DNA from: Lysinibacillus louembei
GTDB lineage: Bacteria; Bacillota; Bacilli; Bacillales_A; Planococcaceae
NCBI RefSeq assembly: GCF_033880585.1
Contig: NZ_CP137624.1
Location: 2,038,001-2,102,000, forward strand
Reading direction: 5' to 3'
DNA: 64,000 bases
In this document: in pieces, positions 1 to 64,000 of the stretch
Layout: each line of letters begins with the position of its first letter
How positions within the stretch are numbered: the stretch's first letter is position 1
Made by a program: the position numbers and the translations under genes
Notes under the pieces: generated by a model
The model's input: only the letters and a program-made list of their open reading frames with translations
The model's database searches: none
What the model was told of the DNA's origin: nothing

Positions 1-116
1 AAAAACTAAATTCAAACCAAGTTTACTTTTGGATAATCTTTCACATCACCCCCTACCAACAAACCTCCAAACTTTCCTAACCTGCTCATCGTAATTTGTG
101 GTGTCACACCTTGTAA

Positions 117-574
117 CTAATGCTTTTGATAATCTCCAGCCCAGTCAAAGGGTCTGTTTGCCAACCATTGATAGTTGAATAGTTGTTCCCATGTTTGAAT
201 CACTTCTTTTTGTGGAAATCCTTTTTTCTTAAAATTATCCCATTCATTTTCAGCATATGTAATGGGGCTATTGTTTAAGATGGCATGCCAGACATCGAAT
301 GATGACCATAAAATTTGATTTTCAGGGATGTCTAATTTTAAAATCACCCATCTTTCTCCCTTTCGTGCAAGTGCCTTTTCATTTCGATTAGGTCGTCTTT
401 GCCACAGCCATATAGGGTAGTTTTCCATAGCACAATGAGCGATGCGCTTTTTCATTTGCTCTATCATCCATTCATACGCTTCTGGAAACATCGCAAAATC
501 TTTATGTCCTTCTAGATAGCCTTGTTCACGCATTTTTTATAAAGCTTTTCAGGTTTGACTGTGTATACAAGCAA
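117..574 (-). pseudogene. DUF3841 family protein, frameshifted near its N-terminus
   Basis: The intact reading part starts at an ATG at 533 and gives 138 residues, with the YEWMIEQMKKR and YPIWLW segments I associate with DUF3841, a family of unknown function. The family's usual opening, a short TVQ-like strand, is missing from that frame. It is found one frame away upstream, as VYTVKPEKLYK, starting from a TTG at 574 behind a GGGGGGA ribosome binding site. The two parts join if the run of six A (533-538 on the plus strand) were seven. This is either a real slip in a homopolymer or a sequencing error. No function can be given. Confidence 0.6.
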
Positions 575-694
575 AATAATCCCCCCTATTGTTTTCTCTT
601 ATTGAAATATTTTACACTATTATGCTACTATTTTTGAAACTCTTTTTCTTATCCATACGTAAATATATTAAAAAATACTAGGGAGGCTAAACAG

Positions 695-1060
695 ATGTAT
701 TATGACCCAAACCCTTTAGGAAACGCCATGTTTACAATTGTCCCACTATTAATTATTGGCGTATTTATTTTTATGGTAGTGAAAGGACTTACTCAATGGA
801 GTGCGAACAATAACTCTCCTCGACTTACAGTTCCTGCTACCGTTGTTACGAAAAGAACACAGGTGTCTAGGAATCATCATCATGCAAATGACCATATGCA
901 TTCAACGTCCTCGACTTCGTATTATGTAACATTTCAGTTTGAAAGTGGGGATCGTTCAGAGTTTTCAATGAATGGCTCGGAATATGGGATGCTGGCAGAG
1001 GGGGATATTGGGAAGTTAACTTTTCAGGGAACGCGCTATCTTGGGTTTGAGCGTGTATAA
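695..1060 (+). CDS. DUF2500 family membrane protein
   Basis: This 121-residue protein has one N-terminal membrane segment (about residues 12-30) followed by a small soluble beta domain. The region VPATVVTKRTQVS, a His-rich loop (about residues 61-68), YYVTFQFESGDRSEF and the GDIGKLTFQGTRYLGFE ending fit DUF2500, whose function is unknown. The start is supported by GGGAGG ten bases upstream. It stands alone between the DUF3841 remnant and the helicase gene, so context does not suggest a role. Confidence 0.8.
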   Translation: MYYDPNPLGNAMFTIVPLLIIGVFIFMVVKGLTQWSANNNSPRLTVPATVVTKRTQVSRNHHHANDHMHSTSSTSYYVTFQFESGDRSEFSMNGSEYGMLAEGDIGKLTFQGTRYLGFERV

Positions 1061-1222
1061 TGATAATGTTTTAAATTACTGTAATTTAACTACTAGTCAT
1101 TTATCACTATGTATCTTTTATAAAAAATAAGTTCAGCTAGCCTATATTTTACTTTAACCAATTGAATTCCCCACAAGTTAGTTTAAAATTAAATTCAGGT
1201 AAAGGCTTAAGGGGGAGAGCAA

Positions 1223-3154
1223 ATGATTATTTATGAGGCGGATGTGTCAGAATTTTTAGATGATGTGGCAAATGAAATTATTGTTGATCGCTTATATAAA
1301 GTTTATCAAGAGAAAATAGGGCGCACAACTAGAAGTGAAATTCGCTCATGGGATTATTCATTGCAGCGTATGTCAAACGTGCTACGTGATCGAGAGATTC
1401 CTAAAGATGCAAAGGCGGCAATTGAATTTAAAATCCCGAATACAGGAAAGCGTGTAGATTTTATTATTGCGGGAAACGATGGACAGGATGACCATGCGGT
1501 AATTGTTGAATTAAAGCAATGGGAAGAAATAGAGAAAAATGAGAGATTAGATGCTGTTGTTGTAGAGACATATTTAGGTGGTGCAAAGCGGCAAACAACT
1601 CATCCATCCTATCAAGCTTGGAGCTATGCAAATTTAATCGAAGATTTCAATGAGGATGTTAGAGAACGACCAATTAAGCTCAAACCATGCGCTTATGTAC
1701 ATAATTATTTAGTGCGAGAAAATGATCCAATGTTAGATAGCCACTATGCAGAGCATATTGAAAAAGCACCTGTTTTTCGGAAAGGTGAAGTAGAAAAACT
1801 CCGTCGATTTATTAAGCAATTTATTAAATATGGGGATCAAAACGATATTATAGGTGCAATTGATAGTGGACGTATTAAGCCATCTAAGTCATTACAAGAT
1901 AGCATGGCGGCTATGCTTGAAGGAAATCAAGAATTTGTCATGATTGATGACCAAAAGATTGTCTATGAACAAATATTAGATTATGCTCAAATGTCTATTG
2001 CTAATGATACAAAAGGGGTTTTTATTGTTAAGGGGGGACCAGGTACAGGTAAATCAGTGCTGGCAATTAACTTACTAGTGCAGTTGATTCAAGATGATTA
2101 TTTTGCTATGTATGTGACAAAAAACAGCGCACCGCGTAATGTATATGCGACAAAGCTAAAAGGAACAATGAAAAAGAAAAGCATCGATAATCTTTTCAAA
2201 GGGTCTGGTAGTTTTCATTCAATGGATCAAAATGAGTTAGATATATTGATTGTTGATGAAGCACATCGTTTAAATGAAAAATCAGGCTTATTCAGTAATT
2301 TAGGTGAAAACCAAGTCAAGGAATTAATGAATAGTGCAAAGTTTAGCATATTTTTTATTGATGAGGCGCAACGAGTGACACTGAAAGATATCGGAAGTGT
2401 AGAATTAATTAAAGAATTTGCAAAAGAGTTAGATATAGAGATTTATGAGGGAGAATTAGCTTCTCAATTCCGCTGTGATGGCTCAGATGGCTATATAGCA
2501 TGGTTAGATGATGTGTTAGAAATACGTGAAACGGCAAATGAAAATGACTTAGGGATGGATTATGATATTCAAATATTTGATTCTCCAAATAAGGTACTTC
2601 AGCAAATTAAGAGTAAAAATGAATCTAACAATAAATCAAGATTAGTTGCAGGCTATTGTTGGGAGTGGATATCAGAAGGGAAAAACAATCGTGATGTCCA
2701 TGATATTGTGATTAAAGAACATGATTTCTCTATCAGCTGGAATTTAGGTAATGATATTTGGGCAATTGCTCAAGAATCTGTGGATGAAGCAGGCTGTATT
2801 CATACATGTCAAGGATTGGAGTTTGACTATGTAGGTGTCATCATAGGGGATGATTTGCGTTTTGAGGATGGTAAGGTTATTACGGATTATACAAAGCGAG
2901 CAAAAACGGATCAGTCAATTAAGGGCATTAAAAAGAGAATGAAGGAAAATCCAGAAGCGGCTACAAAGGAAGTAGATGCAATTATTCGAAATACATATAG
3001 AACGCTTATGACGCGTGGACAAAAGGGGTGCTATGTGTATTGTACAGATAAAGAGTTAGCAAAATACTTGAAAATAAGATTAGGAAGAGTATATAGACAG
3101 CAAAATGAAGTTAGAGAAATGCTAGTTGCTGAGGAGAAAGTAGAATATAACTAA
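1223..3154 (+). CDS. DUF2075 helicase-like ATPase with N-terminal PD-(D/E)XK-like nuclease domain
   Basis: This 643-residue protein belongs to the DUF2075 group of superfamily 1 helicase-like ATPases. The Walker A motif GGPGTGKS lies near residue 271 and the Walker B motif LIVDEAHR near residue 344. The late motifs TCQGLEFDYVGVI (about 527) and the YRTLMTRG segment (about 590) are typical of SF1 helicases. The N-terminus holds RVDF followed by VIVELKQW (D79, E96, K98), a D...ExK pattern like a PD-(D/E)XK nuclease. It therefore probably binds or cuts nucleic acid using ATP. It starts behind GGGGGAG and sits beside known defence genes, so a role in defence or mobile-element control is likely but not shown. 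Confidence 0.8.
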   Translation: MIIYEADVSEFLDDVANEIIVDRLYKVYQEKIGRTTRSEIRSWDYSLQRMSNVLRDREIPKDAKAAIEFKIPNTGKRVDFIIAGNDGQDDHAVIVELKQWEEIEKNERLDAVVVETYLGGAKRQTTHPSYQAWSYANLIEDFNEDVRERPIKLKPCAYVHNYLVRENDPMLDSHYAEHIEKAPVFRKGEVEKLRRFIKQFIKYGDQNDIIGAIDSGRIKPSKSLQDSMAAMLEGNQEFVMIDDQKIVYEQILDYAQMSIANDTKGVFIVKGGPGTGKSVLAINLLVQLIQDDYFAMYVTKNSAPRNVYATKLKGTMKKKSIDNLFKGSGSFHSMDQNELDILIVDEAHRLNEKSGLFSNLGENQVKELMNSAKFSIFFIDEAQRVTLKDIGSVELIKEFAKELDIEIYEGELASQFRCDGSDGYIAWLDDVLEIRETANENDLGMDYDIQIFDSPNKVLQQIKSKNESNNKSRLVAGYCWEWISEGKNNRDVHDIVIKEHDFSISWNLGNDIWAIAQESVDEAGCIHTCQGLEFDYVGVIIGDDLRFEDGKVITDYTKRAKTDQSIKGIKKRMKENPEAATKEVDAIIRNTYRTLMTRGQKGCYVYCTDKELAKYLKIRLGRVYRQQNEVREMLVAEEKVEYN

Positions 3155-3330
3155 ATAGTTTTAAGTGTATAAAACAGAAGCCTGAATAATTAAGTTTGTT
3201 TGGGTTTTATTATGGTTAATTTATTTCCCCATCCTTTTAATAATTATAAAAAATCATGCTTTAATTACCACTTTACAAGAACTAACGTTCGTGTTAATTT
3301 GTAGTTATTAATGATAAGGAGGGCTTAAAA

Positions 3331-4335
3331 ATGAAAATAACTGAGGAGCTACGACAATATTATTTACCATATTTCCAAACGATGAAAGACTTAGAGAAAG
3401 CATTATTTTTTGAGGATTCAGCATTAAATCAAAAGAAAGCCTTTGCTTTTATAAAAAGTGCTGCAGAGAAGAGTTTAATAAGCTCTATTCGATATACAAA
3501 AGAAGCAACAGGTGTTATTTCTACAAATAAGTATGAAGTTCATTTTGCTGTTTTACCATCAGGAGATTTGGTTTATTATACTGTCAATAAAAATACTAAG
3601 AAAAAAGGAAATTATCATCGAGTAATGCAGCTAGAATCTATTTATAATCATCTAACAAAACTAGGAGTTATAAATGAAAGCACGGGATTTTTCGATATTT
3701 TGAATGATATGGTTTTTGGTGAAGCTGTGCTAAAGTCATCTTTCATGCAAAAAGCTTCAAATGTAGATTCAATTACAAATGAGGATGGATGGAGTTCTAT
3801 TTCAATAACTTCCTCAATGACTGTTGATTTGGAATTTCCCATACTAAATGGGAGTTCTCAGATAGTGCTTAATATGGAGGATAAGGAGATAAGAGTAGGG
3901 TACATTCATTTTAGAATTTATAATTCGTATCAATTAAGTAGATTTGAATTATTGGATGCGGCAGATGCTTTATCAGGCGATGAAGAATGGCTAATGTCTG
4001 CCTTTCTTGATGCATTTGAAGAAGAGATTGAAGAATGGTCACCTAAGTGTCTTACACTGGACAGAATTTTAGTAGAACCTGTTTATAGAAATAAAGGTTA
4101 TGGAAAATTAGCGATAAAAGAATTAGTTAAATTATGTGAAATTTTGGGTGTTGACTATATTGTTTTAAAACCATCACCAGTAGAAGAAGCTGATTTTAGT
4201 GATAAAGCTAAAGCACAACGAAAAGAAGACATTAAGAGATTAGTTTCTTTTTATGATCAGCTTGGATTTGACATTTATTCTTTAAATGAAGAAGAGCCGT
4301 TTATGGTTTTGAATGTAAATGAACAATGTGAATAA
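3331..4335 (+). CDS. Protein with C-terminal GNAT acetyltransferase domain
   Basis: The 334-residue product has an N-terminal region (about 1-170) that I do not recognise and a C-terminal GNAT fold. The acetyl-CoA binding motif is visible as VEPVYRNKGYGKLAI near residues 249-262, with the R/Q-x-x-G-x-G/A pattern in its RNKGYG form. The end of the domain (LVSFYDQLGF) also fits GNAT. The start has a clear AAGGAGG site. It lies between the DUF2075 gene and the Wadjet operon in the same direction, but a 13-base inverted repeat separates it from jetD. The substrate is unknown. A toxin-type tRNA acetyltransferase is possible but unsupported, as no antitoxin gene is adjacent. Confidence 0.65.
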   Translation: MKITEELRQYYLPYFQTMKDLEKALFFEDSALNQKKAFAFIKSAAEKSLISSIRYTKEATGVISTNKYEVHFAVLPSGDLVYYTVNKNTKKKGNYHRVMQLESIYNHLTKLGVINESTGFFDILNDMVFGEAVLKSSFMQKASNVDSITNEDGWSSISITSSMTVDLEFPILNGSSQIVLNMEDKEIRVGYIHFRIYNSYQLSRFELLDAADALSGDEEWLMSAFLDAFEEEIEEWSPKCLTLDRILVEPVYRNKGYGKLAIKELVKLCEILGVDYIVLKPSPVEEADFSDKAKAQRKEDIKRLVSFYDQLGFDIYSLNEEEPFMVLNVNEQCE

Positions 4336-4343
4336 AATGATAC

Positions 4344-4399
4344 AATAAGAAACAAAGGGGCTTTGAAATAATAAAAATAGTACCATTTTGTTTCTTATT
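4344..4399. terminator. Long inverted repeat between GNAT gene and jetD
   Basis: Two perfect 13-base arms (4344-4356 and 4387-4399) flank a 30-base loop. The structure follows the GNAT stop codon by 8 bases and precedes the jetD start by 70. It could stop upstream transcription, although no strong T-run follows. An extended -10 element (TG then one base then TATACT, 4436-4444) just downstream can serve as the Wadjet operon promoter. Confidence 0.45.
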
Positions 4400-4468
4400 C
4401 TTCAAATAACCCAAATACCATCATTCCTCAATCTTTGCTATACTAATAAACAAACTGGAGGGGGCAAC

Positions 4469-5503
4469 ATGAAAGACCAACTACTTCAATTTAAAAAAGC
4501 ATTTATCAAATTAGCTGAATTAGAGCAGATTGTCGGAAGGCCTGAGACGTATGAGCAGTTTGCAGCAATTGTGCAAGATTTAGTGAATGAGCAGTTATTA
4601 CAGCCTGTGAGAAATTCAGGGAACCCTCCGCAATCTCCTCAACTCTACTACAAATATAAGATTTTGAAGCATTCTGTGAAGAAAGAGCTTCGAGAGACGA
4701 TTGAACGCTTGCAATTAACACTACATGAGCGCATTTCTTTAGATGCATATTACCGCCTTACACAAACTCAGCTTGAACAGGATTTACCATACATTGAGAA
4801 AATACATACATATTTAATGGCAGAAGGGTTACCAATATTATCAGTGCCAGCGCCAGAGCGAAGTCAACAGATTATGGGTGATGAAAAATGGATTCAATAT
4901 AAAGGGGGACGGCGTCTATTAGAGCGACTCAGCTTATGGGCAGATATGCAAATTGTCGATGTAAAAGAGCCGCTGCGATTTGCGCTGAACCCGCAAAATA
5001 TTGGACGGTCAACTCATTACCATTTAATTGTAGAAAATAAAACGACTTATGAGGCGTTATTGCCAGCACTTTCAGCAACTTGCTTTACGACATTAATATA
5101 TGGAGCAGGCTTTGAAATTGTTGGGAGCTTGAGCTTGTTTCCAAAGCAGCTGCCATTACCATATGCCAACCACATATTTTATTACTTTGGCGATATTGAT
5201 TTTGCAGGCATATCGATTTGGTATTTATTGAATAAACAGCAGCCTGTGGAGCTAGCAACGCCATTTTATGAAGCGGCACTTACTGATTTAGGGAAGCCAA
5301 TATCTAAAAAGCAATTAATTGATGAAGAAGCGATTCAGGCATTTATGGAACGATTACATGAAGAGGCAAAGATGCAGTGTCAGCAATTAGTTGAACAGCG
5401 CTATTATGTGTCTCAAGAAGTGCTAACGACAGCGGAGCTACAGCAAATATGGCAGCGAATGAGTGCGGAATTAGTGGGGGATGCCAATGGAATGGAGTTT
5501 TGA
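4469..5503 (+). CDS. jetD: Wadjet system protein JetD (Toprim-type nuclease subunit)
   Basis: JetD is the DNA-cleaving subunit of Wadjet, which recognises and cuts small closed circular DNA such as plasmids. The 344-residue product has an N-terminal helical region and a C-terminal Toprim-like domain of the DUF2220 type. The metal-binding residues are visible as VENKT (E near 189) and FGDIDFAG (DxD near 240). I chose the ATG at 4469 because it follows GGAGGGGG by 4-5 bases; the frame is open for 27 codons upstream. Here jetD is the first gene of the operon and overlaps jetA by 17 bases, so the four proteins are probably co-translated. Confidence 0.85.
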   Translation: MKDQLLQFKKAFIKLAELEQIVGRPETYEQFAAIVQDLVNEQLLQPVRNSGNPPQSPQLYYKYKILKHSVKKELRETIERLQLTLHERISLDAYYRLTQTQLEQDLPYIEKIHTYLMAEGLPILSVPAPERSQQIMGDEKWIQYKGGRRLLERLSLWADMQIVDVKEPLRFALNPQNIGRSTHYHLIVENKTTYEALLPALSATCFTTLIYGAGFEIVGSLSLFPKQLPLPYANHIFYYFGDIDFAGISIWYLLNKQQPVELATPFYEAALTDLGKPISKKQLIDEEAIQAFMERLHEEAKMQCQQLVEQRYYVSQEVLTTAELQQIWQRMSAELVGDANGMEF

Positions 5504-6977
5504 TATTACGACAGGCTTGAGAGAGCGTATGCGGCGTATTTATTTGTTTGAGCCGTTGCATGAGCTTGCAGCGAAGCAACAAAAGGATGATGATGGGCAA
5601 GATATTGATATGCGGATGCTTGGTTTGTTGACATTGCTTTATTTTTTTGAAATGAAGCTTATGCGTGAGTCGAAAGTCGGGATAGAGGAGGCAGCGAATT
5701 ATTTGCGACCGCTTATTCAGAAACGCTATAACGTTGCCGATGAGCGAGTGCATACGTTGTTATTAGCTGTTAAAGAAATTTTTCGACCAGCGAAGGGGCT
5801 TTATAAAACGTATTCCTTTTACAATTGGGAAACAGAAAAGGTGGAGGAGATTCCTTTTTCCTTTTTGAAAACAGATTTTTTTGATGTGAAGGAAAATCGG
5901 CAATATTACCAATTAGACGATGATGGCTTGGAGCTTATTTTTGCAACAAAGGAGTATTTTCAGGAGTTCCAACTGTCGATTCATCAGTTGATGCTACGCA
6001 AGCTGTTGGAGAAAGGCGAGCTACAAGGGGCGTTACGGCAAATTAATGAGATGCGCATGGATGTGGAGCAGCTGCACGAGCGAATGGAGAAGCTATCACA
6101 TGAGATTAAGCGTAACATTATTAATATGGAGACCCAGCAGCGTTTTATGGAAGTACTGCAAGATCGCAATTTACGTTTGCAGCGTGAAAATACCGAATTT
6201 GAGGAGCTGCATAAATTTATTGTTGATGCGAAAAAGGCATCCGAATCGACAACGAATGAGGAGGATATGCGCGCTTTTCGAATGCTGATGAAAATTGAGG
6301 AGGCACTGATGGCTGTGCATGAGCAGCATCGCGCGTTGTTAACCCATAGCTTAAAGCTTAAGCAGGAGGCGCTTGAGGCAGCAGAGCAGTCGCTTTATAG
6401 CATCGGGGTAGATAATTTTAACTTTGATCAAGAAATTGTTTCGGAAATTGTTAGTACGCCGTTGCCACTTGAGTCGATGAAAGGAATTTTAGCGCCATTT
6501 TTAAAAGTTGGGCATAAAAAAATGTGGTCATTGCTAACTATTTTTAGTGCGCAATCGTGGTCAGAGGAAGAGCAAAGTGCTGAGTTGGCACGCTATGAGG
6601 AAATTATCGAGGAAGAGAAGCGGGAGCAGTATGCGAAGCAAATAAGGACATTATATGGAGCTTATATGAAGTCAATGCTTGCCTTTGCCGAAGGGCATCA
6701 AAGCTGGACAGTGCAGGGCTGGCTTGAGCATATAAAAGAAAAGAATGATTTTTCATTGGATGCACGCTACCTTTATGATTTTTTACTGCTTTGTCATCAC
6801 CGCTCACCTCTCTATAAAGATAGCAACAATGCAGATGAGCAATCGTTGCATTTGTTGATAGAGGTAACAAGTTTACTTGGCGACCGTCAATTAGTGATTG
6901 AAGAATTACCGAATATATTGCAACCTACGAAGCGTTATTCGATTCAAAATCTACAATTCAAATGGCAGGAGGGATAA
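5487..6977 (+). CDS. jetA: Wadjet system protein JetA (MukF-like kleisin)
   Basis: This 496-residue protein is the kleisin-like subunit that bridges the JetC heads. It begins with a winged-helix-like region (about 1-130) and has a long central coiled coil (about 185-310, rich in Glu, Gln, Met and Leu), which fits the MukF-like JetA family (DUF5716 type). An ATG at 5481 is also in frame, but it directly abuts the GTGGGGG Shine-Dalgarno sequence. The ATG at 5487 is correctly spaced. Assignment rests on the tail-to-head order with jetD, jetB and jetC as well as on the sequence. Confidence 0.8.
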   Translation: MEWSFDITTGLRERMRRIYLFEPLHELAAKQQKDDDGQDIDMRMLGLLTLLYFFEMKLMRESKVGIEEAANYLRPLIQKRYNVADERVHTLLLAVKEIFRPAKGLYKTYSFYNWETEKVEEIPFSFLKTDFFDVKENRQYYQLDDDGLELIFATKEYFQEFQLSIHQLMLRKLLEKGELQGALRQINEMRMDVEQLHERMEKLSHEIKRNIINMETQQRFMEVLQDRNLRLQRENTEFEELHKFIVDAKKASESTTNEEDMRAFRMLMKIEEALMAVHEQHRALLTHSLKLKQEALEAAEQSLYSIGVDNFNFDQEIVSEIVSTPLPLESMKGILAPFLKVGHKKMWSLLTIFSAQSWSEEEQSAELARYEEIIEEEKREQYAKQIRTLYGAYMKSMLAFAEGHQSWTVQGWLEHIKEKNDFSLDARYLYDFLLLCHHRSPLYKDSNNADEQSLHLLIEVTSLLGDRQLVIEELPNILQPTKRYSIQNLQFKWQEG

Positions 6978-6978
6978 T

Positions 6979-7719
6979 ATGCTATATCAACAAGAGAAAG
7001 TAGAGCGAGCCTTTGAGATGTACAGCGAGCTGGCAATGGAAGGGCGTGTGACAGGAGAAGCTGTCCGCTTATTTAAAATTGATACTGACTTTCGAGCTTT
7101 AGTTGAGATGTTTTGTAAAAAAGTACAGGCCATTTGTATTGAAGTAGGTGATGAGGTGTTGCTTGTGCCTGAAACGAGGCTATCACCATTCCATGTAACA
7201 AACGAAGCGTTAAAGCGTGAATATTTTAAAACAAAAGGTCGCAATGAGGATTTATATTTAATGTATTTTGCAACGATTTGTGTGATTGGAGAGTTTTATA
7301 ATGCCTTTCATTCCATCCATCCAACGCGCCCGTTTATTACAATTGAAGAGTGGATTCAAGCGATTGATCGTCGGATGGCAACATTGCGTGAATATGATGA
7401 GGAAACATTGAAGGAGAAGGAAAAGCAGTATTCCTATCGTTGGCATATGCTGTTAGAAAAATGGGACGGGCTTGATGATGTCAAGGAAACAGCAAAGCGC
7501 CAAAGCGCCAATACGATGAGTAGAGTAAGTTTTTTACATACAACATGTCGCTTTTTGCGTGATGAAGAAATATTGATTGAAACAGGTATCGGTGAATTTG
7601 AGCTGACCGAAAAAGCGAAAGTCATTATCGGAAATTATTTTATGGATTCAGAATATAATCGAGGAATTATCGCCTTTTTATATAGCATGAAGGAGGAAGA
7701 CGATGCCGACCATTACTAA
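6979..7719 (+). CDS. jetB: Wadjet system protein JetB (MukE-like)
   Basis: The 246-residue product is the MukE-like (KITE) subunit that binds the JetA kleisin. It is a helical protein with a C-terminal winged-helix-like stretch (FELTEKAKVIIGNYF, about residues 205-220), similar to the DUF6063 family found between jetA and jetC. I placed the start at the ATG at 6979, which follows GGAGGG and comes directly after the jetA stop; the frame is open upstream but lacks a ribosome site. It overlaps jetC by 17 bases. Confidence 0.78.
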   Translation: MLYQQEKVERAFEMYSELAMEGRVTGEAVRLFKIDTDFRALVEMFCKKVQAICIEVGDEVLLVPETRLSPFHVTNEALKREYFKTKGRNEDLYLMYFATICVIGEFYNAFHSIHPTRPFITIEEWIQAIDRRMATLREYDEETLKEKEKQYSYRWHMLLEKWDGLDDVKETAKRQSANTMSRVSFLHTTCRFLRDEEILIETGIGEFELTEKAKVIIGNYFMDSEYNRGIIAFLYSMKEEDDADHY

Positions 7720-10700
7720 AATTCGTTTTGCTAATGTCATTTATGAGCAAGGCTCAAAGCGCTATCATGATGAAACATTTCAATTTAACACGCATAATGG
7801 AGCGATTTTATTAGAAAATGGCGGAGGTAAGACCGTATTTATTCAAGCGGCGATGCAGGCAATTATTCCGCATGCCACTGTTGCTAATCGCCAAATTAAA
7901 GAAACCTTTTATTTAGAGGAAGGACCTGCACATATTGCAATTGAATGGCTGCTGAACGAGCGACCACGCCAATATGTCGTGACAGCTGTTACCCTTTATA
8001 CAAAAAATAATAAAGTAGAATCGCTACGTTATGTTTATGAATATGGTGAGGGCGATAAGCATGCTATTGATGCGATACCTTTTACGAAGCGAGAAGCGGG
8101 GATGCAATATCCGGCAAGCAAGGATGATATGCAGCTTTATTTTCAAGGAATTGTACAGCAAACGCCGATGCGCGCAAAGCTTTTTCCACAGTCGATTAAG
8201 GCCTTCACCGATTATTTAGAGAGCAATTATTTTATCATTCGTGAAGAATGGGAAAATATGGTTGTTATGAATAGCGCAGAAGGCGGCATTGAAAAGGTTT
8301 TTGAGGAGTGCAAAGGGACGCAGGAGTTATTTGATCGTTTGTTGATTCCTTCTGTTGAAAATGCCGATAAGCATTTCAATCCGCTTAGTATGGCTGATCA
8401 GTTTGAAAAACAGCGCAGCAATTTAAAAAAGTATAAAGAGTTTAATGAAAAGAAAATTGAATACTATGCCATGCAGGAGCGTATGGAGCAATATGTGCAT
8501 AAATTCCGAGTTTATAATGATGCCTTGGTGAACTATAGGGAACAGCAGCAACAGGCGGTAGCATATGTTCACTACTTGCAGCAACAGCGAGAGCAGGCGG
8601 AGAAAGATGTGAAATTGATTGAAGAACAGCTTGCCGATTTGAAAAATGTACAGCAACAGCTTGTGCAGCGTCAGCAAGCATTAACGATTTATAAGGAGCA
8701 GGACAAGCAACGACAGCTACAAGAAGAGTTAATTGTAGCTGAAGAAAAATTCAATCAAATTGAAAGCAAGCTCAAGGTACGTCAGCTTGACAAAGCTTCA
8801 TTAGAATATGCAATAGATGCAGAAAAGCTGAAGCAAGCGGAGGAAACGATTGCCCATGCGCGTGTACTATTGCAGCAAGAAAATGAAAAAGAGGATATTG
8901 ATGATTTACAAAATGAGCTAGAGCTGTACAAAGGGCAATGGCTTTATTTATTAGAAGTAAAAAAAGAAAAGCTACAAAATAAATTAGCTGCAACAACACG
9001 TGATATCCAAAAGCTAAAGAATGAGGAGCTTGAAATTACCTCAAATTTAGAGAAGACACGCGAGGATATGCAAGAGGCGAGCAAGCGTGTAACAAAAAAT
9101 GACACATTGATTCAAGAAAAATCGAAGCAATTAACACAGTTAAAGCGTAAGCTAGTAGCGCATGAAAATGAGCAAGTAGAGGATTTATTAAAGCAATGGA
9201 TTGGGCGTGCCACACAATTAGAGCAGACAAGCCATGAGCATGAGAAACATTTGAAGGTACTGGAGCAGCAAGCGGTGGAACAGCAACAAATGAGCAAGCT
9301 GTTAGTAGAGAAACAAGTAGACTTAGAGAAGAAAATTAGTGTACTTGACCACCAACTACAGTCATTTGAGGAAGAGGAAGCATCAGTGAAAGCTCGTCTA
9401 CAAACGATCTTGCATCAAATGAGCATGACTGCACGCATTTATGACCGCGCGATGAGCTACACAAACCAGCTACAGGAAAAAATAACGCAGTTACAAGCCG
9501 ACCATGCAGAAAAATTAGTTGTGGAGCGTAAAGCGAGGCGTTATTTGGATGACTATGGCGGGCAAAGCCAATTTTTTGCTGAGCCATATTTAGCTGAGCA
9601 AATCCAGCATTGGTCACAGTTTACACATATTCAAACAGGTGTTGATTATTTGCAATCATTAGAAGAAGCAATTGATGTGCAGCATATTGCCTACCCATTT
9701 TGGGCGATAACGCTTATTACAACTGCAAATGAAAGGCAGGCATTGATTGATAAAGTGCATGTGCTGGCAGATAAGCTAACAACACCAATTGTTGTGTTAA
9801 CACGTGAAGAGGCAAAACAGCTTGTACAAGGTGAGCCATTTGATGAGGCATGGATTGCTCCGTTATTTTGGCGAGAGCATGTAGATAAATCTGCGTTTTT
9901 ACAATGGAAGCAAAGCGCAACAGCAGAAGCGAGCTTTGTGGAAAAAGAGCGTAAGGAAATCGAAAAAAAGCTATCAGACGTGGAGCAAGCTTATACGACG
10001 CTGACAACATTTCTTGAAAAATATCCATATGAGCATTTTAAGCAGTTAAATGAGCAACACTTTGAGGCAAAGGAAGCGCATAGTAAGGCTGCATATGATT
10101 TACGTCAAGTAGAGCAAAAAATAGCAGAAACCGAAACAACGAAAAAGCAAATAGAACAATTATTACAGCAAGAAAAAGAGGAGCTGCGCAATTTAAATTT
10201 CGAGCGTATTCCGAATGCGCAGGAGTATCAGCATGTTCACAAGCAAATCGAGCCATTACAGGCACAGAGGAAAATCGATGAAGTAGAAGTGACCCGCTTA
10301 GTGCAAGTTGTGCAGCAGCTTTCGCAAAATAAAGATAATTTACAGCAGCAATGGCTTGATATGACATCAGAAAAGCTAAATATTGAGCACAGTATCATGC
10401 ATGAAATTGAACAGCACGAAATTTACCAGCAGCGAGCAGCATTAACGGCACGTGCTACGACATTGTCTGAGCATGCATTGAAGCTAGAGGTGACACGTAT
10501 AGAGGAAGCGCTCAAGAAAATGTCCGCAACGATTCAGCAATTGCAGGAGCGAATTGATACGCATGAAAAACTAGTGCGAGATTATCGCGATTCGCTTGAG
10601 CGCAAGCTTGCGGAACATCCAGCATTGGATAAACAAATAGCTTTACCAGTCCAACCTGAGGGGATGCTAAAGCAACTTCAACAAGAAATGAATCGTTTAA

Positions 10701-12109
10701 TTGCTGCAAAGGTAGAGCCATTGAGTGCTGTGGAGCAAAAAAAGGAAGCTTTGCAATCTTTAAAAGGCAGTATTCAGACATTAATTGCGCAATATGAAGG
10801 GGAGTTGCCAGCACGCACTGCTTCGATTGAAGAGCTACAGCAAGAGTTACAGATTGATTTTGAACGCTATGAGCAGAAGCTTACTTATACGAAAAGTGAA
10901 TATACGCGTATAAATAAGCAGGCAAAAAATTTAGCGCTAGCTGAGGGGCAGTCAAAGGATAGTTATTTCCGCCATCAGCTCAATAAAATTAAGCAAATTC
11001 CATCACTATCTACTGAGCAGCAAATAGCCTTTTTATATGAATATGAAAAAGAGCTAAAGCAAATTTTCGTAAAGCTAGATACCAATTTGAAGGAGCTGCA
11101 AAGTCAGCAGCAAATGATGGATAAGGAAAAGCAGCAATTCCGCCAGTTTTGTACTACTTTGCAAGATCACAAGCTAAGTAAAGTGACGATGGATGGCATT
11201 GAAAATCATCATACGTACAAAGCAATAATGGAGCATCAACAGCTTATCAATCAAACGATTCAGCAGGCAATTCATCTTGCTGATGCAGCGATTCAAGAGT
11301 ATGACAAAGACCAGCAGCAAATTATTCAATATGCCGTACAGCAGCTTGTTAGAATCCGACATAATTTATTGGAAATTCCTAAAAAGACGCGTATTCGAAC
11401 AGAGAACGAAACAAAGTATATGTATCAATTTATTATTCCTGAGTGGGAGGAGCATGAGGCAAAGGATGCGATTCGCGATTATATTAACTGGATCTTAACA
11501 ACGCTTGAGCAAGATAAATACCGCGATGAGTATGGTAATGAGGATGTAGCGAGCATCCGCAAATTTTTAGAAAAACATTTGCAAACAGTGCCGTTGCTAC
11601 ACCAAGTGCTTGGCAATAAAAAAATGCAAGTAAAATGCCGCAAAGTAGAAAGCGAGCGCCAAATCTCTTCTAACTTCTATAGCTGGGAGCAGTCCAATAA
11701 ATGGTCAGGCGGGGAAAGCTGGAGCAAAAACATGGCCCTGTATTTAGGTATTTTGAAATTTATCGCAGAAAAGTCAGGCGGCCCAATGAATACGAAACGT
11801 AATCGCGCGCTCATACTCGATAATCCTTTCGGCAAAGCATCGAGCGATCATGTATTAAGCCCTGTATTTTATATCGCCGAGCAGCTCGGTTTCCAAATGA
11901 TTGCACTAACTGCCCATGCGGAAGGCAAGTACATCGCTGACTACTTTCCAGTCGTTTACAGCTGCCGACTTCGCTCAGTACGCAACGCATCACATCAAGT
12001 GGTTCAAAAAGAGCAGCAGCTAAACAAAGCCTTCTTTGCCGACAATCAGCCAGAGGCACTGCATTATGTTGGTGAGAGGAAGCAGATGACGTTGTTTGAG
12101 GATGAGTAA
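7703..12109 (+). CDS. jetC: Wadjet system protein JetC (MukB/SMC-like ATPase)
   Basis: This 1468-residue SMC-like ATPase is the motor of the Wadjet complex and is thought to extrude DNA loops. Walker A is ENGGGKTV (residues 38-45), the ABC signature is WSGGESWSKNMALYL (about 1332) and Walker B is ALILDNPFGKAS (about 1367). Between the head halves lie two long coiled-coil arms rich in Gln, Glu and Lys, with a compact hinge-like segment near residues 630-720. The start follows GAAGGAGGAAG. With JetA, JetB and JetD it makes a full, apparently intact system; all key motifs are present. Confidence 0.9.
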   Translation: MPTITKIRFANVIYEQGSKRYHDETFQFNTHNGAILLENGGGKTVFIQAAMQAIIPHATVANRQIKETFYLEEGPAHIAIEWLLNERPRQYVVTAVTLYTKNNKVESLRYVYEYGEGDKHAIDAIPFTKREAGMQYPASKDDMQLYFQGIVQQTPMRAKLFPQSIKAFTDYLESNYFIIREEWENMVVMNSAEGGIEKVFEECKGTQELFDRLLIPSVENADKHFNPLSMADQFEKQRSNLKKYKEFNEKKIEYYAMQERMEQYVHKFRVYNDALVNYREQQQQAVAYVHYLQQQREQAEKDVKLIEEQLADLKNVQQQLVQRQQALTIYKEQDKQRQLQEELIVAEEKFNQIESKLKVRQLDKASLEYAIDAEKLKQAEETIAHARVLLQQENEKEDIDDLQNELELYKGQWLYLLEVKKEKLQNKLAATTRDIQKLKNEELEITSNLEKTREDMQEASKRVTKNDTLIQEKSKQLTQLKRKLVAHENEQVEDLLKQWIGRATQLEQTSHEHEKHLKVLEQQAVEQQQMSKLLVEKQVDLEKKISVLDHQLQSFEEEEASVKARLQTILHQMSMTARIYDRAMSYTNQLQEKITQLQADHAEKLVVERKARRYLDDYGGQSQFFAEPYLAEQIQHWSQFTHIQTGVDYLQSLEEAIDVQHIAYPFWAITLITTANERQALIDKVHVLADKLTTPIVVLTREEAKQLVQGEPFDEAWIAPLFWREHVDKSAFLQWKQSATAEASFVEKERKEIEKKLSDVEQAYTTLTTFLEKYPYEHFKQLNEQHFEAKEAHSKAAYDLRQVEQKIAETETTKKQIEQLLQQEKEELRNLNFERIPNAQEYQHVHKQIEPLQAQRKIDEVEVTRLVQVVQQLSQNKDNLQQQWLDMTSEKLNIEHSIMHEIEQHEIYQQRAALTARATTLSEHALKLEVTRIEEALKKMSATIQQLQERIDTHEKLVRDYRDSLERKLAEHPALDKQIALPVQPEGMLKQLQQEMNRLIAAKVEPLSAVEQKKEALQSLKGSIQTLIAQYEGELPARTASIEELQQELQIDFERYEQKLTYTKSEYTRINKQAKNLALAEGQSKDSYFRHQLNKIKQIPSLSTEQQIAFLYEYEKELKQIFVKLDTNLKELQSQQQMMDKEKQQFRQFCTTLQDHKLSKVTMDGIENHHTYKAIMEHQQLINQTIQQAIHLADAAIQEYDKDQQQIIQYAVQQLVRIRHNLLEIPKKTRIRTENETKYMYQFIIPEWEEHEAKDAIRDYINWILTTLEQDKYRDEYGNEDVASIRKFLEKHLQTVPLLHQVLGNKKMQVKCRKVESERQISSNFYSWEQSNKWSGGESWSKNMALYLGILKFIAEKSGGPMNTKRNRALILDNPFGKASSDHVLSPVFYIAEQLGFQMIALTAHAEGKYIADYFPVVYSCRLRSVRNASHQVVQKEQQLNKAFFADNQPEALHYVGERKQMTLFEDE

Positions 12110-12211
12110 GTATGTTTAATCATTTTACTTCCCAATATTTGATTGAGTATAAAATAGTTTTGGTTAATAATAAACTAATTGATAGCTAAATCAAGAAAGG
12201 TATGATTGAAA

Positions 12212-12630
12212 ATGCTTTCTTTAGAAGGGTACATTTCAAAAAGAAAAATAGAAGATAAGATAAATGAGTATGACATTGATTCTAGAAATGAAAATATACG
12301 CATTTGCGTGAATTATATTTTTGAATATTTTAATCAATACTTAAATACTGAAGAAATAGGCCAAAGGATTGGAGTAAATATAGAATAAATATTTGGATTT
12401 TTGCTTTTAATTATTTATCTCGTTTTTTTGATAATGATAGTTTATGGCCAGCACAACATAGGATTAAAAGTAATGAAATAGGCATAAATTATTTTTATGA
12501 TTATAAGCAAAAAAATAATCTTTTTAATTTAAATACACTTTACAGTAAAATTTCAAACAAATCTTTTGTTCAAGGTAAACAGCAATACATTGAAATAATT
12601 TTCATGTATATTTGGCTTCATAATATATGA
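12212..12630 (+). pseudogene. Decayed gene of unknown function
   Basis: The first part reads 58 codons from an ATG at 12212 to a stop at 12388. From about 12360 the next frame continues with protein-like sequence (DWSKYRINIWIF, then FDNDSLWPAQHRIK) to a stop at 12628-12630. Joining the two at the GGCC near 12360 gives a protein of about 140 residues. I do not recognise the family. It lies between Wadjet and the ATPase-nuclease pair and may be a lost accessory gene, or a small gene hit by a sequencing error. Confidence 0.5.
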
Positions 12631-12732
12631 GGAGATGAAGATAATTATTGGGAACAATATAGCGCCATAAATCTTTAACATAGGATTTAAAACAAGCTGA
12701 ATAAATGCTCAAAATGTAAGGGAGTGAAATGA

Positions 12733-13731
12733 ATGCCAATCCAATCAGCACATCTTCAAAATTTTACAGTGTTTGAAGATATGCAAGTGCAGTTTTCAAA
12801 AGGGATTAATGTGATTGTTGGAACAAATGGAACAGGAAAAACACATTTGATGAAGGTAATGTATGGGATTTGCGAAGAAATAAGTTCCAGCCAAGAGGAT
12901 GAAGTAATGGATATTGCTCTAAGTTATTTTTCTGTGGAATCTCTACAATTAGTTAAAGTAAATGCCCAACAAGCAATCGTTAGTGTAGTTCTTACTGATG
13001 AAAATTCAGCAACTTATGAAATTGATAATTCACAAAAACGTAGCAAGAATACGTTGGACGGTTTTAATTTCCATTTAGATTTTAATGTGAAATCAATCTT
13101 CATCCCTGCAAAGGAAATGCTGTCCCATTCCAAAGGTCTTTTGGCACTTTATAATAAATATAAAATACCTTTTGATAAGACGTATGTTGATATTGTTATT
13201 AATGCTGAATTGCCTGAAGCTCGTAATATGTCTAAGTTAAATGATGCTCTATTACAAACCATTTCCAAAGTTATTGGTGGGGAAGTGCTACATGAAAACG
13301 GCGTATTTTACATTAAAAAAGCGAATGGGGCGAAAATTGAATTTCCTGTAGAAGCAGAAGGATTACGTAAGTTTGGTTTATTGTGGAAGCTAATAAAAAA
13401 TGGCTTACTTGAAAAGGATACAGTGCTTTTTTGGGATGAACCTGAAGCAAATATCAACCCAGAGCTTATGCCCATTTTAGTTGAATTAATGTTAGAGCTT
13501 GAACGAAAAGGCGTGCAGTTATTCATTGCGACACATAGTTATAACTTAGCAAAATATCTTGAAATTAAGCGGAGAAAAGAAGAACAAGTGCTATTCCACC
13601 ATTTACATCAAACTGAGCAAGGGGTACAAGTAGACAGTAGTGTTTATTTTGGCGAATTGGAAGATAATCCAATTATAGAAGCAGATACAAAATTATTGGA
13701 TGAAGTCATTGAGGGAAATTTCGATGACTAA
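12733..13731 (+). CDS. AAA family ATPase of an ATPase-nuclease pair
   Basis: The 332-residue protein is an ABC/RecF-like AAA ATPase of the kind common in defence loci. Walker A is GTNGTGKT (residues 30-37). A degenerate signature region follows (EAEGLRKFGLLWKL, about 210-222), then Walker B VLFWDEPEANINPE (about 232-245) and the switch motif FIATHS (about 262). No Toprim domain of the OLD type follows, so any nuclease activity must come from a partner. The next gene overlaps its stop by 8 bases and encodes a nuclease-like protein. It starts behind AAGGGAGTG. Confidence 0.8.
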   Translation: MPIQSAHLQNFTVFEDMQVQFSKGINVIVGTNGTGKTHLMKVMYGICEEISSSQEDEVMDIALSYFSVESLQLVKVNAQQAIVSVVLTDENSATYEIDNSQKRSKNTLDGFNFHLDFNVKSIFIPAKEMLSHSKGLLALYNKYKIPFDKTYVDIVINAELPEARNMSKLNDALLQTISKVIGGEVLHENGVFYIKKANGAKIEFPVEAEGLRKFGLLWKLIKNGLLEKDTVLFWDEPEANINPELMPILVELMLELERKGVQLFIATHSYNLAKYLEIKRRKEEQVLFHHLHQTEQGVQVDSSVYFGELEDNPIIEADTKLLDEVIEGNFDD

Positions 13732-14260
13732 TTGTAAAATCGTTGTGGAAGAGAATGGACGCTTTCAGTTTGACTTTTCAGCACTTGATTATGTATGGCA
13801 ATTTCACGATAGTGTTGTGAAAACAATGCTAAGCGATGTTGATTTTATTACTGAAACTGCACAAGAGGTTGTTTTTATTGAGTATAAAAATGCTAATATT
13901 AAGAATGCAGTAAATCCAGATGCAATGCTACAAAAGATAAAGCATGAAACATTTTATTCTAAAATAGCACGCAAATTTTATGATAGTTTATTGTTATTTT
14001 GGGCATGTAAAGGAAATGAAAAAGAGCTTCCAATTACATTTGTATTAATTATTGAACATCCTATTTTAGACAAAAAGCTACGAAGACAATTGAAGTTGAA
14101 AATTGAAAAACAATTGCCATTACAGTTGAATGTTCCAATGATTGCAAGACAAATGATATCAAGCTTTGAAGTATTGAGCTTGGATGAATGGCAGGAGCGA
14201 TTTCCACAGATTGTAGTTAGAGAAGTTATACCAATAGATGAAACTCCTACTCAGTTTTGA
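13724..14260 (+). CDS. Small PD-(D/E)XK-like protein coupled to the AAA ATPase
   Basis: The 178-residue product contains SDVDFI followed by VVFIEYKNAN, giving D38/D40, E53 and K55. This is the D...ExK spacing of a PD-(D/E)XK nuclease core. Later segments (ITFVLIIEH and the Lys-rich KLRRQLKLKIEK helix) fit the rest of such a fold. I chose the ATG at 13724 because of GAGGGA eight bases upstream and the ATGACTAA overlap with the ATPase stop, which implies coupled translation. A hairpin terminator closes the pair. Together they look like a two-gene defence or restriction-like module that I cannot match to a named system. Confidence 0.6.
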   Translation: MTNCKIVVEENGRFQFDFSALDYVWQFHDSVVKTMLSDVDFITETAQEVVFIEYKNANIKNAVNPDAMLQKIKHETFYSKIARKFYDSLLLFWACKGNEKELPITFVLIIEHPILDKKLRRQLKLKIEKQLPLQLNVPMIARQMISSFEVLSLDEWQERFPQIVVREVIPIDETPTQF

Positions 14261-14275
14261 GGTAGGAGTTTTTTA
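14241..14275 (+). terminator. Terminator after the ATPase-nuclease pair
   Basis: Ten-base arms (14241-14250 and 14262-14271) pair perfectly and are followed by a T-run. The stop codon of the nuclease-like gene lies in the loop. Confidence 0.85.
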
Positions 14276-14284
14276 TTTAATGCA

Positions 14285-14547
14285 TATGACCGTAAATCGT
14301 GTGAAGGATTATTTGAAAAGCTAGTATTATCGAAATTTATTGTTGCCGGAAAATATGATAAGGAAAAAAACGTATTCATTTAAATACTGTCGCAGCAGAC
14401 GAGTTTTATACGTATTATGATGGCGTGATTTATAACATCTTGTATTCAGGTGATGTGGACGAGGAAGAAATGGTTACATTTGTACGGGATTTTATAGTGC
14501 AAAATACGATTCAAGAGCTTAATTTTGAGAGGAAATATGAAGGCTAG
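14285..14547 (+). pseudogene. Decayed small gene of unknown function
   Basis: Protein-like sequence without a start (YDRKSCEGLFEKLVLSKF) runs to a stop near 14383. It continues one frame away as NTVAADEFYTYYDGVIYNILY to the stop at 14545. The break falls at a run of seven A near 14367; eight would restore the frame. No start codon or ribosome site precedes it, so the 5' end is also missing. The family is not recognised. Confidence 0.5.
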
Positions 14548-14553
14548 GGTTCG

Positions 14554-14810
14554 ATGATGTGGGTTCTTGCTGTGGTAGGCATCCTTTTAGTATGTTTTAT
14601 CATAGTGCTTTTTTATATTGCAAATTTAAAAGAAAAAAGTAAAGGTACTAATATTTGGTCTTGGTTCATTATTTATCATTACGCCATTAATCAGTGGTGC
14701 AATCGCTATGATGGCTAATGTTTGTTCTTGTGCTGCCAATCGGCATTGTAACTTCTTTGCTCATTACGATTTATGGTATTGTCCGCTTCAGAAAGGATAG
14801 AAAAAGTTAA
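14554..14810 (+). pseudogene. Decayed small membrane protein gene
   Basis: The first frame starts at ATG 14554 with a clear membrane segment (VLAVVGILLVCFIIVLFYI). A second hydrophobic segment is split over other frames (ITPLISGAIAMMANV, then LPIGIVTSLLITIYGIVRF) and ends at 14810. At least two indels are needed to join them. The intact protein would have about 85 residues and two or three membrane segments. Unknown function. Confidence 0.5.
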
Positions 14811-14828
14811 ATCAAATCCATATAAAAC

Positions 14829-14857
14829 TTGTAGGATAAGAAGGGTTATGCTACAAT
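14829..14857 (+). promoter_or_regulatory. Sigma-A type promoter of the SAM riboswitch transcript
   Basis: TTGTAG (14829-14834) and TACAAT (14852-14857) are 17 bases apart. They lie just upstream of the riboswitch aptamer. Confidence 0.6.
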
Positions 14858-14873
14858 CAACATAATTTCATAG

Positions 14874-15028
14874 CTTATCAAGAGAGATTGAGGGATTTGG
14901 CCCGATGACATCTCAGCAACCAGCTATTTGCTAGTATGGTGCTAAATCCAATAGGCGATTGCCTTAAAGATGAGTGGAATACGATTATATGGCAATCGAA
15001 GCTCTCTTTATAAAAAGGGGGCTTTTTT
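14874..15028 (+). promoter_or_regulatory. SAM-I (S-box) riboswitch with terminator
   Basis: The aptamer (14874-14974) has the conserved S-box blocks in order: CTTATCAAGAGAG, GAGGGATTTGGCCCGATGA, CAGCAACC, GGTGCTAAATCC and AAAGATGAG. The outer P1 helix pairs CTTATC with GATGAG. A terminator hairpin with a T-run lies at about 14998-15028. The segment at 14991-14998 (GGCAATCG) can pair with CGATTGCC at 14956-14963, a possible antiterminator. The class is certain by sequence. It should turn the downstream cyclase-family gene off when S-adenosylmethionine is plentiful. Confidence 0.92.
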
Positions 15029-15055
15029 ACATTTTACAGAAAGCAGGGATGGACG

Positions 15056-15793
15056 ATGACGAATGATTTATTACAGGCAGTTGAGCTATTAAAGAGTAAG
15101 AAATGGGTGGATTTAACGCATACATTTGGGCCGGATTCTCCGCATTTCTTTATGTTTGAGGATGCTAAGTTTGAAACGTTATTTTCACATGATGACGGCT
15201 TTTTTGCACAGCAGTTTTCATTTCCAGGGCAATATGGGACACATATTGATCCGCCGATTCATTTCGTGCGTGATGCGCGCTATTTAGATGAATTAGATTT
15301 AAAGGAGCTTGTGCTGCCACTTGTTGTCATTGATAAATCGCAAGAGGCAGAGGTGGACAATGATTTTACTTTAAGCGTTGAGGATATTTTGGCATTTGAG
15401 GCGGAGTATGGTGAAATTGAGGCAGGTACATTTGTAGCGCTGCGTACGGATTGGAGCAAGCGTTGGCCTGATAAAGAGGCATTCAATAATAAGGATGAAG
15501 AAGGCAATAACCATATTCCAGGCTGGGGCTTTGAGGCATTGCAATTTTTATTTAAAGAGCGCAAGGTGAGGGCAGTTGGGCATGAAACATTCGATACGGA
15601 TTCCGCAGCAGATTTCCGCAAAAATGGCAATCTTCAAGGAGAATATTTCGTGCTGGAGCAGGATACGTATCAAATCGAGCTATTAACGAACTTAGATCAA
15701 TTGCCAGCGAAAGGGGCAGTCATTTTTAATATTGTGCCAAAGCCTGAAAAAGCATCTGGCTTCCCTGTGCGCTCGTTTGCGATTTTGCCATAA
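15056..15793 (+). CDS. Cyclase family metal-dependent hydrolase (PF04199 type) under SAM control
   Basis: The 245-residue protein belongs to the kynurenine formamidase/cyclase family of metal-dependent hydrolases. The family's metal-binding motif is seen as GTHIDPPIHF near residues 63-72, and a second conserved His-containing stretch is VGHETFDTDS near 179. Family members hydrolyse amides, lactones or isatin-like rings. A SAM-I riboswitch directly upstream indicates a role in sulfur amino acid or methionine metabolism, so it is unlikely to be the kynurenine enzyme, which is encoded separately at the end of the window. The substrate is unknown. It starts at ATG 15056 and is followed by its own terminator. 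Confidence 0.8.
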   Translation: MTNDLLQAVELLKSKKWVDLTHTFGPDSPHFFMFEDAKFETLFSHDDGFFAQQFSFPGQYGTHIDPPIHFVRDARYLDELDLKELVLPLVVIDKSQEAEVDNDFTLSVEDILAFEAEYGEIEAGTFVALRTDWSKRWPDKEAFNNKDEEGNNHIPGWGFEALQFLFKERKVRAVGHETFDTDSAADFRKNGNLQGEYFVLEQDTYQIELLTNLDQLPAKGAVIFNIVPKPEKASGFPVRSFAILP

Positions 15794-15812
15794 ATAGGAT
15801 AGTAATAATAAA

Positions 15813-15846
15813 AAAACGCATGAAATGACAGGATTTCATGCGTTTT
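15813..15846 (+). terminator. Terminator after the cyclase-family gene
   Basis: Fourteen-base arms (15813-15826, 15833-15846) pair perfectly around a six-base loop. The right arm ends in TTTT. It can act on both strands. Confidence 0.8.
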
Positions 15847-16058
15847 GCATTATTTTTCTATATAAAAGAAACCATATACCAGATTAAAGAGTGCCCTTTG
15901 TAAAGGACATTTTGAAAAAAAATAGGCAACTTGTTGAAGCTGCTGTCTGTATTTTACAGGTGGCAACTTTTTTAAATTCCATTGGTCTCGGTAATGATTG
16001 TAATACGTCATATACCTCTTCATTTCTCGTTTTGCTTCTTCTCATGTTTCGCACTCAT

Positions 16059-16351
16059 TTAGATTTGTTTCTCAAATTTTAAGTTTGTTTCGATTGTGAT
16101 TTCTTCTTCAACATCTGCTTTTCGATAAGCATTACGCCAACGTTTCGCTGAAGAGGCGATTCGCTCTAAACCAACTAAATCAACGTCAAAACCTGCCGCT
16201 TCAAAAATTTCTCTTGGCAATCTCCCATTTTCATTTTTCACAATAAAATGGTGTTTAAATTCATTTGTATAGGTAATTACTTTTTCACTCACTGCCTGCA
16301 CATGAGGATTACATTTCAATTGTTCTTGTTCTGTAAAGTATTTTTTGTCAT
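16059..16351 (-). pseudogene. IS3-type transposase orfA (HTH protein), frameshifted and truncated
   Basis: The longest frame gives 86 residues (from ATG 16319) with LPREIFEAAGFD and RWRNAY, typical of the HTH subunit of IS150-like IS3 elements. The natural start is probably the ATG at 16351. Its frame (MTKK-YFTEQEQLK expected) is broken by a run of six A at 16341-16346 where seven are needed. The C-terminal part is lost in the internal deletion. Confidence 0.65.
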
Positions 16352-16397
16352 TTCAATTCGCTCCGCCATCTTTTTTCTCATTATAAACAAAAATACC

Positions 16398-16440
16398 CAA
16401 TAAGATAGACTTTTTCAAAGTGTCTATCTTATTGGGTACA
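16398..16440. repeat. Subterminal hairpin of the IS3-type end
   Basis: Two long arms (TACCCAATAAGATAGAC and its complement) pair almost perfectly around a short T-rich loop at the element's terminus. Such hairpins may shield a transposase gene from outside transcription. It also lies just beyond the 3' end of the SLH-repeat gene and could help end that transcript's neighbours. Confidence 0.7.
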
Positions 16441-16468
16441 GTTTAATCCTTTCAATTTTTTTCTTTTG

Positions 16469-18874
16469 CTATTTTTGCATAATCCGATATAAAAATGCGA
16501 CAAATTGCGCTCTTGTCACAGGTTCATTTGGTCGGAAATGGCCATTATCACCGAGTGTAATTCCTTCACGCTCTAGCGTTGCAATATAACCTGCACTCCA
16601 ATGAGTGCTAGCCACATCTGCAAAGGAACTTGTGCCTTCTGGTGTTAGCCCTAGCACGCCAACAAGGACTTTTGCTAATTGTGCTCTCGTCATATTTTCT
16701 GCTGGGAGAAACGCACCACTTGCTCCATCTATAATGCCTGCTTGTTGCAATGCTTGAATTGCCTCATAATAAGGATGTGTAGACGGTACATCCGAGAAGC
16801 CATCTGCTTCTCTCACTGCATCTAGTGAAAATACTCTTGATAGTAACACCGCCACGTGCATACGACTAATCGGGGCATTCGGACGGAAAGTACCGTCTTC
16901 AAAGCCTTGGATAATACCAAGGGCTGTCAGTTCCTCAATCATCTCTTTTGCCCAATGTCTTTCTACATCATGAAATGGCACGATTGGCTTTGGTGGTTGT
17001 GAGGGTTCAGGCTCCTCTATAGGTAATGCTGTCCATTTTGCATAGAGCGAAATATTTTCTTGCAAAATCGTTTCTTCTACCCATCGCTTTGTCAATGCCT
17101 CATCTTGATACCAACCTTCAAAGCGATAGCCCTCTCTTATTGGCACAGGTAAATCGCCAACTTTTGTATTATAGTTTATGTCGATAGGTGCTATTGCTGT
17201 GCCACCGTTCGTATGCAATGTAATAGTTAACGCATTGACGGTTGTTCCTGTTGAAGCTGGTACATCAATAGTCGAATTATTACCATGCACCACTTTTATG
17301 GTAACTGTAATTACTTCCTCATCTGTTAATGAGCCATCACTCACCTTTACTGTAAAAGTATACTCTTTCGAGCTTTGAGTTGCTGATGGTGTCCATGTAA
17401 ACACACCTGTTGTTGCGTTGATGCTTGCTCCTGTTGGTGCACCCTCTAAGCTGTATGTTAATGAATTTATAGGTAAATCAGCATCCGTTGCACTTGCCGT
17501 AAATGTAAGCAAGCTTTCTTCATCTACCGTTTTATTGCCGATGGCTGCTAGTACGGGCGCTGTGTTGACTTCATTAACCGTAACAGTAATACTTTCTTCG
17601 TCTGTTAACGAGCCATCACTTACTACTATAGTAAAGGTATAGCTGCCTGGCCCCTGCGCTTCTGTCGGTGTCCATGTAAACACCCCTGTCGTTGCGTTGA
17701 TGCTTGCTCCTGTTGGTGCACCCACTAAGCTGTATGTTAATGAATTTATAGGTAAATCAGCATCCGTTGCACTTGCTGTAAACGTAAGTAAGCTTTCTTC
17801 ATCTACCGTTTTATTGCCGATTGCTGTTAGTACGGGCGCTGCATTTACTTCATTAACTGTAACAGTAATACTTTCTTCATCCGTTAACGAGCCATCACTA
17901 ACTCGTACTATAAATGTGTAGCTGCCTGGACCCTGCACTTCTGTTGGTGTCCATGTAAACAAACCTGTTGTTGCGTTGATGCTTGCTCCTGTTGGTGCAC
18001 CCTCTAAGCTGTATGTTAATGAATTTATAGGTAAATCAGCATCCATTGCACTTGCTGTAAACGTAAGCAAGCTTTCTTCATCTACCGTTTTATTGCCGAT
18101 GGCTGCTAGTACGGGTGCTGTGTTTATTTCATTAACCGTAACAGCAATACTTTCTTCGTCTGTTAACATTCCATCACTTACTCGTACTGTGAATGTGTAG
18201 CTACCTGGGCCCTGCGCTTCTGTCGGTGTCCATGTAAACACCCCTGTCGTTGCATTGATGCTTGCTCCTGTTGGTGCACCCACTAAGCTGTATGTTAATG
18301 AATTTATAGGTAAATCAGCATCCGTTGCACTTGCTGTAAACATAAGCATGCTTTCTTCATCTACCGTTTTATTGCCAATTGCTGTTAGTACAGGCGCTGT
18401 GTTGACTTCATTAACCGTAACAGTAATACTTTCTTCGGCTGTTAACATCCCATCACTAACTCGTACTGTGAATGTGTAGCTACCTGGGCCCTGCGCTTCT
18501 GTCGGTGTCCATGTAAACACCCCTGTCGTTGCATTGATGCTTGCTCCTGTTGGTGCACCCACTAAGCTGTATGTTAATGAATTTATAGGTAAATCAGCAT
18601 CCGTTGCACTTGCTGTAAACATAAGCATGCTTTCTTCATCTACCGTTTTATTGCCAATTGCTGTTAGTACAGGTGCTGCGGCGTATTCGATTTCAAGCTT
18701 TGGTTCAATCAGAGCTAATTGTCCTACTATAGGACTTTTCATCATTTTTCTCTCATAATAAGATTGGTTAGCCAAATTTTCTATTGCCCTTGCTGGTAAA
18801 CCACCAAATAACGTTTGCATAAATAAAACTGCAATCGCTATAGGAACGAGGGTTGGATTAGTTTTTCGTTGCAT
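16469..18874 (-). CDS. Secreted SLH-domain protein with five Ig-like repeats
   Basis: The 801-residue protein is a cell-surface protein. It has a signal peptide (about 1-31, ending PARA) and five tandem cadherin/Ig-like repeats of exactly 93 residues (about 67-531, each starting APVL.AIGNKTVDEES). An InlB/Listeria-Bacteroides type B repeat follows (about 555-620, with EGYRFEGWYQDE), then three SLH domains (about 630-801) that bind pyruvylated wall polysaccharide. It may be an adhesin or S-layer associated protein. The start follows GAAAGGAG; a TATAAT box lies at 18921-18916. The repeats are nearly identical in DNA, which suggests recent expansion. Confidence 0.9.
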   Translation of the reverse strand: MQRKTNPTLVPIAIAVLFMQTLFGGLPARAIENLANQSYYERKMMKSPIVGQLALIEPKLEIEYAAAPVLTAIGNKTVDEESMLMFTASATDADLPINSLTYSLVGAPTGASINATTGVFTWTPTEAQGPGSYTFTVRVSDGMLTAEESITVTVNEVNTAPVLTAIGNKTVDEESMLMFTASATDADLPINSLTYSLVGAPTGASINATTGVFTWTPTEAQGPGSYTFTVRVSDGMLTDEESIAVTVNEINTAPVLAAIGNKTVDEESLLTFTASAMDADLPINSLTYSLEGAPTGASINATTGLFTWTPTEVQGPGSYTFIVRVSDGSLTDEESITVTVNEVNAAPVLTAIGNKTVDEESLLTFTASATDADLPINSLTYSLVGAPTGASINATTGVFTWTPTEAQGPGSYTFTIVVSDGSLTDEESITVTVNEVNTAPVLAAIGNKTVDEESLLTFTASATDADLPINSLTYSLEGAPTGASINATTGVFTWTPSATQSSKEYTFTVKVSDGSLTDEEVITVTIKVVHGNNSTIDVPASTGTTVNALTITLHTNGGTAIAPIDINYNTKVGDLPVPIREGYRFEGWYQDEALTKRWVEETILQENISLYAKWTALPIEEPEPSQPPKPIVPFHDVERHWAKEMIEELTALGIIQGFEDGTFRPNAPISRMHVAVLLSRVFSLDAVREADGFSDVPSTHPYYEAIQALQQAGIIDGASGAFLPAENMTRAQLAKVLVGVLGLTPEGTSSFADVASTHWSAGYIATLEREGITLGDNGHFRPNEPVTRAQFVAFLYRIMQK
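17418..18700 (-). repeat. 279-bp tandem repeats inside the SLH protein gene
   Basis: Equivalent positions recur exactly every 279 bases (17418, 17697, 17976, 18255, 18534), one repeat for each 93-residue Ig-like domain. Copies differ by only a few bases. Copy number is likely to vary between strains by recombination or be misassembled from short reads. Confidence 0.9.
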
Positions 18875-18899
18875 ATGTGTTGCTCCTTTCGATTGATTT

Positions 18900-19435
18900 G
18901 TTTTTACGTGGATACATTATACAGAGCGAAGGTTAAAATTAGGTTAAAAAAATGATTATGGAAGGTTATGAGAAGGAAATAATGGCTATTTCTTTTTCAT
19001 TTACACTTGATTTATTTTTTGACAAATATACTTCTGTTGAAAAATGCGCCTCCCTAATATGGTCTGTTTATTGAATAGCAAGACGAACCTGTTTAAATGA
19101 CTTTACTACCTAATCTAAACAATTTTATTGTTTAAAAACAGTTTTCCCCTTTTAAAATACTCGTTTCTCGAATGATTAGCTCATGTACTATTTATAGCTA
19201 ACCACTGATACATACTCTAAAGAGGGGCAGATTTTTCTCATTTCTCTTGATAGAAACGTAAAGTGTACCCTTTGTAAAGGACATTTTGAAAAAAAACTAG
19301 GCAACTTCACTTATAGATAAATGAAAGGATTATCGGGAGATAGAGTACTAATTTTAATCTGTGGGGAGGCAATAGTAAGAGGGAGGCCTTTTTACTTTAT
19401 TCGGCTTCCTTGCTAGAAATATTTTCAATCTTATT
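18900..19435. other. Non-coding region with a solitary IS end
   Basis: No convincing gene is seen here. It contains the upstream region of the SLH protein gene (minus strand) and, at about 19264-19308, a lone copy of the IS3-type terminal sequence also found at 15892, in the same orientation. It is probably a scar from an earlier insertion. Confidence 0.6.
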
Positions 19436-19498
19436 TTGTTCCTTTCAATTTACTTTTGTTCTATTATAAATAATAAACAAAAAGGAATGGTGATCATA

Positions 19499-20533
19499 AT
19501 GGAAAATACAGTGGATTTAGTCATAGGCACATATCAAAAAGCAACTTCTGAGGCGCTTCAAATAATCACTTTACATACAAAGACATTGGAAATACAGCAG
19601 CAAGTAGCGATAAAAGGCATTGATTCACCTTCCTTTGTCGCTGTTTATCAATCCTATATTTTTGCTGTTAGTGAAGAGGATGAAGGAAGTATTTATAGCT
19701 ATCGCTATGATAAGGAGCAGCAGCAATTAATTGAGCTAAGCCGTCAGTCTACACATGGTGCGGCACCTTGCTATATCGCATACGATGCTAGTAAAAAGGC
19801 TTTGTATGTCACAAATTATGTATCTGGTTCAATAGCCGTTTTCACAGTCAATGAACAATTCGAAATTCAGCCTTGTAAGCAGCTGATTCAGCATACAGGG
19901 AGCAGTGTGAATGTGGAGCGACAGGAGGCGGCACATGCACATTCTATTGAAATTTTGTCCTTTGCTACAGACTATAAAATTGTGCAAGACTTAGGCTGTG
20001 ACACGATTTCCTTATATTTTACTGAACCGGATGGTATGCTAACACTCGTAAATACTTTTCAAATGCCATTGGGAAATGGTCCACGCCATGTCGCTTTTCA
20101 TAAGGAGCATAAGCTAGTTTATGTATTAAGTGAATTAACATCAACAGTTGATGTATTGCAGTTCGATGAAAACAAGCTAACTTTCGAATTAACTCAAACG
20201 ATTGCTACATTACCATATGATTTTGCTGGTGAAAGCACAGGAGCGGATATTCATATATCGTCTGCAGGAGATTATTTATTTACATCAAATCGTGGGCATG
20301 ATAGCATCACTATTTTTACGATTGATGCCCACGGGCAATTAGCGTGGCATCAATGTATGCATACAGGTGGGGAGACACCACGTAATTTCGCAGTTATTTC
20401 AGATGACTTACTCGTTATTGGCAATCAAAATGCTGATAAGCTCACAATGGCAAAGCGTGATGAGTGCAATTTGTTTGTGTTGCAGCCTGTGGAATATTTA
20501 GTAGAAAAGCCTGTATGTGTGAAGGTATTATAA
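19499..20533 (+). CDS. Lactonase-family beta-propeller protein (6-phosphogluconolactonase-like)
   Basis: The 344-residue product matches the seven-bladed propeller lactonase family (YbhE/Pgl type). Typical repeats include SPSFVAVYQSYIFAV, KALYVTNYVSGSIAVFTV, GNGPRHVAFH..HKLVYVLSE and GDYLFTSNRGHDSITIF. Family members hydrolyse 6-phosphogluconolactone or related lactones in the cytosol; no signal peptide is seen. I chose the ATG at 19499 (starting MENTVDLVIGTYQK), although an upstream GTG at 19490 is also possible behind AAAGGA. It is a single gene with no pentose phosphate neighbours, so the exact substrate is uncertain. Confidence 0.8.
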   Translation: MENTVDLVIGTYQKATSEALQIITLHTKTLEIQQQVAIKGIDSPSFVAVYQSYIFAVSEEDEGSIYSYRYDKEQQQLIELSRQSTHGAAPCYIAYDASKKALYVTNYVSGSIAVFTVNEQFEIQPCKQLIQHTGSSVNVERQEAAHAHSIEILSFATDYKIVQDLGCDTISLYFTEPDGMLTLVNTFQMPLGNGPRHVAFHKEHKLVYVLSELTSTVDVLQFDENKLTFELTQTIATLPYDFAGESTGADIHISSAGDYLFTSNRGHDSITIFTIDAHGQLAWHQCMHTGGETPRNFAVISDDLLVIGNQNADKLTMAKRDECNLFVLQPVEYLVEKPVCVKVL

Positions 20534-20575
20534 GGGAATTTAAGTTATAATAAATGATTAAAGGGAGTGAATGAT

Positions 20576-20782
20576 ATGGAAAGAATTATTATTCCGGTAG
20601 AAACTGTCCCAATAATCAGTACCTCGAGTAAAGGGGATCAATCGAAATGGCAAGTTGATAATAAGTGGATTAAGCAAAATACACGTGGTTATGAAGGACA
20701 AGCAGAGGTGCTCACATCGCTTATTCTATCATGTTCTACGTTAACAGAACGAGAATATGTTAAGTATCATCTTTTTTTATGA
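20576..20782 (+). pseudogene. Truncated gene of unknown function (N-terminal fragment)
   Basis: Sixty-eight codons from an ATG behind AAAGGGAG read STSSKGDQSKWQ, IKQNTRGYEGQAEVL and EYVKYH. This resembles the N-terminus of longer HipA-like or kinase-like proteins, but I am unsure. The frame ends in a run of seven T at 20772-20778. With six T it would continue as FYEGRVAND. It is likely a fragment of a decayed gene. Confidence 0.4.
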
Positions 20783-20808
20783 AGGACGCGTTGCTAATGA
20801 TTAACTAT

Positions 20809-21174
20809 ATGAAATTTGATGTAATGTGGATGGATGATGTAATTGCACATGTTGATTTAAAGCCTGCCAATGGTGGAACGCCGTATGTAATAAATTATAT
20901 TGATGATTTTAATAAACAATTTTCTCCGAATATGGAAGGGCATATTAGCATTGAGGAGCTAGAAACATGGCTGAAGTGGCGCACTTTTCCTCCGACTCGT
21001 GCTAATGCACAGGAGCTGTTAGAGGGCTTAGGTTTGCAGGCCTATAATCGCTGGGGCATTGTACGAAAAACACATGGTGTCATGGCAGATGATGAGATTT
21101 GGCTGCGCTTTGACGGTGAAACATTAACACATCGAGATGTTTGCTTGCGGAAATATTTGTATTATCCAGAATAA
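20809..21174 (+). CDS. Hypothetical protein, possibly linked to the preceding fragment
   Basis: This 121-residue protein begins MKFDVMWMDDVIAHVDL and has an orderly sequence with several Trp residues (ELETWLKWRTFPP, HGVMADDEIWLRF, DVCLRKY). I do not recognise a named family. No good ribosome site precedes it, and the frame is open back to 20779, which raises the possibility that it was once joined to or co-translated with the upstream fragment. It ends before a strong bidirectional hairpin. Confidence 0.5.
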   Translation: MKFDVMWMDDVIAHVDLKPANGGTPYVINYIDDFNKQFSPNMEGHISIEELETWLKWRTFPPTRANAQELLEGLGLQAYNRWGIVRKTHGVMADDEIWLRFDGETLTHRDVCLRKYLYYPE

Positions 21175-21185
21175 TAAATAGTGTG

Positions 21186-21222
21186 GGCTTGTTGAAAAAG
21201 GTAAATCCTTTTTCAACAAGCC
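21186..21222. terminator. Strong bidirectional terminator
   Basis: Sixteen-base perfect arms (GGCTTGTTGAAAAAGG and its complement) surround a five-base loop. It separates the plus-strand hypothetical gene from the convergent ydhR-like gene. Confidence 0.8.
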
Positions 21223-21315
21223 TATATTGCAACAATACATAAATAATCTTAAGGTTTTGGAATAGTGAGAACAATTTACAGAAAAGCTTTATATAATTTA
21301 TTTTAGGCTTCATAT

Positions 21316-21612
21316 TCAACCTTTATTAATTTCTGTCAGCTGTTCATTAATTACAAAAATCTTTGCATTTACATTGTCGATGCCAAATCCAGCTAGTCTT
21401 TTTGTGTGCATAGCAAGATATTTTTCAGCTGCTTCCTTTGTTGTGAATTTGTAAATACCACCAGCCTCGCCTGTTTCGGCATTTTCTGTCCAAATTTTTG
21501 AAATAAAGCCTTCTTCATGATTGATGCTTTGTGCCAATTCAGTAAAAGCCTGTGTCATTGCATCTCCGAATGGGCCAGTCATTTTGAAATCTATTTGTAG
21601 TAAGTAAGCCAT
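21316..21612 (-). CDS. YdhR family putative monooxygenase
   Basis: The 98-residue protein fits the YdhR family of small ferredoxin-like (ABM fold) putative monooxygenases. It opens with a core strand (YLLQIDFKM), then has GFISKIWTEN, GGIYKFTTKEAAEKYLAMH and a closing strand INAKIF-like segment. It lies 12 bases after the DsbA-like gene in the same direction, so the two form an operon. The divergent TetR gene probably controls them. The role may be redox or quinone-related detoxification, by inference from the neighbours. Confidence 0.8.
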   Translation of the reverse strand: MAYLLQIDFKMTGPFGDAMTQAFTELAQSINHEEGFISKIWTENAETGEAGGIYKFTTKEAAEKYLAMHTKRLAGFGIDNVNAKIFVINEQLTEINKG

Positions 21613-21624
21613 CCTTATTCTCCT

Positions 21625-22545
21625 TTATTTTTTTGTAATATAGTTTTCACCAAGAAGTGCCTTTAATTCATAAGCATTTGAGGAAAGTTCCTCTTCTATA
21701 AAGCTTGTTATAGCAGCTTGGTCAATATCATACATAACTTCTATTTCCTTTGAGAAAAGCAGCTCCTCTTTTTCAAGTAAGCTTGCAAGGGAAGGTTGCT
21801 CTTTTGGCTGTATCTCTTCACCAACTACTTTCTGTAATCCTTGAACATAAGCTTCAAGTGGGCGACTACCAACTATTTTTACACCTTTATTTTCTTCGTT
21901 TATCATAATAATTGTTGGGAAGCCTCTTGCACTAAGCTCGCGTGTAAGTGCAAAATCCTCGTTTAATAATTGATGACCGATTGGACCTTCAGCCTCTGCT
22001 ATAATAGCGTTACCATCAAGCCCAAGATGATCGACAATACTTATTAATACATCAAGCTCAGAAACGTTTTGATTAAACGCAAAAAGCTGCTCCCTTGTAC
22101 GACGTAAATATTCATAGGCTTTTTCAGCGCCATAATTTTTAGCGATGACCTTTAATACACGGGATGAGGGGTAAGAAGATTGCACAGGATTATCAATCAT
22201 CACTGAGCCATCAATTGGCATACGTGAATATTCGCCAACCTCTCTCCAATGTGGTGCAACGTCGGATGGTTTAGAAATACCATTCGCAGGATCAATCGGA
22301 CCATCATGCCATTTTTCTAATAATCCACCAAGCACAGTGTGGAAATTAAAATATTGCCCATATTGCTCTTGGAAGCGACGTAGAACAGGCTCTAACGCCC
22401 AGCAGTGTGAGCAAATTGGATCTGTTACATAATATAAATTAACTGTTTTTGCTGGTTTGTTGAAATCAATGACTGCCATTTCCTCATCGTCAGCAACACC
22501 ACACACACCTGTTTGTAAATCACACATCATATTATTATTTGTCAT
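21625..22545 (-). CDS. DsbA/FrnE-like thioredoxin-fold protein
   Basis: The 306-residue cytoplasmic protein has a thioredoxin fold of the DsbA/FrnE type. The active-site motif CSHC is in DPICSHCWALEP (about residues 43-46), a long helical insert follows, and the cis-Pro loop RGFPTIIMI is near 203. It resembles YjbH/SpxH-type or FrnE-like proteins and may reduce or isomerise disulfides, or act as a protease adaptor. It is first in an operon with the YdhR-like gene and divergent from a TetR regulator. The start follows AGGAGGG. SpxH identity is not assured because the CxxC motif and length differ among subfamilies. Confidence 0.75.
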   Translation of the reverse strand: MTNNNMMCDLQTGVCGVADDEEMAVIDFNKPAKTVNLYYVTDPICSHCWALEPVLRRFQEQYGQYFNFHTVLGGLLEKWHDGPIDPANGISKPSDVAPHWREVGEYSRMPIDGSVMIDNPVQSSYPSSRVLKVIAKNYGAEKAYEYLRRTREQLFAFNQNVSELDVLISIVDHLGLDGNAIIAEAEGPIGHQLLNEDFALTRELSARGFPTIIMINEENKGVKIVGSRPLEAYVQGLQKVVGEEIQPKEQPSLASLLEKEELLFSKEIEVMYDIDQAAITSFIEEELSSNAYELKALLGENYITKK

Positions 22546-22655
22546 TTAAGACCCTCCTAATTAATTGGTCTACTTTTTTATAAGCTTTTATAGTTGCCTT
22601 ACAGCTTTATTGTAGTAATAATAAAAATAAAAAAACACCAATAGATGATTAAATA

Positions 22656-22678
22656 TGTTGTTTAGCCAACACATTGGC
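22656..22678. promoter_or_regulatory. Overlapping inverted repeats, candidate TetR operator
   Basis: TGTTG-TTTAGC-CAACA and GCCAA-CACA-TTGGC overlap in the divergent region between the DsbA-like and TetR genes, 30 bases before the TetR start. This position fits autoregulation. Confidence 0.5.
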
Positions 22679-22707
22679 AAAATTGTCGAAAAAGTAGGAG
22701 GGATACT

Positions 22708-23259
22708 ATGACGCAAGCGAAAACAGATCCTCGTGTGCTGCGTACAAGAAAATCCATTATGGATGCATTTATTGAGCTTTCTACTAAAAAGGAATTTAAA
22801 GATATAACGATTAAAGATATTACGACAGAGGCTATGATTAATCGCGCAACCTTTTACGCTCATTTTGAAGATATTTATGATTTATTAGAAAAGGTTTTAT
22901 CAGAAATATTTTTGATTAACTTAGATGAGACGATTTTGGCTAAAAATGAGTTAAATGAGGAAACAGCGGTAAGTATTTTTAAAGCAATTACGAACTTTCA
23001 GCGCTCATTATCTTCACGCTGTCATAGGGGATATGAGGAGACAATTGCACGCATCATTAAAGATCAGCTTGAGGTTATTTTTTATAAAATGCTGTTAGCA
23101 AAGCACGACAAACCAGATACTGAAGCATTAAAAATAGCGGCGGTCATGCTAAGCTGGGGAATGTATGGTGCTTCAGTAGAATGGCGCAGAAGTAGCATGA
23201 CAACATCACCAGAGGAATTTATTAAAAAGGTAATTCCTCTTTATAAGGAGATTAAGTAA
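22708..23259 (+). CDS. TetR/AcrR family transcriptional regulator
   Basis: The 183-residue protein has an N-terminal TetR helix-turn-helix (about residues 12-58, with DITIKDITTEAMINRATFYAHFED) and a C-terminal ligand domain ending in a predicted helical dimer interface. It is divergent from the DsbA/YdhR operon and probably represses it in response to an unknown stress compound. The start follows AGGAGGGA. A bidirectional terminator follows. Confidence 0.85.
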   Translation: MTQAKTDPRVLRTRKSIMDAFIELSTKKEFKDITIKDITTEAMINRATFYAHFEDIYDLLEKVLSEIFLINLDETILAKNELNEETAVSIFKAITNFQRSLSSRCHRGYEETIARIIKDQLEVIFYKMLLAKHDKPDTEALKIAAVMLSWGMYGASVEWRRSSMTTSPEEFIKKVIPLYKEIK

Positions 23260-23274
23260 GAAGCATGTAATAAT

Positions 23275-23314
23275 AGAGCATATCAAGAAAGAAGCTCCTT
23301 TCCTGATATGCTCT
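23275..23314. terminator. Bidirectional terminator between TetR and SDR genes
   Basis: Eleven-base arms (23275-23285 and 23304-23314) pair perfectly and are flanked by T-rich sequence on the plus strand. Confidence 0.75.
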
Positions 23315-23317
23315 GTT

Positions 23318-24103
23318 TTAATATTTATATGATTGACCACCATCAATTGGAATAACGACACCGTTAATGAAATCAGCTTGATTTGATAATAGGAATGCTA
23401 CAAGATAGCCAACTTCCTCAGGCTTACCAAAGCGTTTCATTGGGTTTGGTTTTACAAATTCTTTACCTACCTCTTCCCAATTGTCTCCGCCGATTTGACG
23501 TAGTGAGCCTTCTACCATTGGTGTCATAATTGCGCCAGGAGCAATCGCTTTTATTGAAATGCCGTATTGACCATATTCAATACCTGAATTACGTGTTAAT
23601 CCAACAACACCATGTTTACTTGCTGCATAGCCAGATTGGTTGCCAACACCACGAATACCGCCAACTGAAGCAGTATTTACAATGGAGCCGAAGCCTTGCT
23701 CTTTCATTACTTTTAATACGTATCTCATTCCATAAAATACACCATTTAAGTTAATTGAAATTACTTTTTGAAATTCCTCAATCCCAAAATCCTCTGTTAA
23801 ATTTTGCTTTCCTTCAATACCCGCATTGTTAAAAAAGCCATCAATTTTGCCGAATTTGTCTACAGTTGCCTGTACATAGCCTTCAACAGCTTTTTCATCT
23901 GCCACATTTGCTGTTAATAATAGGGTTTCGGTATTTGGCTCAATTTCTACAATTTTTGCTTGTGTATCCTTTAAACCCGCTTCATTTAAGTCAACTAATG
24001 CAAGTGTTGCACCTTCAGCAGCTAATTGTAATGCAGTAGCTTGACCTAAACCAGAGCCTGCACCTGTTATAATAACTACTTTATTCTCAAAACGTTTCAT
24101 CAT
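23318..24103 (-). CDS. SDR family oxidoreductase
   Basis: The 261-residue protein is a classical short-chain dehydrogenase/reductase. The cofactor motif TGAGSGLG is at about residues 13-20, followed by NNAG (about 92), the catalytic Ser region NTASVGGIRG and YAASKHG (Tyr and Lys, about 160-164), and the C-terminal INGVVIPIDGGQ. The acidic residue after the second strand (LVDL) suggests NAD(H) preference. It is divergent from a second TetR gene. The alcohol or ketone substrate is unknown. Confidence 0.88.
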   Translation of the reverse strand: MMKRFENKVVIITGAGSGLGQATALQLAAEGATLALVDLNEAGLKDTQAKIVEIEPNTETLLLTANVADEKAVEGYVQATVDKFGKIDGFFNNAGIEGKQNLTEDFGIEEFQKVISINLNGVFYGMRYVLKVMKEQGFGSIVNTASVGGIRGVGNQSGYAASKHGVVGLTRNSGIEYGQYGISIKAIAPGAIMTPMVEGSLRQIGGDNWEEVGKEFVKPNPMKRFGKPEEVGYLVAFLLSNQADFINGVVIPIDGGQSYKY

Positions 24104-24149
24104 CTAATCTCCTCGCTTCTGTGCAATAATTGTTACAAGTTCATTGTAG

Positions 24150-24182
24150 GCAATCAAATTGCTTTTACCAATCAGCAATTGC
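24150..24182. promoter_or_regulatory. Repeated GCAATT-type palindromes between SDR and TetR genes
   Basis: GCAAT-CAA-ATTGC (24150-24162) and the perfect palindrome GCAATTGC (24175-24182) lie in the divergent promoter region and could be operator sites for the TetR protein. No direct support beyond symmetry and position. Confidence 0.35.
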
Positions 24183-24242
24183 CTTTAAAATGTAAAGAAA
24201 TACTACATTTTTTGAAAAAGTGTCGATATTGAGGTGAGTTAT

Positions 24243-24845
24243 TTGAAAACGCATTCAGTTCAAACAGAAAGAACAAAGCAGTTTTTGAAAAAATCATTTG
24301 TAAAAATGGTTCATGAAAAAGGTTATAATGCTGTGACAGTGAAAGATATTGTGACTGATGCTGGCTATAATCGAACAACCTTTTATTTGCACTATCAAGA
24401 TAAGCAGGATTTAGTAGAAGAGCTTATGCAAGAAATGGAAGCATTAATCCAGCATTATAGTATGTGTAAATATAAAAAAGATACGCCAATTGATGTGATG
24501 AAAATGAATAATTTATCTTTTGATTTGTTCTATTTCATTTATGACCATCGTGATTATTTTTCCTTGTTACTAGTAATGGACACATTACCTGGCATTCATC
24601 GCCAATTGCCTGATAGGCTATATTATATGTTTCTTCACCATTTTCAATTTAAATATAATAATGCAAATACCGATGACCAACATCAAAAGCGCTACATGGC
24701 ATACGGCACTGCGGGTGTGATTCAAGATTGGATTGAAAGTGGATTTATAAGTAGCCCAGCTGAAATGACCATGAAGGTAACCTCGATTTTAGGTACATTT
24801 GCAAAATATTTTACTATCCACTACGACGATGCTCAGTGCACATAG
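24243..24845 (+). CDS. TetR/AcrR family transcriptional regulator
   Basis: The 200-residue protein carries a TetR helix-turn-helix (about 15-60, with NAVTVKDIVTDAGYNRTTFYLHYQDK) and a C-terminal domain like the TetR_C_7/FadR-like group. The start is probably the TTG at 24243, five bases after GAGGTG; a GTG at 24234 overlaps that site. It is divergent from the SDR gene and most likely regulates it. Confidence 0.8.
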   Translation: MKTHSVQTERTKQFLKKSFVKMVHEKGYNAVTVKDIVTDAGYNRTTFYLHYQDKQDLVEELMQEMEALIQHYSMCKYKKDTPIDVMKMNNLSFDLFYFIYDHRDYFSLLLVMDTLPGIHRQLPDRLYYMFLHHFQFKYNNANTDDQHQKRYMAYGTAGVIQDWIESGFISSPAEMTMKVTSILGTFAKYFTIHYDDAQCT

Positions 24846-24931
24846 CTCTGGTAGTTTCTAATACCAAAACTTCAATTAATGGTTCGTTGAAATTCTGTAT
24901 AGTAAAGCCTTTGATGTGACTATTTTATTCG

Positions 24932-25831
24932 TTACTCCTTTGTTTGTGTACGATATTTATTGCGATATTGCAGTGGTGCAAGATGATAATTTTTACGAAA
25001 TAGCTCCACAAAATAGCTCACTTGATTGAAGCCTACTTCCTCGCTAATTTGTGAAATCGATTTATTTGTATGCAAAATTAAGCTTTGTGCGATATAAAGG
25101 CGATGCTTATTAATAAATTTAATTGGCGATAAGCGCGTGTATTTTCGGAATAGCTGATTGCATGCGCTTTTATTAATGAGCGCGCAGTTCGCCAAATCAT
25201 TGACCGTAATCGTATTTGAATAGTTTTCTTGTACAAATTGCAGCATTTGATTAAAAATCGCAATTTCATGCTCCTCACTATTTTTCATTGCCACATCATA
25301 GTATGTAAGTAGATGCTCGAGAAGTGCTGTTAAAAAGGCGATGACTGAGAAAGGTGTTGGTTTATGACCTTGCGTCCAGTTCGCAAGCCTTGCTTTTTGC
25401 TCAAGCGATAATGGCAGTAAACAAGAAGCAAATGGATTGTCTTCAAAAAATGGCTGAACATGCGCTGTCAAAAGCTTTGGATGTAAAAAGTCCAAGTCGA
25501 AGTTAATGCAAAGTGCATTTGTATTTTGATTAATCGTTTTTGAGCTATGCAGCTGCTTTTTATTGATAAGTAAAAGCGTGTTTTCAGAAATAGTTACAAT
25601 TTCATGATTAATTTGATATTCAAGCGAGCCTTGATACACCCACACAATTTGCAGTGCATGATGCCAATGAATCGGTATATAATCCGAGCGTAAATGATGA
25701 TATGTTTGCGTAAATAAGGCGATTGCATAATCATCAAACTGATACGTCACCTGCTCCTCTAAATCCTCTGTTAATGTAATTTCAAACGTTGTCCCATCTA
25801 AAATATTTTGCGCGACTGGCTTTGATTTCAT
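24932..25831 (-). CDS. AraC family transcriptional regulator
   Basis: The 299-residue protein has an N-terminal cupin-like sensing domain (about 40-150, with IPIHWHHALQIVWVYQG) and two C-terminal AraC helix-turn-helices (about 200-295: TVNDLANCALINKSACNQLFRKYT and SISQISEEVGFNQVSYFVELFRKNY). The ATG at 25831 is best placed behind AAAGGGG; two more in-frame starts lie upstream. It is divergent from the amidohydrolase-dpaL operon and probably activates it when the substrate is present. Confidence 0.85.
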   Translation of the reverse strand: MKSKPVAQNILDGTTFEITLTEDLEEQVTYQFDDYAIALFTQTYHHLRSDYIPIHWHHALQIVWVYQGSLEYQINHEIVTISENTLLLINKKQLHSSKTINQNTNALCINFDLDFLHPKLLTAHVQPFFEDNPFASCLLPLSLEQKARLANWTQGHKPTPFSVIAFLTALLEHLLTYYDVAMKNSEEHEIAIFNQMLQFVQENYSNTITVNDLANCALINKSACNQLFRKYTRLSPIKFINKHRLYIAQSLILHTNKSISQISEEVGFNQVSYFVELFRKNYHLAPLQYRNKYRTQTKE

Positions 25832-25927
25832 CAACATTCCCCTTTTCCTCAAATTTGATAAAAATAGTTACAAAATTTATAGAAAGAATATTCCGATTAT
25901 ATGTATAGTAGCTGTAATAGCAATATT

Positions 25928-25953
25928 TTAACGTATTGAAAGGAGAACGTTAA
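25928..25953. promoter_or_regulatory. Inverted repeat upstream of the amidohydrolase operon
   Basis: TTAACGT (25928-25934) and ACGTTAA (25947-25953) form an interrupted palindrome in the divergent region. It is a candidate AraC-type regulator site. A 14-base direct repeat starting AAATTTGAT also occurs near 25851 and 25971. Confidence 0.35.
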
Positions 25954-25996
25954 CTATTTTGTATTGTAGTGAAATTTGATAAAAAGGGGAATTGCA

Positions 25997-27235
25997 ATGG
26001 CATATGATTTAAATGAAGGAGCAGCTCGCGTTATTCAAGATTTAAAGGAGCTTGCCTTATTAACTTCTGATCGAGATGGGGCACAGCGCGTTGCTTGGAC
26101 GGCGTTATGGCAAACGGCACGTGATTGGTATCGCCAAAAAGCAGAGGAGCTTGGTGCGGAAGTTTCAATGGATAGTGCTGGCAATGTTTGGACGAAAATT
26201 GAAGGCGAAAGCGCAGAGGCAATTGTCATTGGAAGCCATTTAGATAGCGTGCCAAATGGGGGCTGGCTTGACGGTGCACTAGGTGTATTAGCTGGGCTTG
26301 AGGCGTTACGACGTTATGTAACTGACAATAAAAAGCCAAGGAAAACGCTATATGTGGTCGATTGGGCAGATGAGGAAGGCGCTCGTTATGGCTATAGCTG
26401 CCTAGGCTCATCCGCAGCAAGCGGCTCTTTAAATATGGCTGAGCTATTGGGACGTGTTGATTTACACGGCATAGCTTTTGAAGAAGCAGCAACAGAGTTT
26501 CAAGTAATACCAGAAAGGATGCTACAAGCGCATCAGGAATTTTTAACGAGAAATATTACAGGCTATTTAGAGCTGCATATTGAGCAAGGGCCTGTTTTAG
26601 AAAAGGAGCACAAGGATGTGGCGTGTGTATTTGGCGCAGCAGGTGTGGAGCGCCATTATATCGATTTTGTTGGACAGGCTGCTCATGCAGGCTCATTTCC
26701 AGTAGCTATGCGTCAAGATGCCTTTCTAGCTGCGGCAGAGGCAGCATTGGAATTTAGAAAGCTTGCATTAAAATATAAGGCGGTTTGTACGGTTGGGCAA
26801 GTGCAAGTACAGCCTGATGTTGTCACAATTGTACCAGGGAAATGTACGATTTCCTTAGATATGCGTACGATAGATATGGCTGATTTGCAAAAAATGTATG
26901 AGGAAGCACAGGCTGTGACAGAAAAAATCGCGAGCGCAAATGACGTTTCAGTAGGATGGCGAAAAATTTATTCGGTCGCACCGCAATTATTCGATGAACA
27001 GCTCATTCAGTTATGTGAAAAAGCTGTTGAAAAGGAAATAGGTGAGCCAACAAAAATGTACTCTGGTCCTTTACACGATGCAGTTGAAATGGCAAAGCTT
27101 GTACCAACTGTCATGATGTTTACAATGTCTGAAGGTGGCTTATCACATACAAAGGAAGAGCACACGCCAGAGCCTAAGCTACAAATCGGGATTCGTGCAT
27201 TTTTACGATTAGTTCATGAGGTGATGGAAGGATAA
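25997..27235 (+). CDS. M20 family Zn-dependent hydrolase (allantoate/N-carbamoyl-amino acid amidohydrolase type)
   Basis: The 412-residue enzyme belongs to the hydantoinase/carbamoylase branch of M20 metallopeptidases, which remove carbamoyl or ureido groups. The metal-binding motifs are GSHLDSVPNGGWLDGALG (about 76-93), ADEEGARYG (about 121) and LELHIEQGP (about 190). A dimerisation domain with VGQAAHAG follows, and a terminal His is in GGLSHTKEEH (about 382). The ATG at 25997 follows AAGGGGAA. It is first of three genes ending with diaminopropionate ammonia-lyase, so the natural substrate may be an N-carbamoylated or N-acylated diamino acid. Confidence 0.85.
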   Translation: MAYDLNEGAARVIQDLKELALLTSDRDGAQRVAWTALWQTARDWYRQKAEELGAEVSMDSAGNVWTKIEGESAEAIVIGSHLDSVPNGGWLDGALGVLAGLEALRRYVTDNKKPRKTLYVVDWADEEGARYGYSCLGSSAASGSLNMAELLGRVDLHGIAFEEAATEFQVIPERMLQAHQEFLTRNITGYLELHIEQGPVLEKEHKDVACVFGAAGVERHYIDFVGQAAHAGSFPVAMRQDAFLAAAEAALEFRKLALKYKAVCTVGQVQVQPDVVTIVPGKCTISLDMRTIDMADLQKMYEEAQAVTEKIASANDVSVGWRKIYSVAPQLFDEQLIQLCEKAVEKEIGEPTKMYSGPLHDAVEMAKLVPTVMMFTMSEGGLSHTKEEHTPEPKLQIGIRAFLRLVHEVMEG

Positions 27236-27249
27236 AGGAGGATTTTTCT

Positions 27250-28395
27250 ATGAATTTTAAACAACAGTTAATAGAATGGCGACATTATTTACACAAATAC
27301 CCTGAAACAGCCTTTGAAGAGGTGAAAACAGCTGCCTATGTAGCACAGGAGCTTCGCAAAATGGGGTTAGAGGTGCATGAAAATATTGGCGGAATGGGTG
27401 TTGTAGCAAATTTAACAGTTGGCGATGGAAAAAGAGCGATTGGCATACGTGCGGATATGGATGCTTTAAATTTACATGAGGTGAAGGAGCTGGCATACCG
27501 CTCTATACATCAAGGGAAAATGCATGCATGTGGACATGATGGACATATGACAACTGTATTAGGCGCAGCAAAATTGCTATCGACAGAGAAGAGCTTTAAT
27601 GGTACTGTCCGCTTTATTTTTCAGTCTGCGGAGGAAATTGGCAAAGGAGCAGAGGCGATGATGGCAGATGAGTTATTTGAGCGTTTTCCAATCGATGAAA
27701 TTTATGGCTTGCACAATATGCCAGGGCTGCCAGCAGGCACGATTCAAACGCGACCAGGTCCAATTATGGCGAGCGAGGATAATTTTGTTATTCGCATTAA
27801 AGGAAAGGGCTCACACGCATCGAGTCCACATATGGGCATTGACCCACTAGTCATTGCCGCAGAAATTATTTTAGCACTGCAAACGATTGTAGCACGCAAT
27901 ATCAATCCAAACGATACGGCGGTTGTTTCTTGTACAGAGATTCATACAGATGGCATTCGCAATGCGATTCCTTCTAATGTAGAAATTAAAGGTGATACGA
28001 GAAGCTTTACACCAGAAGTGCAGGCAATGCTTGAAAGTCGCATGAGAAGCATTTGTGAAGGGATTTGTGCTGTACATGGTGCTGAATGTGATTTCGAATA
28101 TACGTATGAATTTTCACCAACAATCAATGAGCAACGCTGTACAGCAGTAGCAATTGAAGCAGCAAAAAAAATTGTCGGAACAGACAAAGTAAATGAAAGC
28201 TGTGAGCGATTTATGGCATCAGAGGACTTCGGCAAGTTTTTAGAGAAAATCCCTGGCTGCTTCGTGTTTTTAGGCAGTAAAGTTGAAAATGAGGAAATCA
28301 TTCCATTACACAATGCGCATTATGACTATAACGATGACGTATTGGAAACGGGCGCAGCATTTTTCGCTGAAATTGTAAGGAGGCAGCTACAATGA
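27250..28395 (+). CDS. M20 family amidohydrolase (amino acid deacylase type)
   Basis: The 381-residue protein is an M20D amidohydrolase related to aminoacylases and hippurate hydrolases. The metal ligands lie in HACGHDGHM (about 92-98), the QSAEEIGKG segment (about 125-133), LHNMPG (about 156) and SEDFG near 327. It removes an acyl group from an amino acid. It sits 14 bases after the carbamoylase-like gene and overlaps dpaL by 4 bases (ATGA), so all three are translated together. Confidence 0.87.
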   Translation: MNFKQQLIEWRHYLHKYPETAFEEVKTAAYVAQELRKMGLEVHENIGGMGVVANLTVGDGKRAIGIRADMDALNLHEVKELAYRSIHQGKMHACGHDGHMTTVLGAAKLLSTEKSFNGTVRFIFQSAEEIGKGAEAMMADELFERFPIDEIYGLHNMPGLPAGTIQTRPGPIMASEDNFVIRIKGKGSHASSPHMGIDPLVIAAEIILALQTIVARNINPNDTAVVSCTEIHTDGIRNAIPSNVEIKGDTRSFTPEVQAMLESRMRSICEGICAVHGAECDFEYTYEFSPTINEQRCTAVAIEAAKKIVGTDKVNESCERFMASEDFGKFLEKIPGCFVFLGSKVENEEIIPLHNAHYDYNDDVLETGAAFFAEIVRRQLQ

Positions 28396-29585
28396 AATTA
28401 ATAAAATATGAGCGTCAACAAAATCCGAGCACAAGCGTGGAGTTTTTAGGATTAAAGGAAGCACAAAAAGTGCAAGCATTCCATCAAAGCTTTCCACAAT
28501 ATGAGCCAACGCCTTTAGCAATGTTAGATCAATTGGCGAAAGAATTGTATGTCAGCAAGCTTTTTGTCAAAGATGAGTCCTATCGATTTGACTTAAATGC
28601 CTTTAAAGCATTAGGTGGCTCTTATGCTATTGGACAATATTTAGCTAAAAAATTAAATATAGAGCCAACTGAATTAACATACGACAAATTAGTTTCACCA
28701 GAAGTAAAGGCACAATTAGGTGAGCTAACGTTTATTACAGCAACAGATGGCAATCATGGGCGAGGGGTAGCATGGACGGCGAAGCAGTTACAGCAAAAAT
28801 CAGTTGTCTATATGCCGAAGGGCTCTTCTCAGGAAAGGCTGAACCATATTAAAGCATTAGGGGCAGATGCCTCTATTACAGACTTGAACTATGATGATAC
28901 AGTTCGTTTAGCAGCTGAGCATGCAGAGCAAAATAATTGGGTTTTAGTGCAGGATACAGCGTGGGAAAACTATGAGGAAATTCCAAGGCATATTATGCAA
29001 GGTTATATGACGATGGTTGTAGAGGCATATGAGCAGCTAAAAGAATTAGGTGAAAAGCCAACACATATTTTCATTCAAGCAGGTGTTGGCTCAATGGCAG
29101 CTGCAGTGCAAGGCTTCTTTGCAGACGTCTATGGTGAAGATCGCCCAATAACAGTTGTTGTTGAACCAGATAAGGCGGATTGCTTATTTAAAACAGCTGA
29201 AGCAAATGATGGTCAGCTACATTATGTAAAAGGCGATATGGATACGATTATGGCAGGGCTTGCCTGTGGAGAGCCAAGTACATTAGGATGGGCAATTTTA
29301 AAGGATTATGCGGATGCCTTTCTTTCCTGTTCTGACAATATTGCTGTGCAAGGGATGAGGGTTTTAGCTGCGCCGATGAAGGGTGACATACAAGTGATTT
29401 CAGGTGAATCGGGAGCTGTTGGCGTAGGTGCTGTTAGGGAAATATTGAGAAGAAGTGAGTATGCACATTTAAAAGAGCAATTAATGATCAACGAAGCTTC
29501 CAAAATATTATTTTTCAGTACAGAAGGTGATACGGACGCAGCGCATTTTAAAAAGGTTGTATGGGATGGAGCATACTCCATATAA
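28392..29585 (+). CDS. dpaL: Diaminopropionate ammonia-lyase
   Basis: DpaL is a PLP enzyme that converts 2,3-diaminopropionate to pyruvate and ammonia. The 397-residue length is normal. The PLP lysine is K72 in LNAFKALGGSYA, the glycine loop is near GVGSMAAAVQGFF, and the end FFSTEGDTD also fits. It closes the amidohydrolase operon and supplies carbon and nitrogen from a diaminopropionate-containing compound. In E. coli, ygeX (dpaL) is likewise next to an M20 gene (ygeY). A terminator follows. Confidence 0.9.
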   Translation: MKLIKYERQQNPSTSVEFLGLKEAQKVQAFHQSFPQYEPTPLAMLDQLAKELYVSKLFVKDESYRFDLNAFKALGGSYAIGQYLAKKLNIEPTELTYDKLVSPEVKAQLGELTFITATDGNHGRGVAWTAKQLQQKSVVYMPKGSSQERLNHIKALGADASITDLNYDDTVRLAAEHAEQNNWVLVQDTAWENYEEIPRHIMQGYMTMVVEAYEQLKELGEKPTHIFIQAGVGSMAAAVQGFFADVYGEDRPITVVVEPDKADCLFKTAEANDGQLHYVKGDMDTIMAGLACGEPSTLGWAILKDYADAFLSCSDNIAVQGMRVLAAPMKGDIQVISGESGAVGVGAVREILRRSEYAHLKEQLMINEASKILFFSTEGDTDAAHFKKVVWDGAYSI

Positions 29586-29593
29586 TATAAAGC

Positions 29594-29621
29594 AAAAATC
29601 CGAATTATCGTTCGGATTTTT
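29594..29621 (+). terminator. Terminator after dpaL
   Basis: Eleven-base arms (29594-29604, 29611-29621) form a perfect stem ending in TTTTT. Confidence 0.85.
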
Positions 29622-29705
29622 CTTTCGTTAAAAAAGATACTTCCAAAATACATCTTTTTTATAGTATGATTGTCTCATATGGGAATTTGAAAAGGGGAAT
29701 TTACT

Positions 29706-31418
29706 ATGAAGCTAAGAAAATCACTAACTTTTCAACTTGGGACAATTATCGCTAGTATTTTAGTCGTGATGTTGGGGATTAGTTCATTTGCGACATATAT
29801 CACAGCTTATAAGAAAATATATGAGGCTGCGGGAATAGAAGCATATGGCTGTGCAAATATTACGACAGGCTTAATTGCAGCGGCTGATATTGAGCAGGCT
29901 CTAGCAGGAAATGATGCGAAGAAGCAAGAAATAAGCGATGCACTTAATTGGACAATTGCACATAAAGATATTTTTCAAACGCAATATATTTTAACGCTTG
30001 ATGGGTCATTGCTAGCACTTGATCAGCATCTTGCGCAAGCAGGCTTTACTATTGGTGAGTCATTCCATATGGATGAAAAAGCTGTAAGCGCTTTATTAGA
30101 GCATAAGCATCCAACGTATTCTGAAATTTATGAATTTGGCGGAATGGAGCGCCTATCAGGCTATGCACCTATTTTTAAAGACCATGACCCAACGCAAGAA
30201 ATTATTGCGATTAGTGTCATTGATTTTGATGCAAACATTGTCAAAGAACGCACATGGGATGTTGTGCGTAATGGTATTTTAATTAGCATTTTCCCGATGT
30301 TTTTAGCTTCGGTTATTACGGGCTTCTTAATCCGCCGTAAAGTGAAGCCAATAAGCGTATTAATTCAGCAGGCGAAGGAAATTGCAAATGGCAATTTAGC
30401 TGTTGAAAAAACATCCATTAAAAATCACGATGAAGTGGGCGACTTAGCTTTAACTTTAAATCAAATGACAGATAATTTACAAAGCATGATTTTAACAATG
30501 CGACAAACGGCATATACACTATCGAATAATGCAGAGAAATCGGCAAAAACTTTGGATAGCATGACGCATACGATGCAAGGTGTTGCCAATCATATTAGTG
30601 AGGTCACAGGCTCGATTACTGGTGGCATGCATCATGCAGAAAAAGCGAGCGACGCGCTGGTTGATTTAGCGAAAGAACTACAAACGATGAAAGTAAAGGC
30701 AGATCATACTGTAGAAAATTCGCATACTACATTGCAAATTGCGCGAGATGGAGAGCAGCGCGCATTAGATATTAACAATGATATCGCCTTGATTCAAAAA
30801 GGCTCTGATGAAGTAAGTCAAACAGTTGAAAATTTGGTTGCCTCTGCAACAAAAATTCAAGCGATTACGACAACAATTACTGAAATTGCAGCACAAACGA
30901 ATTTATTAGCGCTCAACGCATCAATTGAATCAGCGCGTGCTGGTGAGCATGGTAAAGGCTTTGCTGTTGTCGCTGAGGAAGTAAGAAAGCTAGCTGAACA
31001 ATCGAATCGTGAAGTATCGCAGGTTGAAGCATTAGTACAGGACATTATGGCAAATATTGAGCATGTTATTGCATCATCCAAGGACAACACGAAATACATT
31101 GACCAAGGTACAGAAACCGTCAAGCTTACAACCGAATCTTTACACGCCATTTCGCAGGCTGTAACAGAAACGGTTGAAGAGATTATCGAAATGTCCTCAA
31201 TAATGACAGCGGAGGCAGAAAAATCACAGCATGTCGTGCAAATGATTCAGCACTTAACGGCCAATATAGCTGAAATTGAAGCAACGATGAACAACTTAAC
31301 AAATGCTGCACAGCAAACGACAGACAGCATCGACGAAGTAGCACAAAGCTCAAATGAAACAAACGAAATGGCGCAAGCGCTAAATGAGCATGTAAAGGCA
31401 TTTACGTTGAAATCATAA
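29706..31418 (+). CDS. Methyl-accepting chemotaxis protein (membrane type)
   Basis: The 570-residue receptor has an N-terminal membrane segment (about 12-32), an extracellular sensing domain (about 33-190), a second membrane segment (about 194-214) and a HAMP domain (about 215-268, with [20 protein letters not shown]). A signalling domain follows with the conserved hairpin tip [30 protein letters not shown]. It signals to CheA/CheW. The ligand cannot be read from the sequence; the dpaL operon upstream is a possible hint of an amino acid signal. The start follows AAAAGGGGAA. Confidence 0.9.
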
Positions 31419-31444
31419 AGTAAATCCAACTATAGGAGGTAACT

Positions 31445-31657
31445 ATGGCAGACATTAAATACGAAATTATTGAGCATATCGGTGTACTTTCACAATCACC
31501 AAAAGGCTGGAAAAAGGAATTAAATCGTATTAGCTGGAATGGCAATGCACCAAAATATGATATTCGTGAATGGGCACCAGAACATGAGAAAATGGGAAAA
31601 GGGATTACGTTGTCGGAGGAAGAAGTACAGGTTTTAAAGGAATTGTTAGCTAAATAG
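31445..31657 (+). CDS. YdbC family PC4-like protein
   Basis: The 70-residue protein matches the YdbC family, small PC4-like proteins that bind single-stranded DNA. Its core includes GWKKELNRISWNG, KYDIREWAPEHEKMGKGITLSEEE and a final helix. The start follows AGGAGG. It probably acts in replication, repair or transcription. A terminator (31665-31692) follows. Confidence 0.85.
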   Translation: MADIKYEIIEHIGVLSQSPKGWKKELNRISWNGNAPKYDIREWAPEHEKMGKGITLSEEEVQVLKELLAK

Positions 31658-31664
31658 TTTATGA

Positions 31665-31692
31665 TCAAAGCCACCTCTTTTTTAGAGGTGGT
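31665..31692 (+). terminator. Terminator after ydbC-like gene
   Basis: AAGCCACCTCT pairs with AGAGGTGGTTTT around a short T-rich loop. The T-run follows. Confidence 0.8.
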
Positions 31693-31864
31693 TTTATTAT
31701 CAACGAAAAGCAATTACAAGCTTTCTTTAAGTTTCCAAATCTAATAATTTACTCTATTAAACCCATATTTTGAATTCGAGATATTATCTTGTGGAAAGTA
31801 ATTTGAAATGCTACACTAGTTAAATAAATTTAAAGATTCAGAATGAAAAGGAGAGATTTAAGAA

Positions 31865-34105
31865 ATGGGGAAAATTAATAAGAGTATAGCGATGCTTAGT
31901 ATTGCTGTCTTAATTTTTGCTACAAGTATTTTCTTTACACAATCAACCGCTAGTGCACAAGAAGACAAGGATATACATATTACGCTTCTTGCAACATCGG
32001 ACATTCACGGGCGCTCTATGCCTTGGGATTATGCAACAGATGGAGAGAATTTAACGGGGAGCTTGACACAGCTATACACAATTATTAAAAAAGTTCGTCA
32101 AGAAAACCCAAATACAATTTTATTGGAAAACGGTGATTTAATACAAGATAATTCTGCTGAATTATTTAATGACCAACCGCAATCTCCAATGATGGTTGCA
32201 GCAAATGAAATGGGCTATGAAGCTTGGACATATGGCAATCATGAGTTTAATTTCGGCTTGGATGTATTAGATAAAGTTTCTAGCCAATTTAATGGCGAGC
32301 GCCTTGCAGGAAATGTTTATAAGGAAAATGGGGAACGTTATTTACCAGCCTATACAATTATTGAACGTGAAGGCGTGAAAATCGGTGTGATTGGGATGGT
32401 TACCCCATTAATTACAGAGTATGAAAAAGGTACAAATCATTTAGATGGATTAGTTGTAAAAAATCCAGTAGATGAAACGAAAAAAGCAGTGAAAGAATTA
32501 GAAGGCAAAGTAGATGTGATGATTGGTCTTATGCATATGGGCTTGGAAAATGAAAACGGTGTTCCAGGAACAGGTGTTAAAGAAATGGCGAATGCTGTGC
32601 CAGAGCTTGCTGCTATTTTTGCAGGACACAACCATGTATTGATTAATAAAGAAGAAGTGAACGGCGTTGTTATCACAGAGCCTAATCGATACGGAACGCA
32701 TATTTCACGCATTGATTTAACGTTTACACGTGAAGGTGAGCAGCTAACATTAAAAGAAAAAGATGCATCGACAATTCCTGTAAAAAACGAGGATGGCACA
32801 TTTGTTGAGTCAGACAAGGGGTTAGAAGAAATCTTAAAGCCTTATCATGAATTTGCACGTGCAGATGCAAATGTTGAAGTAGCTCAATTAAAAGGAACAG
32901 ACCTTGTGCCTGACAATGAAATCAAAGGTATTCCTTCTGTACACATTCAAGAAACGCCTTTATCAGATTTCTTCCATGAAGTAATGCTTCATTATAGTAA
33001 GGCAGATGTGGTAGCACATCAAATTGATAATGATAAAGCGTCATTGGATGTAGGACCGATTAAGAAAAAGGATATCGCTTATAATTATCAATTTGCTGGT
33101 GGAGAAGTATCTGTTTATGAAGTAACAGGTCAAGATTTAAAGGATTATATGGAATGGGCTGTGGGTTATTTCAATAGCACACGCGATGGAGATGTAACGG
33201 TTAGCTTTGATAAAACGCGACGTGCATCTAAATATAGCACAAATGACTATTTCGGTAATGTTCAGTATGATATTGATTTAACAGAGCCAGCAGGCAACAG
33301 AATCAAAAATCTTCGCAAATTAGATGGCACACCAATTAAGATGGAAGACAATTTAACACTTGGTATGAATGCATACCGAATGGACTTCCTTGTATCTAAA
33401 GGCCAAGCACTTGAAGGGCGCAAATTTAATATGATTTGGTCTTCGAAAGAGGAAAGTGCTTATGGGGAAACAGGTGGTACAATTCGTAATTTAGCGATTC
33501 GCTATTTGAAAGAAGAAATGAACGGTGTCTATGAGCCTGTTATTAAGGATAACTGGAAAATTATCGGTGTTGATACAACATCGCCTGCTCGTGCGGCAGT
33601 TGTTGAGCTAATCAATAAAGATATTTTAACAGTACCAACATCAGAGGATGGCAAATATACAAATATCGCTTCGATTAATATTAAAGATGCGATTACAGCA
33701 GAAGAAATCGCAACATTAGCAACAAAAGCTGGTGTAGATGCAGATCAATTCAAGAATGTAAAAACGACAGGTGAGTTTTATCAGCAGCTTGTAAAAGCAA
33801 TGAATGCACCTACAGCTGAGCCAGAAAAAGAGGCAGAGAAGCCTGTAGAAAAGCCAGCACCAGAAAAGCAGCAGCCTGAAAAACCAAAGCCTACTGTAAC
33901 GCAGCCAAAATCAACAAAAGGAACTGTGACAGCTTATCACTTAAACGTTCGTTCAAATCCATCGAACACAGGAAAAGTATATGGAACGATTGCAAAAAAT
34001 ACAGAAATTACGATTTTAGGCAATGAAAAAGGCTGGTACAAAATTTCTTATAAAGGTAAAACAGCTTACGTTTATAGCAAATATGTAAAGGTTAAAAGCA
34101 AGTAG
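31865..34105 (+). CDS. Secreted 5'-nucleotidase/cyclic phosphodiesterase with SH3b domain
   Basis: The 746-residue protein is an exported UshA/YfkN-like nucleotidase. It has a signal peptide (about 1-31, ending ASA), a metallophosphatase domain with SDIHG (about 44), ENGD, YGNHEFNFG (about 122) and GHNH (about 254), and a 5'-nucleotidase C-terminal domain (about 340-560). A Pro/Glu/Lys-rich linker (about 650-685) precedes a bacterial SH3 domain (about 686-746) that holds it to the wall. It releases nucleosides and phosphate from external nucleotides. No phosphate-control site was obvious. Confidence 0.88.
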   Translation: MGKINKSIAMLSIAVLIFATSIFFTQSTASAQEDKDIHITLLATSDIHGRSMPWDYATDGENLTGSLTQLYTIIKKVRQENPNTILLENGDLIQDNSAELFNDQPQSPMMVAANEMGYEAWTYGNHEFNFGLDVLDKVSSQFNGERLAGNVYKENGERYLPAYTIIEREGVKIGVIGMVTPLITEYEKGTNHLDGLVVKNPVDETKKAVKELEGKVDVMIGLMHMGLENENGVPGTGVKEMANAVPELAAIFAGHNHVLINKEEVNGVVITEPNRYGTHISRIDLTFTREGEQLTLKEKDASTIPVKNEDGTFVESDKGLEEILKPYHEFARADANVEVAQLKGTDLVPDNEIKGIPSVHIQETPLSDFFHEVMLHYSKADVVAHQIDNDKASLDVGPIKKKDIAYNYQFAGGEVSVYEVTGQDLKDYMEWAVGYFNSTRDGDVTVSFDKTRRASKYSTNDYFGNVQYDIDLTEPAGNRIKNLRKLDGTPIKMEDNLTLGMNAYRMDFLVSKGQALEGRKFNMIWSSKEESAYGETGGTIRNLAIRYLKEEMNGVYEPVIKDNWKIIGVDTTSPARAAVVELINKDILTVPTSEDGKYTNIASINIKDAITAEEIATLATKAGVDADQFKNVKTTGEFYQQLVKAMNAPTAEPEKEAEKPVEKPAPEKQQPEKPKPTVTQPKSTKGTVTAYHLNVRSNPSNTGKVYGTIAKNTEITILGNEKGWYKISYKGKTAYVYSKYVKVKSK

Positions 34106-34112
34106 TATAGGG

Positions 34113-34146
34113 AGAAGCAGCCAATGATGAAATTGGTTGCTTCTTT
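34113..34146 (+). terminator. Terminator after the nucleotidase gene
   Basis: AGAAGCAGCCAAT and ATTGGTTGCTTCT form a perfect 13-base stem with a 6-base loop, followed by TTCTTT. Confidence 0.85.
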
Positions 34147-34231
34147 CTTTATAGATAATTATATATTCCAGTCGACGTTTCAAAAGTCATTTTCCAGCTT
34201 ATCCTTTATAATAATAAAAAGAGGTGATACG

Positions 34232-35551
34232 ATGCTTAGTGAACTCAGCAATTTAATCATATTTGCGGCTGTTTGCTTAATTGCTGCTCTGTTATTTATC
34301 TTTTCATTAAAATCATATTTAATGCAAGTGAATGTGCGACGCCATTTAAAGAAGGAGCTACGGCTGAATCGTGCAGAGATTAGGCAGACGAAGGGCAATA
34401 AGGCGCAGCGCTTTGAGGCGTATAAACGTGTCTACAATAATGCGGTTTATAATGGGCGCCGTTTTAGAACAAGGCGCAAGCAGAGAAAGTATGAGCAACG
34501 TCTAAACGATGAACTGAATTTAATGGTTAAAAATCCATTGACAGCACTTTTCTCATGGTTAAAGTCAGTCGTGTTCGGCGCGGCGACAGTTATTTTACTG
34601 CTTTCTAGCTTATTGTTTGGCTCAATTGCTGTAGATGAATTTAGGGCATCCTCTTTAACATTGCCAACAGTAAATCCGCAAATTGCGTTGAAGCTAGATA
34701 GCGATTTTAATTTTGATTTGGAGCAGCAGGTCAATCAATTGTTGAATATGTTTACGGAGAAGCCTTCAAGCTTTAATGTTGAGAAGGTTGCAACAGCCAA
34801 TATTGCACCTGTTTATAAGGAGAGCGATTACCCAGCAGCAGTTACGAACGGAGAGCAGCTTGGACAGGCGATGGCCTACCATATGGGGCAATTTGAAAGC
34901 GATTTTATGATTGAATATTACGGCGATGCAACTGATTTGCAGCAAATCGTCAATGCTGCAATGAATTGGCTAGAGGGGCATGAGCCTTATTTATCGCGTT
35001 TACGTAGAGAGCTATCTTGGCAAGCGACAGATTATCGTAACGGATACGTGGAGTTTAAAATTGAAGTAACATACGATATGACAGCAGAGCAAAATGCACT
35101 TGTCAAAGGGATAGTGAAACAAATTGTTAGTGCAATGCCTAGTGATCTATCCACTGTAGATAAGGTGAAATATGTAAATGATTATATTGTAACGAATACA
35201 AAATACAATTTGAATAGCCAGGAAAGCCCATATACACCGTATTCAATTTTAGTGAATGGTGAAGGTGTATGCGAAGGCTATGCGTTAACAGCCTTGCTTT
35301 TATTAGAGGAGCTAAATATAGAGACGAAATATATTTCTGGTGAGGTTACTTCTGGCGAGCTACATGCGTGGAATTTAGTGAAGCTGGATGGGGAGTGGTA
35401 TCATTTAGATGTAACATGGAATGACCCTGTTCCAGACCAAGGCAGTAAGGTGTTTTACAATTATTTTTTAATTTCAGATGAGCAAATTTCAAAGGACCAT
35501 TTTTGGGATACCGCGAAATACCCTACTACTGCAAGTGAGGGCTATATGTAA
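34232..35551 (+). CDS. Membrane-anchored transglutaminase-like protein
   Basis: The 439-residue product has an N-terminal membrane segment (about 8-28), a basic region, a second membrane segment (about 108-130) and a C-terminal transglutaminase/protease-like domain. The catalytic triad is visible: Cys in GEGVCEGYA (about 349), His in GELHAWNLV (about 378) and Asp in HLDVTWNDP (about 393). It probably acts outside the membrane as a peptidase or crosslinker. The ATG at 34232 follows AAGAGGTG; the open frame upstream overlaps the previous terminator. A terminator follows. Confidence 0.82.
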   Translation: MLSELSNLIIFAAVCLIAALLFIFSLKSYLMQVNVRRHLKKELRLNRAEIRQTKGNKAQRFEAYKRVYNNAVYNGRRFRTRRKQRKYEQRLNDELNLMVKNPLTALFSWLKSVVFGAATVILLLSSLLFGSIAVDEFRASSLTLPTVNPQIALKLDSDFNFDLEQQVNQLLNMFTEKPSSFNVEKVATANIAPVYKESDYPAAVTNGEQLGQAMAYHMGQFESDFMIEYYGDATDLQQIVNAAMNWLEGHEPYLSRLRRELSWQATDYRNGYVEFKIEVTYDMTAEQNALVKGIVKQIVSAMPSDLSTVDKVKYVNDYIVTNTKYNLNSQESPYTPYSILVNGEGVCEGYALTALLLLEELNIETKYISGEVTSGELHAWNLVKLDGEWYHLDVTWNDPVPDQGSKVFYNYFLISDEQISKDHFWDTAKYPTTASEGYM

Positions 35552-35584
35552 AAGGAATGCTATATAAAAAGCATTCCTTTTATT
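35551..35584 (+). terminator. Terminator after the transglutaminase gene
   Basis: AAAGGAATGC and GCATTCCTTT form a ten-base stem followed by TTATTT. Confidence 0.8.
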
Positions 35585-35776
35585 TGTGGATAAATTGGGC
35601 AAGTCGCAAATATATCTGGAAAAACGCAAATAAAGTGAGAAAATCGCCAATAAATCAACGACACACAAATAAACTAAAAAAAGCACAAAAAGTAAGGCAC
35701 CATCGTATACTTCAAATAGGCTGCAATTAAAAAGAAGCTTCCAACAGTATTTGCTAATAAGAAAGGGAGGAAAGTC

Positions 35777-36415
35777 TTGCTGAATGTAATCGGTGAAGCA
35801 TTTTTTAAACAATATATTGACCGAGAGTTTCATATAAAGGGAATCAAGTGGTATGTATGGGCATGTTCGCTTAGTCTTATTGCCCTGATGATGTTTTTTA
35901 TACTTTATGCATATCCAAACACGCAAAAGTTTAGATGTATTGTTGGTGGAGTAGTTTGTGGTGTAGCATCAGTTATTTATTTTAAGCATGAAAAAAATAA
36001 AAACACATATGCTCAGCTAGGTGATGAGAAAGCAACATTTCAAAAAAATATTCAGTTAATAAAAAAAATATTAATAGAAAATCATATACTCAGACTTGAG
36101 CAGCTAAACATATTAATTAGCTTGGCAGATACTGAATTATCTGGCTTACGTTTAAGCGAAAAATTAAGGAAATGGCTGTATGGGATTATTTCAGCGATTT
36201 TGATTCCAAGCACAACGTTTGTTTCAACGCTGATTGGCAATTATGAGCAAACAATTAATTATATATTGCAAGTTTTTTCACTGGTTTTAATGCTATTAGT
36301 TATTTATCAACCCATTAAATATTTATTGTATTGGTCACTTGATACAGAATTTCATCAAATGCTCGTACTGAAGCGTTATCTAGAAGATGTGAAGATGATG
36401 GATTATGTGAGATGA
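35777..36415 (+). CDS. Hypothetical membrane protein
   Basis: The 212-residue product has four predicted membrane segments in two pairs (about 32-50 and 56-72, then 130-152 and 160-185). A short, partly charged middle region lies between the pairs, including EKNKNTYAQLGDEK. I do not recognise a family. The start is a TTG six bases after GGGAGG. It stands alone; the 190 bases upstream show only AT-rich sequence. Confidence 0.6.
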   Translation: MLNVIGEAFFKQYIDREFHIKGIKWYVWACSLSLIALMMFFILYAYPNTQKFRCIVGGVVCGVASVIYFKHEKNKNTYAQLGDEKATFQKNIQLIKKILIENHILRLEQLNILISLADTELSGLRLSEKLRKWLYGIISAILIPSTTFVSTLIGNYEQTINYILQVFSLVLMLLVIYQPIKYLLYWSLDTEFHQMLVLKRYLEDVKMMDYVR

Positions 36416-36521
36416 TGCGAGAAATAACAGTCGGAAGTTGAATTAATTGTGGCATATGATGTCAACATACATATAGTAAGTGCAGAGGGCAAAACATGGC
36501 CCAGAATAGGAGTGATGAAAT

Positions 36522-36812
36522 ATGTATGGTAATTATCAGCCACATCCATCGCATATGTATCCACAGGGAACACAGCCAAACACTTGCAACAATGGGGGGC
36601 CAAATAATTTACAGCAACAAACGCTTGCAGCGATTGCACCAGTTGTTCATCATGGATTATGTGAAGCGCAGTATTTAGGATATCAGCATGCATTAACAGA
36701 AGCAGTAGCGATTGGCTATTTAATGGGGAAAGGCTATAGCTTTGAGGCAGCATGGAAATTAGTTGAATCTTGGTGGAGAGCACCAGGAAGTCCTTTACCA
36801 CAGCCATATTAA
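36522..36812 (+). CDS. Small hypothetical protein
   Basis: The 96-residue protein starts behind AGGAGTG. Its N-terminus is rich in Tyr, His, Pro, Asn and Gln (about 1-35). A more ordered helical part follows (HHGLCEAQYLGYQHALTEAVAIGYLMGKGYSFEAA-like, about 44-85), and it ends PGSPLPQPY. The composition resembles small spore-coat or exosporium-associated proteins, but that is only a guess. Confidence 0.6.
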   Translation: MYGNYQPHPSHMYPQGTQPNTCNNGGPNNLQQQTLAAIAPVVHHGLCEAQYLGYQHALTEAVAIGYLMGKGYSFEAAWKLVESWWRAPGSPLPQPY

Positions 36813-36822
36813 TAGAAGTTTA

Positions 36823-36865
36823 ACAGAGGGGCGTCTAGAAAGTTTACTTTCTAGACGTCTCTTTT
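36823..36865. terminator. Bidirectional terminator
   Basis: A long stem built on GCGTCTAGAAAG and CTTTCTAGACGT lies between the small plus-strand gene and the convergent anti-sigma-like gene. T-runs flank it. Confidence 0.8.
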
Positions 36866-36870
36866 CGCTC

Positions 36871-38400
36871 TTATTGCAATGGTAAAAAGCTAGACTGCCA
36901 GAGGCCGTTTTGATTTTGAACCATGCGCCACATACCCAAATCTCCATTAGGTAAGTTGAAGATAATGGCGCCTTCGCTTCCTTCAAATTGAAACTCGCCA
37001 TTTTGTAGAAGCTGTGCATAGTAAATAGCATAACGACGCTCATTTTCCAAATGGGATAATGAGTTATTTTGACGTATATGCTGGTCCTCTGTCCATTGCA
37101 CATGCTCTGGATTTGTTGTATACATGCGATAATCGGCTCGTTTGTCGACTATAAATCGCGCATAGAGCTGAGTGCGTACATAAGTAATGGGGTCAATATG
37201 CTGAAACACTTCTAGATTGTTTGAGCTTTTGAATTCGTTATATAAATTGCGTTCCTCTTCTGTCCAATGCTTTTCCATACTTTTACTATCATAGCCTAGC
37301 ACTTTTGCATCAACCTGTTCAAATGAGACTTTCTCGATTTTATCCAGAGACCAGTTATCAGGAATAACAAAAATTTCATTGTCAGAAAGCTGTGTAACTG
37401 GATAATTATAAAAGAAAATTTCTTGCGCATTGCTTGGATTTTTAAATTTTTCAATATAACTTTCGTAGACCGTTTCGCCCATTATTTTTGCATACATATG
37501 ATAATGAGGGAGTGGTATTGTATTAATAACGACAGTCCCATTGGTAATTTCAATCGTTTCATTAGGTAAACCAAGGATGCGGCTCATCACCTGTTGACCA
37601 TCTTTATCCGTATATAAAATAACATCTGAACGATCTAATGTATCAAATTTTGGATCAACGACAATAGGGTATTGCATATATTCTTGATTGCCTTGCTCCA
37701 TCGTATTATTTGTTAATTTAATAGCGTATTGTTCTTCTGATAATGAGTCAATCAATGGAATATGTTTAATTGAATCATCATGATATATGTCACCAGCTAG
37801 CCGTTCCCATACATTATTTTTATCTTGGACAACAATACGTGCAGCCTTGTCACTAACAGCAAACCAGTAAGTAAGCCCGTCCTCAAGAGGAATCAAAGTT
37901 GCCTTTTGCTCACCGACAATAATTTGCTGAAGCATGGCTGTTTCAATAACACCTGCATACATATATGGTGCTTGCACAGTTGAGCCCCAAAATTCTTTGC
38001 CTAAATAGGGCTTGCTTTGCGTACCTGTCGTTTGTCTCCATTGCCAACCATTTTGATATTCAAAATAGGCTAAATAAATTTTTTCCTCCTCATGTCGTTC
38101 AATAAAGGCAACGAGCGCATCATTGTCTTTTAAATAATTGAATTGTTGAAAAATGATTTCATAATTGACATCTTTCATTTTGCTTTCAAAATAACGTGTA
38201 AACTGTGCCTGTTGATCATTTGGCTGCTTGACACTAATAAATAGTACTAATAAAGCGACAAAGCTTGCTACAACAAATAAAGGAGTCCAATTTCTCCTTT
38301 TAGGCTCTTGAATTTGCTGTATGATATAGTTTATATTTTTTTCGGTGAAACGCTCTTTTTCTTCCAATACTTCTTTGAGCTCTCGCTTAATATTATTCAT
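36871..38400 (-). CDS. Anti-sigma-like membrane protein with degenerate signal-peptidase-type (S26) domain
   Basis: The 509-residue protein overlaps the end of the ECF sigma gene, the usual place for its anti-sigma factor. A cytoplasmic N-terminal helix region (about 1-38) precedes one membrane segment (about 40-58); the rest is outside. In the middle (about 255-305), RSDVILYTDKDGQQVMSRILGLPNETIEI resembles the core of type I signal peptidases (GDIV..., then KRVIGLPGD). The catalytic Lys position is Ser here, and no Ser appears in the expected SMxPT place. It is therefore probably a non-catalytic sensor domain. The ATG at 38400 follows GGGAGGTGA. Confidence 0.6.
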   Translation of the reverse strand: MNNIKRELKEVLEEKERFTEKNINYIIQQIQEPKRRNWTPLFVVASFVALLVLFISVKQPNDQQAQFTRYFESKMKDVNYEIIFQQFNYLKDNDALVAFIERHEEEKIYLAYFEYQNGWQWRQTTGTQSKPYLGKEFWGSTVQAPYMYAGVIETAMLQQIIVGEQKATLIPLEDGLTYWFAVSDKAARIVVQDKNNVWERLAGDIYHDDSIKHIPLIDSLSEEQYAIKLTNNTMEQGNQEYMQYPIVVDPKFDTLDRSDVILYTDKDGQQVMSRILGLPNETIEITNGTVVINTIPLPHYHMYAKIMGETVYESYIEKFKNPSNAQEIFFYNYPVTQLSDNEIFVIPDNWSLDKIEKVSFEQVDAKVLGYDSKSMEKHWTEEERNLYNEFKSSNNLEVFQHIDPITYVRTQLYARFIVDKRADYRMYTTNPEHVQWTEDQHIRQNNSLSHLENERRYAIYYAQLLQNGEFQFEGSEGAIIFNLPNGDLGMWRMVQNQNGLWQSSFLPLQ

Positions 38401-38911
38401 ACAAATCACCTCCCAATTGAAGCTCACTCAGCGATATTTTCAATAAATCGCGGCCGCGCCTTAATCTTGTTTTGACCGTATTTTCAGAAATGTTGAGGAG
38501 TGTCGCAATTTCGAGACTTGTCATTTCTTCATAATAAAAGAGAACAATCGCTTCACGGTATTTAATAGGTAGTTCTAGTACCGCCTTTGCAATAGAGCGC
38601 TGTTCCAGTTTTTTGAATGTTTCCTGCTCACTTGATGGCAATGTTTGTTGCTTTTGTTTCCAAAAGCTTTCTAAAATGCGTAATCTATTTTTGATGCTGC
38701 GTAAATGGTCGCAGCTTTTATGTATCGTCATTTTGGCTAAATACGTTTTGATGCTTGATTGCCCTTTAAATTGCTGTGATTGAAAATATTTAATGAAGAC
38801 ATCCTGCACAATATCCTCCGCAATGGTCCAATTTTTCACATAGACATAGGATAGGCGTGTTAAATAATCGCCATATAGGCGTATTAATTCTCTCATTTCA
38901 TCTGTATGCAA
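38393..38911 (-). CDS. ECF-type RNA polymerase sigma factor
   Basis: The 172-residue protein has sigma region 2 (about 5-75, with LSYVYVKNWTIAEDIVQDVFIKYF) and sigma region 4 (about 115-165, with LPIKYREAIVLFYYEEMTSLEIATLLNISENTVKTRLRRGR). I prefer the TTG start at 38911, nine bases after AAAGGAGG; the open frame reaches 38968. It overlaps the anti-sigma-like gene by 8 bases. Its regulon is unknown; autoregulation of the pair is typical. Confidence 0.88.
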   Translation of the reverse strand: MHTDEMRELIRLYGDYLTRLSYVYVKNWTIAEDIVQDVFIKYFQSQQFKGQSSIKTYLAKMTIHKSCDHLRSIKNRLRILESFWKQKQQTLPSSEQETFKKLEQRSIAKAVLELPIKYREAIVLFYYEEMTSLEIATLLNISENTVKTRLRRGRDLLKISLSELQLGGDLYE

Positions 38912-39060
38912 AGTGTGATGCCTCCTTTCTTCATGCAATAGACGGGTGAGGTGCGAGAATAGTTTCAAATTGTTAGTGTATTTTTAAAAAGCACAGTTGT
39001 ATTATTGTAATATACAATGTATGATGAAGAAATTACATAATAGATTTATGGAGGCAGGAA

Positions 39061-40269
39061 ATGAAGAAGATGTTTGAAACGTGGAATCGCATTAACCTTG
39101 TCAGTCGAATTGTTGTTGGTATTATTGTCGGCATCGTGTTAGCGTTAATCGTTCCACAGGCCAGTGGTATTACTATTTTAGGAACACTTTTTGTAGGCGC
39201 GTTAAAGGCTGTGGCACCTGTGCTTGTATTTGTCCTAGTGATTAATGCAATTGCTTCACATGTGAGTGGCAAGGCGACAAATATGAAAATGGTGCTCGTG
39301 CTGTATGCGATAGGTACTTTTTTAGCAGGATTTATTGGTGTTATTGCGAGCTTTTTATTCCCAACCAAGCTTACATTAAAAACAGGTGCTGAAGAAATTG
39401 CACCACCAAGTGGTATTACAGAAGTGTTAGAGTCACTATTATTTAATATTGTGTCAAATCCGGTTAGTGCAATTATGAATGCTAATTATCTAGGCATTTT
39501 AGCATGGGCTGTGTTGCTTGGTGTTGCACTAAAAGCATCTCATGATTCAACTAAAACAATGTTAGCAAATGTTTCAGATGCTGTAACAAAAATTGTGCAA
39601 TGGATTATTAGTCTAGCACCAATCGGGATTATGGGAATTGTTTTCGATATTATTTCAACAACAGGGCTATCAGCATTAGCAGAATATGGTCGATTAATTA
39701 TTATTTTAGTTGTTACGATGTTGTTCATTGCATTAGTGGTTAATCCATTGATTGTTTTTGTAGTAGCACGTCGAAATCCTTATCCGCTAGTTTTAACAAG
39801 CTTAAAAGAAAGTGGCATTACAGCCTTCTTTACACGTAGCTCGGCTGCTAATATCCCTGTGAATATGGCATTAGCTGAAAAGCTAAAGCTAAACAAAGAT
39901 ACATATGCTGTATCAATTCCATTAGGTGCAACGATTAATATGGCAGGAGCGGCTGTTACAATTTCCGTATTAACGATGGCAACAGCACATACGCTAGATA
40001 TCAAGGTTGATATGTTTACAGCAGTTATTTTAATGGTATTAGCAGCAGTTTCGGCAGCAGGTGCATCAGGGGTTCCAGGAGGCTCTTTATTATTAATACC
40101 GCTTGCTTGTAGCTTAATTGGTATTTCAGATGATATTGCGATGCAAGTTGTCGCAATTGGCTTTATTATAGGCGTTGTACAGGATTCCTGTGAGACGGCA
40201 TTAAACTCATCGTCAGATATCGTTTTTACAGCAGCAGCGGAATATGCGCAAGAGCGTAAAAAATCATAA
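39061..40269 (+). CDS. sstT: Serine/threonine:sodium symporter SstT
   Basis: The 402-residue protein belongs to the dicarboxylate/amino acid:cation symporter family. It has eight membrane segments and two re-entrant loops: the first with [20 protein letters not shown] (about 259-278), then the [11 protein letters not shown] motif (about 290-300). Length and sequence fit SstT, which imports Ser and Thr with sodium. The start follows GGAGGC. A terminator follows. Confidence 0.88.
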
Positions 40270-40281
40270 GATATAGTGCAG

Positions 40282-40313
40282 GGCATGTGTGAAAGCTTTT
40301 TACACATGCCTTT
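40282..40313 (+). terminator. Terminator after sstT
   Basis: GGCATGTGT and ACACATGCC pair perfectly and TTT follows. Confidence 0.75.
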
Positions 40314-40461
40314 AAATCGTATTTCAGCATACTTTACTAGCAGAAGATAAATTGAGCTATCTAAACAATTACTGAATGATATAGCGGATATCACACATTT
40401 TTTCAAGCTTAAATTATCAATATTTCCATGCTATAATTTGAGCAAGAAGGAGGTGAGGAAC

Positions 40462-41031
40462 ATGAATAATGAAATAGTAATGATGGAAATGCTACAAAAG
40501 CTAGTAGTGAGCGTTGATGACATGCAACAAAATATGAATAGACGTTTCGATCAAGTTGAAGCACGCCTTGAAAATGTGGAAACACGATTAACGAATGTAG
40601 AAGAGCGTTTAGAGAACGTGGAGACACGATTAACGAATGTAGAAGTGCGTTTGGAGAATGTGGAAACACGATTAGCAGATGTGGAAGTGCGCCTTGAAAA
40701 TGTAGAGACAAGACTAGCCGATGTAGAAGTACGTCTTGAAAATGTGGAGACAAGGCTGGCAGATGTGGAAGTACGTCTTGGAAAGGTAGAAACAGATTTA
40801 GTGGATGTAAAGGTACGTTTAGACAACGTAGAGATGAATTTACAAACGCTGAATACTCGTGTGGGAGCATTGGAGAAAACGAATGGTGGCTTAGGTGAAA
40901 TGTTTGAGTACACTGTACAGCTTCAACAAGAGGCGACTAATAAAATTCATGAAGTATTACAATTCCACGCACACAAAATTACTGAAAATGAGAAAAGCAT
41001 TTTCTTTTTGAAACATAGGTTATCCTCTTAA
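40462..41031 (+). CDS. Coiled-coil repeat protein
   Basis: The 189-residue protein is almost one long coiled coil. From about residue 25 to 135 it repeats a 14-residue unit (VE.RLENVETRLA/TD) seven to eight times, two heptads each. A C-terminal part (ALEKTNGGLGEMFEYTVQLQQEATNKI) follows. It probably forms a rod-like oligomer. The ATG at 40462 follows AAGGAGGTGAGG. The function is unknown. Confidence 0.75.
   Translation: MNNEIVMMEMLQKLVVSVDDMQQNMNRRFDQVEARLENVETRLTNVEERLENVETRLTNVEVRLENVETRLADVEVRLENVETRLADVEVRLENVETRLADVEVRLGKVETDLVDVKVRLDNVEMNLQTLNTRVGALEKTNGGLGEMFEYTVQLQQEATNKIHEVLQFHAHKITENEKSIFFLKHRLSS
40556..40850 (+). repeat. 42-bp tandem repeats encoding heptad pairs
   Basis: The coding repeats recur about every 42 bases, with strong DNA identity between neighbours (for example AATGTGGAAACACGATTAGC forms). 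The number may vary between strains. Confidence 0.8.
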
Positions 41032-41149
41032 TAACTTCATATTGATTAGACCTCATTTAATTTTTTAAACTAACATCGTATTTTTTCGAATTTTTATTTC
41101 ATTTTGTACTTGAGGCTGAAAGGCTTACATTTGGTTAAGCCCATAATAA

Positions 41150-41187
41150 AAGCGGCTTATCATCTTTTAAAAAGTTGAAGCCGCTTT
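41150..41187 (-). terminator. Terminator of the soluble chemoreceptor gene
   Basis: On the minus strand, AAGCGGCTT pairs with AAGCCGCTT, followed by TTATT. It lies just after the stop codon at 41193. Confidence 0.7.
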
Positions 41188-41192
41188 TCATT

Positions 41193-42017
41193 TTATTTCA
41201 ATGTACTTTGCATAAATGTTTTCATATCATGACTTAAAGTAGTCAGCTCTTCAATAATTTCGCTAAAATCTTGAACTAGCTGAGCTTGTTCATTTGTAGC
41301 TTCGTTAATTTGCCCCAAATTTTGCTTTAAGTTTTCTAAGTTGCGGTTAATATTTTTTAACGAGCCCTCAATATTTTCAGTCGCATTTGATGTTTCTTGG
41401 GACATTTTGCGAACTTCCTGCGCTACAATGTTGAAGCCTGCGCCATGTTGACCTGCGCGTGCTGCTTCAATGGAAGCATTTAAGCCAAGTAAGTTTGTTT
41501 GGCGAGAGATATTTTTGATTAAATCTGTAATACCATTGGTTTTTTCAGCATCCTCAAGTGTATGCTGAGCTTGGCGATTAATCTCTTCACTTGTAGCAGC
41601 TAGCTCTTCAGAGTGGGAAGCAATTGTATGTACTTTGTCTTGCAAGTTTGTAACAATCATATTCATTTGCTCCATATAATGCTCAAGCTTTACCATATTA
41701 TCAATTGGCAAGCCAAAAGCAAGTGCCCCTACTACTTTACCATTTTCACGAATTGGAAATGAGAAAGCGTTCACGGCCACACCGTAAACATCCTGAGGAA
41801 TAATCACATCTGCATTTTTCCCATTGAAGGCAAGAAATACGTTATCATCGTTAGGATTAATAGAATCCCCATCTTTATAACCAGTATCAACTCGCTTACC
41901 AGCTAAATATTTAATCATTTTGTTATCTTCTTTTCGACAGACAGCGACAATGGCTTCTTCTTTCAATGCAAGGTGCATATAAGGGGCGGACATTGCAAGT
42001 GCTTCAATAATGTTCAT
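41193..42017 (-). CDS. Soluble methyl-accepting chemotaxis protein
   Basis: The 274-residue cytoplasmic receptor has an N-terminal sensing domain (about 1-115, cache/GAF-like) and a short signalling domain with [34 protein letters not shown] (about 165-200). There are no membrane segments, so it senses an internal signal. It fits the short YfmS-like MCP group of Bacillus. The ATG at 42017 follows GGAGGAATTACGC. Confidence 0.85.
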
Positions 42018-42205
42018 GCGTAATTCCTCCAAATTTCGTTAATAAAATGGCAATAATTACTTTTACTTTAACATAACGCTACATAATACTAAATAACGAA
42101 TTAATAAAAAAATAAAAATATAGTAAGCGATTTAATTTTACATACACAAGATTAGGCTGTCTGAAAAGATGATTCTTCCCAAACAGCCCTCCATCATTAT
42201 GAAAC

Positions 42206-43246
42206 TCATTTTTTTCTAAGCCATGCTAGAACGATAACGAAAATAAGGGCGAATCCTAAATAACCCATTGAGGCATATACTTTCCCTACTAAATCCGTAA
42301 AGCCTATAAAACTGGCAAGGAATCCTGCCGTACCAACGAGAACTAGCGCAGGCTTAAACATTTGATGATCTGGTGCTACAAAACGTACTGTGAACGCATA
42401 AAACATACCAACTGCTGTGTTGTACATCATACCGAGTAAGGCAATGGCCATTAAAATGCCAACGAACGGATGAATTTGATTTGCTAAAGCAAGTGTTGGC
42501 ATATCGACACCTGCCACAACATCTATTTTCACAAGCATTGTCACATTGATTAAAATAATAAGCATACCAAGCATAATACCGCCAAAAATCCCACCAAGAC
42601 CAGCTACTTTGCGGTCCTTTACTGTTCCGCCCATCACAATAAGCATCGCTGCGCCTGCCGCAAGATTATAGGAAACATACAAGAGTGCACTAACTAACCA
42701 ATTAGAGCTTGCAGATGCCTGTGTTTTAGCAAGTTGATCTGCCTCTGAAAGGGAAACATCCATCGTAAACAATGAATAGATTAAAATAATAAAAATGATT
42801 GCCATTAAATAAGGTGTAAGAGCTGCGATGATATTAATAATATTTTTAACATTTAAAAGCAATGTGCCAATTGTTAAAAGCACCATAATAATACTACCAA
42901 CCATCGTAGGGATGCCGAACATTTGATGGAAGGTTGCACCAGAGCCAGCAAACATAACGACTGCGACACCGAATAAGAAAAAGGTAATTAAAAAGTCGAG
43001 TGCAAGACCGAGATAGCGACCACCAATGTAATAAATAACACCTTTATGTGAAGTTGTTTGAAGCTGTGAGCCAAGCTGCGCTAATGTCATACCTAAAAAT
43101 GAAAAGGCAAATGTAGCTAGCAATGCGCCGATAATTCCAATGAAGCCGAAGCTTGTGAAAAATTGCATAATTTCTTGACCTGATGCAAAGCCAGCTCCAA
43201 CAATGAGTCCGACAAACGCTCCGCCAATTTGTAAGCTTTTTTTCAT
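42206..43246 (-). CDS. YkvI-like membrane transporter
   Basis: The 346-residue protein has about ten membrane segments and starts MKKSLQIGGAFVGLIVGAGFASGQEIMQFF. The GAGFASGQE motif in the first segment is typical of the YkvI group of the APC-type amino acid transporters. It is the last gene of the N-acylamino acid racemase operon, separated by a hairpin (43318-43361). It may import the amino acids processed by the operon. The ATG at 43246 follows AAGGAGTG. Confidence 0.75.
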   Translation of the reverse strand: MKKSLQIGGAFVGLIVGAGFASGQEIMQFFTSFGFIGIIGALLATFAFSFLGMTLAQLGSQLQTTSHKGVIYYIGGRYLGLALDFLITFFLFGVAVVMFAGSGATFHQMFGIPTMVGSIIMVLLTIGTLLLNVKNIINIIAALTPYLMAIIFIILIYSLFTMDVSLSEADQLAKTQASASSNWLVSALLYVSYNLAAGAAMLIVMGGTVKDRKVAGLGGIFGGIMLGMLIILINVTMLVKIDVVAGVDMPTLALANQIHPFVGILMAIALLGMMYNTAVGMFYAFTVRFVAPDHQMFKPALVLVGTAGFLASFIGFTDLVGKVYASMGYLGFALIFVIVLAWLRKK

Positions 43247-43317
43247 TGTTTCACTCCTTATTTTAGTTAGAAAATTCTGATTTTTAATAAGCGAATAATT
43301 CAAGTATTTTCTTAAAA

Positions 43318-43361
43318 TAGCTGCCTAGAAAGTTATGTTAGCTTATTTTCTAAGCAGCTAT
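43318..43361 (-). terminator. Intercistronic hairpin between racemase and transporter genes
   Basis: TAGCTGC(T)TAGAAA and TTTCTA(G)GCAGCTA pair, and TTTTAAG follows on the minus strand. It may partly stop transcription before the transporter gene. Confidence 0.6.
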
Positions 43362-43364
43362 CAA

Positions 43365-44471
43365 TTAGCGATAAATCTTTTTGGCTACAGTGTAGGATTC
43401 AACAGTTTCTCTATTGATCTCATAGCCGATACCTGCGGATTGAGGCACTTGGATATAGCCGTTTTCAGCGATAACCTCTGGCTCGATAATATCCTTTTCC
43501 CAATAGCGGCTCGAGCTTGCTGTATCACCAGGTAGGATGAAGTTTGGTAGCGCTGTGAGTGCGACATTGTGCGCGCGACCTACACCAGATTCTAGCATGC
43601 CACCACACCATACAGGGATACCCGCAGCAGCGCAATAATCATGAATTTTCTTAGCCTCTGTTAAGCCGCCAACGCGACCGATTTTAATGTTAATAATTTT
43701 AGTAGAGCCTAGCTCAACAGCCTTGCGGGCATCTTCAAGTGAATGGATGCTTTCATCTAGGCAAATCGGTGTAGCTAGCTGCTGCTGTAATTTTGCATGG
43801 TCAATAATATCATCTGAAGCTAACGGCTGTTCAATCATTGTTAAGTTAAATTCATCTAATTGCTTTAGTAATTGTGCATCCTCTAAGCGATAGGCTGAGT
43901 TCGCATCCGCCATAATCGCTACATTTGGGAAGGCGTTGCGCAATGAACGCATCACTTCAACATCCCAACCGGGCTTTACTTTCACTTTAATGCGCTTATA
44001 GCCTTCTTGTACGTAACCTCCAACTAATTCAACAAGCTCTTCAATTGAATTTTGAATGCCGATACTAATACCTACTTCGATTTTATCTTTTGTTCCACCA
44101 AGAGCTTGTGCTAATGATTGGTTCGTTTGTTGTGCATAAATATCCCAAACAGCACCTTCAATCGTCGATTTTGCCATATTGTTTTTACGAATAGCTGAAA
44201 AAATGTCACTTACTTCATCTGGATGAGTAATTTCCTTATTTAAAATAAGTGGAATTAAAAAATCCTCCAGCATATGCCAGTTTGTTTTCATCGTTTCCTC
44301 GTTATACCATGGTGAATCGAAGGCAACAGACTCGCCCCAACCAATTGTACCTGACTCATCCTTTGCCTCTAACAGTAAAAAGTTTTTCGTCGTAAATGTG
44401 CCAAAGCTAGTTGTAAAAGGAGACTTTAACTCCATTTGTAAATGGCGTATCGTCATTTCAGTAATTTTCAT
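43365..44471 (-). CDS. N-acylamino acid racemase / o-succinylbenzoate synthase family (NSAR)
   Basis: The 368-residue enzyme is of the MenC/NSAR branch of the enolase superfamily. The lid, the KVKVKPGWD catalytic lysines (about 162-164), metal ligands in MADAN, IEQPL and LDESI (about 189, 214, 239), and the second catalytic Lys in NIKIGRVGG (about 263) are all present. The Arg in that last motif is known to favour N-succinylamino acid racemase activity. Its operon partners, a GNAT and an M20 deacylase, match the Geobacillus pathway converting D- to L-amino acids. It is therefore probably not the menaquinone enzyme. Confidence 0.85.
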
Positions 44472-45299
44472 TTATATTTCCTCCAGTGCTAAAGCTGATT
44501 TTTTCACAAAAATATATTGATTCCATTGTGATTGCTTTTCTATACGAACGGCTGCATAGCCTGCTGCAAACAGCTCTTGAAAAATTTTCCGTGTAGCGAG
44601 CCGCCAATGCAATGCATGCTCCTGACTTTGCCCTTTTAATGCTTGAAAATCCTGCGGAACAGGTAAGGAATAGCTCTGCGCATCATAAATTGTGTGTAAA
44701 TTGTGTGTGTGCCTGGCACCTAAAGTGGGTAACCCTTGTTCATCTATTACGATCTCACCAAGAGGAATAGGTGCTGGAGCTAAAGGCTGATGTTTGTGTA
44801 CCACATAATCGCTTGTCAAATGCCAATGAACTTCAAAGCGATCGGAAGGTAGCCCCTTATTAAAGCCGTCCTGCATTTCTCCATAGCAATTTTCAATATA
44901 CGTATCACAAATGCCGTTGAGCTTTGTTAAATTTAAAAAGCCGTTACGTGTTTCGAGTGGGTCATATGTCCATGTCATTAGTTCATAGCCTTTTTGAATG
45001 GCGATATTGCGCTGAGCTAGCTTTAATTGCTCACCAATTTGCTGTGAGCGATAGGCATTATCAATACCTAGCATATGTGAGCATAAATAGCTTTTCCCAT
45101 TTTTCCAGCCAGCGAAGGCGTAGCTAAAGCCAATTAACTTATCAGCATCAAAGGCCCCAACGATGATACCACCATTTTTTACGGCAGTAAATGTTTGATG
45201 TGTTGGAATAGGGGAGATGCCCCAGACTTTCCACTCTAGCTGCTGCACGAGCTCCATTTCCTCAATCGTTGTTAGCTCTCTAATTGCAATCATCAGCAC
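44472..45299 (-). CDS. GNAT family N-acyltransferase (putative amino acid succinyltransferase)
   Basis: The 275-residue protein has an N-terminal GNAT domain. It shows GGIIVGAFDADKLIGFSYAF, HMLGIDNAYRSQQIGEQLKLAQR (acetyl-CoA type loop) and MTWTYDPLETRNGFLNLTKLN, features of the predicted GNAT/FemAB-like proteins beside NSAR genes. In Geobacillus the equivalent protein succinylates D-amino acids. It overlaps the M20 gene by 7 bases and abuts the racemase gene. Confidence 0.78.
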   Translation of the reverse strand: MLMIAIRELTTIEEMELVQQLEWKVWGISPIPTHQTFTAVKNGGIIVGAFDADKLIGFSYAFAGWKNGKSYLCSHMLGIDNAYRSQQIGEQLKLAQRNIAIQKGYELMTWTYDPLETRNGFLNLTKLNGICDTYIENCYGEMQDGFNKGLPSDRFEVHWHLTSDYVVHKHQPLAPAPIPLGEIVIDEQGLPTLGARHTHNLHTIYDAQSYSLPVPQDFQALKGQSQEHALHWRLATRKIFQELFAAGYAAVRIEKQSQWNQYIFVKKSALALEEI

Positions 45300-46441
45300 T
45301 CGCTTCCTTTTACTTTTTGTAATGTCAATAATAAAGCTTTCATAATAATTTCAGCTCCAACATGTAAACGCTCTTTGTTAAAGGTCATCAGTGGGTGATG
45401 AAGCCCTGGGGTAACACCACAGCCTAAGCCCAGCATTGTTGTTTTCAAATGTGGCTGCTCATAGGCATAATAGTGGAAATCTTCTCCACCTGGTGTCACG
45501 ACATCGCCAGCGCAATATTGCTCTCCAACTGTTTCGATAATTGCCTGCTTCATAATGGCTTTCGCTTCATCATGTACTTGCGCTGCTACAATTTGTGCCG
45601 CACAAGTTGTTTCAATTCTAGCCCCGTAAAGTGTTTCCACTGCCGTGACAGCTTTATGGAAGCCATTTGTTAATGCTTCCATTGTTTCGTTTGTTTGGGC
45701 GCGTGCATCGATACTGAATGTCGCACTACCTGGGATGATATTGGCTGAGGAGCCTCCTGCCTGAAGCTGTGTCATTTTAATAGATGCCGATTGCGTTGGG
45801 CTAATCCAATGACGTTTCATTGCATCAATAAGGGCCGCGGCTACTTCTATTGCATTAATTCCTTGCTCAGGGCGAGCACCATGTGCCTCAATTCCTGTAA
45901 TGGTGCCTGTAAACATTTTAGCCGCACCATGATAAAGTGCAGGTGTGTGCACGCCATCTGGAATTTCAACTAATGGTCTTACATGTGTGCCAAATAAATA
46001 TTCAAGTGGTGCAGTTACACCTTGTTGAATGACAGCTTTTGCCCCTTGCCCCTTTTCCTCAGCAGGCTGAAAAATAATGCGCACAGCGCCAGAGAGGCGA
46101 TCCTTTTGCTCGTTTAATAATAATGCTACGCCAAGAGCTATCGTCATATGCCCATCATGTCCACAAGAATGATTGGCTTGAAATTTTCCTCCAACCTCCT
46201 GCCAAAGTGCGTCCATATCTGTACGGAAGCCTACTTTCGGAACGCCTTTACCTATATCGACATAGAGACCTGTCATATTGTCAAACGTATGTGGCTCTAA
46301 ACCTTCATCCTTTAAAAGCTGCGCAATATAAGCAGTTGTCCCAACTTCCTGCCAGCTAATTTCTGGATTTGCATGTAAATGAGTAAATATTTTGTCCATT
46401 TGATTTGTAATTGTTTGTACGGTCATTTTGTTCAACTCCAT
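45293..46441 (-). CDS. M20 family amidohydrolase (putative N-succinyl-L-amino acid deacylase)
   Basis: The 382-residue enzyme is an M20D deacylase with NHSCGHDGHMTIALG (about 90-104), FQPAEEKGQGAKA (about 127), LFGTHVRP (about 151), a dimerisation domain (ARPEQGINAIEVA, about 186) and TPGGEDFHYYAY (about 330). In the NSAR pathway the deacylase releases L-amino acids, which makes the route one-way. It overlaps the regulator gene by 10 bases. Confidence 0.83.
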   Translation of the reverse strand: MELNKMTVQTITNQMDKIFTHLHANPEISWQEVGTTAYIAQLLKDEGLEPHTFDNMTGLYVDIGKGVPKVGFRTDMDALWQEVGGKFQANHSCGHDGHMTIALGVALLLNEQKDRLSGAVRIIFQPAEEKGQGAKAVIQQGVTAPLEYLFGTHVRPLVEIPDGVHTPALYHGAAKMFTGTITGIEAHGARPEQGINAIEVAAALIDAMKRHWISPTQSASIKMTQLQAGGSSANIIPGSATFSIDARAQTNETMEALTNGFHKAVTAVETLYGARIETTCAAQIVAAQVHDEAKAIMKQAIIETVGEQYCAGDVVTPGGEDFHYYAYEQPHLKTTMLGLGCGVTPGLHHPLMTFNKERLHVGAEIIMKALLLTLQKVKGSEC

Positions 46442-47289
46442 CTGTTTGCTAAAAAGCTATTTTGAAAATCATCATAATTGATCCGTTGTTGATTATAGTA
46501 TGGGATATCGTGTGACATCATGCCTGCTACTAACGTATTGAGAAATGCCATTAAGACAGGCATTAAGTCAATTGTTGAAAGCTCTACCTGCTGTAAAACA
46601 AATGTTTCGTGCGCATATGGATGAATCGGTGCGACATTTGTATCTGTAATCGCAATAATATAAGCACCGCGCTGCTGAAATTGCTCAGCAATTTCAATTG
46701 GCTCCTTATAATAGCGATGTAAGGAAACGACAATTGCCACAGCCGTTTCGTCAACTTCCTGCAATGTTCGAATTAAGGTGCTTGTATCTGTATGTACAAG
46801 CTTCACCCCTGGTCGCAGCATATTGAGTGTAAACTGTAGCCATTGTGTCGCAAAAATAGAGCCACCAGCTCCAATTAAGTAAATAGTGCTTGCTTCATGG
46901 ATTTTCTTTGTCACTTCATGAAATTGCTGCGAGTCAATTTGCGTTGCAACATTGGCGATTTGCTTGCTCATTTGCCCCATTACTTTTTCACAAAGCTGCT
47001 CGCTTGGTAATGCTTTCTTTGAGGCAACATAATTACCTAATGTACTATTTGTATTATGCTCAAATAAGTATTCTCTCCATTTTTGTTGAAGCTGTACATA
47101 GCCATCCAATCCGACTGAATAGCAAAAGCGTATCACCGTTGTTTCACTTGCTCCTGCCTTTTTTCCAACTTCTGCAGCGGAGTGCATACTAATAAAAGAT
47201 GGATTATTTAATACGAAGTTGGCAACTTTTTGCTGCGACTTCGATAGTGTACTGAAATGCTGTTCAATTTTCTTTTTAATGGATATCAA
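46432..47289 (-). CDS. MurR/RpiR family transcriptional regulator
   Basis: The 285-residue protein has an RpiR-type helix-turn-helix (about 1-78, with ISMHSAAEVGKKAGASETTVIRFCYSVG) and a C-terminal SIS domain (about 115-250, with IYLIGAGGSIF), which usually binds phosphosugars. It is the first gene of the D-amino acid operon and probably represses it through the large palindrome in front of the gene. The ligand here may be an unusual one. Confidence 0.87.
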   Translation of the reverse strand: MISIKKKIEQHFSTLSKSQQKVANFVLNNPSFISMHSAAEVGKKAGASETTVIRFCYSVGLDGYVQLQQKWREYLFEHNTNSTLGNYVASKKALPSEQLCEKVMGQMSKQIANVATQIDSQQFHEVTKKIHEASTIYLIGAGGSIFATQWLQFTLNMLRPGVKLVHTDTSTLIRTLQEVDETAVAIVVSLHRYYKEPIEIAEQFQQRGAYIIAITDTNVAPIHPYAHETFVLQQVELSTIDLMPVLMAFLNTLVAGMMSHDIPYYNQQRINYDDFQNSFLANRWS

Positions 47290-47308
47290 AAGGAAGTCAC
47301 TCCTTCAT

Positions 47309-47348
47309 TTTATGATAAATTGAAGTATAGGCTTCAATTTATCATAAA
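47309..47348. promoter_or_regulatory. 40-bp palindrome upstream of rpiR-like gene
   Basis: Two perfect 17-base arms (47309-47325, 47332-47348), with core TGATAAATTGAAG and its complement, flank 6 bases. The palindrome starts 19 bases before the regulator's start codon. It is the likely operator of the RpiR protein and may also affect the divergent pdxS-like gene. Confidence 0.7.
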
Positions 47349-47421
47349 TAGTGTAATCATGCAATTCGTTTTCTGAAAGTTCTTTTAATTAATCTGACAC
47401 CTTTAAAAAATATAAAACTGG

Positions 47422-47461
47422 ATATTTTGTAATGGTCAAAATATGATAACCTAAATTTAGG
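47422..47461 (+). promoter_or_regulatory. Promoter region of pdxS-like gene with two palindromes
   Basis: ATATTTTG and CAAAATAT (47422-47429, 47437-47444) and the perfect 12-base palindrome CCTAAATTTAGG (47450-47461) lie directly before the ribosome site. A -10-like TATGAT overlaps them. They suggest specific control, but the regulator is unknown. Confidence 0.4.
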
Positions 47462-47479
47462 AAAAGGAGGAAGATAAAA

Positions 47480-48322
47480 ATGATGAACTATGGTGGCGTA
47501 ATTATGGATGTTATTAATGCAGAGCAGGCAAGGATTGCGGAGGCGGCAGGAGCAGTAGCTGTAATGGCTTTAGAGCGTGTGCCGTCAGATATACGTGCAG
47601 CTGGTGGAGTGGCGCGCATGGCAGATCCACGAATTATTAAAGAAGTACAAGAGGCTGTTGCAATTCCTGTTATGGCAAAGGCACGTATCGGTCATATTTC
47701 AGAGGCACGTGTACTAGAGGCATTGAATATTGATTTTATTGATGAAAGTGAAGTATTATCACCAGCAGACGAGGAATTCCATTTATTAAAAAGCTCGTTC
47801 AAAGTACCATTTGTATGTGGTGCACGTAATCTTGGCGAGGCAGCAAGACGCATTGGTGAAGGCGCAAAAATGCTGCGCACAAAAGGAGAGCCAGGTACAG
47901 GAAATATCGTGGAGGCAGTGCGTCATTTACGTGAGGTGAATGCGCAAGTGCAAAAAATCATTCATCTAGATTCCGCAGAATTAATGACAGAAGCCAGGGA
48001 GCTTGGCGCACCATATGAAGTATTACTAGCGATTAAAGAGGCAAAACGTTTACCAGTTATCAATTATGCGGCAGGAGGTGTAGCAACACCAGCTGATGCA
48101 GCACTAATGATGGAATTAGGGGCAGATGGTGTATTCGTAGGGTCAGGCATTTTTAAATCGGAAAACCCTGAGCAATTTGCGAAGGCAATCGTGCAAGCAA
48201 CAGCGAATTATCAAGATTATGAGCTGATTGCTCATTTATCAAATGGCTTAGGTACACCAATGAAGGGAATTGACTTAGCTACATTGTCGACACATGAAAG
48301 AATGGCTACGCGTGGTTTATAA
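47480..48322 (+). CDS. pdxS: PdxS-like pyridoxal 5'-phosphate synthase subunit, N-terminally short
   Basis: PdxS makes PLP from ribose 5-phosphate, glyceraldehyde 3-phosphate and ammonia supplied by PdxT. The 280-residue product has the conserved GGVIMDV (Asp), [10 protein letters not shown] (catalytic Lys) and [11 protein letters not shown] (second Lys) motifs and the phosphate loop [12 protein letters not shown]. It starts about 14-20 residues later than usual, missing most of the N-terminal helix that contacts PdxT. No pdxT follows. The ATG ATG start sits behind AAAGGAGGA, so the short form is genuine. It could be a second copy working with free ammonia. A terminator follows. Confidence 0.88.
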
Positions 48323-48324
48323 GG

Positions 48325-48368
48325 AAAAGACTGTTGGGGAAGTTTCTGTTTTCCTCACAGTCTTTTTC
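48325..48368 (+). terminator. Terminator after pdxS-like gene
   Basis: AAAAGACTGT and ACAGTCTTTTT form the stem base, extended by GGAA and TTCC. Confidence 0.8.
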
Positions 48369-48444
48369 TATATTAAACAGTATTTATGAATCTATAAGGA
48401 GAGAAAGAACGTATATTAGTTAATTAGAAAACGAAAGGGGAGAT

Positions 48445-48942
48445 ATGATGAAACAGCTTTATATTAAACAAAAAATATTAAGCCTAAGTGGGAAGTTTAC
48501 TGTGAAAAATGAGCAGGGAGAGGATGCCTATTTCGTTGACGGGAGCTTTCTGCAAATTCCGAAGACGTTTACAATATTTGATACGTCGAGAGCTGAAGTG
48601 GCAGTTATCACAAAAAAGGTTTTTAGTTTTTTACCAACATTTTTTGTTGAAGTGAATGGACGAGAAATGGTGAAAATTAAAAAGGAATTCAGCTTTTTAA
48701 AGGCACGTTATTCTATTGAAGCAGAAGGCGTTGAAGTACGTGGTAATTGGTTTGATATGAATTTTACATTACTAAAGCATGGTGAAGTAGTTGGCAGTGT
48801 GAAGAAAGAATGGTTTACGTGGGGCGATAGCTATAAAGTGGAAGTATTAGATGAAGCATTAGAGAAACTTATAATCGCAATCGTTGTAGCTATTGATTGT
48901 GTAAAGGCAGATCATGCAGCGGCAGCATCAGCAGCAACGTAA
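48445..48942 (+). CDS. LURP-one-related (LOR) family protein
   Basis: The 165-residue protein belongs to the LURP-one-related/YxjI family with a tubby-like beta-barrel. It begins MKQLYIKQKILSLSGKFTV and shows paired strands such as AYFVDGSFLQIPKTFTIFD, MVKIKKEFSFLKARYSIE and VGSVKKEWFTWGDSYKVEV. It ends in an Ala-rich tail. Its function is unknown, possibly membrane or lipid linked. The start follows AAAGGGGAG. The IS1182-type element begins about 50 bases downstream. Confidence 0.85.
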   Translation: MMKQLYIKQKILSLSGKFTVKNEQGEDAYFVDGSFLQIPKTFTIFDTSRAEVAVITKKVFSFLPTFFVEVNGREMVKIKKEFSFLKARYSIEAEGVEVRGNWFDMNFTLLKHGEVVGSVKKEWFTWGDSYKVEVLDEALEKLIIAIVVAIDCVKADHAAAASAAT

Positions 48943-49024
48943 AAAAATGTGCAAGCAGCCGTTGTGAGTAGATTTTTAGCGGAATGATTAAATGAGGCTG
49001 GGACAAAACCCATCCCCAAATTCA

Positions 49025-49067
49025 AAAGCCGGTGAAATTTTACAATCAGTAAAATTTCACCGGCTTT
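49025..49067. terminator. 19-bp perfect hairpin inside the IS left end
   Basis: Arms at 49025-49043 and 49049-49067 (AAAGCCGGTGAAATTTTAC and complement) flank five bases. It probably blocks outside transcription from reaching the transposase gene. Confidence 0.75.
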
Positions 49068-49146
49068 CATTTTTGGATTAAAAATAAGGATCTCTTCTGA
49101 TAAAATTAAGTTACCACACAAAATCAATCTAGAAAGAAGGATCCTT

Positions 49147-50868
49147 ATGTTTAAAGATTATAACATGAATCAATTAGTTTTACCGCTGGATGTTGAAATA
49201 AAATTACAAGAACACGATATCGCCTTCTCTATTCATCAATTAGTGGAAAGTATCCCCACAGAAGCTTTCGCTCCTTTTCTGCAACAAACCGGCTGTCCAG
49301 CCTATCACCCACGTATGATGCTCAAGCTCATTTTATGTGGCTATACCCAATCAGCGTTCTCTGGTCGCCGAATTGAAGACCTGACGAAAGATAGCCTTCG
49401 TATGATGTGGCTTGCGCAAGGCTATCAACCAAGTTACCGTACCATCAATCGTTTCCGTGTCCACCCATTGACAAAGGAATTGCTTCGTCAATGTTTCGTG
49501 CAATTCCGTTGTCAACTGGTGAAGGAGGACCTGATTGCGCAAGAAGCCATTTTTATTGACGGCACGAAAATCGAAGCAACTGCGAACAAATTCACCTTTG
49601 TGTGGAAACGTTCGATTGAAAAATATGAAGCGAGTTTGGTGGAAAAATCAAACCAGCTGTATGAGGAATTACTGCAACAACAAATTATACCAGCCATCGA
49701 ACAAGAAGTGGAAACGCAGCTGTCCATCACTGAATTAAAGCAGGTGGCAGAAAAATTAGAAGAAGTCGTAGCCGACTATACAGAAAGAATCGAGCAATCC
49801 GAAAAGGCACAAGAGCGAAAGCAGCTACGAAGTGAACGAAAAACACCGAAACAACAATGGAAGCAAGTAAACGAGTGGATCACCCGCAAACAGAAATATG
49901 AACGAGATTTTGCGATTTTCGGCAAACGGAATAGCTATGCCAAAACAGACCCTGATGCAACTTTTATGCGCATGAAGGATGACTACATGCAAAATGGCCA
50001 ATTAAAAGCGGGCTACAATTTACAAATTGCGACAGAGGGACAGTACACATTGGCTTATGGCATTTATGCGAATCCAACGGATACGAAAACGTTGATTCCC
50101 TTCTTGGATGAAATCGAGAGACGCTATTTTCAATTGCCACAACATATCGTAGCCGATGCCGGCTATGGTAGTGAGCCAAACTATGAAGATGTACGAAACA
50201 ACCGAAAGTGTGAACCTGTGATTCCCTATACGCATTATCGAAAAGAGCAAAGCAAAAAATACCAACAAGACCCCTTCCGAACAAGTAACTGGATGTATGA
50301 TGAAGAGTTGGATACCTATATCTGTCCATACCAGCAAAAAGTAACGTTCCGCTATGAGTCAACACAAGAAGACAAAGAAGGATTCCAACGAACGTTTCGT
50401 ATCTATGAATGCGAAGACTGTACCGGTTGTCCATTTCGAGAGAAATGTACGAAAGCCCAAGAAGGCAAGTCACGGAAAATCAAGGTAAATGAAAACTGGG
50501 AACAACAAAAAGCATATGTACGTACAAAGCTTTCAGAAGCCAAAGCAGGAACTCTCTACCGTCAACGAAAAGTAGATGTAGAACCAGTTTTTGGCTGTCT
50601 GAAGGCTAATTTAGGTTTTACTCGCTTTTCGGTTCGTGGTCAATCGAAGGTGGAAAACGAAATCGGCTTCGCTTTGATGGCCGTGAATCTACGAAAGTAT
50701 AGGTGGAAGAGGAAATCTTCTTCCAGTTCTTCCTTTCACACATCAAAAAATCGAAATCACCTGATGCGATTTCGATTTTTTGTATGGACTAGAACTATTT
50801 ATGTCCCAGCCTCAACGTCACGTTTTGTAAGGGAGTTTAGTATAATCGATTTTTACATAACAAGCTGA
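49147..50868 (+). CDS. IS1182 family transposase
   Basis: The 573-residue DDE transposase has an N-terminal DUF772-type DNA-binding domain (about 15-100, ending PSYRTINRFR). The catalytic core has IFIDGTKIEATANK (first Asp, about 140) and HIVADAGYGSEPNYE (second Asp, about 335). The C-terminal DDE_Tnp_1-like part follows, with VEPVFGCLKANLGFTRFSVRG (Glu, about 480) and a zinc-ribbon-like CEDCTGCPFREKC (about 424). The reading frame runs past the right inverted repeat at 50813 into flanking DNA, so the last 18 residues are not native to the element. It looks active. Confidence 0.92.
   Translation: MFKDYNMNQLVLPLDVEIKLQEHDIAFSIHQLVESIPTEAFAPFLQQTGCPAYHPRMMLKLILCGYTQSAFSGRRIEDLTKDSLRMMWLAQGYQPSYRTINRFRVHPLTKELLRQCFVQFRCQLVKEDLIAQEAIFIDGTKIEATANKFTFVWKRSIEKYEASLVEKSNQLYEELLQQQIIPAIEQEVETQLSITELKQVAEKLEEVVADYTERIEQSEKAQERKQLRSERKTPKQQWKQVNEWITRKQKYERDFAIFGKRNSYAKTDPDATFMRMKDDYMQNGQLKAGYNLQIATEGQYTLAYGIYANPTDTKTLIPFLDEIERRYFQLPQHIVADAGYGSEPNYEDVRNNRKCEPVIPYTHYRKEQSKKYQQDPFRTSNWMYDEELDTYICPYQQKVTFRYESTQEDKEGFQRTFRIYECEDCTGCPFREKCTKAQEGKSRKIKVNENWEQQKAYVRTKLSEAKAGTLYRQRKVDVEPVFGCLKANLGFTRFSVRGQSKVENEIGFALMAVNLRKYRWKRKSSSSSSFHTSKNRNHLMRFRFFVWTRTIYVPASTSRFVREFSIIDFYITS
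50745..50781. terminator. Hairpin inside the 3' end of the transposase gene
   Basis: AAAAAATCGAAATC and GATTTCGATTTTTT form a perfect 14-base stem ending in six T. It looks like a terminator placed within the coding end of the gene. Confidence 0.65.
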
Positions 50869-51143
50869 GGATGCTCGTAACGCACATAGGAGACACCACA
50901 ATTGAAGGCAGCCTCCATTGCGGTTTTTGATGCTTCCTTAGCGAATGGGTGACTTGCATCGACAACACAAGTAACTTCGTGCTCTGTAATCATATCAACC
51001 ATTTCATGGACAGATAAAGAATTCATTAAAAGAGTCCCAGCTAAACAAGTGTTTTTTGTTATGACACGATGACCTTGCTGCTGCAATGTAATGGCTAATT
51101 CACGTGTTTCATTTATTCCTTCTATAAATAAAATCATCTGCAC
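50853..51143 (-). pseudogene. cobK: Truncated precorrin-6A reductase (CobK/CbiJ), N-terminal 96 residues
   Basis: CobK reduces precorrin-6A in cobalamin biosynthesis. The remaining 96 residues have the N-terminal half of the family: MILFIEGINETRELA, the VVDASHPFAKEAS motif (about 62) and VSYVRYEHPQ (about 84). The family is normally about 250 residues. The frame ends at 50853, 40 bases before the IS1182 element's right end, and the C-terminal half is not found beyond the element. The gene still has a ribosome site (GGAGGGTG) and lies behind a cobalamin riboswitch. Confidence 0.85.
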
Positions 51144-51160
51144 CCTCCTTATACTAAACT

Positions 51161-51199
51161 AAAAAAAGCTGTATCTCTAAAGTAAAGAGATACAGGCTA
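51161..51199 (-). terminator. Riboswitch-controlled terminator before cobK
   Basis: On the minus strand, CCTGTATCTC pairs with GAGATACAG around TTTACTTTA, followed by a run of seven T. It lies between the riboswitch aptamer and the cobK stump. Confidence 0.8.
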
Positions 51200-51302
51200 T
51201 GAGATTTCATGTTGAAAAAGCGTGTATATGCTAATGTATACACATTTTTGTACATTCGATGTCTCGCCTATACTTCTCCCTCCGAAAAGCAAGTGACCAA
51301 TT

Positions 51303-51470
51303 AAATAAGCAGGTTTCCTGGCTCGTGCTTCGTTTTACTTTCACATCTTCCCATTCCAGTGAACAGTGATTGGCGTGATTTCATCTGCACTTACAGTAGC
51401 GGGGGCTGCATTAGCTTTTCACTAATTTCCCTTTTACCTCAGCATTGCTAAGCACTCATTTAACCATCAT
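51303..51470 (-). promoter_or_regulatory. Cobalamin riboswitch upstream of cobK stump
   Basis: On the minus strand the aptamer shows AAAAGGGAA, AATGCAGCCCCCGCTACTGTAAG (B12 box region), and GCCAGGAAACCTGCTT near its 3' end, matching the known consensus. With the terminator at 51161-51199 it forms a complete off-switch for a B12 synthesis operon now cut off after its first gene. Confidence 0.9.
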
Positions 51471-51553
51471 ATTCGATTATGTTTTTACAATAACATATTT
51501 CCCCAAGATTTCAATAGTTTTTTGTCTCCATTCAGCAAGCTAAACCGTTTGCA

Positions 51554-52249
51554 CTACTGTAATAGCCCGTATTTCGTTTTGATGCGCTCCAGCTTCTCAC
51601 GTATAGGCTTTTCTAATAATAATAAAAAGATAACATTTGATATTGCGTAAACAATCATAAAGGGCACAGCGGAGGTTAAGGCAACAATGTAAGCACTCCA
51701 GCTAAATACCCCGTACATCGAGATTGTTCCCCAAATGTCCATACCGAAAGAGAAAAAAATACCTGCAAACATACCAAATAGAATTAAAGGGATTTTTTTA
51801 TGCATGATGCCAGTTTTCCCTAGTAGCCCTGCAATAAAGCCAATCATTCCCCACATAAACATTTGGAATGGCGTCCAAGGCCCTTGTCCGAAAAACATAT
51901 TGGATACTAGGGCGGAAATAGCGCCTGTTAAAAAGCCTGCCTCTGCACCAAGTGAAAAGCCTGTGATAGCAGTAATTGCTGCAACAGGCTTGAAGCCTGG
52001 TGTCACAACAAACAATGCGCGCCCGGCTACAGAAATGGCGGACATAACAGCAATCACTAAAATTTCACGTGGCTGTGGCTTACGGCGTTCAAATGATAGG
52101 AAGAACGGGACAGATGCTAAAATGATAATAACAATCGAAATAAAATAATATTTTCTATCAGCAAATAGCGTAATACCTGCATATAAAGTAAGTGGGATAG
52201 CAATGAAAATAACAAGGAGTGAAATAGCTAAACGCATGTTTTTTGACAT
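51554..52249 (-). CDS. ECF transporter S component (CbrT-like, predicted cobalamin)
   Basis: The 231-residue protein has six membrane segments and a cytoplasmic, basic C-terminus. The loop SAISVAGRALFVVTPGFKPVAAITAITGFSLGAEAGFLTGAISALVSN (about 73-120, containing the AxxxA-type motif for docking to the T subunit) is typical of ECF S components. It is the last gene of an operon behind a cobalamin riboswitch and overlaps the ATPase gene, so B12 or a corrinoid precursor is the likely cargo. This fits the predicted CbrT group, but the substrate is inferred from the regulation. Confidence 0.8.
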   Translation of the reverse strand: MSKNMRLAISLLVIFIAIPLTLYAGITLFADRKYYFISIVIIILASVPFFLSFERRKPQPREILVIAVMSAISVAGRALFVVTPGFKPVAAITAITGFSLGAEAGFLTGAISALVSNMFFGQGPWTPFQMFMWGMIGFIAGLLGKTGIMHKKIPLILFGMFAGIFFSFGMDIWGTISMYGVFSWSAYIVALTSAVPFMIVYAISNVIFLLLLEKPIREKLERIKTKYGLLQ

Positions 52250-53874
52250 AGTGTAACGACATCCTCACATGTAATGGCATTGCTCAATTGTTCCCGTGAT
52301 ATGCGGTGTGCTGCTGTTGTATAAAAGCTATTGCCACTATAAAATGCACGTGGCTCATCTTCTGACACGATGCTGCCATCGAAAAACAGGGCACATCTGC
52401 TGCTATATTGCGCTGAAAATTCAATATCATGTGTCACCATAATAATCGTCATCCCTTTTGCCTGCAAATTGTTCAAGATGTCTGCAAGCTCATTCTTTGC
52501 CTGTGCATCAAGTCCCTTTGTTGGCTCGTCCAGTAACAAAATTTTTGGTTCGATTAACAACAGCTTAGCGAGCGCTAGCTTTTGCTGCTCACCACCACTT
52601 AAATCATATGGATGGCGCTTGACTAGATGCGTCAATTGGAATAATTGAATCGTTTCCTGCATTTTTTCTTTCGTTATTTTATGTAAATGAGCCATATCCT
52701 CAAGCTCTTGCTGCACGGTTTTTTGGACAAATAATGTTTTAGGGTCCTGTGGCAGCAATGTTAAATAGTGTTGATATAATTGCTTATTACTATAGCTTTT
52801 TAATGGCTTATTAAATAAAGTGACCTTGCCACGATAAGGCTTTTGAAGCCCTGCTAAAATGGACAATACCGTGGATTTACCAGTTCCATTGCCACCGAGT
52901 ATTGTTAAAAACTCCTGCTCCTTTACTTGTAAATTGAAATGATAGATGATATCCTGCCCGTTTTTTTCATAGCGAAAGGCAATATCCCTTGCCTCCAATA
53001 CAATATTTTCTTTATTTTTCTGTATGATGGGAGGCAGCGTGATTGCGGGAACTTGTTGCTCCTTCAGCCAGCGCTGCCCTTCACGAATGGTCAAAGGAAT
53101 CAGTCCTTCACCATTCAATAAATGAAAAATTTTTGTGGCTGTCGGTAAAGCTGTAATCATTGCATGATTTGCTGGCAATGTCTTTAAAATTTCGCGTGGG
53201 GAACCATCAAATAAAATTGTTCCTTTATCCATTATCAGCACACGATCAGCGAGTGGAAGTACCTCCTCAAGGCGATGCTCAATCAAAATAATTGTAATGC
53301 CAAGCTCTTTGTTTAAGCGGTGCAATGTTTGAATAAATTCCAATGCTGCAATCGGGTCAAGCTGTGATGTCGGCTCGTCTAGCAGTAGTAATTTTGGCTG
53401 CATAACCATAATAGAGGCTAAATTTAATAATTGCTTTTGTCCGCCAGAAAGCTCAGTTGTCTTTTGATGGAACCATTTTTGAATGCCGAAAAAGTTAGCC
53501 ATTTCCGCTACTCTACGGCGAATTGTCGCTGAATTCACACCAAGACTTTCTAAGCCAAAGGCAAGCTCATGCCATACTTTATCTGTAACAATTTGATTAT
53601 CAGGATTTTGAAAAACATAGCCAATATTAGCTGCTGCCACTTCTGCATCGAGCTGCTCTAAATCACAGCCTTGATAAAAAATATGTCCTGTCCTGTCACC
53701 ATATGGGCATAGCTCACGCTTAAAATGACGTAGCAACGTGCTTTTGCCACAGCCAGATTGTCCGATGAATGCAATGAATTCACCTTGCTGAATCGTTAAA
53801 TCAATATTTTTTAATACGGGCTCTATCTCATTTGGATATGTAAAGCTTACATTGTCGATTTTAACGATCGCCAT
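52228..53874 (-). CDS. ECF transporter double ATP-binding protein (EcfA-EcfA' fusion)
   Basis: The 548-residue protein contains two ABC ATPase domains. The first has GQSGCGKST (about 38), LSGGQKQLLNLA (about 142) and LLLLDEPTSQLD; the second has GGNGTGKST (about 328), LSGGEQQKLALAK (about 425) and ILLLDEPTKGLD. It powers the ECF importer made with the adjacent T and S proteins (CbrU-like). It overlaps the T gene by 28 bases and the S gene by 22, so synthesis of the three is coupled. Confidence 0.9.
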   Translation of the reverse strand: MAIVKIDNVSFTYPNEIEPVLKNIDLTIQQGEFIAFIGQSGCGKSTLLRHFKRELCPYGDRTGHIFYQGCDLEQLDAEVAAANIGYVFQNPDNQIVTDKVWHELAFGLESLGVNSATIRRRVAEMANFFGIQKWFHQKTTELSGGQKQLLNLASIMVMQPKLLLLDEPTSQLDPIAALEFIQTLHRLNKELGITIILIEHRLEEVLPLADRVLIMDKGTILFDGSPREILKTLPANHAMITALPTATKIFHLLNGEGLIPLTIREGQRWLKEQQVPAITLPPIIQKNKENIVLEARDIAFRYEKNGQDIIYHFNLQVKEQEFLTILGGNGTGKSTVLSILAGLQKPYRGKVTLFNKPLKSYSNKQLYQHYLTLLPQDPKTLFVQKTVQQELEDMAHLHKITKEKMQETIQLFQLTHLVKRHPYDLSGGEQQKLALAKLLLIEPKILLLDEPTKGLDAQAKNELADILNNLQAKGMTIIMVTHDIEFSAQYSSRCALFFDGSIVSEDEPRAFYSGNSFYTTAAHRISREQLSNAITCEDVVTLCQKTCV

Positions 53875-54737
53875 TTGAACGCCTCCCTTATTTCGATAAT
53901 GAGTGGGATAGAGAGCAGCAGCAAGTAGCTACTGTAAAATAAAATGCTCCCAATATCCCATTTGAGTGCACTAAAGGTTGGATAAAAATAAAAGGATGTC
54001 GTACCAAGAAAGCCAGCAGCTAAATTCGTAAGAAAAAGCACTAAAATTATTGCTAAAACGACGCCATCACGACGTTCAAAGACAAACAATGAGAAGGCTG
54101 ATCGCTTCTTAATGCCATAGCCACGAGCCTTCATAGAATCCGCTGTATCAATCGCATTGTCCAATGCCCAAGTAATTAAAATAGATAGGATGCGTACGAT
54201 ACATTTAATTCGATGCCAAAGGGAACCAGCTGTATAATCCATCCCGATTACTTTTTGTGCTTGGACAATTTGTGCTAGCTGATGACGAAAGCGTGGCACT
54301 AAGCGCAATGAAATGGACAATGTAAGTGATAGGGCTGGCGATACCTTGCCGAATAAATAAATAAATTTATCGGATGTCATCACAGTGTTGTAGCTGCTAA
54401 ACCATAGCATTACTGCTACAAGCATTGTGGCAATGGCAAGTCCATACATAATGGCTTCTACAGTAACGGCATTGCCGTTTAAATAAAATAATTTAAGCTG
54501 TCCATTATGACTAATTAAAGGATTAATCATCGCCATTAGGAAAAACAGTGGTACATATAGCTTCCAATCCTTAAAAAACAATTGTCTACGCAATGCAATA
54601 TTTAAGCTGATTGCTGAAAAAATAGTGATAACTAAGTACACGGGGTGCATAAAAAACATGGATAAGCCAATTGCTACGACAAAAAAGGAAAAAAGCACGA
54701 TTGGGTGAAATGTTTCAAAGGCCTTCATTTTATTCAC
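53847..54737 (-). CDS. ECF transporter transmembrane protein (EcfT)
   Basis: The 296-residue T component has five to six membrane segments and the two coupling-helix motifs with A-R-G: the DSMKARGYG segment (about 202-210) is the clear one. It connects the S component to the ATPases (CbrV-like). An ATG at 54728 is the alternative start behind GCAGGTG. It overlaps the lipoprotein gene by 8 bases, tying the lipoprotein to the transporter. Confidence 0.85.
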   Translation of the reverse strand: MNKMKAFETFHPIVLFSFFVVAIGLSMFFMHPVYLVITIFSAISLNIALRRQLFFKDWKLYVPLFFLMAMINPLISHNGQLKLFYLNGNAVTVEAIMYGLAIATMLVAVMLWFSSYNTVMTSDKFIYLFGKVSPALSLTLSISLRLVPRFRHQLAQIVQAQKVIGMDYTAGSLWHRIKCIVRILSILITWALDNAIDTADSMKARGYGIKKRSAFSLFVFERRDGVVLAIILVLFLTNLAAGFLGTTSFYFYPTFSALKWDIGSILFYSSYLLLLSIPLIIEIREAFKWRSLKSTM

Positions 54738-55554
54738 CTGCCCAATAATGTCCTAGGTCGCGACCTAAATCGACTGTATAATGCCATTCGATGACGTCGC
54801 CATCTTGTAAAACATACTGACTGCATCCGTAATTAGGGAATACACCGTTGACGTTATACATCCACCCACTTAATTCACCTGCACTAAATTCATATAGATG
54901 GTTGATACCTTCTATATAAACACTACTATAAATGTTTTCATTTGCTCCCTGATATTCCATTTGGATTTTATGCTCCTTTGTAGCACGCTGTAATATATCC
55001 CAAACGGTATCATTTTCAGATAACAGCTCATAGGTCGTCGGCTTTAAAATAACACCGCTTTTCGGCACATATTTTTCGCTTTGCAGAGCTGGGTCTAGTA
55101 AATCCCAATGCTGAAGTAATGTATCAACACGAATTGCAATCGTTACAGTGCGCTTTTGTGGTGCAGGCTCCTGCGTTTTTTCTACTTTTTTTTCTTTAGG
55201 CTTTTCAGCTGGTTGTTTCGTTTGGTTGTTTGGCTCTATTTTTGTACTTGGTGTTTTTGTAACTTCCTGTTTTTTTTCTGTTACCGGTTTTTCTTCCTTT
55301 TGCGTTTCAGGCTGTGTTTTTTGTTCCTTTACTTGCTCTTTAGGCTGTTCCTCTTTTGCAGGTTCCTTGACCTCTTCCTGTTCAGCAGGTTCAGGCTCAA
55401 TCGGCTCTGGTTCTTCTGGCTGCGAAGGGGAGGGAGGCGTAATGCTTTGCTCCTCCTCCTGCATTTTTTCAAATTCCTCAACGGATTGAAGGCCACAAGC
55501 AGCTAAAAATATAACGACTAGTGTTAGCAATAAAACATGTACAGTTTTTTTCAT
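54730..55554 (-). CDS. DUF4430 (transcobalamin C-terminal-like) lipoprotein
   Basis: The 274-residue protein is a lipoprotein: the lipobox LAAC puts Cys at about residue 20. A long Pro/Glu/Lys/Gln-rich linker (about 25-140) acts as a spacer through the wall. The C-terminal domain (about 145-274) is DUF4430, with LSGWMYNVNGVFPNYGCSQYVLQDGDVIEWHYTVDLG at its end. This fold matches the C-terminal half of human intrinsic factor and transcobalamin. It probably hands cobalamin from the surface proteins to the ECF transporter next door. It follows the toroid-SLH gene by 1 base. Confidence 0.85.
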   Translation of the reverse strand: MKKTVHVLLLTLVVIFLAACGLQSVEEFEKMQEEEQSITPPSPSQPEEPEPIEPEPAEQEEVKEPAKEEQPKEQVKEQKTQPETQKEEKPVTEKKQEVTKTPSTKIEPNNQTKQPAEKPKEKKVEKTQEPAPQKRTVTIAIRVDTLLQHWDLLDPALQSEKYVPKSGVILKPTTYELLSENDTVWDILQRATKEHKIQMEYQGANENIYSSVYIEGINHLYEFSAGELSGWMYNVNGVFPNYGCSQYVLQDGDVIEWHYTVDLGRDLGHYWAGE

Positions 55555-55555
55555 T

Positions 55556-57094
55556 TTATTGCTCCACTACCTTTAAGAAATTGACATACATTTTTGCTGC
55601 ATGTGCACGGGTAATGGAATTAGTAGGATGAAATGAACCATCTGCGCCCTGTGCAATGTCAAAATTATATAAGAATGTAATAGCTTGCTGTGATTTCTCA
55701 GATAATTGTGCAATATCCTTTAAAGGTGCTATTTGAGCAGCTGTATAAGCTTTGCCTGTTTGATGTGCATAGGCATTTGCTAGCATAACCGCTAACTCCT
55801 CACGTGAAATAGGGGAGGATGGTGAAAATTTATTAGATTTTCCTACTAATAAATTAGCCTCATAAGCTGCTGCAATTTCTCGTTTTGTTTCATCATTGTA
55901 TGCGCTAATATCTGTAAATGGTGTGCTGCTAGTGCTTGTTAATTGAAGCGCACGCACTAAAATGGATACAGCTTGTACACGTGTTAAGCTGTTGTTTGGT
56001 TTAAAGGTATTGTCCTCATAGCCTTTTAATAAGCCCCTTGCAACAGCTGCTTCGATATCAGCCTTTGCCCAATGTGATTGCACATCCTTAAAGCTCACTT
56101 TTGAAGTAGGGGGGGCAGGCTTGTTTGGTTGCTCAGGTGTAGATGGCTGTTTTTTTGTATCTGACATATCGTACAGCTTCGTTTTGCCTGCAACTAGTCG
56201 ATTATACGCTGCGAGTGTATAAGCTGCCTGCTCGGTTGCCATCCCGTTTGCTGCTGTTTCAGTTAATGCATGCTTGAAGCCACCATCCTTTGCATTATAA
56301 AAGGAAAAGAAGCTATTGAATGTGCTGTTAAAGCGTTGATCCTTGCTGACATCGATGTTTAAGCTGGAAAGTGCTGTAATAACTTGTGCGGCACTCTCGA
56401 TATTGGTAACACCCCAGCTTTGATAGCTGCCGTTTGCCTGTTGTAATTTTTGCAATGTGTTCAAAGCTTTATCGATAGATGTCTTTACATCTTGTCGATC
56501 TTTATATGTAGAAAGTGCTTGAAGTGCCATTGCTGTCATATCAGGGTCTGCCTTTGTTCCAGATAAATCCCAGCCACCATCAGGCAATTGTTTAGCTAAT
56601 ATATGCTGAATGAGCTTTTCACGTGTCGTCGTAGCGGTTTTAGGTAGCTCAAAACCCCATGTATCTAAAGCAATTAAAGCAAAGTAGGCGCCATTCGAAC
56701 CTTGCCATACGACTTTATCAAAATCGCTTAGCTTTTCTACTAAATTATAGCCACCTACATTGGTAGGGTCTTTGCCGATTGCTGTTAGAGCAATAATTAA
56801 ACGTGAGTACTCAGTGTACTTACGGCTGTGTAATTCACCTTTAACAGATTGGACATGCTTGACAACATTGTCATAATATTTATCATAGTAATCTTTCGGA
56901 ACCTTGTATTCACCACGAGCAAGTGCAATAATAAACCACTCATTGCCAAACGTAGGGTTCGGTGCTTTCGTTACCATGTAATTTCCAGTTGTTTGATAAG
57001 CTTCTATAGCTGAAACATTTTGAGCAGAAACAGGTGATACAATTAATATTAAGGCATATAGCATCACGAGAAGCATGGATAATTTTTGCTTCAT
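55556..57094 (-). CDS. Secreted alpha/alpha-toroid protein with three SLH domains
   Basis: The 512-residue protein has a signal peptide (about 1-24, ending VSA), a prenyltransferase/squalene cyclase-like alpha/alpha toroid (about 28-310) and three SLH domains (about 333-512). The toroid includes repeats such as GANGAYFALIALDTWGFELP, QLPDGGWDLSGTKADPDMTAMALQALS and NIESAAQVITALSSL, as in the N-terminal domain of eukaryotic cobalamin carriers. It lacks a DUF4430 domain, so the missing half may be the lipoprotein encoded next. It is about 50-60% similar by eye to the toroid of the 1311-residue protein. Confidence 0.85.
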   Translation of the reverse strand: MKQKLSMLLVMLYALILIVSPVSAQNVSAIEAYQTTGNYMVTKAPNPTFGNEWFIIALARGEYKVPKDYYDKYYDNVVKHVQSVKGELHSRKYTEYSRLIIALTAIGKDPTNVGGYNLVEKLSDFDKVVWQGSNGAYFALIALDTWGFELPKTATTTREKLIQHILAKQLPDGGWDLSGTKADPDMTAMALQALSTYKDRQDVKTSIDKALNTLQKLQQANGSYQSWGVTNIESAAQVITALSSLNIDVSKDQRFNSTFNSFFSFYNAKDGGFKHALTETAANGMATEQAAYTLAAYNRLVAGKTKLYDMSDTKKQPSTPEQPNKPAPPTSKVSFKDVQSHWAKADIEAAVARGLLKGYEDNTFKPNNSLTRVQAVSILVRALQLTSTSSTPFTDISAYNDETKREIAAAYEANLLVGKSNKFSPSSPISREELAVMLANAYAHQTGKAYTAAQIAPLKDIAQLSEKSQQAITFLYNFDIAQGADGSFHPTNSITRAHAAKMYVNFLKVVEQ

Positions 57095-57120
57095 TATATA
57101 ACCTCCATTCTACGAAAAGG

Positions 57121-57155
57121 TACTAACCCAAATGCAAGAAGCCTTTGGGTTAGTA
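57121..57155 (-). terminator. Intercistronic hairpin between the two SLH genes
   Basis: TACTAACCCAAA and TTTGGGTTAGTA pair perfectly. No T-run follows directly, so it may act in mRNA processing or partial termination within the B12 operon. Confidence 0.6.
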
Positions 57156-57162
57156 TAGAAAT

Positions 57163-60100
57163 TTACATCATCTCTGCAATAATTAACGTACGTTTTAAAA
57201 TTTTAGCTGTTTGTCCACGCGTTAATGAAGCACCTGGATCAAAGGAGCCATCCTCTTTACCTGTCATAATATCAAGGCTGTTTAATAGCTCAATATACGG
57301 TAAGTATTCCGGGCTAATATTGCTGCTATCAGTGAAATCAACTTGGCCGTTAGCTTTTACATCTACCTTGACATAATCTAAAATACGAGCCATAAAGGCA
57401 GCAGCTTGTTGGCGTGTAATTGGTGCCTCTGGATTGAATGTAGAAGCAGTTGTTCCTTTCGTAATGCCCGCTTCAAATAATGCTTGAATATCCGACTCAT
57501 ACCATTTACCTTGTGTATCGCTAAATGGATTTTCACCAGTTGACTGTAAGCCAAGTGAGCGACTAATTAAAGCGGCAAATTGTGCACGTGTAATTGGTTT
57601 ATTCGGCTCAAACGTTTCTGATGTTGTGCCTTGAATGACGAGTCGGTTCGCTAAAAACTCAATTTCATCTTTGTTCGCTAAATTTGCAATATCATTAAAG
57701 GTTGCTGAACGCTCTGCAATAACAAATGTGCCGCTTGTTTTAGTAAATACGACAATTTCCCCGTTCACTACTTGATGTGGAACAGGCTTATATGCACCGC
57801 CGACAAGCTGTAAAACAACACTGTTAGCTTTTACATTCTTAGCAGGTAAAGTTACTTTTAAATATTCATTACCTAAAGAAATTGGCTTGACTCTACCTTG
57901 CGCTGTTTCAATACCAAATGAAATAGTAAATTGTTTATTGTCGATATCTTTTGTAACAGAGGCGCTAATTTGCTCACCATCTGCTAATGTCATTGTATTG
58001 AATGTGGACATTGGGATTTCTAATTTGAAATTATCATCACTTTGAATAATAAGCTTTTGAATATTTTTCTCACGATATTGTTGAAGGTTTTCTTGTGTAA
58101 TCAGTGCTTTATTTTCATTACCTTCAATTGTAATTTCAACGACTGTCTTATTTTGTGGCTGCTCTGTATCTGTCTTAGGTACAGTATGTTCTGCAATACA
58201 TTGCTCATCGCCTTCAGGGCATAGCTTTGCAATACACTCTGTATCACCCTCGGCACATGTAGCATCACCTGCTGCGCCACCAGCACCATTTTCGATACCA
58301 TCGACATAGCCGCCAGTATCTTTCCCTAAATCTATTGTATAAACCCATTCAACAACATCGTTCGGAGATAGAACGTAGCTTGCTGCTGAATAAGAAGGGA
58401 AGACACCATTTACACGATACATCCAACCACTTAAAGGACCACGATCAAATTCATAAAGCCCAGCGATCCCATCAATATAGACACCAAGCTCCGTTTGGCG
58501 ATAACTTAATGCAATCCCATTGTCATCTGTTGCTCTTTTTAAAGCATCAAAGGCTGTTTCACCAGCAAATACTTTTGTTGCTGTTGGCTTTAACGGTACT
58601 TCAGATGATGAAATTCGGATGGATACCGTGGCATAGCCAATTGGTTCTTTGTCTGATGGAACGGAAGGCTGATTTCCATTGTTGTCAGGAGGGGAAGGCT
58701 CCTCGTCATCATCACCATCGCCATCCTCAGGTGTAGAAGGTCGATCTTTTGTATCGGACATATCATAAAGCGCTGTTTGACCGCTTAGTAGACGGTTGTA
58801 GGCTGCTAATGAGTAACCGACCTGTACTGTTGCCATGCCATTGGCTTTATTTTGGCTATAGCTATGTTTAAAGCCGCCATCGTCTGATTGGTATGTCATA
58901 ATATTAGAAATCACTTTGTTAAAACGTTCATCTTTATTTACATCAATTCCTAAGCTTACAAGTGCTGTTACAACTTGAGCAGCACTTTCAGGGTTTTCAA
59001 CCCCTTTGACTACAGAATAATCAGCAGATTTATAGCCACCATTAGGTAATTGCATTGCTGCTAGCTTGTCTACTGCTCGATTAATTACTTCTTGTACTTT
59101 CGTATTACTTTGATAATATGGTGCAAGTGCTTGTAGCGTCATCCCTGTTACGTCTGCGTCATCATTACTACCACTTAATGCAAAGCCCCCAGCGCCTTTA
59201 ATTTCCTTCGATAAAATATAATCTATTAATTTATCTCGTGTTGTAGTTGCTGTTTCAGGCAAATCGAATGCCCAAGTATCAAGGGCAATCAATGAATAAA
59301 CTGCGGAGTTTATGCCAGGACTTATAGCAAAATTATAATCTGTTAACTTTTCTACCAGATTGTAACCACCAACATCTCTAGGATCTTTGCCAATTGCAGT
59401 AAGTGCAATAATTACTCGAGACCAATCTGTTGATTGGCTACCTATTTTCCCATTTGTTGTTTTTACATGTTTTACGAGATTGCTATAATATTGCTCATAA
59501 TAATCTTTATATTTATCAGAATTGTCACCACGAGCTAATGTTAAAATTGTCCATTCTGACCCATAAGTAGGTATAGCTGAGCTTGATGATAAATAATTGG
59601 CAACAGCATGATAGGCATCGACTGTAGGAGGTTGCAATTCTATTAAACGTTTTTGTAAAGCCTCTAATTTTGCGTAGTTTGTGACACGAGTTTTAAACTC
59701 ATCTAGCAATTGGTCATAGGCCTGTTGTGCCTCAATTACTTTTGGTCGGTCAGCCCAAACTAAGGCTTCTAAAGATGGTAATGCATTAATCTTTGTGATG
59801 ACTTGGTTAATATCACCTTCTGCATTTATTATTTGCTCTTTTTTTATAAGATCATCATAGTTTGAAACATTATTTTGTAAACTTTTTGGATTTAAACTAT
59901 TGTAGGCAGCCTTTGCGGTAGCTAATTGCTCTTTTGCTGATGTGCTATCTATATCAATAGCGTCAATTAATAGCTCTACATATCGAACTTCTTTATCAAA
60001 TAGTTCTTGTTTATTACTTACGCTATTATTATTTCGATATGTTGTTGGTAGAATATTATATTTTTTTCTTGCATAATCTAGCTGCTCTTTTATTGTCGTA

Positions 60101-61098
60101 TTAATTGTTAGCTCTTCTATTTTAGGAAGCGCATTGATAGCCAGGTAAGCATATTTAACTTCTTTAGCTATCAAATTGTCATTAAATGCAAGGATCTCTG
60201 AATCTGTAACTTTCCTATAGCCAGAAGTTTTAATCAAGGTACTATATTTTTCACGAATAGTATCTAATTTACTATTTACTTCCTCACTTAAAGAAGTCAT
60301 TTCCTCAGGAGTAGGTAAATCATTGTTAGGGTCCTGCATATACAATTTGAAATAGGTAATTTCTTTTTCTAATAACATAGTGAAGTAAGGTAGTTTACCT
60401 GCTGTTATCAATAAAGTACGAGCAGGCGCTTTTACTTTACTATCTAGCTCTCTTGCTTGCAGTAAGAGCTGATATGTTGTCTCATCAGCACTTGTAATTG
60501 GCGGAAGGGCTAGGATAAAATCTATAGCTTCGCGAGCTTCAGGGGAAATAACATATGCTGTGATTGCTTTAGTATTAGTACCTAATTTAGCAGTAATGAT
60601 TGTTTCGCCAATTGCCTTAGCTGTTACTAATCCATTATCAACAGTTGCAACTCCAGAATTACTTGAAGTCCATTCAATTGATGCACTGTCCTCTGTTGTT
60701 GAAGTAGTTGCTATCAGTTCAAATGTCTCAGCTACTTGTAATAGTAACGGTTCTTCTATATTTAATTGAATATCGCTAACTGACAGAGGAGAGATCTCCA
60801 TAAATGGAGTAATTGTTGCATCATTTAATTGTATTGGCTGTTCTAGTTCAGCTAATTCAAATGCATGATCCTGCTCTGTTGAATCTTCTAATTTTTTTTC
60901 ATTATCAGGTTCTGTCGTATTATCTTGTTTAGTTGAATCATCAAGATGCTGTTCACTAATATTATGAGCATTCTCACTATTCAGCGCGCCTGTTTCTCCT
61001 TCAAAATGCTGTGCCTTGATTACACTAGCCGGAGAGAATAGCGATAACACTAAAATAAAGACAAGCGCTATATGTAGCTGTTTTTTCCATATAGCCAT
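57163..61098 (-). CDS. Giant surface protein: Big2, helical repeats, alpha/alpha toroid, DUF4430 and three SLH domains
   Basis: The 1311-residue protein has a signal peptide (about 1-29), an acidic stretch and a Big2-type Ig domain (about 105-180, with IEWTSSNSGVATVDNGLVTAKAIGETIITA). A helical spacer (about 185-495) leads to an alpha/alpha toroid (about 500-775, with GGFALSGSNDDADVTGMTLQALAPY and PESAAQVVTALVSLGID). After a Pro/Asp linker come a DUF4430 domain (about 815-920, with LSGWMYRVNGVFPSY and VVEWVYTIDLGKD), a Cys-containing loop, a beta region and three SLH domains (about 1130-1308). Toroid plus DUF4430 is the domain order of eukaryotic transcobalamin. It is probably a surface cobalamin-binding protein. 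Confidence 0.87.
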   Translation of the reverse strand: MAIWKKQLHIALVFILVLSLFSPASVIKAQHFEGETGALNSENAHNISEQHLDDSTKQDNTTEPDNEKKLEDSTEQDHAFELAELEQPIQLNDATITPFMEISPLSVSDIQLNIEEPLLLQVAETFELIATTSTTEDSASIEWTSSNSGVATVDNGLVTAKAIGETIITAKLGTNTKAITAYVISPEAREAIDFILALPPITSADETTYQLLLQARELDSKVKAPARTLLITAGKLPYFTMLLEKEITYFKLYMQDPNNDLPTPEEMTSLSEEVNSKLDTIREKYSTLIKTSGYRKVTDSEILAFNDNLIAKEVKYAYLAINALPKIEELTINTTIKEQLDYARKKYNILPTTYRNNNSVSNKQELFDKEVRYVELLIDAIDIDSTSAKEQLATAKAAYNSLNPKSLQNNVSNYDDLIKKEQIINAEGDINQVITKINALPSLEALVWADRPKVIEAQQAYDQLLDEFKTRVTNYAKLEALQKRLIELQPPTVDAYHAVANYLSSSSAIPTYGSEWTILTLARGDNSDKYKDYYEQYYSNLVKHVKTTNGKIGSQSTDWSRVIIALTAIGKDPRDVGGYNLVEKLTDYNFAISPGINSAVYSLIALDTWAFDLPETATTTRDKLIDYILSKEIKGAGGFALSGSNDDADVTGMTLQALAPYYQSNTKVQEVINRAVDKLAAMQLPNGGYKSADYSVVKGVENPESAAQVVTALVSLGIDVNKDERFNKVISNIMTYQSDDGGFKHSYSQNKANGMATVQVGYSLAAYNRLLSGQTALYDMSDTKDRPSTPEDGDGDDDEEPSPPDNNGNQPSVPSDKEPIGYATVSIRISSSEVPLKPTATKVFAGETAFDALKRATDDNGIALSYRQTELGVYIDGIAGLYEFDRGPLSGWMYRVNGVFPSYSAASYVLSPNDVVEWVYTIDLGKDTGGYVDGIENGAGGAAGDATCAEGDTECIAKLCPEGDEQCIAEHTVPKTDTEQPQNKTVVEITIEGNENKALITQENLQQYREKNIQKLIIQSDDNFKLEIPMSTFNTMTLADGEQISASVTKDIDNKQFTISFGIETAQGRVKPISLGNEYLKVTLPAKNVKANSVVLQLVGGAYKPVPHQVVNGEIVVFTKTSGTFVIAERSATFNDIANLANKDEIEFLANRLVIQGTTSETFEPNKPITRAQFAALISRSLGLQSTGENPFSDTQGKWYESDIQALFEAGITKGTTASTFNPEAPITRQQAAAFMARILDYVKVDVKANGQVDFTDSSNISPEYLPYIELLNSLDIMTGKEDGSFDPGASLTRGQTAKILKRTLIIAEMM

Positions 61099-61127
61099 TA
61101 AAAAGCCACTCCTTTATAAATAGTTAA

Positions 61128-61163
61128 ATACTGATAAGGGGAAATGCTTCCTCTTATCAGTAT
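61128..61163 (-). terminator. Intercistronic hairpin after the first DUF4430 gene
   Basis: ATACTGATAAG and CTTATCAGTAT, extended by GGAA and TTCC, form a long stem in the 77-base gap. It may reduce expression of the downstream genes relative to the first. Confidence 0.6.
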
Positions 61164-61175
61164 CAATTTACTTCC

Positions 61176-61895
61176 TTATTTCACTTCTACTTCAAGCGGC
61201 TCACTTGCTGAGCTACCGAATAAAGCATTGGCAGAGGCAGTAATGGTAATCGTGCCTGCTTGCGCTTGACCTGCAAATGTAATCACAACTTGTTGGTCAG
61301 TATTTACAGTAACAGACTGCGCTGTTAATGCCGTTGTACCAGTATTAATTGTCCAGTTTGCTAAATTAGTGACACCTGGTGTTACAAATAAATCACCAGT
61401 TAAATCTACTGTAACAGTAGGATTGTTATCATTTATGGCAACTGTACTTGTTGTTTGTAATTTAGCCCATGTAGTGTAATAAATATGAACTACATCATCA
61501 GGCTCTAATACGTAATCTGCCAAGCCATCATTAGGGCTGATGTTATTTACTGTATACACCCAGCCATCCCAACCGTTTAAGCTACCTGCAGCACGTCCAT
61601 CAATTGATTGGAGATATGGGCCATATTGAGTAGAAACTACTACATAAGGAATACCCTCGTTATCTAACACTTGTTCTACAAGCTCTAGTGCTGTTGTTCC
61701 TTCTGCAACTGTTGCTGTCGTTAACCCTAAAATTTCATCATCCAAGCCATCAATCGATAATTCAACATCAAACGTTGTTGATTGTAGCTCCTGACTTACA
61801 GGCTGTAATACTGCTGCACTAGCTGTTGGTGATACGAGCGCAAATGCTAAAAGCAATGCAAACGCTAAATGCCACCATTTTTTGAATTGAACCAT
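61176..61895 (-). CDS. Secreted DUF4430 protein, first gene of the B12-regulated operon
   Basis: The 239-residue protein has a signal peptide (about 1-27, ending ASA) and a DUF4430 domain (about 42-150). The domain shows TALELVEQVLDNEGIPYVV, then LNGWDGWVYTVNNISPNDGLADYVLEPDDVVHIYY. A C-terminal Ig-like beta domain (about 155-239) follows. No anchor is seen, so it may be released or bind other surface proteins, like a soluble B12-binding haptocorrin-type carrier. It starts behind AGGAGG and is the gene nearest the riboswitch. Confidence 0.82.
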   Translation of the reverse strand: MVQFKKWWHLAFALLLAFALVSPTASAAVLQPVSQELQSTTFDVELSIDGLDDEILGLTTATVAEGTTALELVEQVLDNEGIPYVVVSTQYGPYLQSIDGRAAGSLNGWDGWVYTVNNISPNDGLADYVLEPDDVVHIYYTTWAKLQTTSTVAINDNNPTVTVDLTGDLFVTPGVTNLANWTINTGTTALTAQSVTVNTDQQVVITFAGQAQAGTITITASANALFGSSASEPLEVEVK

Positions 61896-61953
61896 TTACA
61901 AAACCTCCTAAATTTTTTATTTCGTGAATGTTCTTGCAATTAACTCGAAAATA

Positions 61954-61987
61954 AAAAGATGCTTCACCGAAAAGGGAAGCATCTTTT
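61954..61987 (-). terminator. Riboswitch-controlled terminator before the B12 uptake operon
   Basis: On the minus strand AAAAGATGCTTC pairs with GAAGCATCTTTT, followed by TATTTT. It lies between the aptamer and the first gene, as expected for a transcriptional off-switch. Confidence 0.8.
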
Positions 61988-62080
61988 AGGAAAACAGAAA
62001 AAGGCGCAAAAACATTGTTAGCCTGTCCGCTTTGCCGTAAGTTCTCCTAGCTTCCGAAGAGAGTTAATACGATAAAATAA

Positions 62081-62275
62081 AGGCAGGTCTCCTGGCTTGT
62101 GTATCCTAAAATCAGCACCTTCCCATCTACTAGAGGCATTTTTCCTCGTTTGACAGTGGTATTACGCTGTAGTCATTTACACTTACAGTTGCGGAAACAG
62201 CTTCGGCTTTGCACCGAATTCCCTATTAAGCTCTGTGAAAGAGCACCTTTATTCTGCAATCATTATCCACTTGAG
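62081..62275 (-). promoter_or_regulatory. Cobalamin riboswitch of the surface-protein/ECF operon
   Basis: On the minus strand the aptamer contains AATAGGGAATTCGGTGCAAAGCC-type entry blocks (kept short here), GCTGTTTCCGCAACTGTAAGTG (B12 box) and AAGCCAGGAGACCTGCCT at 62098-62081. These match the cobalamin riboswitch consensus closely. It should switch off the seven-gene operon when B12 is abundant. Confidence 0.92.
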
Positions 62276-62343
62276 GAAAGTATAGCACAAAGTAAGCAAT
62301 TAAAAAATAAAGAAAAAGAGATTTCAAGTAGAAACATAGTAAA

Positions 62344-62373
62344 TTCACTAGAGAAGAAATTCTCGAGTATGAT
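62344..62373 (+). promoter_or_regulatory. kynU promoter with a 22-bp palindrome in the spacer
   Basis: TTCACT (62344-62349) and TATGAT (62368-62373) lie 18 bases apart. The near-perfect palindrome ACTAGAGAA-GAAA-TTCTCGAGT (62347-62368, one mismatch) fills the space between them, so a repressor bound there would block RNA polymerase. Confidence 0.55.
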
Positions 62374-62412
62374 AGTATCAAGAGGAAGACTAGTTAAAGG
62401 GGTGGCAATCGC

Positions 62413-63684
62413 ATGACAACAAATACTTTAGCATATGCCAAAAATTTAGATGAGACATATGAAATTCCCTCAAAAAGAGAAGCCTTTTACATAAAGGAGG
62501 GACGTATTTATTTTGATGGTAATTCATTAGGGCTTATGTCAAAGCGTGCAGAGGAAACATTGCATAGCTTGATTGATTCATGGAAGGAATACGGTATTGA
62601 TGGCTGGACACAGGGGGAGCATGCTTGGTTTTTCCTTGCTGAAAAGCTTGGTGCACAAATGGCACAAATTGTTGGAGCAAATAACAATGAAGTAATCGTA
62701 ACAGGGTCTACAACCAGCAATTTGCATCAGCTTGTTGCAACGTTTTATAAACCTGAAGGAAAGAGAACGAAAATTTTAGCGGATGAGCTGAATTTCCCCT
62801 CTGATATTTATGCATTGAAATCACAATTAGCATTGAAGGGCTATGATGAATCGCATTTAATTCGCGTTGCTTCACGTGACGGGCAAACGCTTTCAGAGGA
62901 AGATATTATTGCAGCGATGACAGAGGAAGTTGCATTAATCGTTTTACCTGGCGTGCTTTATCGTAGTGGGCAAATTTTAAATATGGAAAAATTAACGAAG
63001 GCAGCGCATGAGCGTGGTATTGTAATTGGCTTTGATTTGTGTCATTCAGTCGGCTCTGTTGTGCATCATTTGCATGCTTGGGATGTTGATTTTGCATTTT
63101 GGTGCACCTATAAGCATTTGAATGGGGGACCTGGCAGTACAGGAGCTCTTTTTGTCCATGAAAAGCATTTTGGTACAGCACCAGGCTTAGCCGGTTGGTT
63201 TGGCTCAAACAAGGAAAAGCAATTTACGATGAGCCATACATTTGAGCCAGCAGCCGAGGTGGGGGCTTTCCAAATTGGTACGCCAAATGTGTTAAGTATG
63301 GCACCACTTTTAGGGGCACTTGAATTATTTAATGAAATGGGCATTGAAAATATTCGCAAACGCTCGCTAGCGTTATCGGATTACATGCTGCAATGTGTGG
63401 AGGATATGTTGAGTGAATATGACTTTAAAGTATGTAGTCCAGTGGCACACCAAGAGCGTGGTGGTCATATTTATTTAGAGCACAAGGATGCTGCGCGTAT
63501 TTGCAAAGCATTAAAGGAACGAGGCATCATTCCAGATTTCCGAGCACCACAAGGCATCCGCCTAGCTGCGGTGGCAATGTATAACACATTTGAGGAAGTG
63601 TATACATGCTTTGAGATATTAAAGGATATTATGGAAACGAAAGCATATGAGAAGTTTAGCAATGAAAGAGAGATTGTTGCGTAA
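62413..63684 (+). CDS. kynU: Kynureninase
   Basis: KynU is a PLP enzyme that splits kynurenine into anthranilate and alanine. The 423-residue length is normal. The PLP-binding Lys lies in [20 protein letters not shown] (about 236), with the preceding Asp in [13 protein letters not shown] (about 209) and the FDGNSLG motif near the N-terminus. The start follows AAAGGGGTGG. Its stop overlaps the kynB start (TAATG), forming a tryptophan-catabolic operon that probably continues past the window. Confidence 0.92.
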
Positions 63685-64000
63685 TGGGATGGATTGATAT
63701 AACACAGCCGTTAAATCAAAATATTGCGACATGGTCAGGCGATACAAAATTTCGCTATGAAACAGTAGCGACAAAGGAGCAAACAGGCTCGGTTAATGTT
63801 GGCATGCTCCAAATGAGCCTTCACTCAGGCACACATATGGATGCGCCATTCCATTTTGATAACGATGGATGCACATTTGAGCACTTAGATTTAGAGCGCT
63901 GTATTGGCAAAGTGGTCGTTGTGGAGTGCTTAGATAATGATTTTATTGAAGTGACCCACGTAAGAGGAAAGCTGACAGGGGTAAAGGCTGTCTTTTTTAA
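63684..64000 (+). CDS. kynB: Kynurenine formamidase (arylformamidase), cut by the window end
   Basis: KynB hydrolyses N-formylkynurenine to kynurenine and formate. The 105 residues present begin [20 protein letters not shown] and contain the metal-binding HSGTHMDAPFHFD motif (about 48-60). Length and end cannot be judged. Translation is coupled to kynU through a one-base stop/start overlap. It is a relative of the SAM-regulated gene at 15056, but the two are clearly different in sequence. Confidence 0.88.
   Translation, partial: MGWIDITQPLNQNIATWSGDTKFRYETVATKEQTGSVNVGMLQMSLHSGTHMDAPFHFDNDGCTFEHLDLERCIGKVVVVECLDNDFIEVTHVRGKLTGVKAVFF

Follow-up and report, generated by a model that had tools for sequence, protein, structure and literature searches.

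A riboswitch-preceded operon of Lysinibacillus louembei encodes SLH-anchored, transcobalamin-like proteins and a CbrT-like ECF importer, a very probable cobalamin capture-and-import system

Transcobalamin, gastric intrinsic factor and haptocorrin, the cobalamin carriers of animals, are composed of a toroid followed by a beta-grasp domain, an arrangement shared by the bacterial protein described here. BtuG is a beta-propeller of a Gram-negative host, and its likeness to the present system lies in its working only, with no homology claimed. This surface lipoprotein of gut Bacteroides captures B12 at the cell surface ahead of a membrane importer (PMC6143338; see also PMC10404256). Proteins that join a toroid to a DUF4430 domain were described in bacteria by Burroughs et al. 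(2007; PMC1796856), who proposed, in the parts of the paper available to us, that those encoded beside CbiO/CbiQ genes scavenge B12 and that animals acquired their carriers from Gram-positives. According to the same parts, these transcobalamin-like SLBB proteins combine a beta-grasp domain with an export signal, a toroid fused on either side and Ig-like extras, and are found in operons with CbiO- and CbiQ-like genes, often together with a second paralogue, in hosts that are usually short of B12 synthesis genes. A literature search of incomplete coverage turned up no work on whether bacterial proteins with toroid and DUF4430 bind B12, and the available parts of PMC3331988 and PMC4350170 yielded nothing on bacterial carriers.

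The window analysed here is a stretch of 64,000 nucleotides from L. louembei (GCF_033880585.1, NZ_CP137624.1, positions 2,038,001-2,102,000), and all coordinates are given within it. Downstream of a cobalamin riboswitch lies an operon (51554-61895, minus strand) in which all genes are on the same strand and encode, in order, a DUF4430 protein, a 1311-residue protein, a toroid and SLH protein, a DUF4430 lipoprotein, EcfT, EcfAA' and an S component (Table 1). As in the systems described in 2007, the 1311-residue protein shares its operon with genes like CbiO and CbiQ and with another paralogue, and four proteins in all contain a toroid and/or DUF4430, including one toroid without DUF4430. Surface anchoring is predicted from SLH repeats recognised by Pfam and from signal-like N-termini and a lipobox assigned by eye only. 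The cluster is a richer example of the carriers first described in 2007; new with respect to that account are the SLH anchoring, the riboswitch, the CbrT-like subunit and the presence or absence of the system in close relatives, and the terms SLH, S-layer and riboswitch gave no match in the main text of PMC1796856 as far as it was available.

Table 1. Coordinates of the carrier operon, its domains and neighbouring features within the window
Feature	Position	Strand	Evidence
Cobalamin riboswitch aptamer, ~170 nt ahead of the operon's first gene	62065..62265	-	RF00174 112.2 bits, gathering score 31.5
Hairpin then U run, after the riboswitch and before the first gene	61954..61987	-	predicted fold of 61925-62015
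Putatively secreted one-DUF4430 protein, 239 aa	61176..61895	-	PF14478 45.3 bits; signal-like start by eye
1311-residue toroid + DUF4430 protein, signal-like start, SLH anchors	57163..61098	-	ORF, Pfam, AlphaFold
Big_2 Ig-like domain, residues 120-177	60568..60741	-	Pfam 30 bits, cut-off 22.8
Spacer, residues 183-485	59644..60552	-	no Pfam match
Alpha/alpha toroid, residues 486-785	58744..59643	-	AlphaFold pLDDT 93; similar in fold to terpene cyclases and transcobalamin
DUF4430 (transcobalamin-like beta-grasp), residues 846-921	58336..58563	-	PF14478 64.6 bits, cut-off 23.8
Three SLH repeats, residues 1132-1304	57187..57705	-	Pfam 122.6 bits, three stretches
Toroid + three SLH repeats, no DUF4430, 512 aa	55556..57094	-	Pfam
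DUF4430 lipoprotein, 274 aa	54730..55554	-	PF14478 68.6 bits; lipobox LAAC by eye
EcfT (CbiQ family)	53847..54737	-	PF02361 32 bits
EcfAA', fused double ECF ATPase	52228..53874	-	TIGR04520 387 bits, two stretches
ECF S component, CbrT-like	51554..52249	-	profile match to 6fnp
Second cobalamin riboswitch, downstream of the operon	51291..51474	-	RF00174 117.3 bits
Terminator-like hairpin of second riboswitch	51169-51195		
94-residue ORF, like CobK/CbiJ N-terminal half	50856..51137	-	PF02571 66.8 bits, profile 2-100 of 234

The hairpin and U run behind the first riboswitch are the expected terminator of a putative off-switch; the predicted fold of the surrounding stretch as a whole has a z-score of -6.7, and a simple terminator scan did not report this hairpin. 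The 94-residue ORF that sits behind the second riboswitch is a neighbour of the carrier operon and lies outside it. An IS element cutting a CobK gene was ruled out as its origin, since the ORF has its own stop codon, at the identical place in two relative genomes, and the IS lies behind it. In gene comparisons a dS of 1.45 was obtained, which is near saturation, and dS varies between genes.

An earlier, sequence-only reading of the 1311-residue protein had placed a toroid at about 500-775 and a DUF4430 domain at about 815-920, with a Big2 domain, a 300-residue spacer proposed to be helical and three SLH domains added, and each of these elements was recovered in this single ORF of 1311 codons, down to the GWMYRVNG segment at the DUF4430 end (residues 891-898). 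An AlphaFold model built from 26 aligned sequences places the toroid at residues ~486-785 and the DUF4430 beta-grasp at ~816-925, with a mean pLDDT of 85.2 for both together and of 93.0 for the toroid alone. The SLH region also matches the S-layer protein Sap (E 4.7e-14). In Pfam searches the toroid falls below the cut-offs (SQHop_cyclase_C 21.2 bits against 26.1, Prenyltrans 19.6 bits against 26.5), and that of the 512-residue paralogue exceeds both; judged by the model, the toroid of the 1311-residue protein is real, though Pfam by itself would not certify one.

When the two-domain model was compared with the PDB using Foldseek, ranks 1-15 were all transcobalamin, intrinsic factor or haptocorrin (E 3.3e-12 to 2e-9), at an rmsd of about 11-13 A that makes the modelled relative orientation of toroid and DUF4430 unreliable. 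Profile-profile comparison, the check proposed for the carrier likeness, points the same way: hhalign aligned the two-domain region with five animal carriers at 95.9% over 323 columns and DUF4430 alone with the transcobalamin C-terminal domain at 93.4% (E 2.5e-7), and gave 50% for the toroid alone. The claim that a bacterium carries the layout of the eukaryotic cobalamin carriers thus stands as regards fold and profile, and falls short in that the order of the two domains is not special among bacteria. Sequence searches with the DUF4430 half were less telling: hmmsearch of the PDB with a profile of 25 domains (from 43 listed DUF4430 stretches) yielded chance-like matches only and no carrier with an E of 10 or below, and the domain as a single query matched rat transcobalamin alone (E 0.093). 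A bacterial beta-grasp, 3u7z (Ruminococcus gnavus RUMGNA_00854), matches the DUF4430 half with a TM-score on target of 0.76; known here from its fold-list entry only, it is titled a putative metal binding protein, and we take it to be a DUF4430 protein. In the profile-profile alignment, Asp649 and Met653 align with Asp176 and Met180 of human transcobalamin, the former of which presumably touches cobalamin. His173 is named as Cbl-binding (PMC4947154, as far as available), and the available part of PMC11107200 contained no list of cobalamin-contacting residues that we could find. By analogy with transcobalamin, cobalamin is predicted to bind between the toroid and DUF4430. The bacterial protein differs from the animal carriers in its added Big_2 domain, spacer and SLH repeats and in its core (residues 486-930), which has no cysteine, whereas Cys98, 147, 187 and 249 are invariant across the toroids of the five aligned animal carriers.

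The importer encoded at the end of the operon has an S component whose nearest solved relative is that of ECF-CbrT of Lactobacillus delbrueckii, for which B12 transport has been demonstrated (PMC5997447, in the parts available; 6fnp). A profile of the S component (20 rows) matched 6fnp best in the PDB (E 4.4e-16; profile positions 67-236 aligned with chain residues 8-177), followed by 4hzu_S (E 0.0025), and the energising module is complete, with EcfT and the fused EcfAA' providing two ATPase domains as in ECF-CbrT. The S components are homologous over 170 residues; that of L. louembei differs in having ~60 extra conserved N-terminal residues, its own ECF genes in the operon and adjoining surface carriers.

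Two other functions were weighed against B12 uptake. The toroid could be a degenerate or active terpene-cyclase-like enzyme, with DUF4430 serving another ligand and B12 control being merely regulatory. The toroid by itself is indeed at least as near to terpene cyclases as to carriers: squalene-hopene cyclase and drimenyl diphosphate synthase match it best in both sequence and fold, the sequence search found terpene cyclases at E 8.2e-18 and no carrier within an E of 1, and VIA aligned it with squalene-hopene cyclase 2sqc (Z 24.0, 263 residues, rmsd 3.0), with no carrier among the 50 matches listed, an absence by itself uninformative. Even with both domains modelled, VIA placed squalene-hopene cyclase (Z 23.9, 263 residues) ahead of intrinsic factor, which aligned over 343 residues at Z 19.6 and rmsd 9.7. 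The sequence-only reading had named as contrary evidence a better match to true terpene cyclases with catalytic Asp motifs; the closer match is present, but the DxDD motif is not kept, for its fourth Asp is missing from all 32 toroids, the third being present in 32 of 32 and the first in 22, which speaks for the enzyme (27 of these listed toroids formed the alignment, and the other five were added for this count). Squalene-hopene cyclase also has a second barrel, which is absent here, and the proteins look exported, carry SLH repeats and share an operon with a CbrT-like importer. Terpene cyclase is rejected as a function on account of the missing fourth Asp and retained for ancestry only, and we regard this explanation as a whole as highly improbable. 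An importer of cobalt rather than cobalamin is hardly credible. EcfT matches the Pfam CbiQ family of 'cobalt transport protein', and importers preceded by B12 riboswitches and inferred to carry cobalt do exist (PMC2667541, as far as available), but the S component matches CbrT, on which ground the cobalt importer was ruled out, and gave no CbiM match, and the cell has no evident corrin ring pathway in which cobalt would be used. We know of no role of toroid or DUF4430 surface proteins in cobalt uptake.

The association with B12 extends beyond this genome. The combination is not due to chance: in 12 relative genomes, 17 loci contain toroid and DUF4430 genes in varying arrangements, and of 398 genomes sampled from the phylum, 105 have a match to one or both halves. 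All 17 loci have a cobalamin riboswitch, accompanied by EcfT-like (14 loci), EcfA-like (15) and EcfS-like (10) genes and by a DUF4430-only ORF (14). From 550 confirmed places the 80 best were taken, a bounded selection, so that such loci may occur in other phyla too. Of these 80, 62 have an EcfT-like ORF, 52 are matched by a sequence-only riboswitch model, which is without base pairs and rough in its weak matches, and in 48 such a match precedes a toroid/DUF4430 ORF by no more than 900 nt; these riboswitch counts use 57 of 58 match rows, the row left out being a further match in a locus already counted, and one of the 80 loci lies on the same contig as one of the 12 relative genomes.

Three tetrapyrrole methylase matches were found in the L. 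louembei genome (a siroheme-type CobA, a MazG fusion and a third named RsmI type by eye) against eight in each of two genus relatives, and with so few methylases the cell seems to lack a pathway to the corrin ring. It does encode the B12 users MetH, methylmalonyl-CoA mutase and IcmF, a MetE behind a B12 riboswitch, and CobU, CobS and adenosyltransferases, of which CobU and one adenosyltransferase score below NCBIfam and above Pfam cut-offs. Since a cluster of BtuF-like, FecCD-BtuC-like and ABC-CbiZ genes is also present, the carrier operon is not the sole B12 route. The two relatives with eight methylases, which also have full-length CobK, gave no carrier match: one has an empty site at the carrier locus, and in the other, of the same species, an insertion interrupts ecfT. 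The latter assembly consists of about 80 contigs and the contig ends in this insertion, so that carrier loss there is judged from the whole-genome search. Carriers and corrin synthesis are mutually exclusive in the five genomes of the genus examined. As a general rule such exclusion was ruled out over 151 family genomes, in which both occur in 12, the carrier (a match to either half) only in 29, full CobK only in 43 and neither in 67 (Fisher p 0.34; full CobK denotes a near-full-length match, present in 55 genomes, with three more having only half and one a weak match below the cut-off).

We consider it very probable that the operon specifies a capture-and-import system for cobalamin or a related corrinoid. 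The ligand could instead be a different corrinoid or a precursor (cobinamide, pseudo-B12, cobyric acid), or several of these, an alternative that overlaps with this reading and that we judge rather unlikely. The riboswitch marks the ligand as B12-related and does not say which corrinoid it is; CobU, CobS, the adenosyltransferases and the ABC ATPase-CbiZ fusion remodel incomplete or foreign corrinoids, and human TC-beta binds cobinamide too (PMC5599065, as far as available). On the other side stands the description of CbrT as a B12 transporter, a weak point given that in the available text it 'not only transports Cbl' (PMC5997447). A further alternative concerns the origin of the proteins and leaves their B12 role untouched: that toroid and DUF4430 were joined independently in bacteria and in animals is quite possible, if somewhat short of an even chance. 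The order of the two domains is mixed among 76 bacterial pairs (78 minus two identical ones; SLH repeats may lie between the domains), with 33 toroid-first and 43 DUF4430-first; nearest neighbours agree in order in 56 of 76 cases when judged by the toroid, against only 36 of 76 when judged by DUF4430, and the toroid alone matches the carriers poorly by profile. Against independent joining, the pairwise distances of the halves, in trees of bacterial sequences only and about 90 aligned residues, correlate with r 0.38, the largest of 1000 shuffles giving 0.23, which indicates that the halves partly travelled together. The question whether they had done so, posed by the sequence-only reading, is answered in part by these distances.

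Returning to cobalamin capture and import, the occurrence of a B12-type importer and proteins of carrier-like build in one B12-controlled cluster indicates that the wall-anchored proteins most likely scavenge B12. When cellular B12 is low, the riboswitch would allow the operon to be read, and the 1311-residue protein, held at the wall by its SLH repeats, would bind B12 between its two domains in the manner of transcobalamin. The protein with toroid and SLH repeats and the two with a single DUF4430 domain may act as half-carriers that hold B12 or pass it on, which is plausible because the alpha and beta domains of human transcobalamin, made separately, assemble only once cobalamin is added (PMC5599065, in the parts available). 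The lipoprotein might then hand B12 to the S component at the membrane, EcfT and EcfAA' would power its import, and the cofactor would serve MetH, methylmalonyl-CoA mutase and IcmF. A fuller version, which we offer as speculative and on balance doubtful, is a wall-to-membrane relay in which the SLH-held full carrier is joined by an SLH-held toroid half and by beta-grasp halves, free or at the membrane, closing on B12 in trans, handover proceeds via the extra conserved N-terminal module of the CbrT-like S component, and the whole is swapped against corrin synthesis within one species and is ancestral to animal intrinsic factor and transcobalamin. The presence or absence of the operon in very close relatives offers a natural control, with carriers and few methylases on one side and corrin genes and a broken operon on the other within one species. 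If the proteins bind B12, Gram-positive bacteria would possess an equivalent of Bacteroides BtuG, and the hypothesis put forward in 2007 on how human intrinsic factor arose could be tested at the bench.

The sequence-only reading had described a single 1311-residue protein combining Big2, toroid, DUF4430 and SLH domains, and the ORF, the Pfam search and AlphaFold modelling all confirm it. Pfam identifies three SLH repeats together with the domains listed in the table, has no match to the 300-residue spacer and scores the toroid of this protein below its cut-offs. AlphaFold models both the toroid alone (mean pLDDT 93.0) and the 445-residue core (mean pLDDT 85.2) with confidence. Its gene comes second in a cluster on the minus strand, where the order is DUF4430 protein, window protein, 512-residue toroid+SLH protein, DUF4430 lipoprotein, EcfT, fused EcfAA' and S component; all three matches to the Pfam DUF4430 model in the window genome fall inside this carrier operon. 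Between the riboswitch ahead of the operon and the first gene lie a hairpin and a U run (the stretch has a z-score of -6.7), an arrangement expected of an off-switch.

Features of the carrier operon, the B12-related genes and the loci mentioned in the text (window positions unless residues or a locus are given)
Feature	Position	Strand	Remark
Carrier operon	61895 to 51554	minus	
Window protein ORF	57163-61098	minus	1311 codons
Big_2	residues 120-177		Pfam, window protein
DUF4430	residues 846-921		Pfam, window protein
S component	51554-52249	minus	
Cobalamin riboswitch 1	62265-62065	minus	ahead of carrier operon, ~170 nt before its first gene
Cobalamin riboswitch 2			ahead of half-CobK ORF
Cobalamin riboswitch			ahead of metE
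Cobalamin riboswitch			ahead of BtuF-like / FecCD permease / ABC-CbiZ / adenosyltransferase cluster
Cobalamin riboswitch			ahead of adenosyltransferase / CobU / CobS cluster
SAM riboswitch	14872-14976	plus	82.8 bits
Half-CobK ORF	50856-51137	minus	94 residues
Insertion	~48994-50812		behind half-CobK ORF
IS1182-family transposase	49147-50868	plus	425.8 bits
MetE	L039 6054-8501	minus	under cobalamin riboswitch
ABC ATPase-CbiZ fusion	L041 4804-6258	minus	in btuF-like cluster
Toroid match, locus L013	G038:C1:872664-873539		internal TAG stop

A profile of the S component built from 20 relatives matches 6fnp (E 4.4e-16), which is ECF-CbrT, investigated in PMC5997447 as a B12 importer. Beyond this match, the S component and its relatives carry an N-terminal extension of ~60 residues comprising two hydrophobic stretches with a D-R-K-Y-like stretch between them, which shows few changes over the 20 aligned relatives; at a guess, it might be a docking site for the lipoprotein. 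In several Ruminococcus-type genomes (loci L066, L071, L072, L077, L078 and others), the S component and the double ECF ATPase are fused into a single ORF, ~800-960 residues long.

The window genome contains five cobalamin riboswitches and several users of B12: MetH, methylmalonyl-CoA mutase, IcmF and a B12-binding radical SAM protein. Its three tetrapyrrole methylase matches are a uroporphyrinogen-III methyltransferase, a MazG fusion and one that by eye is an RsmI. Most likely, the cell is unable to build the corrin ring and depends on uptake and remodelling. The genome also encodes an ABC ATPase fused to the CbiZ adenosylcobinamide amidohydrolase and, in addition to MetH, the B12-independent methionine synthase MetE.

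Within the genus, we compared five genomes (the window genome G000, G001, G002, G003 and G455). Carriers are present in G000, G001 and G003, which have 3 tetrapyrrole methylase matches apiece, whereas G002 and G455 have 8 apiece and a full-length CobK (precorrin-6A reductase), with no carrier match in either, for G455 in a whole-genome search. The locus in G002 is an empty site, where a match ending at window position 62329 is followed after ~63 nt by one starting at 51500; since the flanks are joined across this short distance, the operon and its riboswitch are absent as a single block. G455 belongs to the same species as the window. Its S component and EcfAA' are 99.1% and 96.7% identical, but its ecfT is split by an insertion from ~13226 of locus L166, a transposase by eye, at which the contig stops. 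Amongst 151 genomes of the family, 12 have both carriers and full CobK, 29 carriers only, 43 CobK only and 67 neither (Fisher p 0.34). Since both traits co-occur in 12 of these genomes, the pattern belongs to the genus and is no general rule.

An ORF resembling the N-terminal half of CobK/CbiJ stands alone after cobalamin riboswitch 2 and a terminator-like hairpin. It occurs in each of the five genomes sampled from the genus (83-97% identity; also loci L155, L156, L157 and L158), lies alongside full-length CobK in G455 and G002 and is kept in the window genome, which has no evident corrin ring pathway. Between two species its dN/dS is 0.067, with dS (1.45) near saturation. It looks like a maintained protein with a new use. 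The insertion behind this ORF, which carries the IS1182-family transposase, is missing from the same site in G455, where ~27 nt separate the flanking matches.

Our carrier search covered 61 genomes (the window genome and 60 relatives) and matched 13, counting the window genome. At the 17 loci taken from the 12 matching relatives, some only partly covered, at least one cobalamin riboswitch was present in every case, with EcfT-like ORFs at 14, EcfA-like at 15, EcfS-like at 10 and DUF4430-only at 14; loci with the full set share the order surface carrier(s), DUF4430 lipoprotein, EcfT, EcfA, EcfS. The named loci, the best 80 of 550, are from Bacillota according to their titles (Paenibacillus, Cohnella, Lysinibacillus, Ruminococcus, Lachnospiraceae and others), and 62 of these 80 have an EcfT-like ORF and 52 match a sequence-only riboswitch model. 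In the phylum sample, at least one half, toroid or DUF4430, was matched in 105 of 398 genomes.

The core could resemble either the animal cobalamin carriers or the terpene cyclases, and the answer differs between its halves. In a Foldseek search of the PDB, the two-domain model retrieved transcobalamin, intrinsic factor and haptocorrin at ranks 1-15 (E 3.3e-12 to 2e-9), with terpene cyclases beginning at rank 16 (E 6.7e-6). VIA-align placed squalene-hopene cyclase on top (Z 23.9, 263 residues), aligned to the toroid only, and human intrinsic factor at Z 19.6 over 343 residues, with an rmsd (9.7) so large that the modelled orientation of the two domains is unreliable. The profile-profile comparison with five animal carriers gave 95.9% for both domains (323 columns) and 93.4% for DUF4430 but 50% for the toroid alone; from these scores we consider, with fair confidence, that the DUF4430 half is homologous to the animal carriers.

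The toroid alone prefers the terpene cyclases: hmmsearch detected squalene-hopene cyclase (E 8.2e-18) and no animal carrier at E up to 1, Foldseek ranked drimenyl diphosphate synthase (E 6.9e-6) ahead of transcobalamin (4.7e-5), and VIA again gave squalene-hopene cyclase (Z 24.0). Nevertheless, none of the 32 toroids keeps the fourth Asp of the cyclase DxDD motif, its place being taken by M, I, V, S or T. In the two-domain profile comparison, Asp649, an invariant residue of the window protein, aligns with human transcobalamin Asp176, a residue that we take to contact cobalamin.

Domain history was followed in 76 distinct adjoining toroid/DUF4430 pairs, each within a single ORF. Distances in the two halves correlate (r 0.38; top of 1000 shuffles 0.23), also inside each order (0.55, with shuffles reaching 0.44, and 0.53, with shuffles reaching 0.27). 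Order is shared with the nearest neighbour by 56 of 76 toroids and by 36 of 76 DUF4430 domains. In part the halves have travelled together, and in part they have been reshuffled. The toroid-first order that had been read as animal-like is indeed that of the window protein but is one among several in bacteria (33 pairs, with 43 DUF4430-first), and as a pointer to origin it is weak evidence.

The genes, domains, riboswitch, importer type and metabolic need were established computationally; B12 binding, the order of the relay and assembly of the halves in trans are what we infer. The riboswitch would open at low B12, the SLH-held carrier would capture the vitamin, half-carriers (toroid only or DUF4430 only) and the lipoprotein would hand it on to the CbrT-like S component, and the ECF module would take it in. 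Trans-assembly of half-carriers has a precedent: the two domains of human transcobalamin, when produced separately, join only with cobalamin, according to the account in PMC5599065.

The relevant sections of Burroughs et al. (2007; PMC1796856) describe bacterial toroid-SLBB fusions with the toroid on either side, operons in which such proteins stand beside CbiO and CbiQ genes, frequently together with a further paralogue, hosts mostly without key enzymes of B12 synthesis, a scavenging role, and acquisition by animals through transfer from low-GC Gram-positives. Since the core idea is already there, the window operon is a well-equipped new example of a known system. To the proteins they describe it adds SLH anchoring, a riboswitch, a CbrT-like subunit with a conserved extension, and presence/absence within a species; the main text of that paper mentions no SLH, S-layer or riboswitch, and our literature searches found none of the four additions in print. 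With carriers and few methylases in some of its five genomes and corrin genes without carriers in the others, the genus constitutes a natural experiment.
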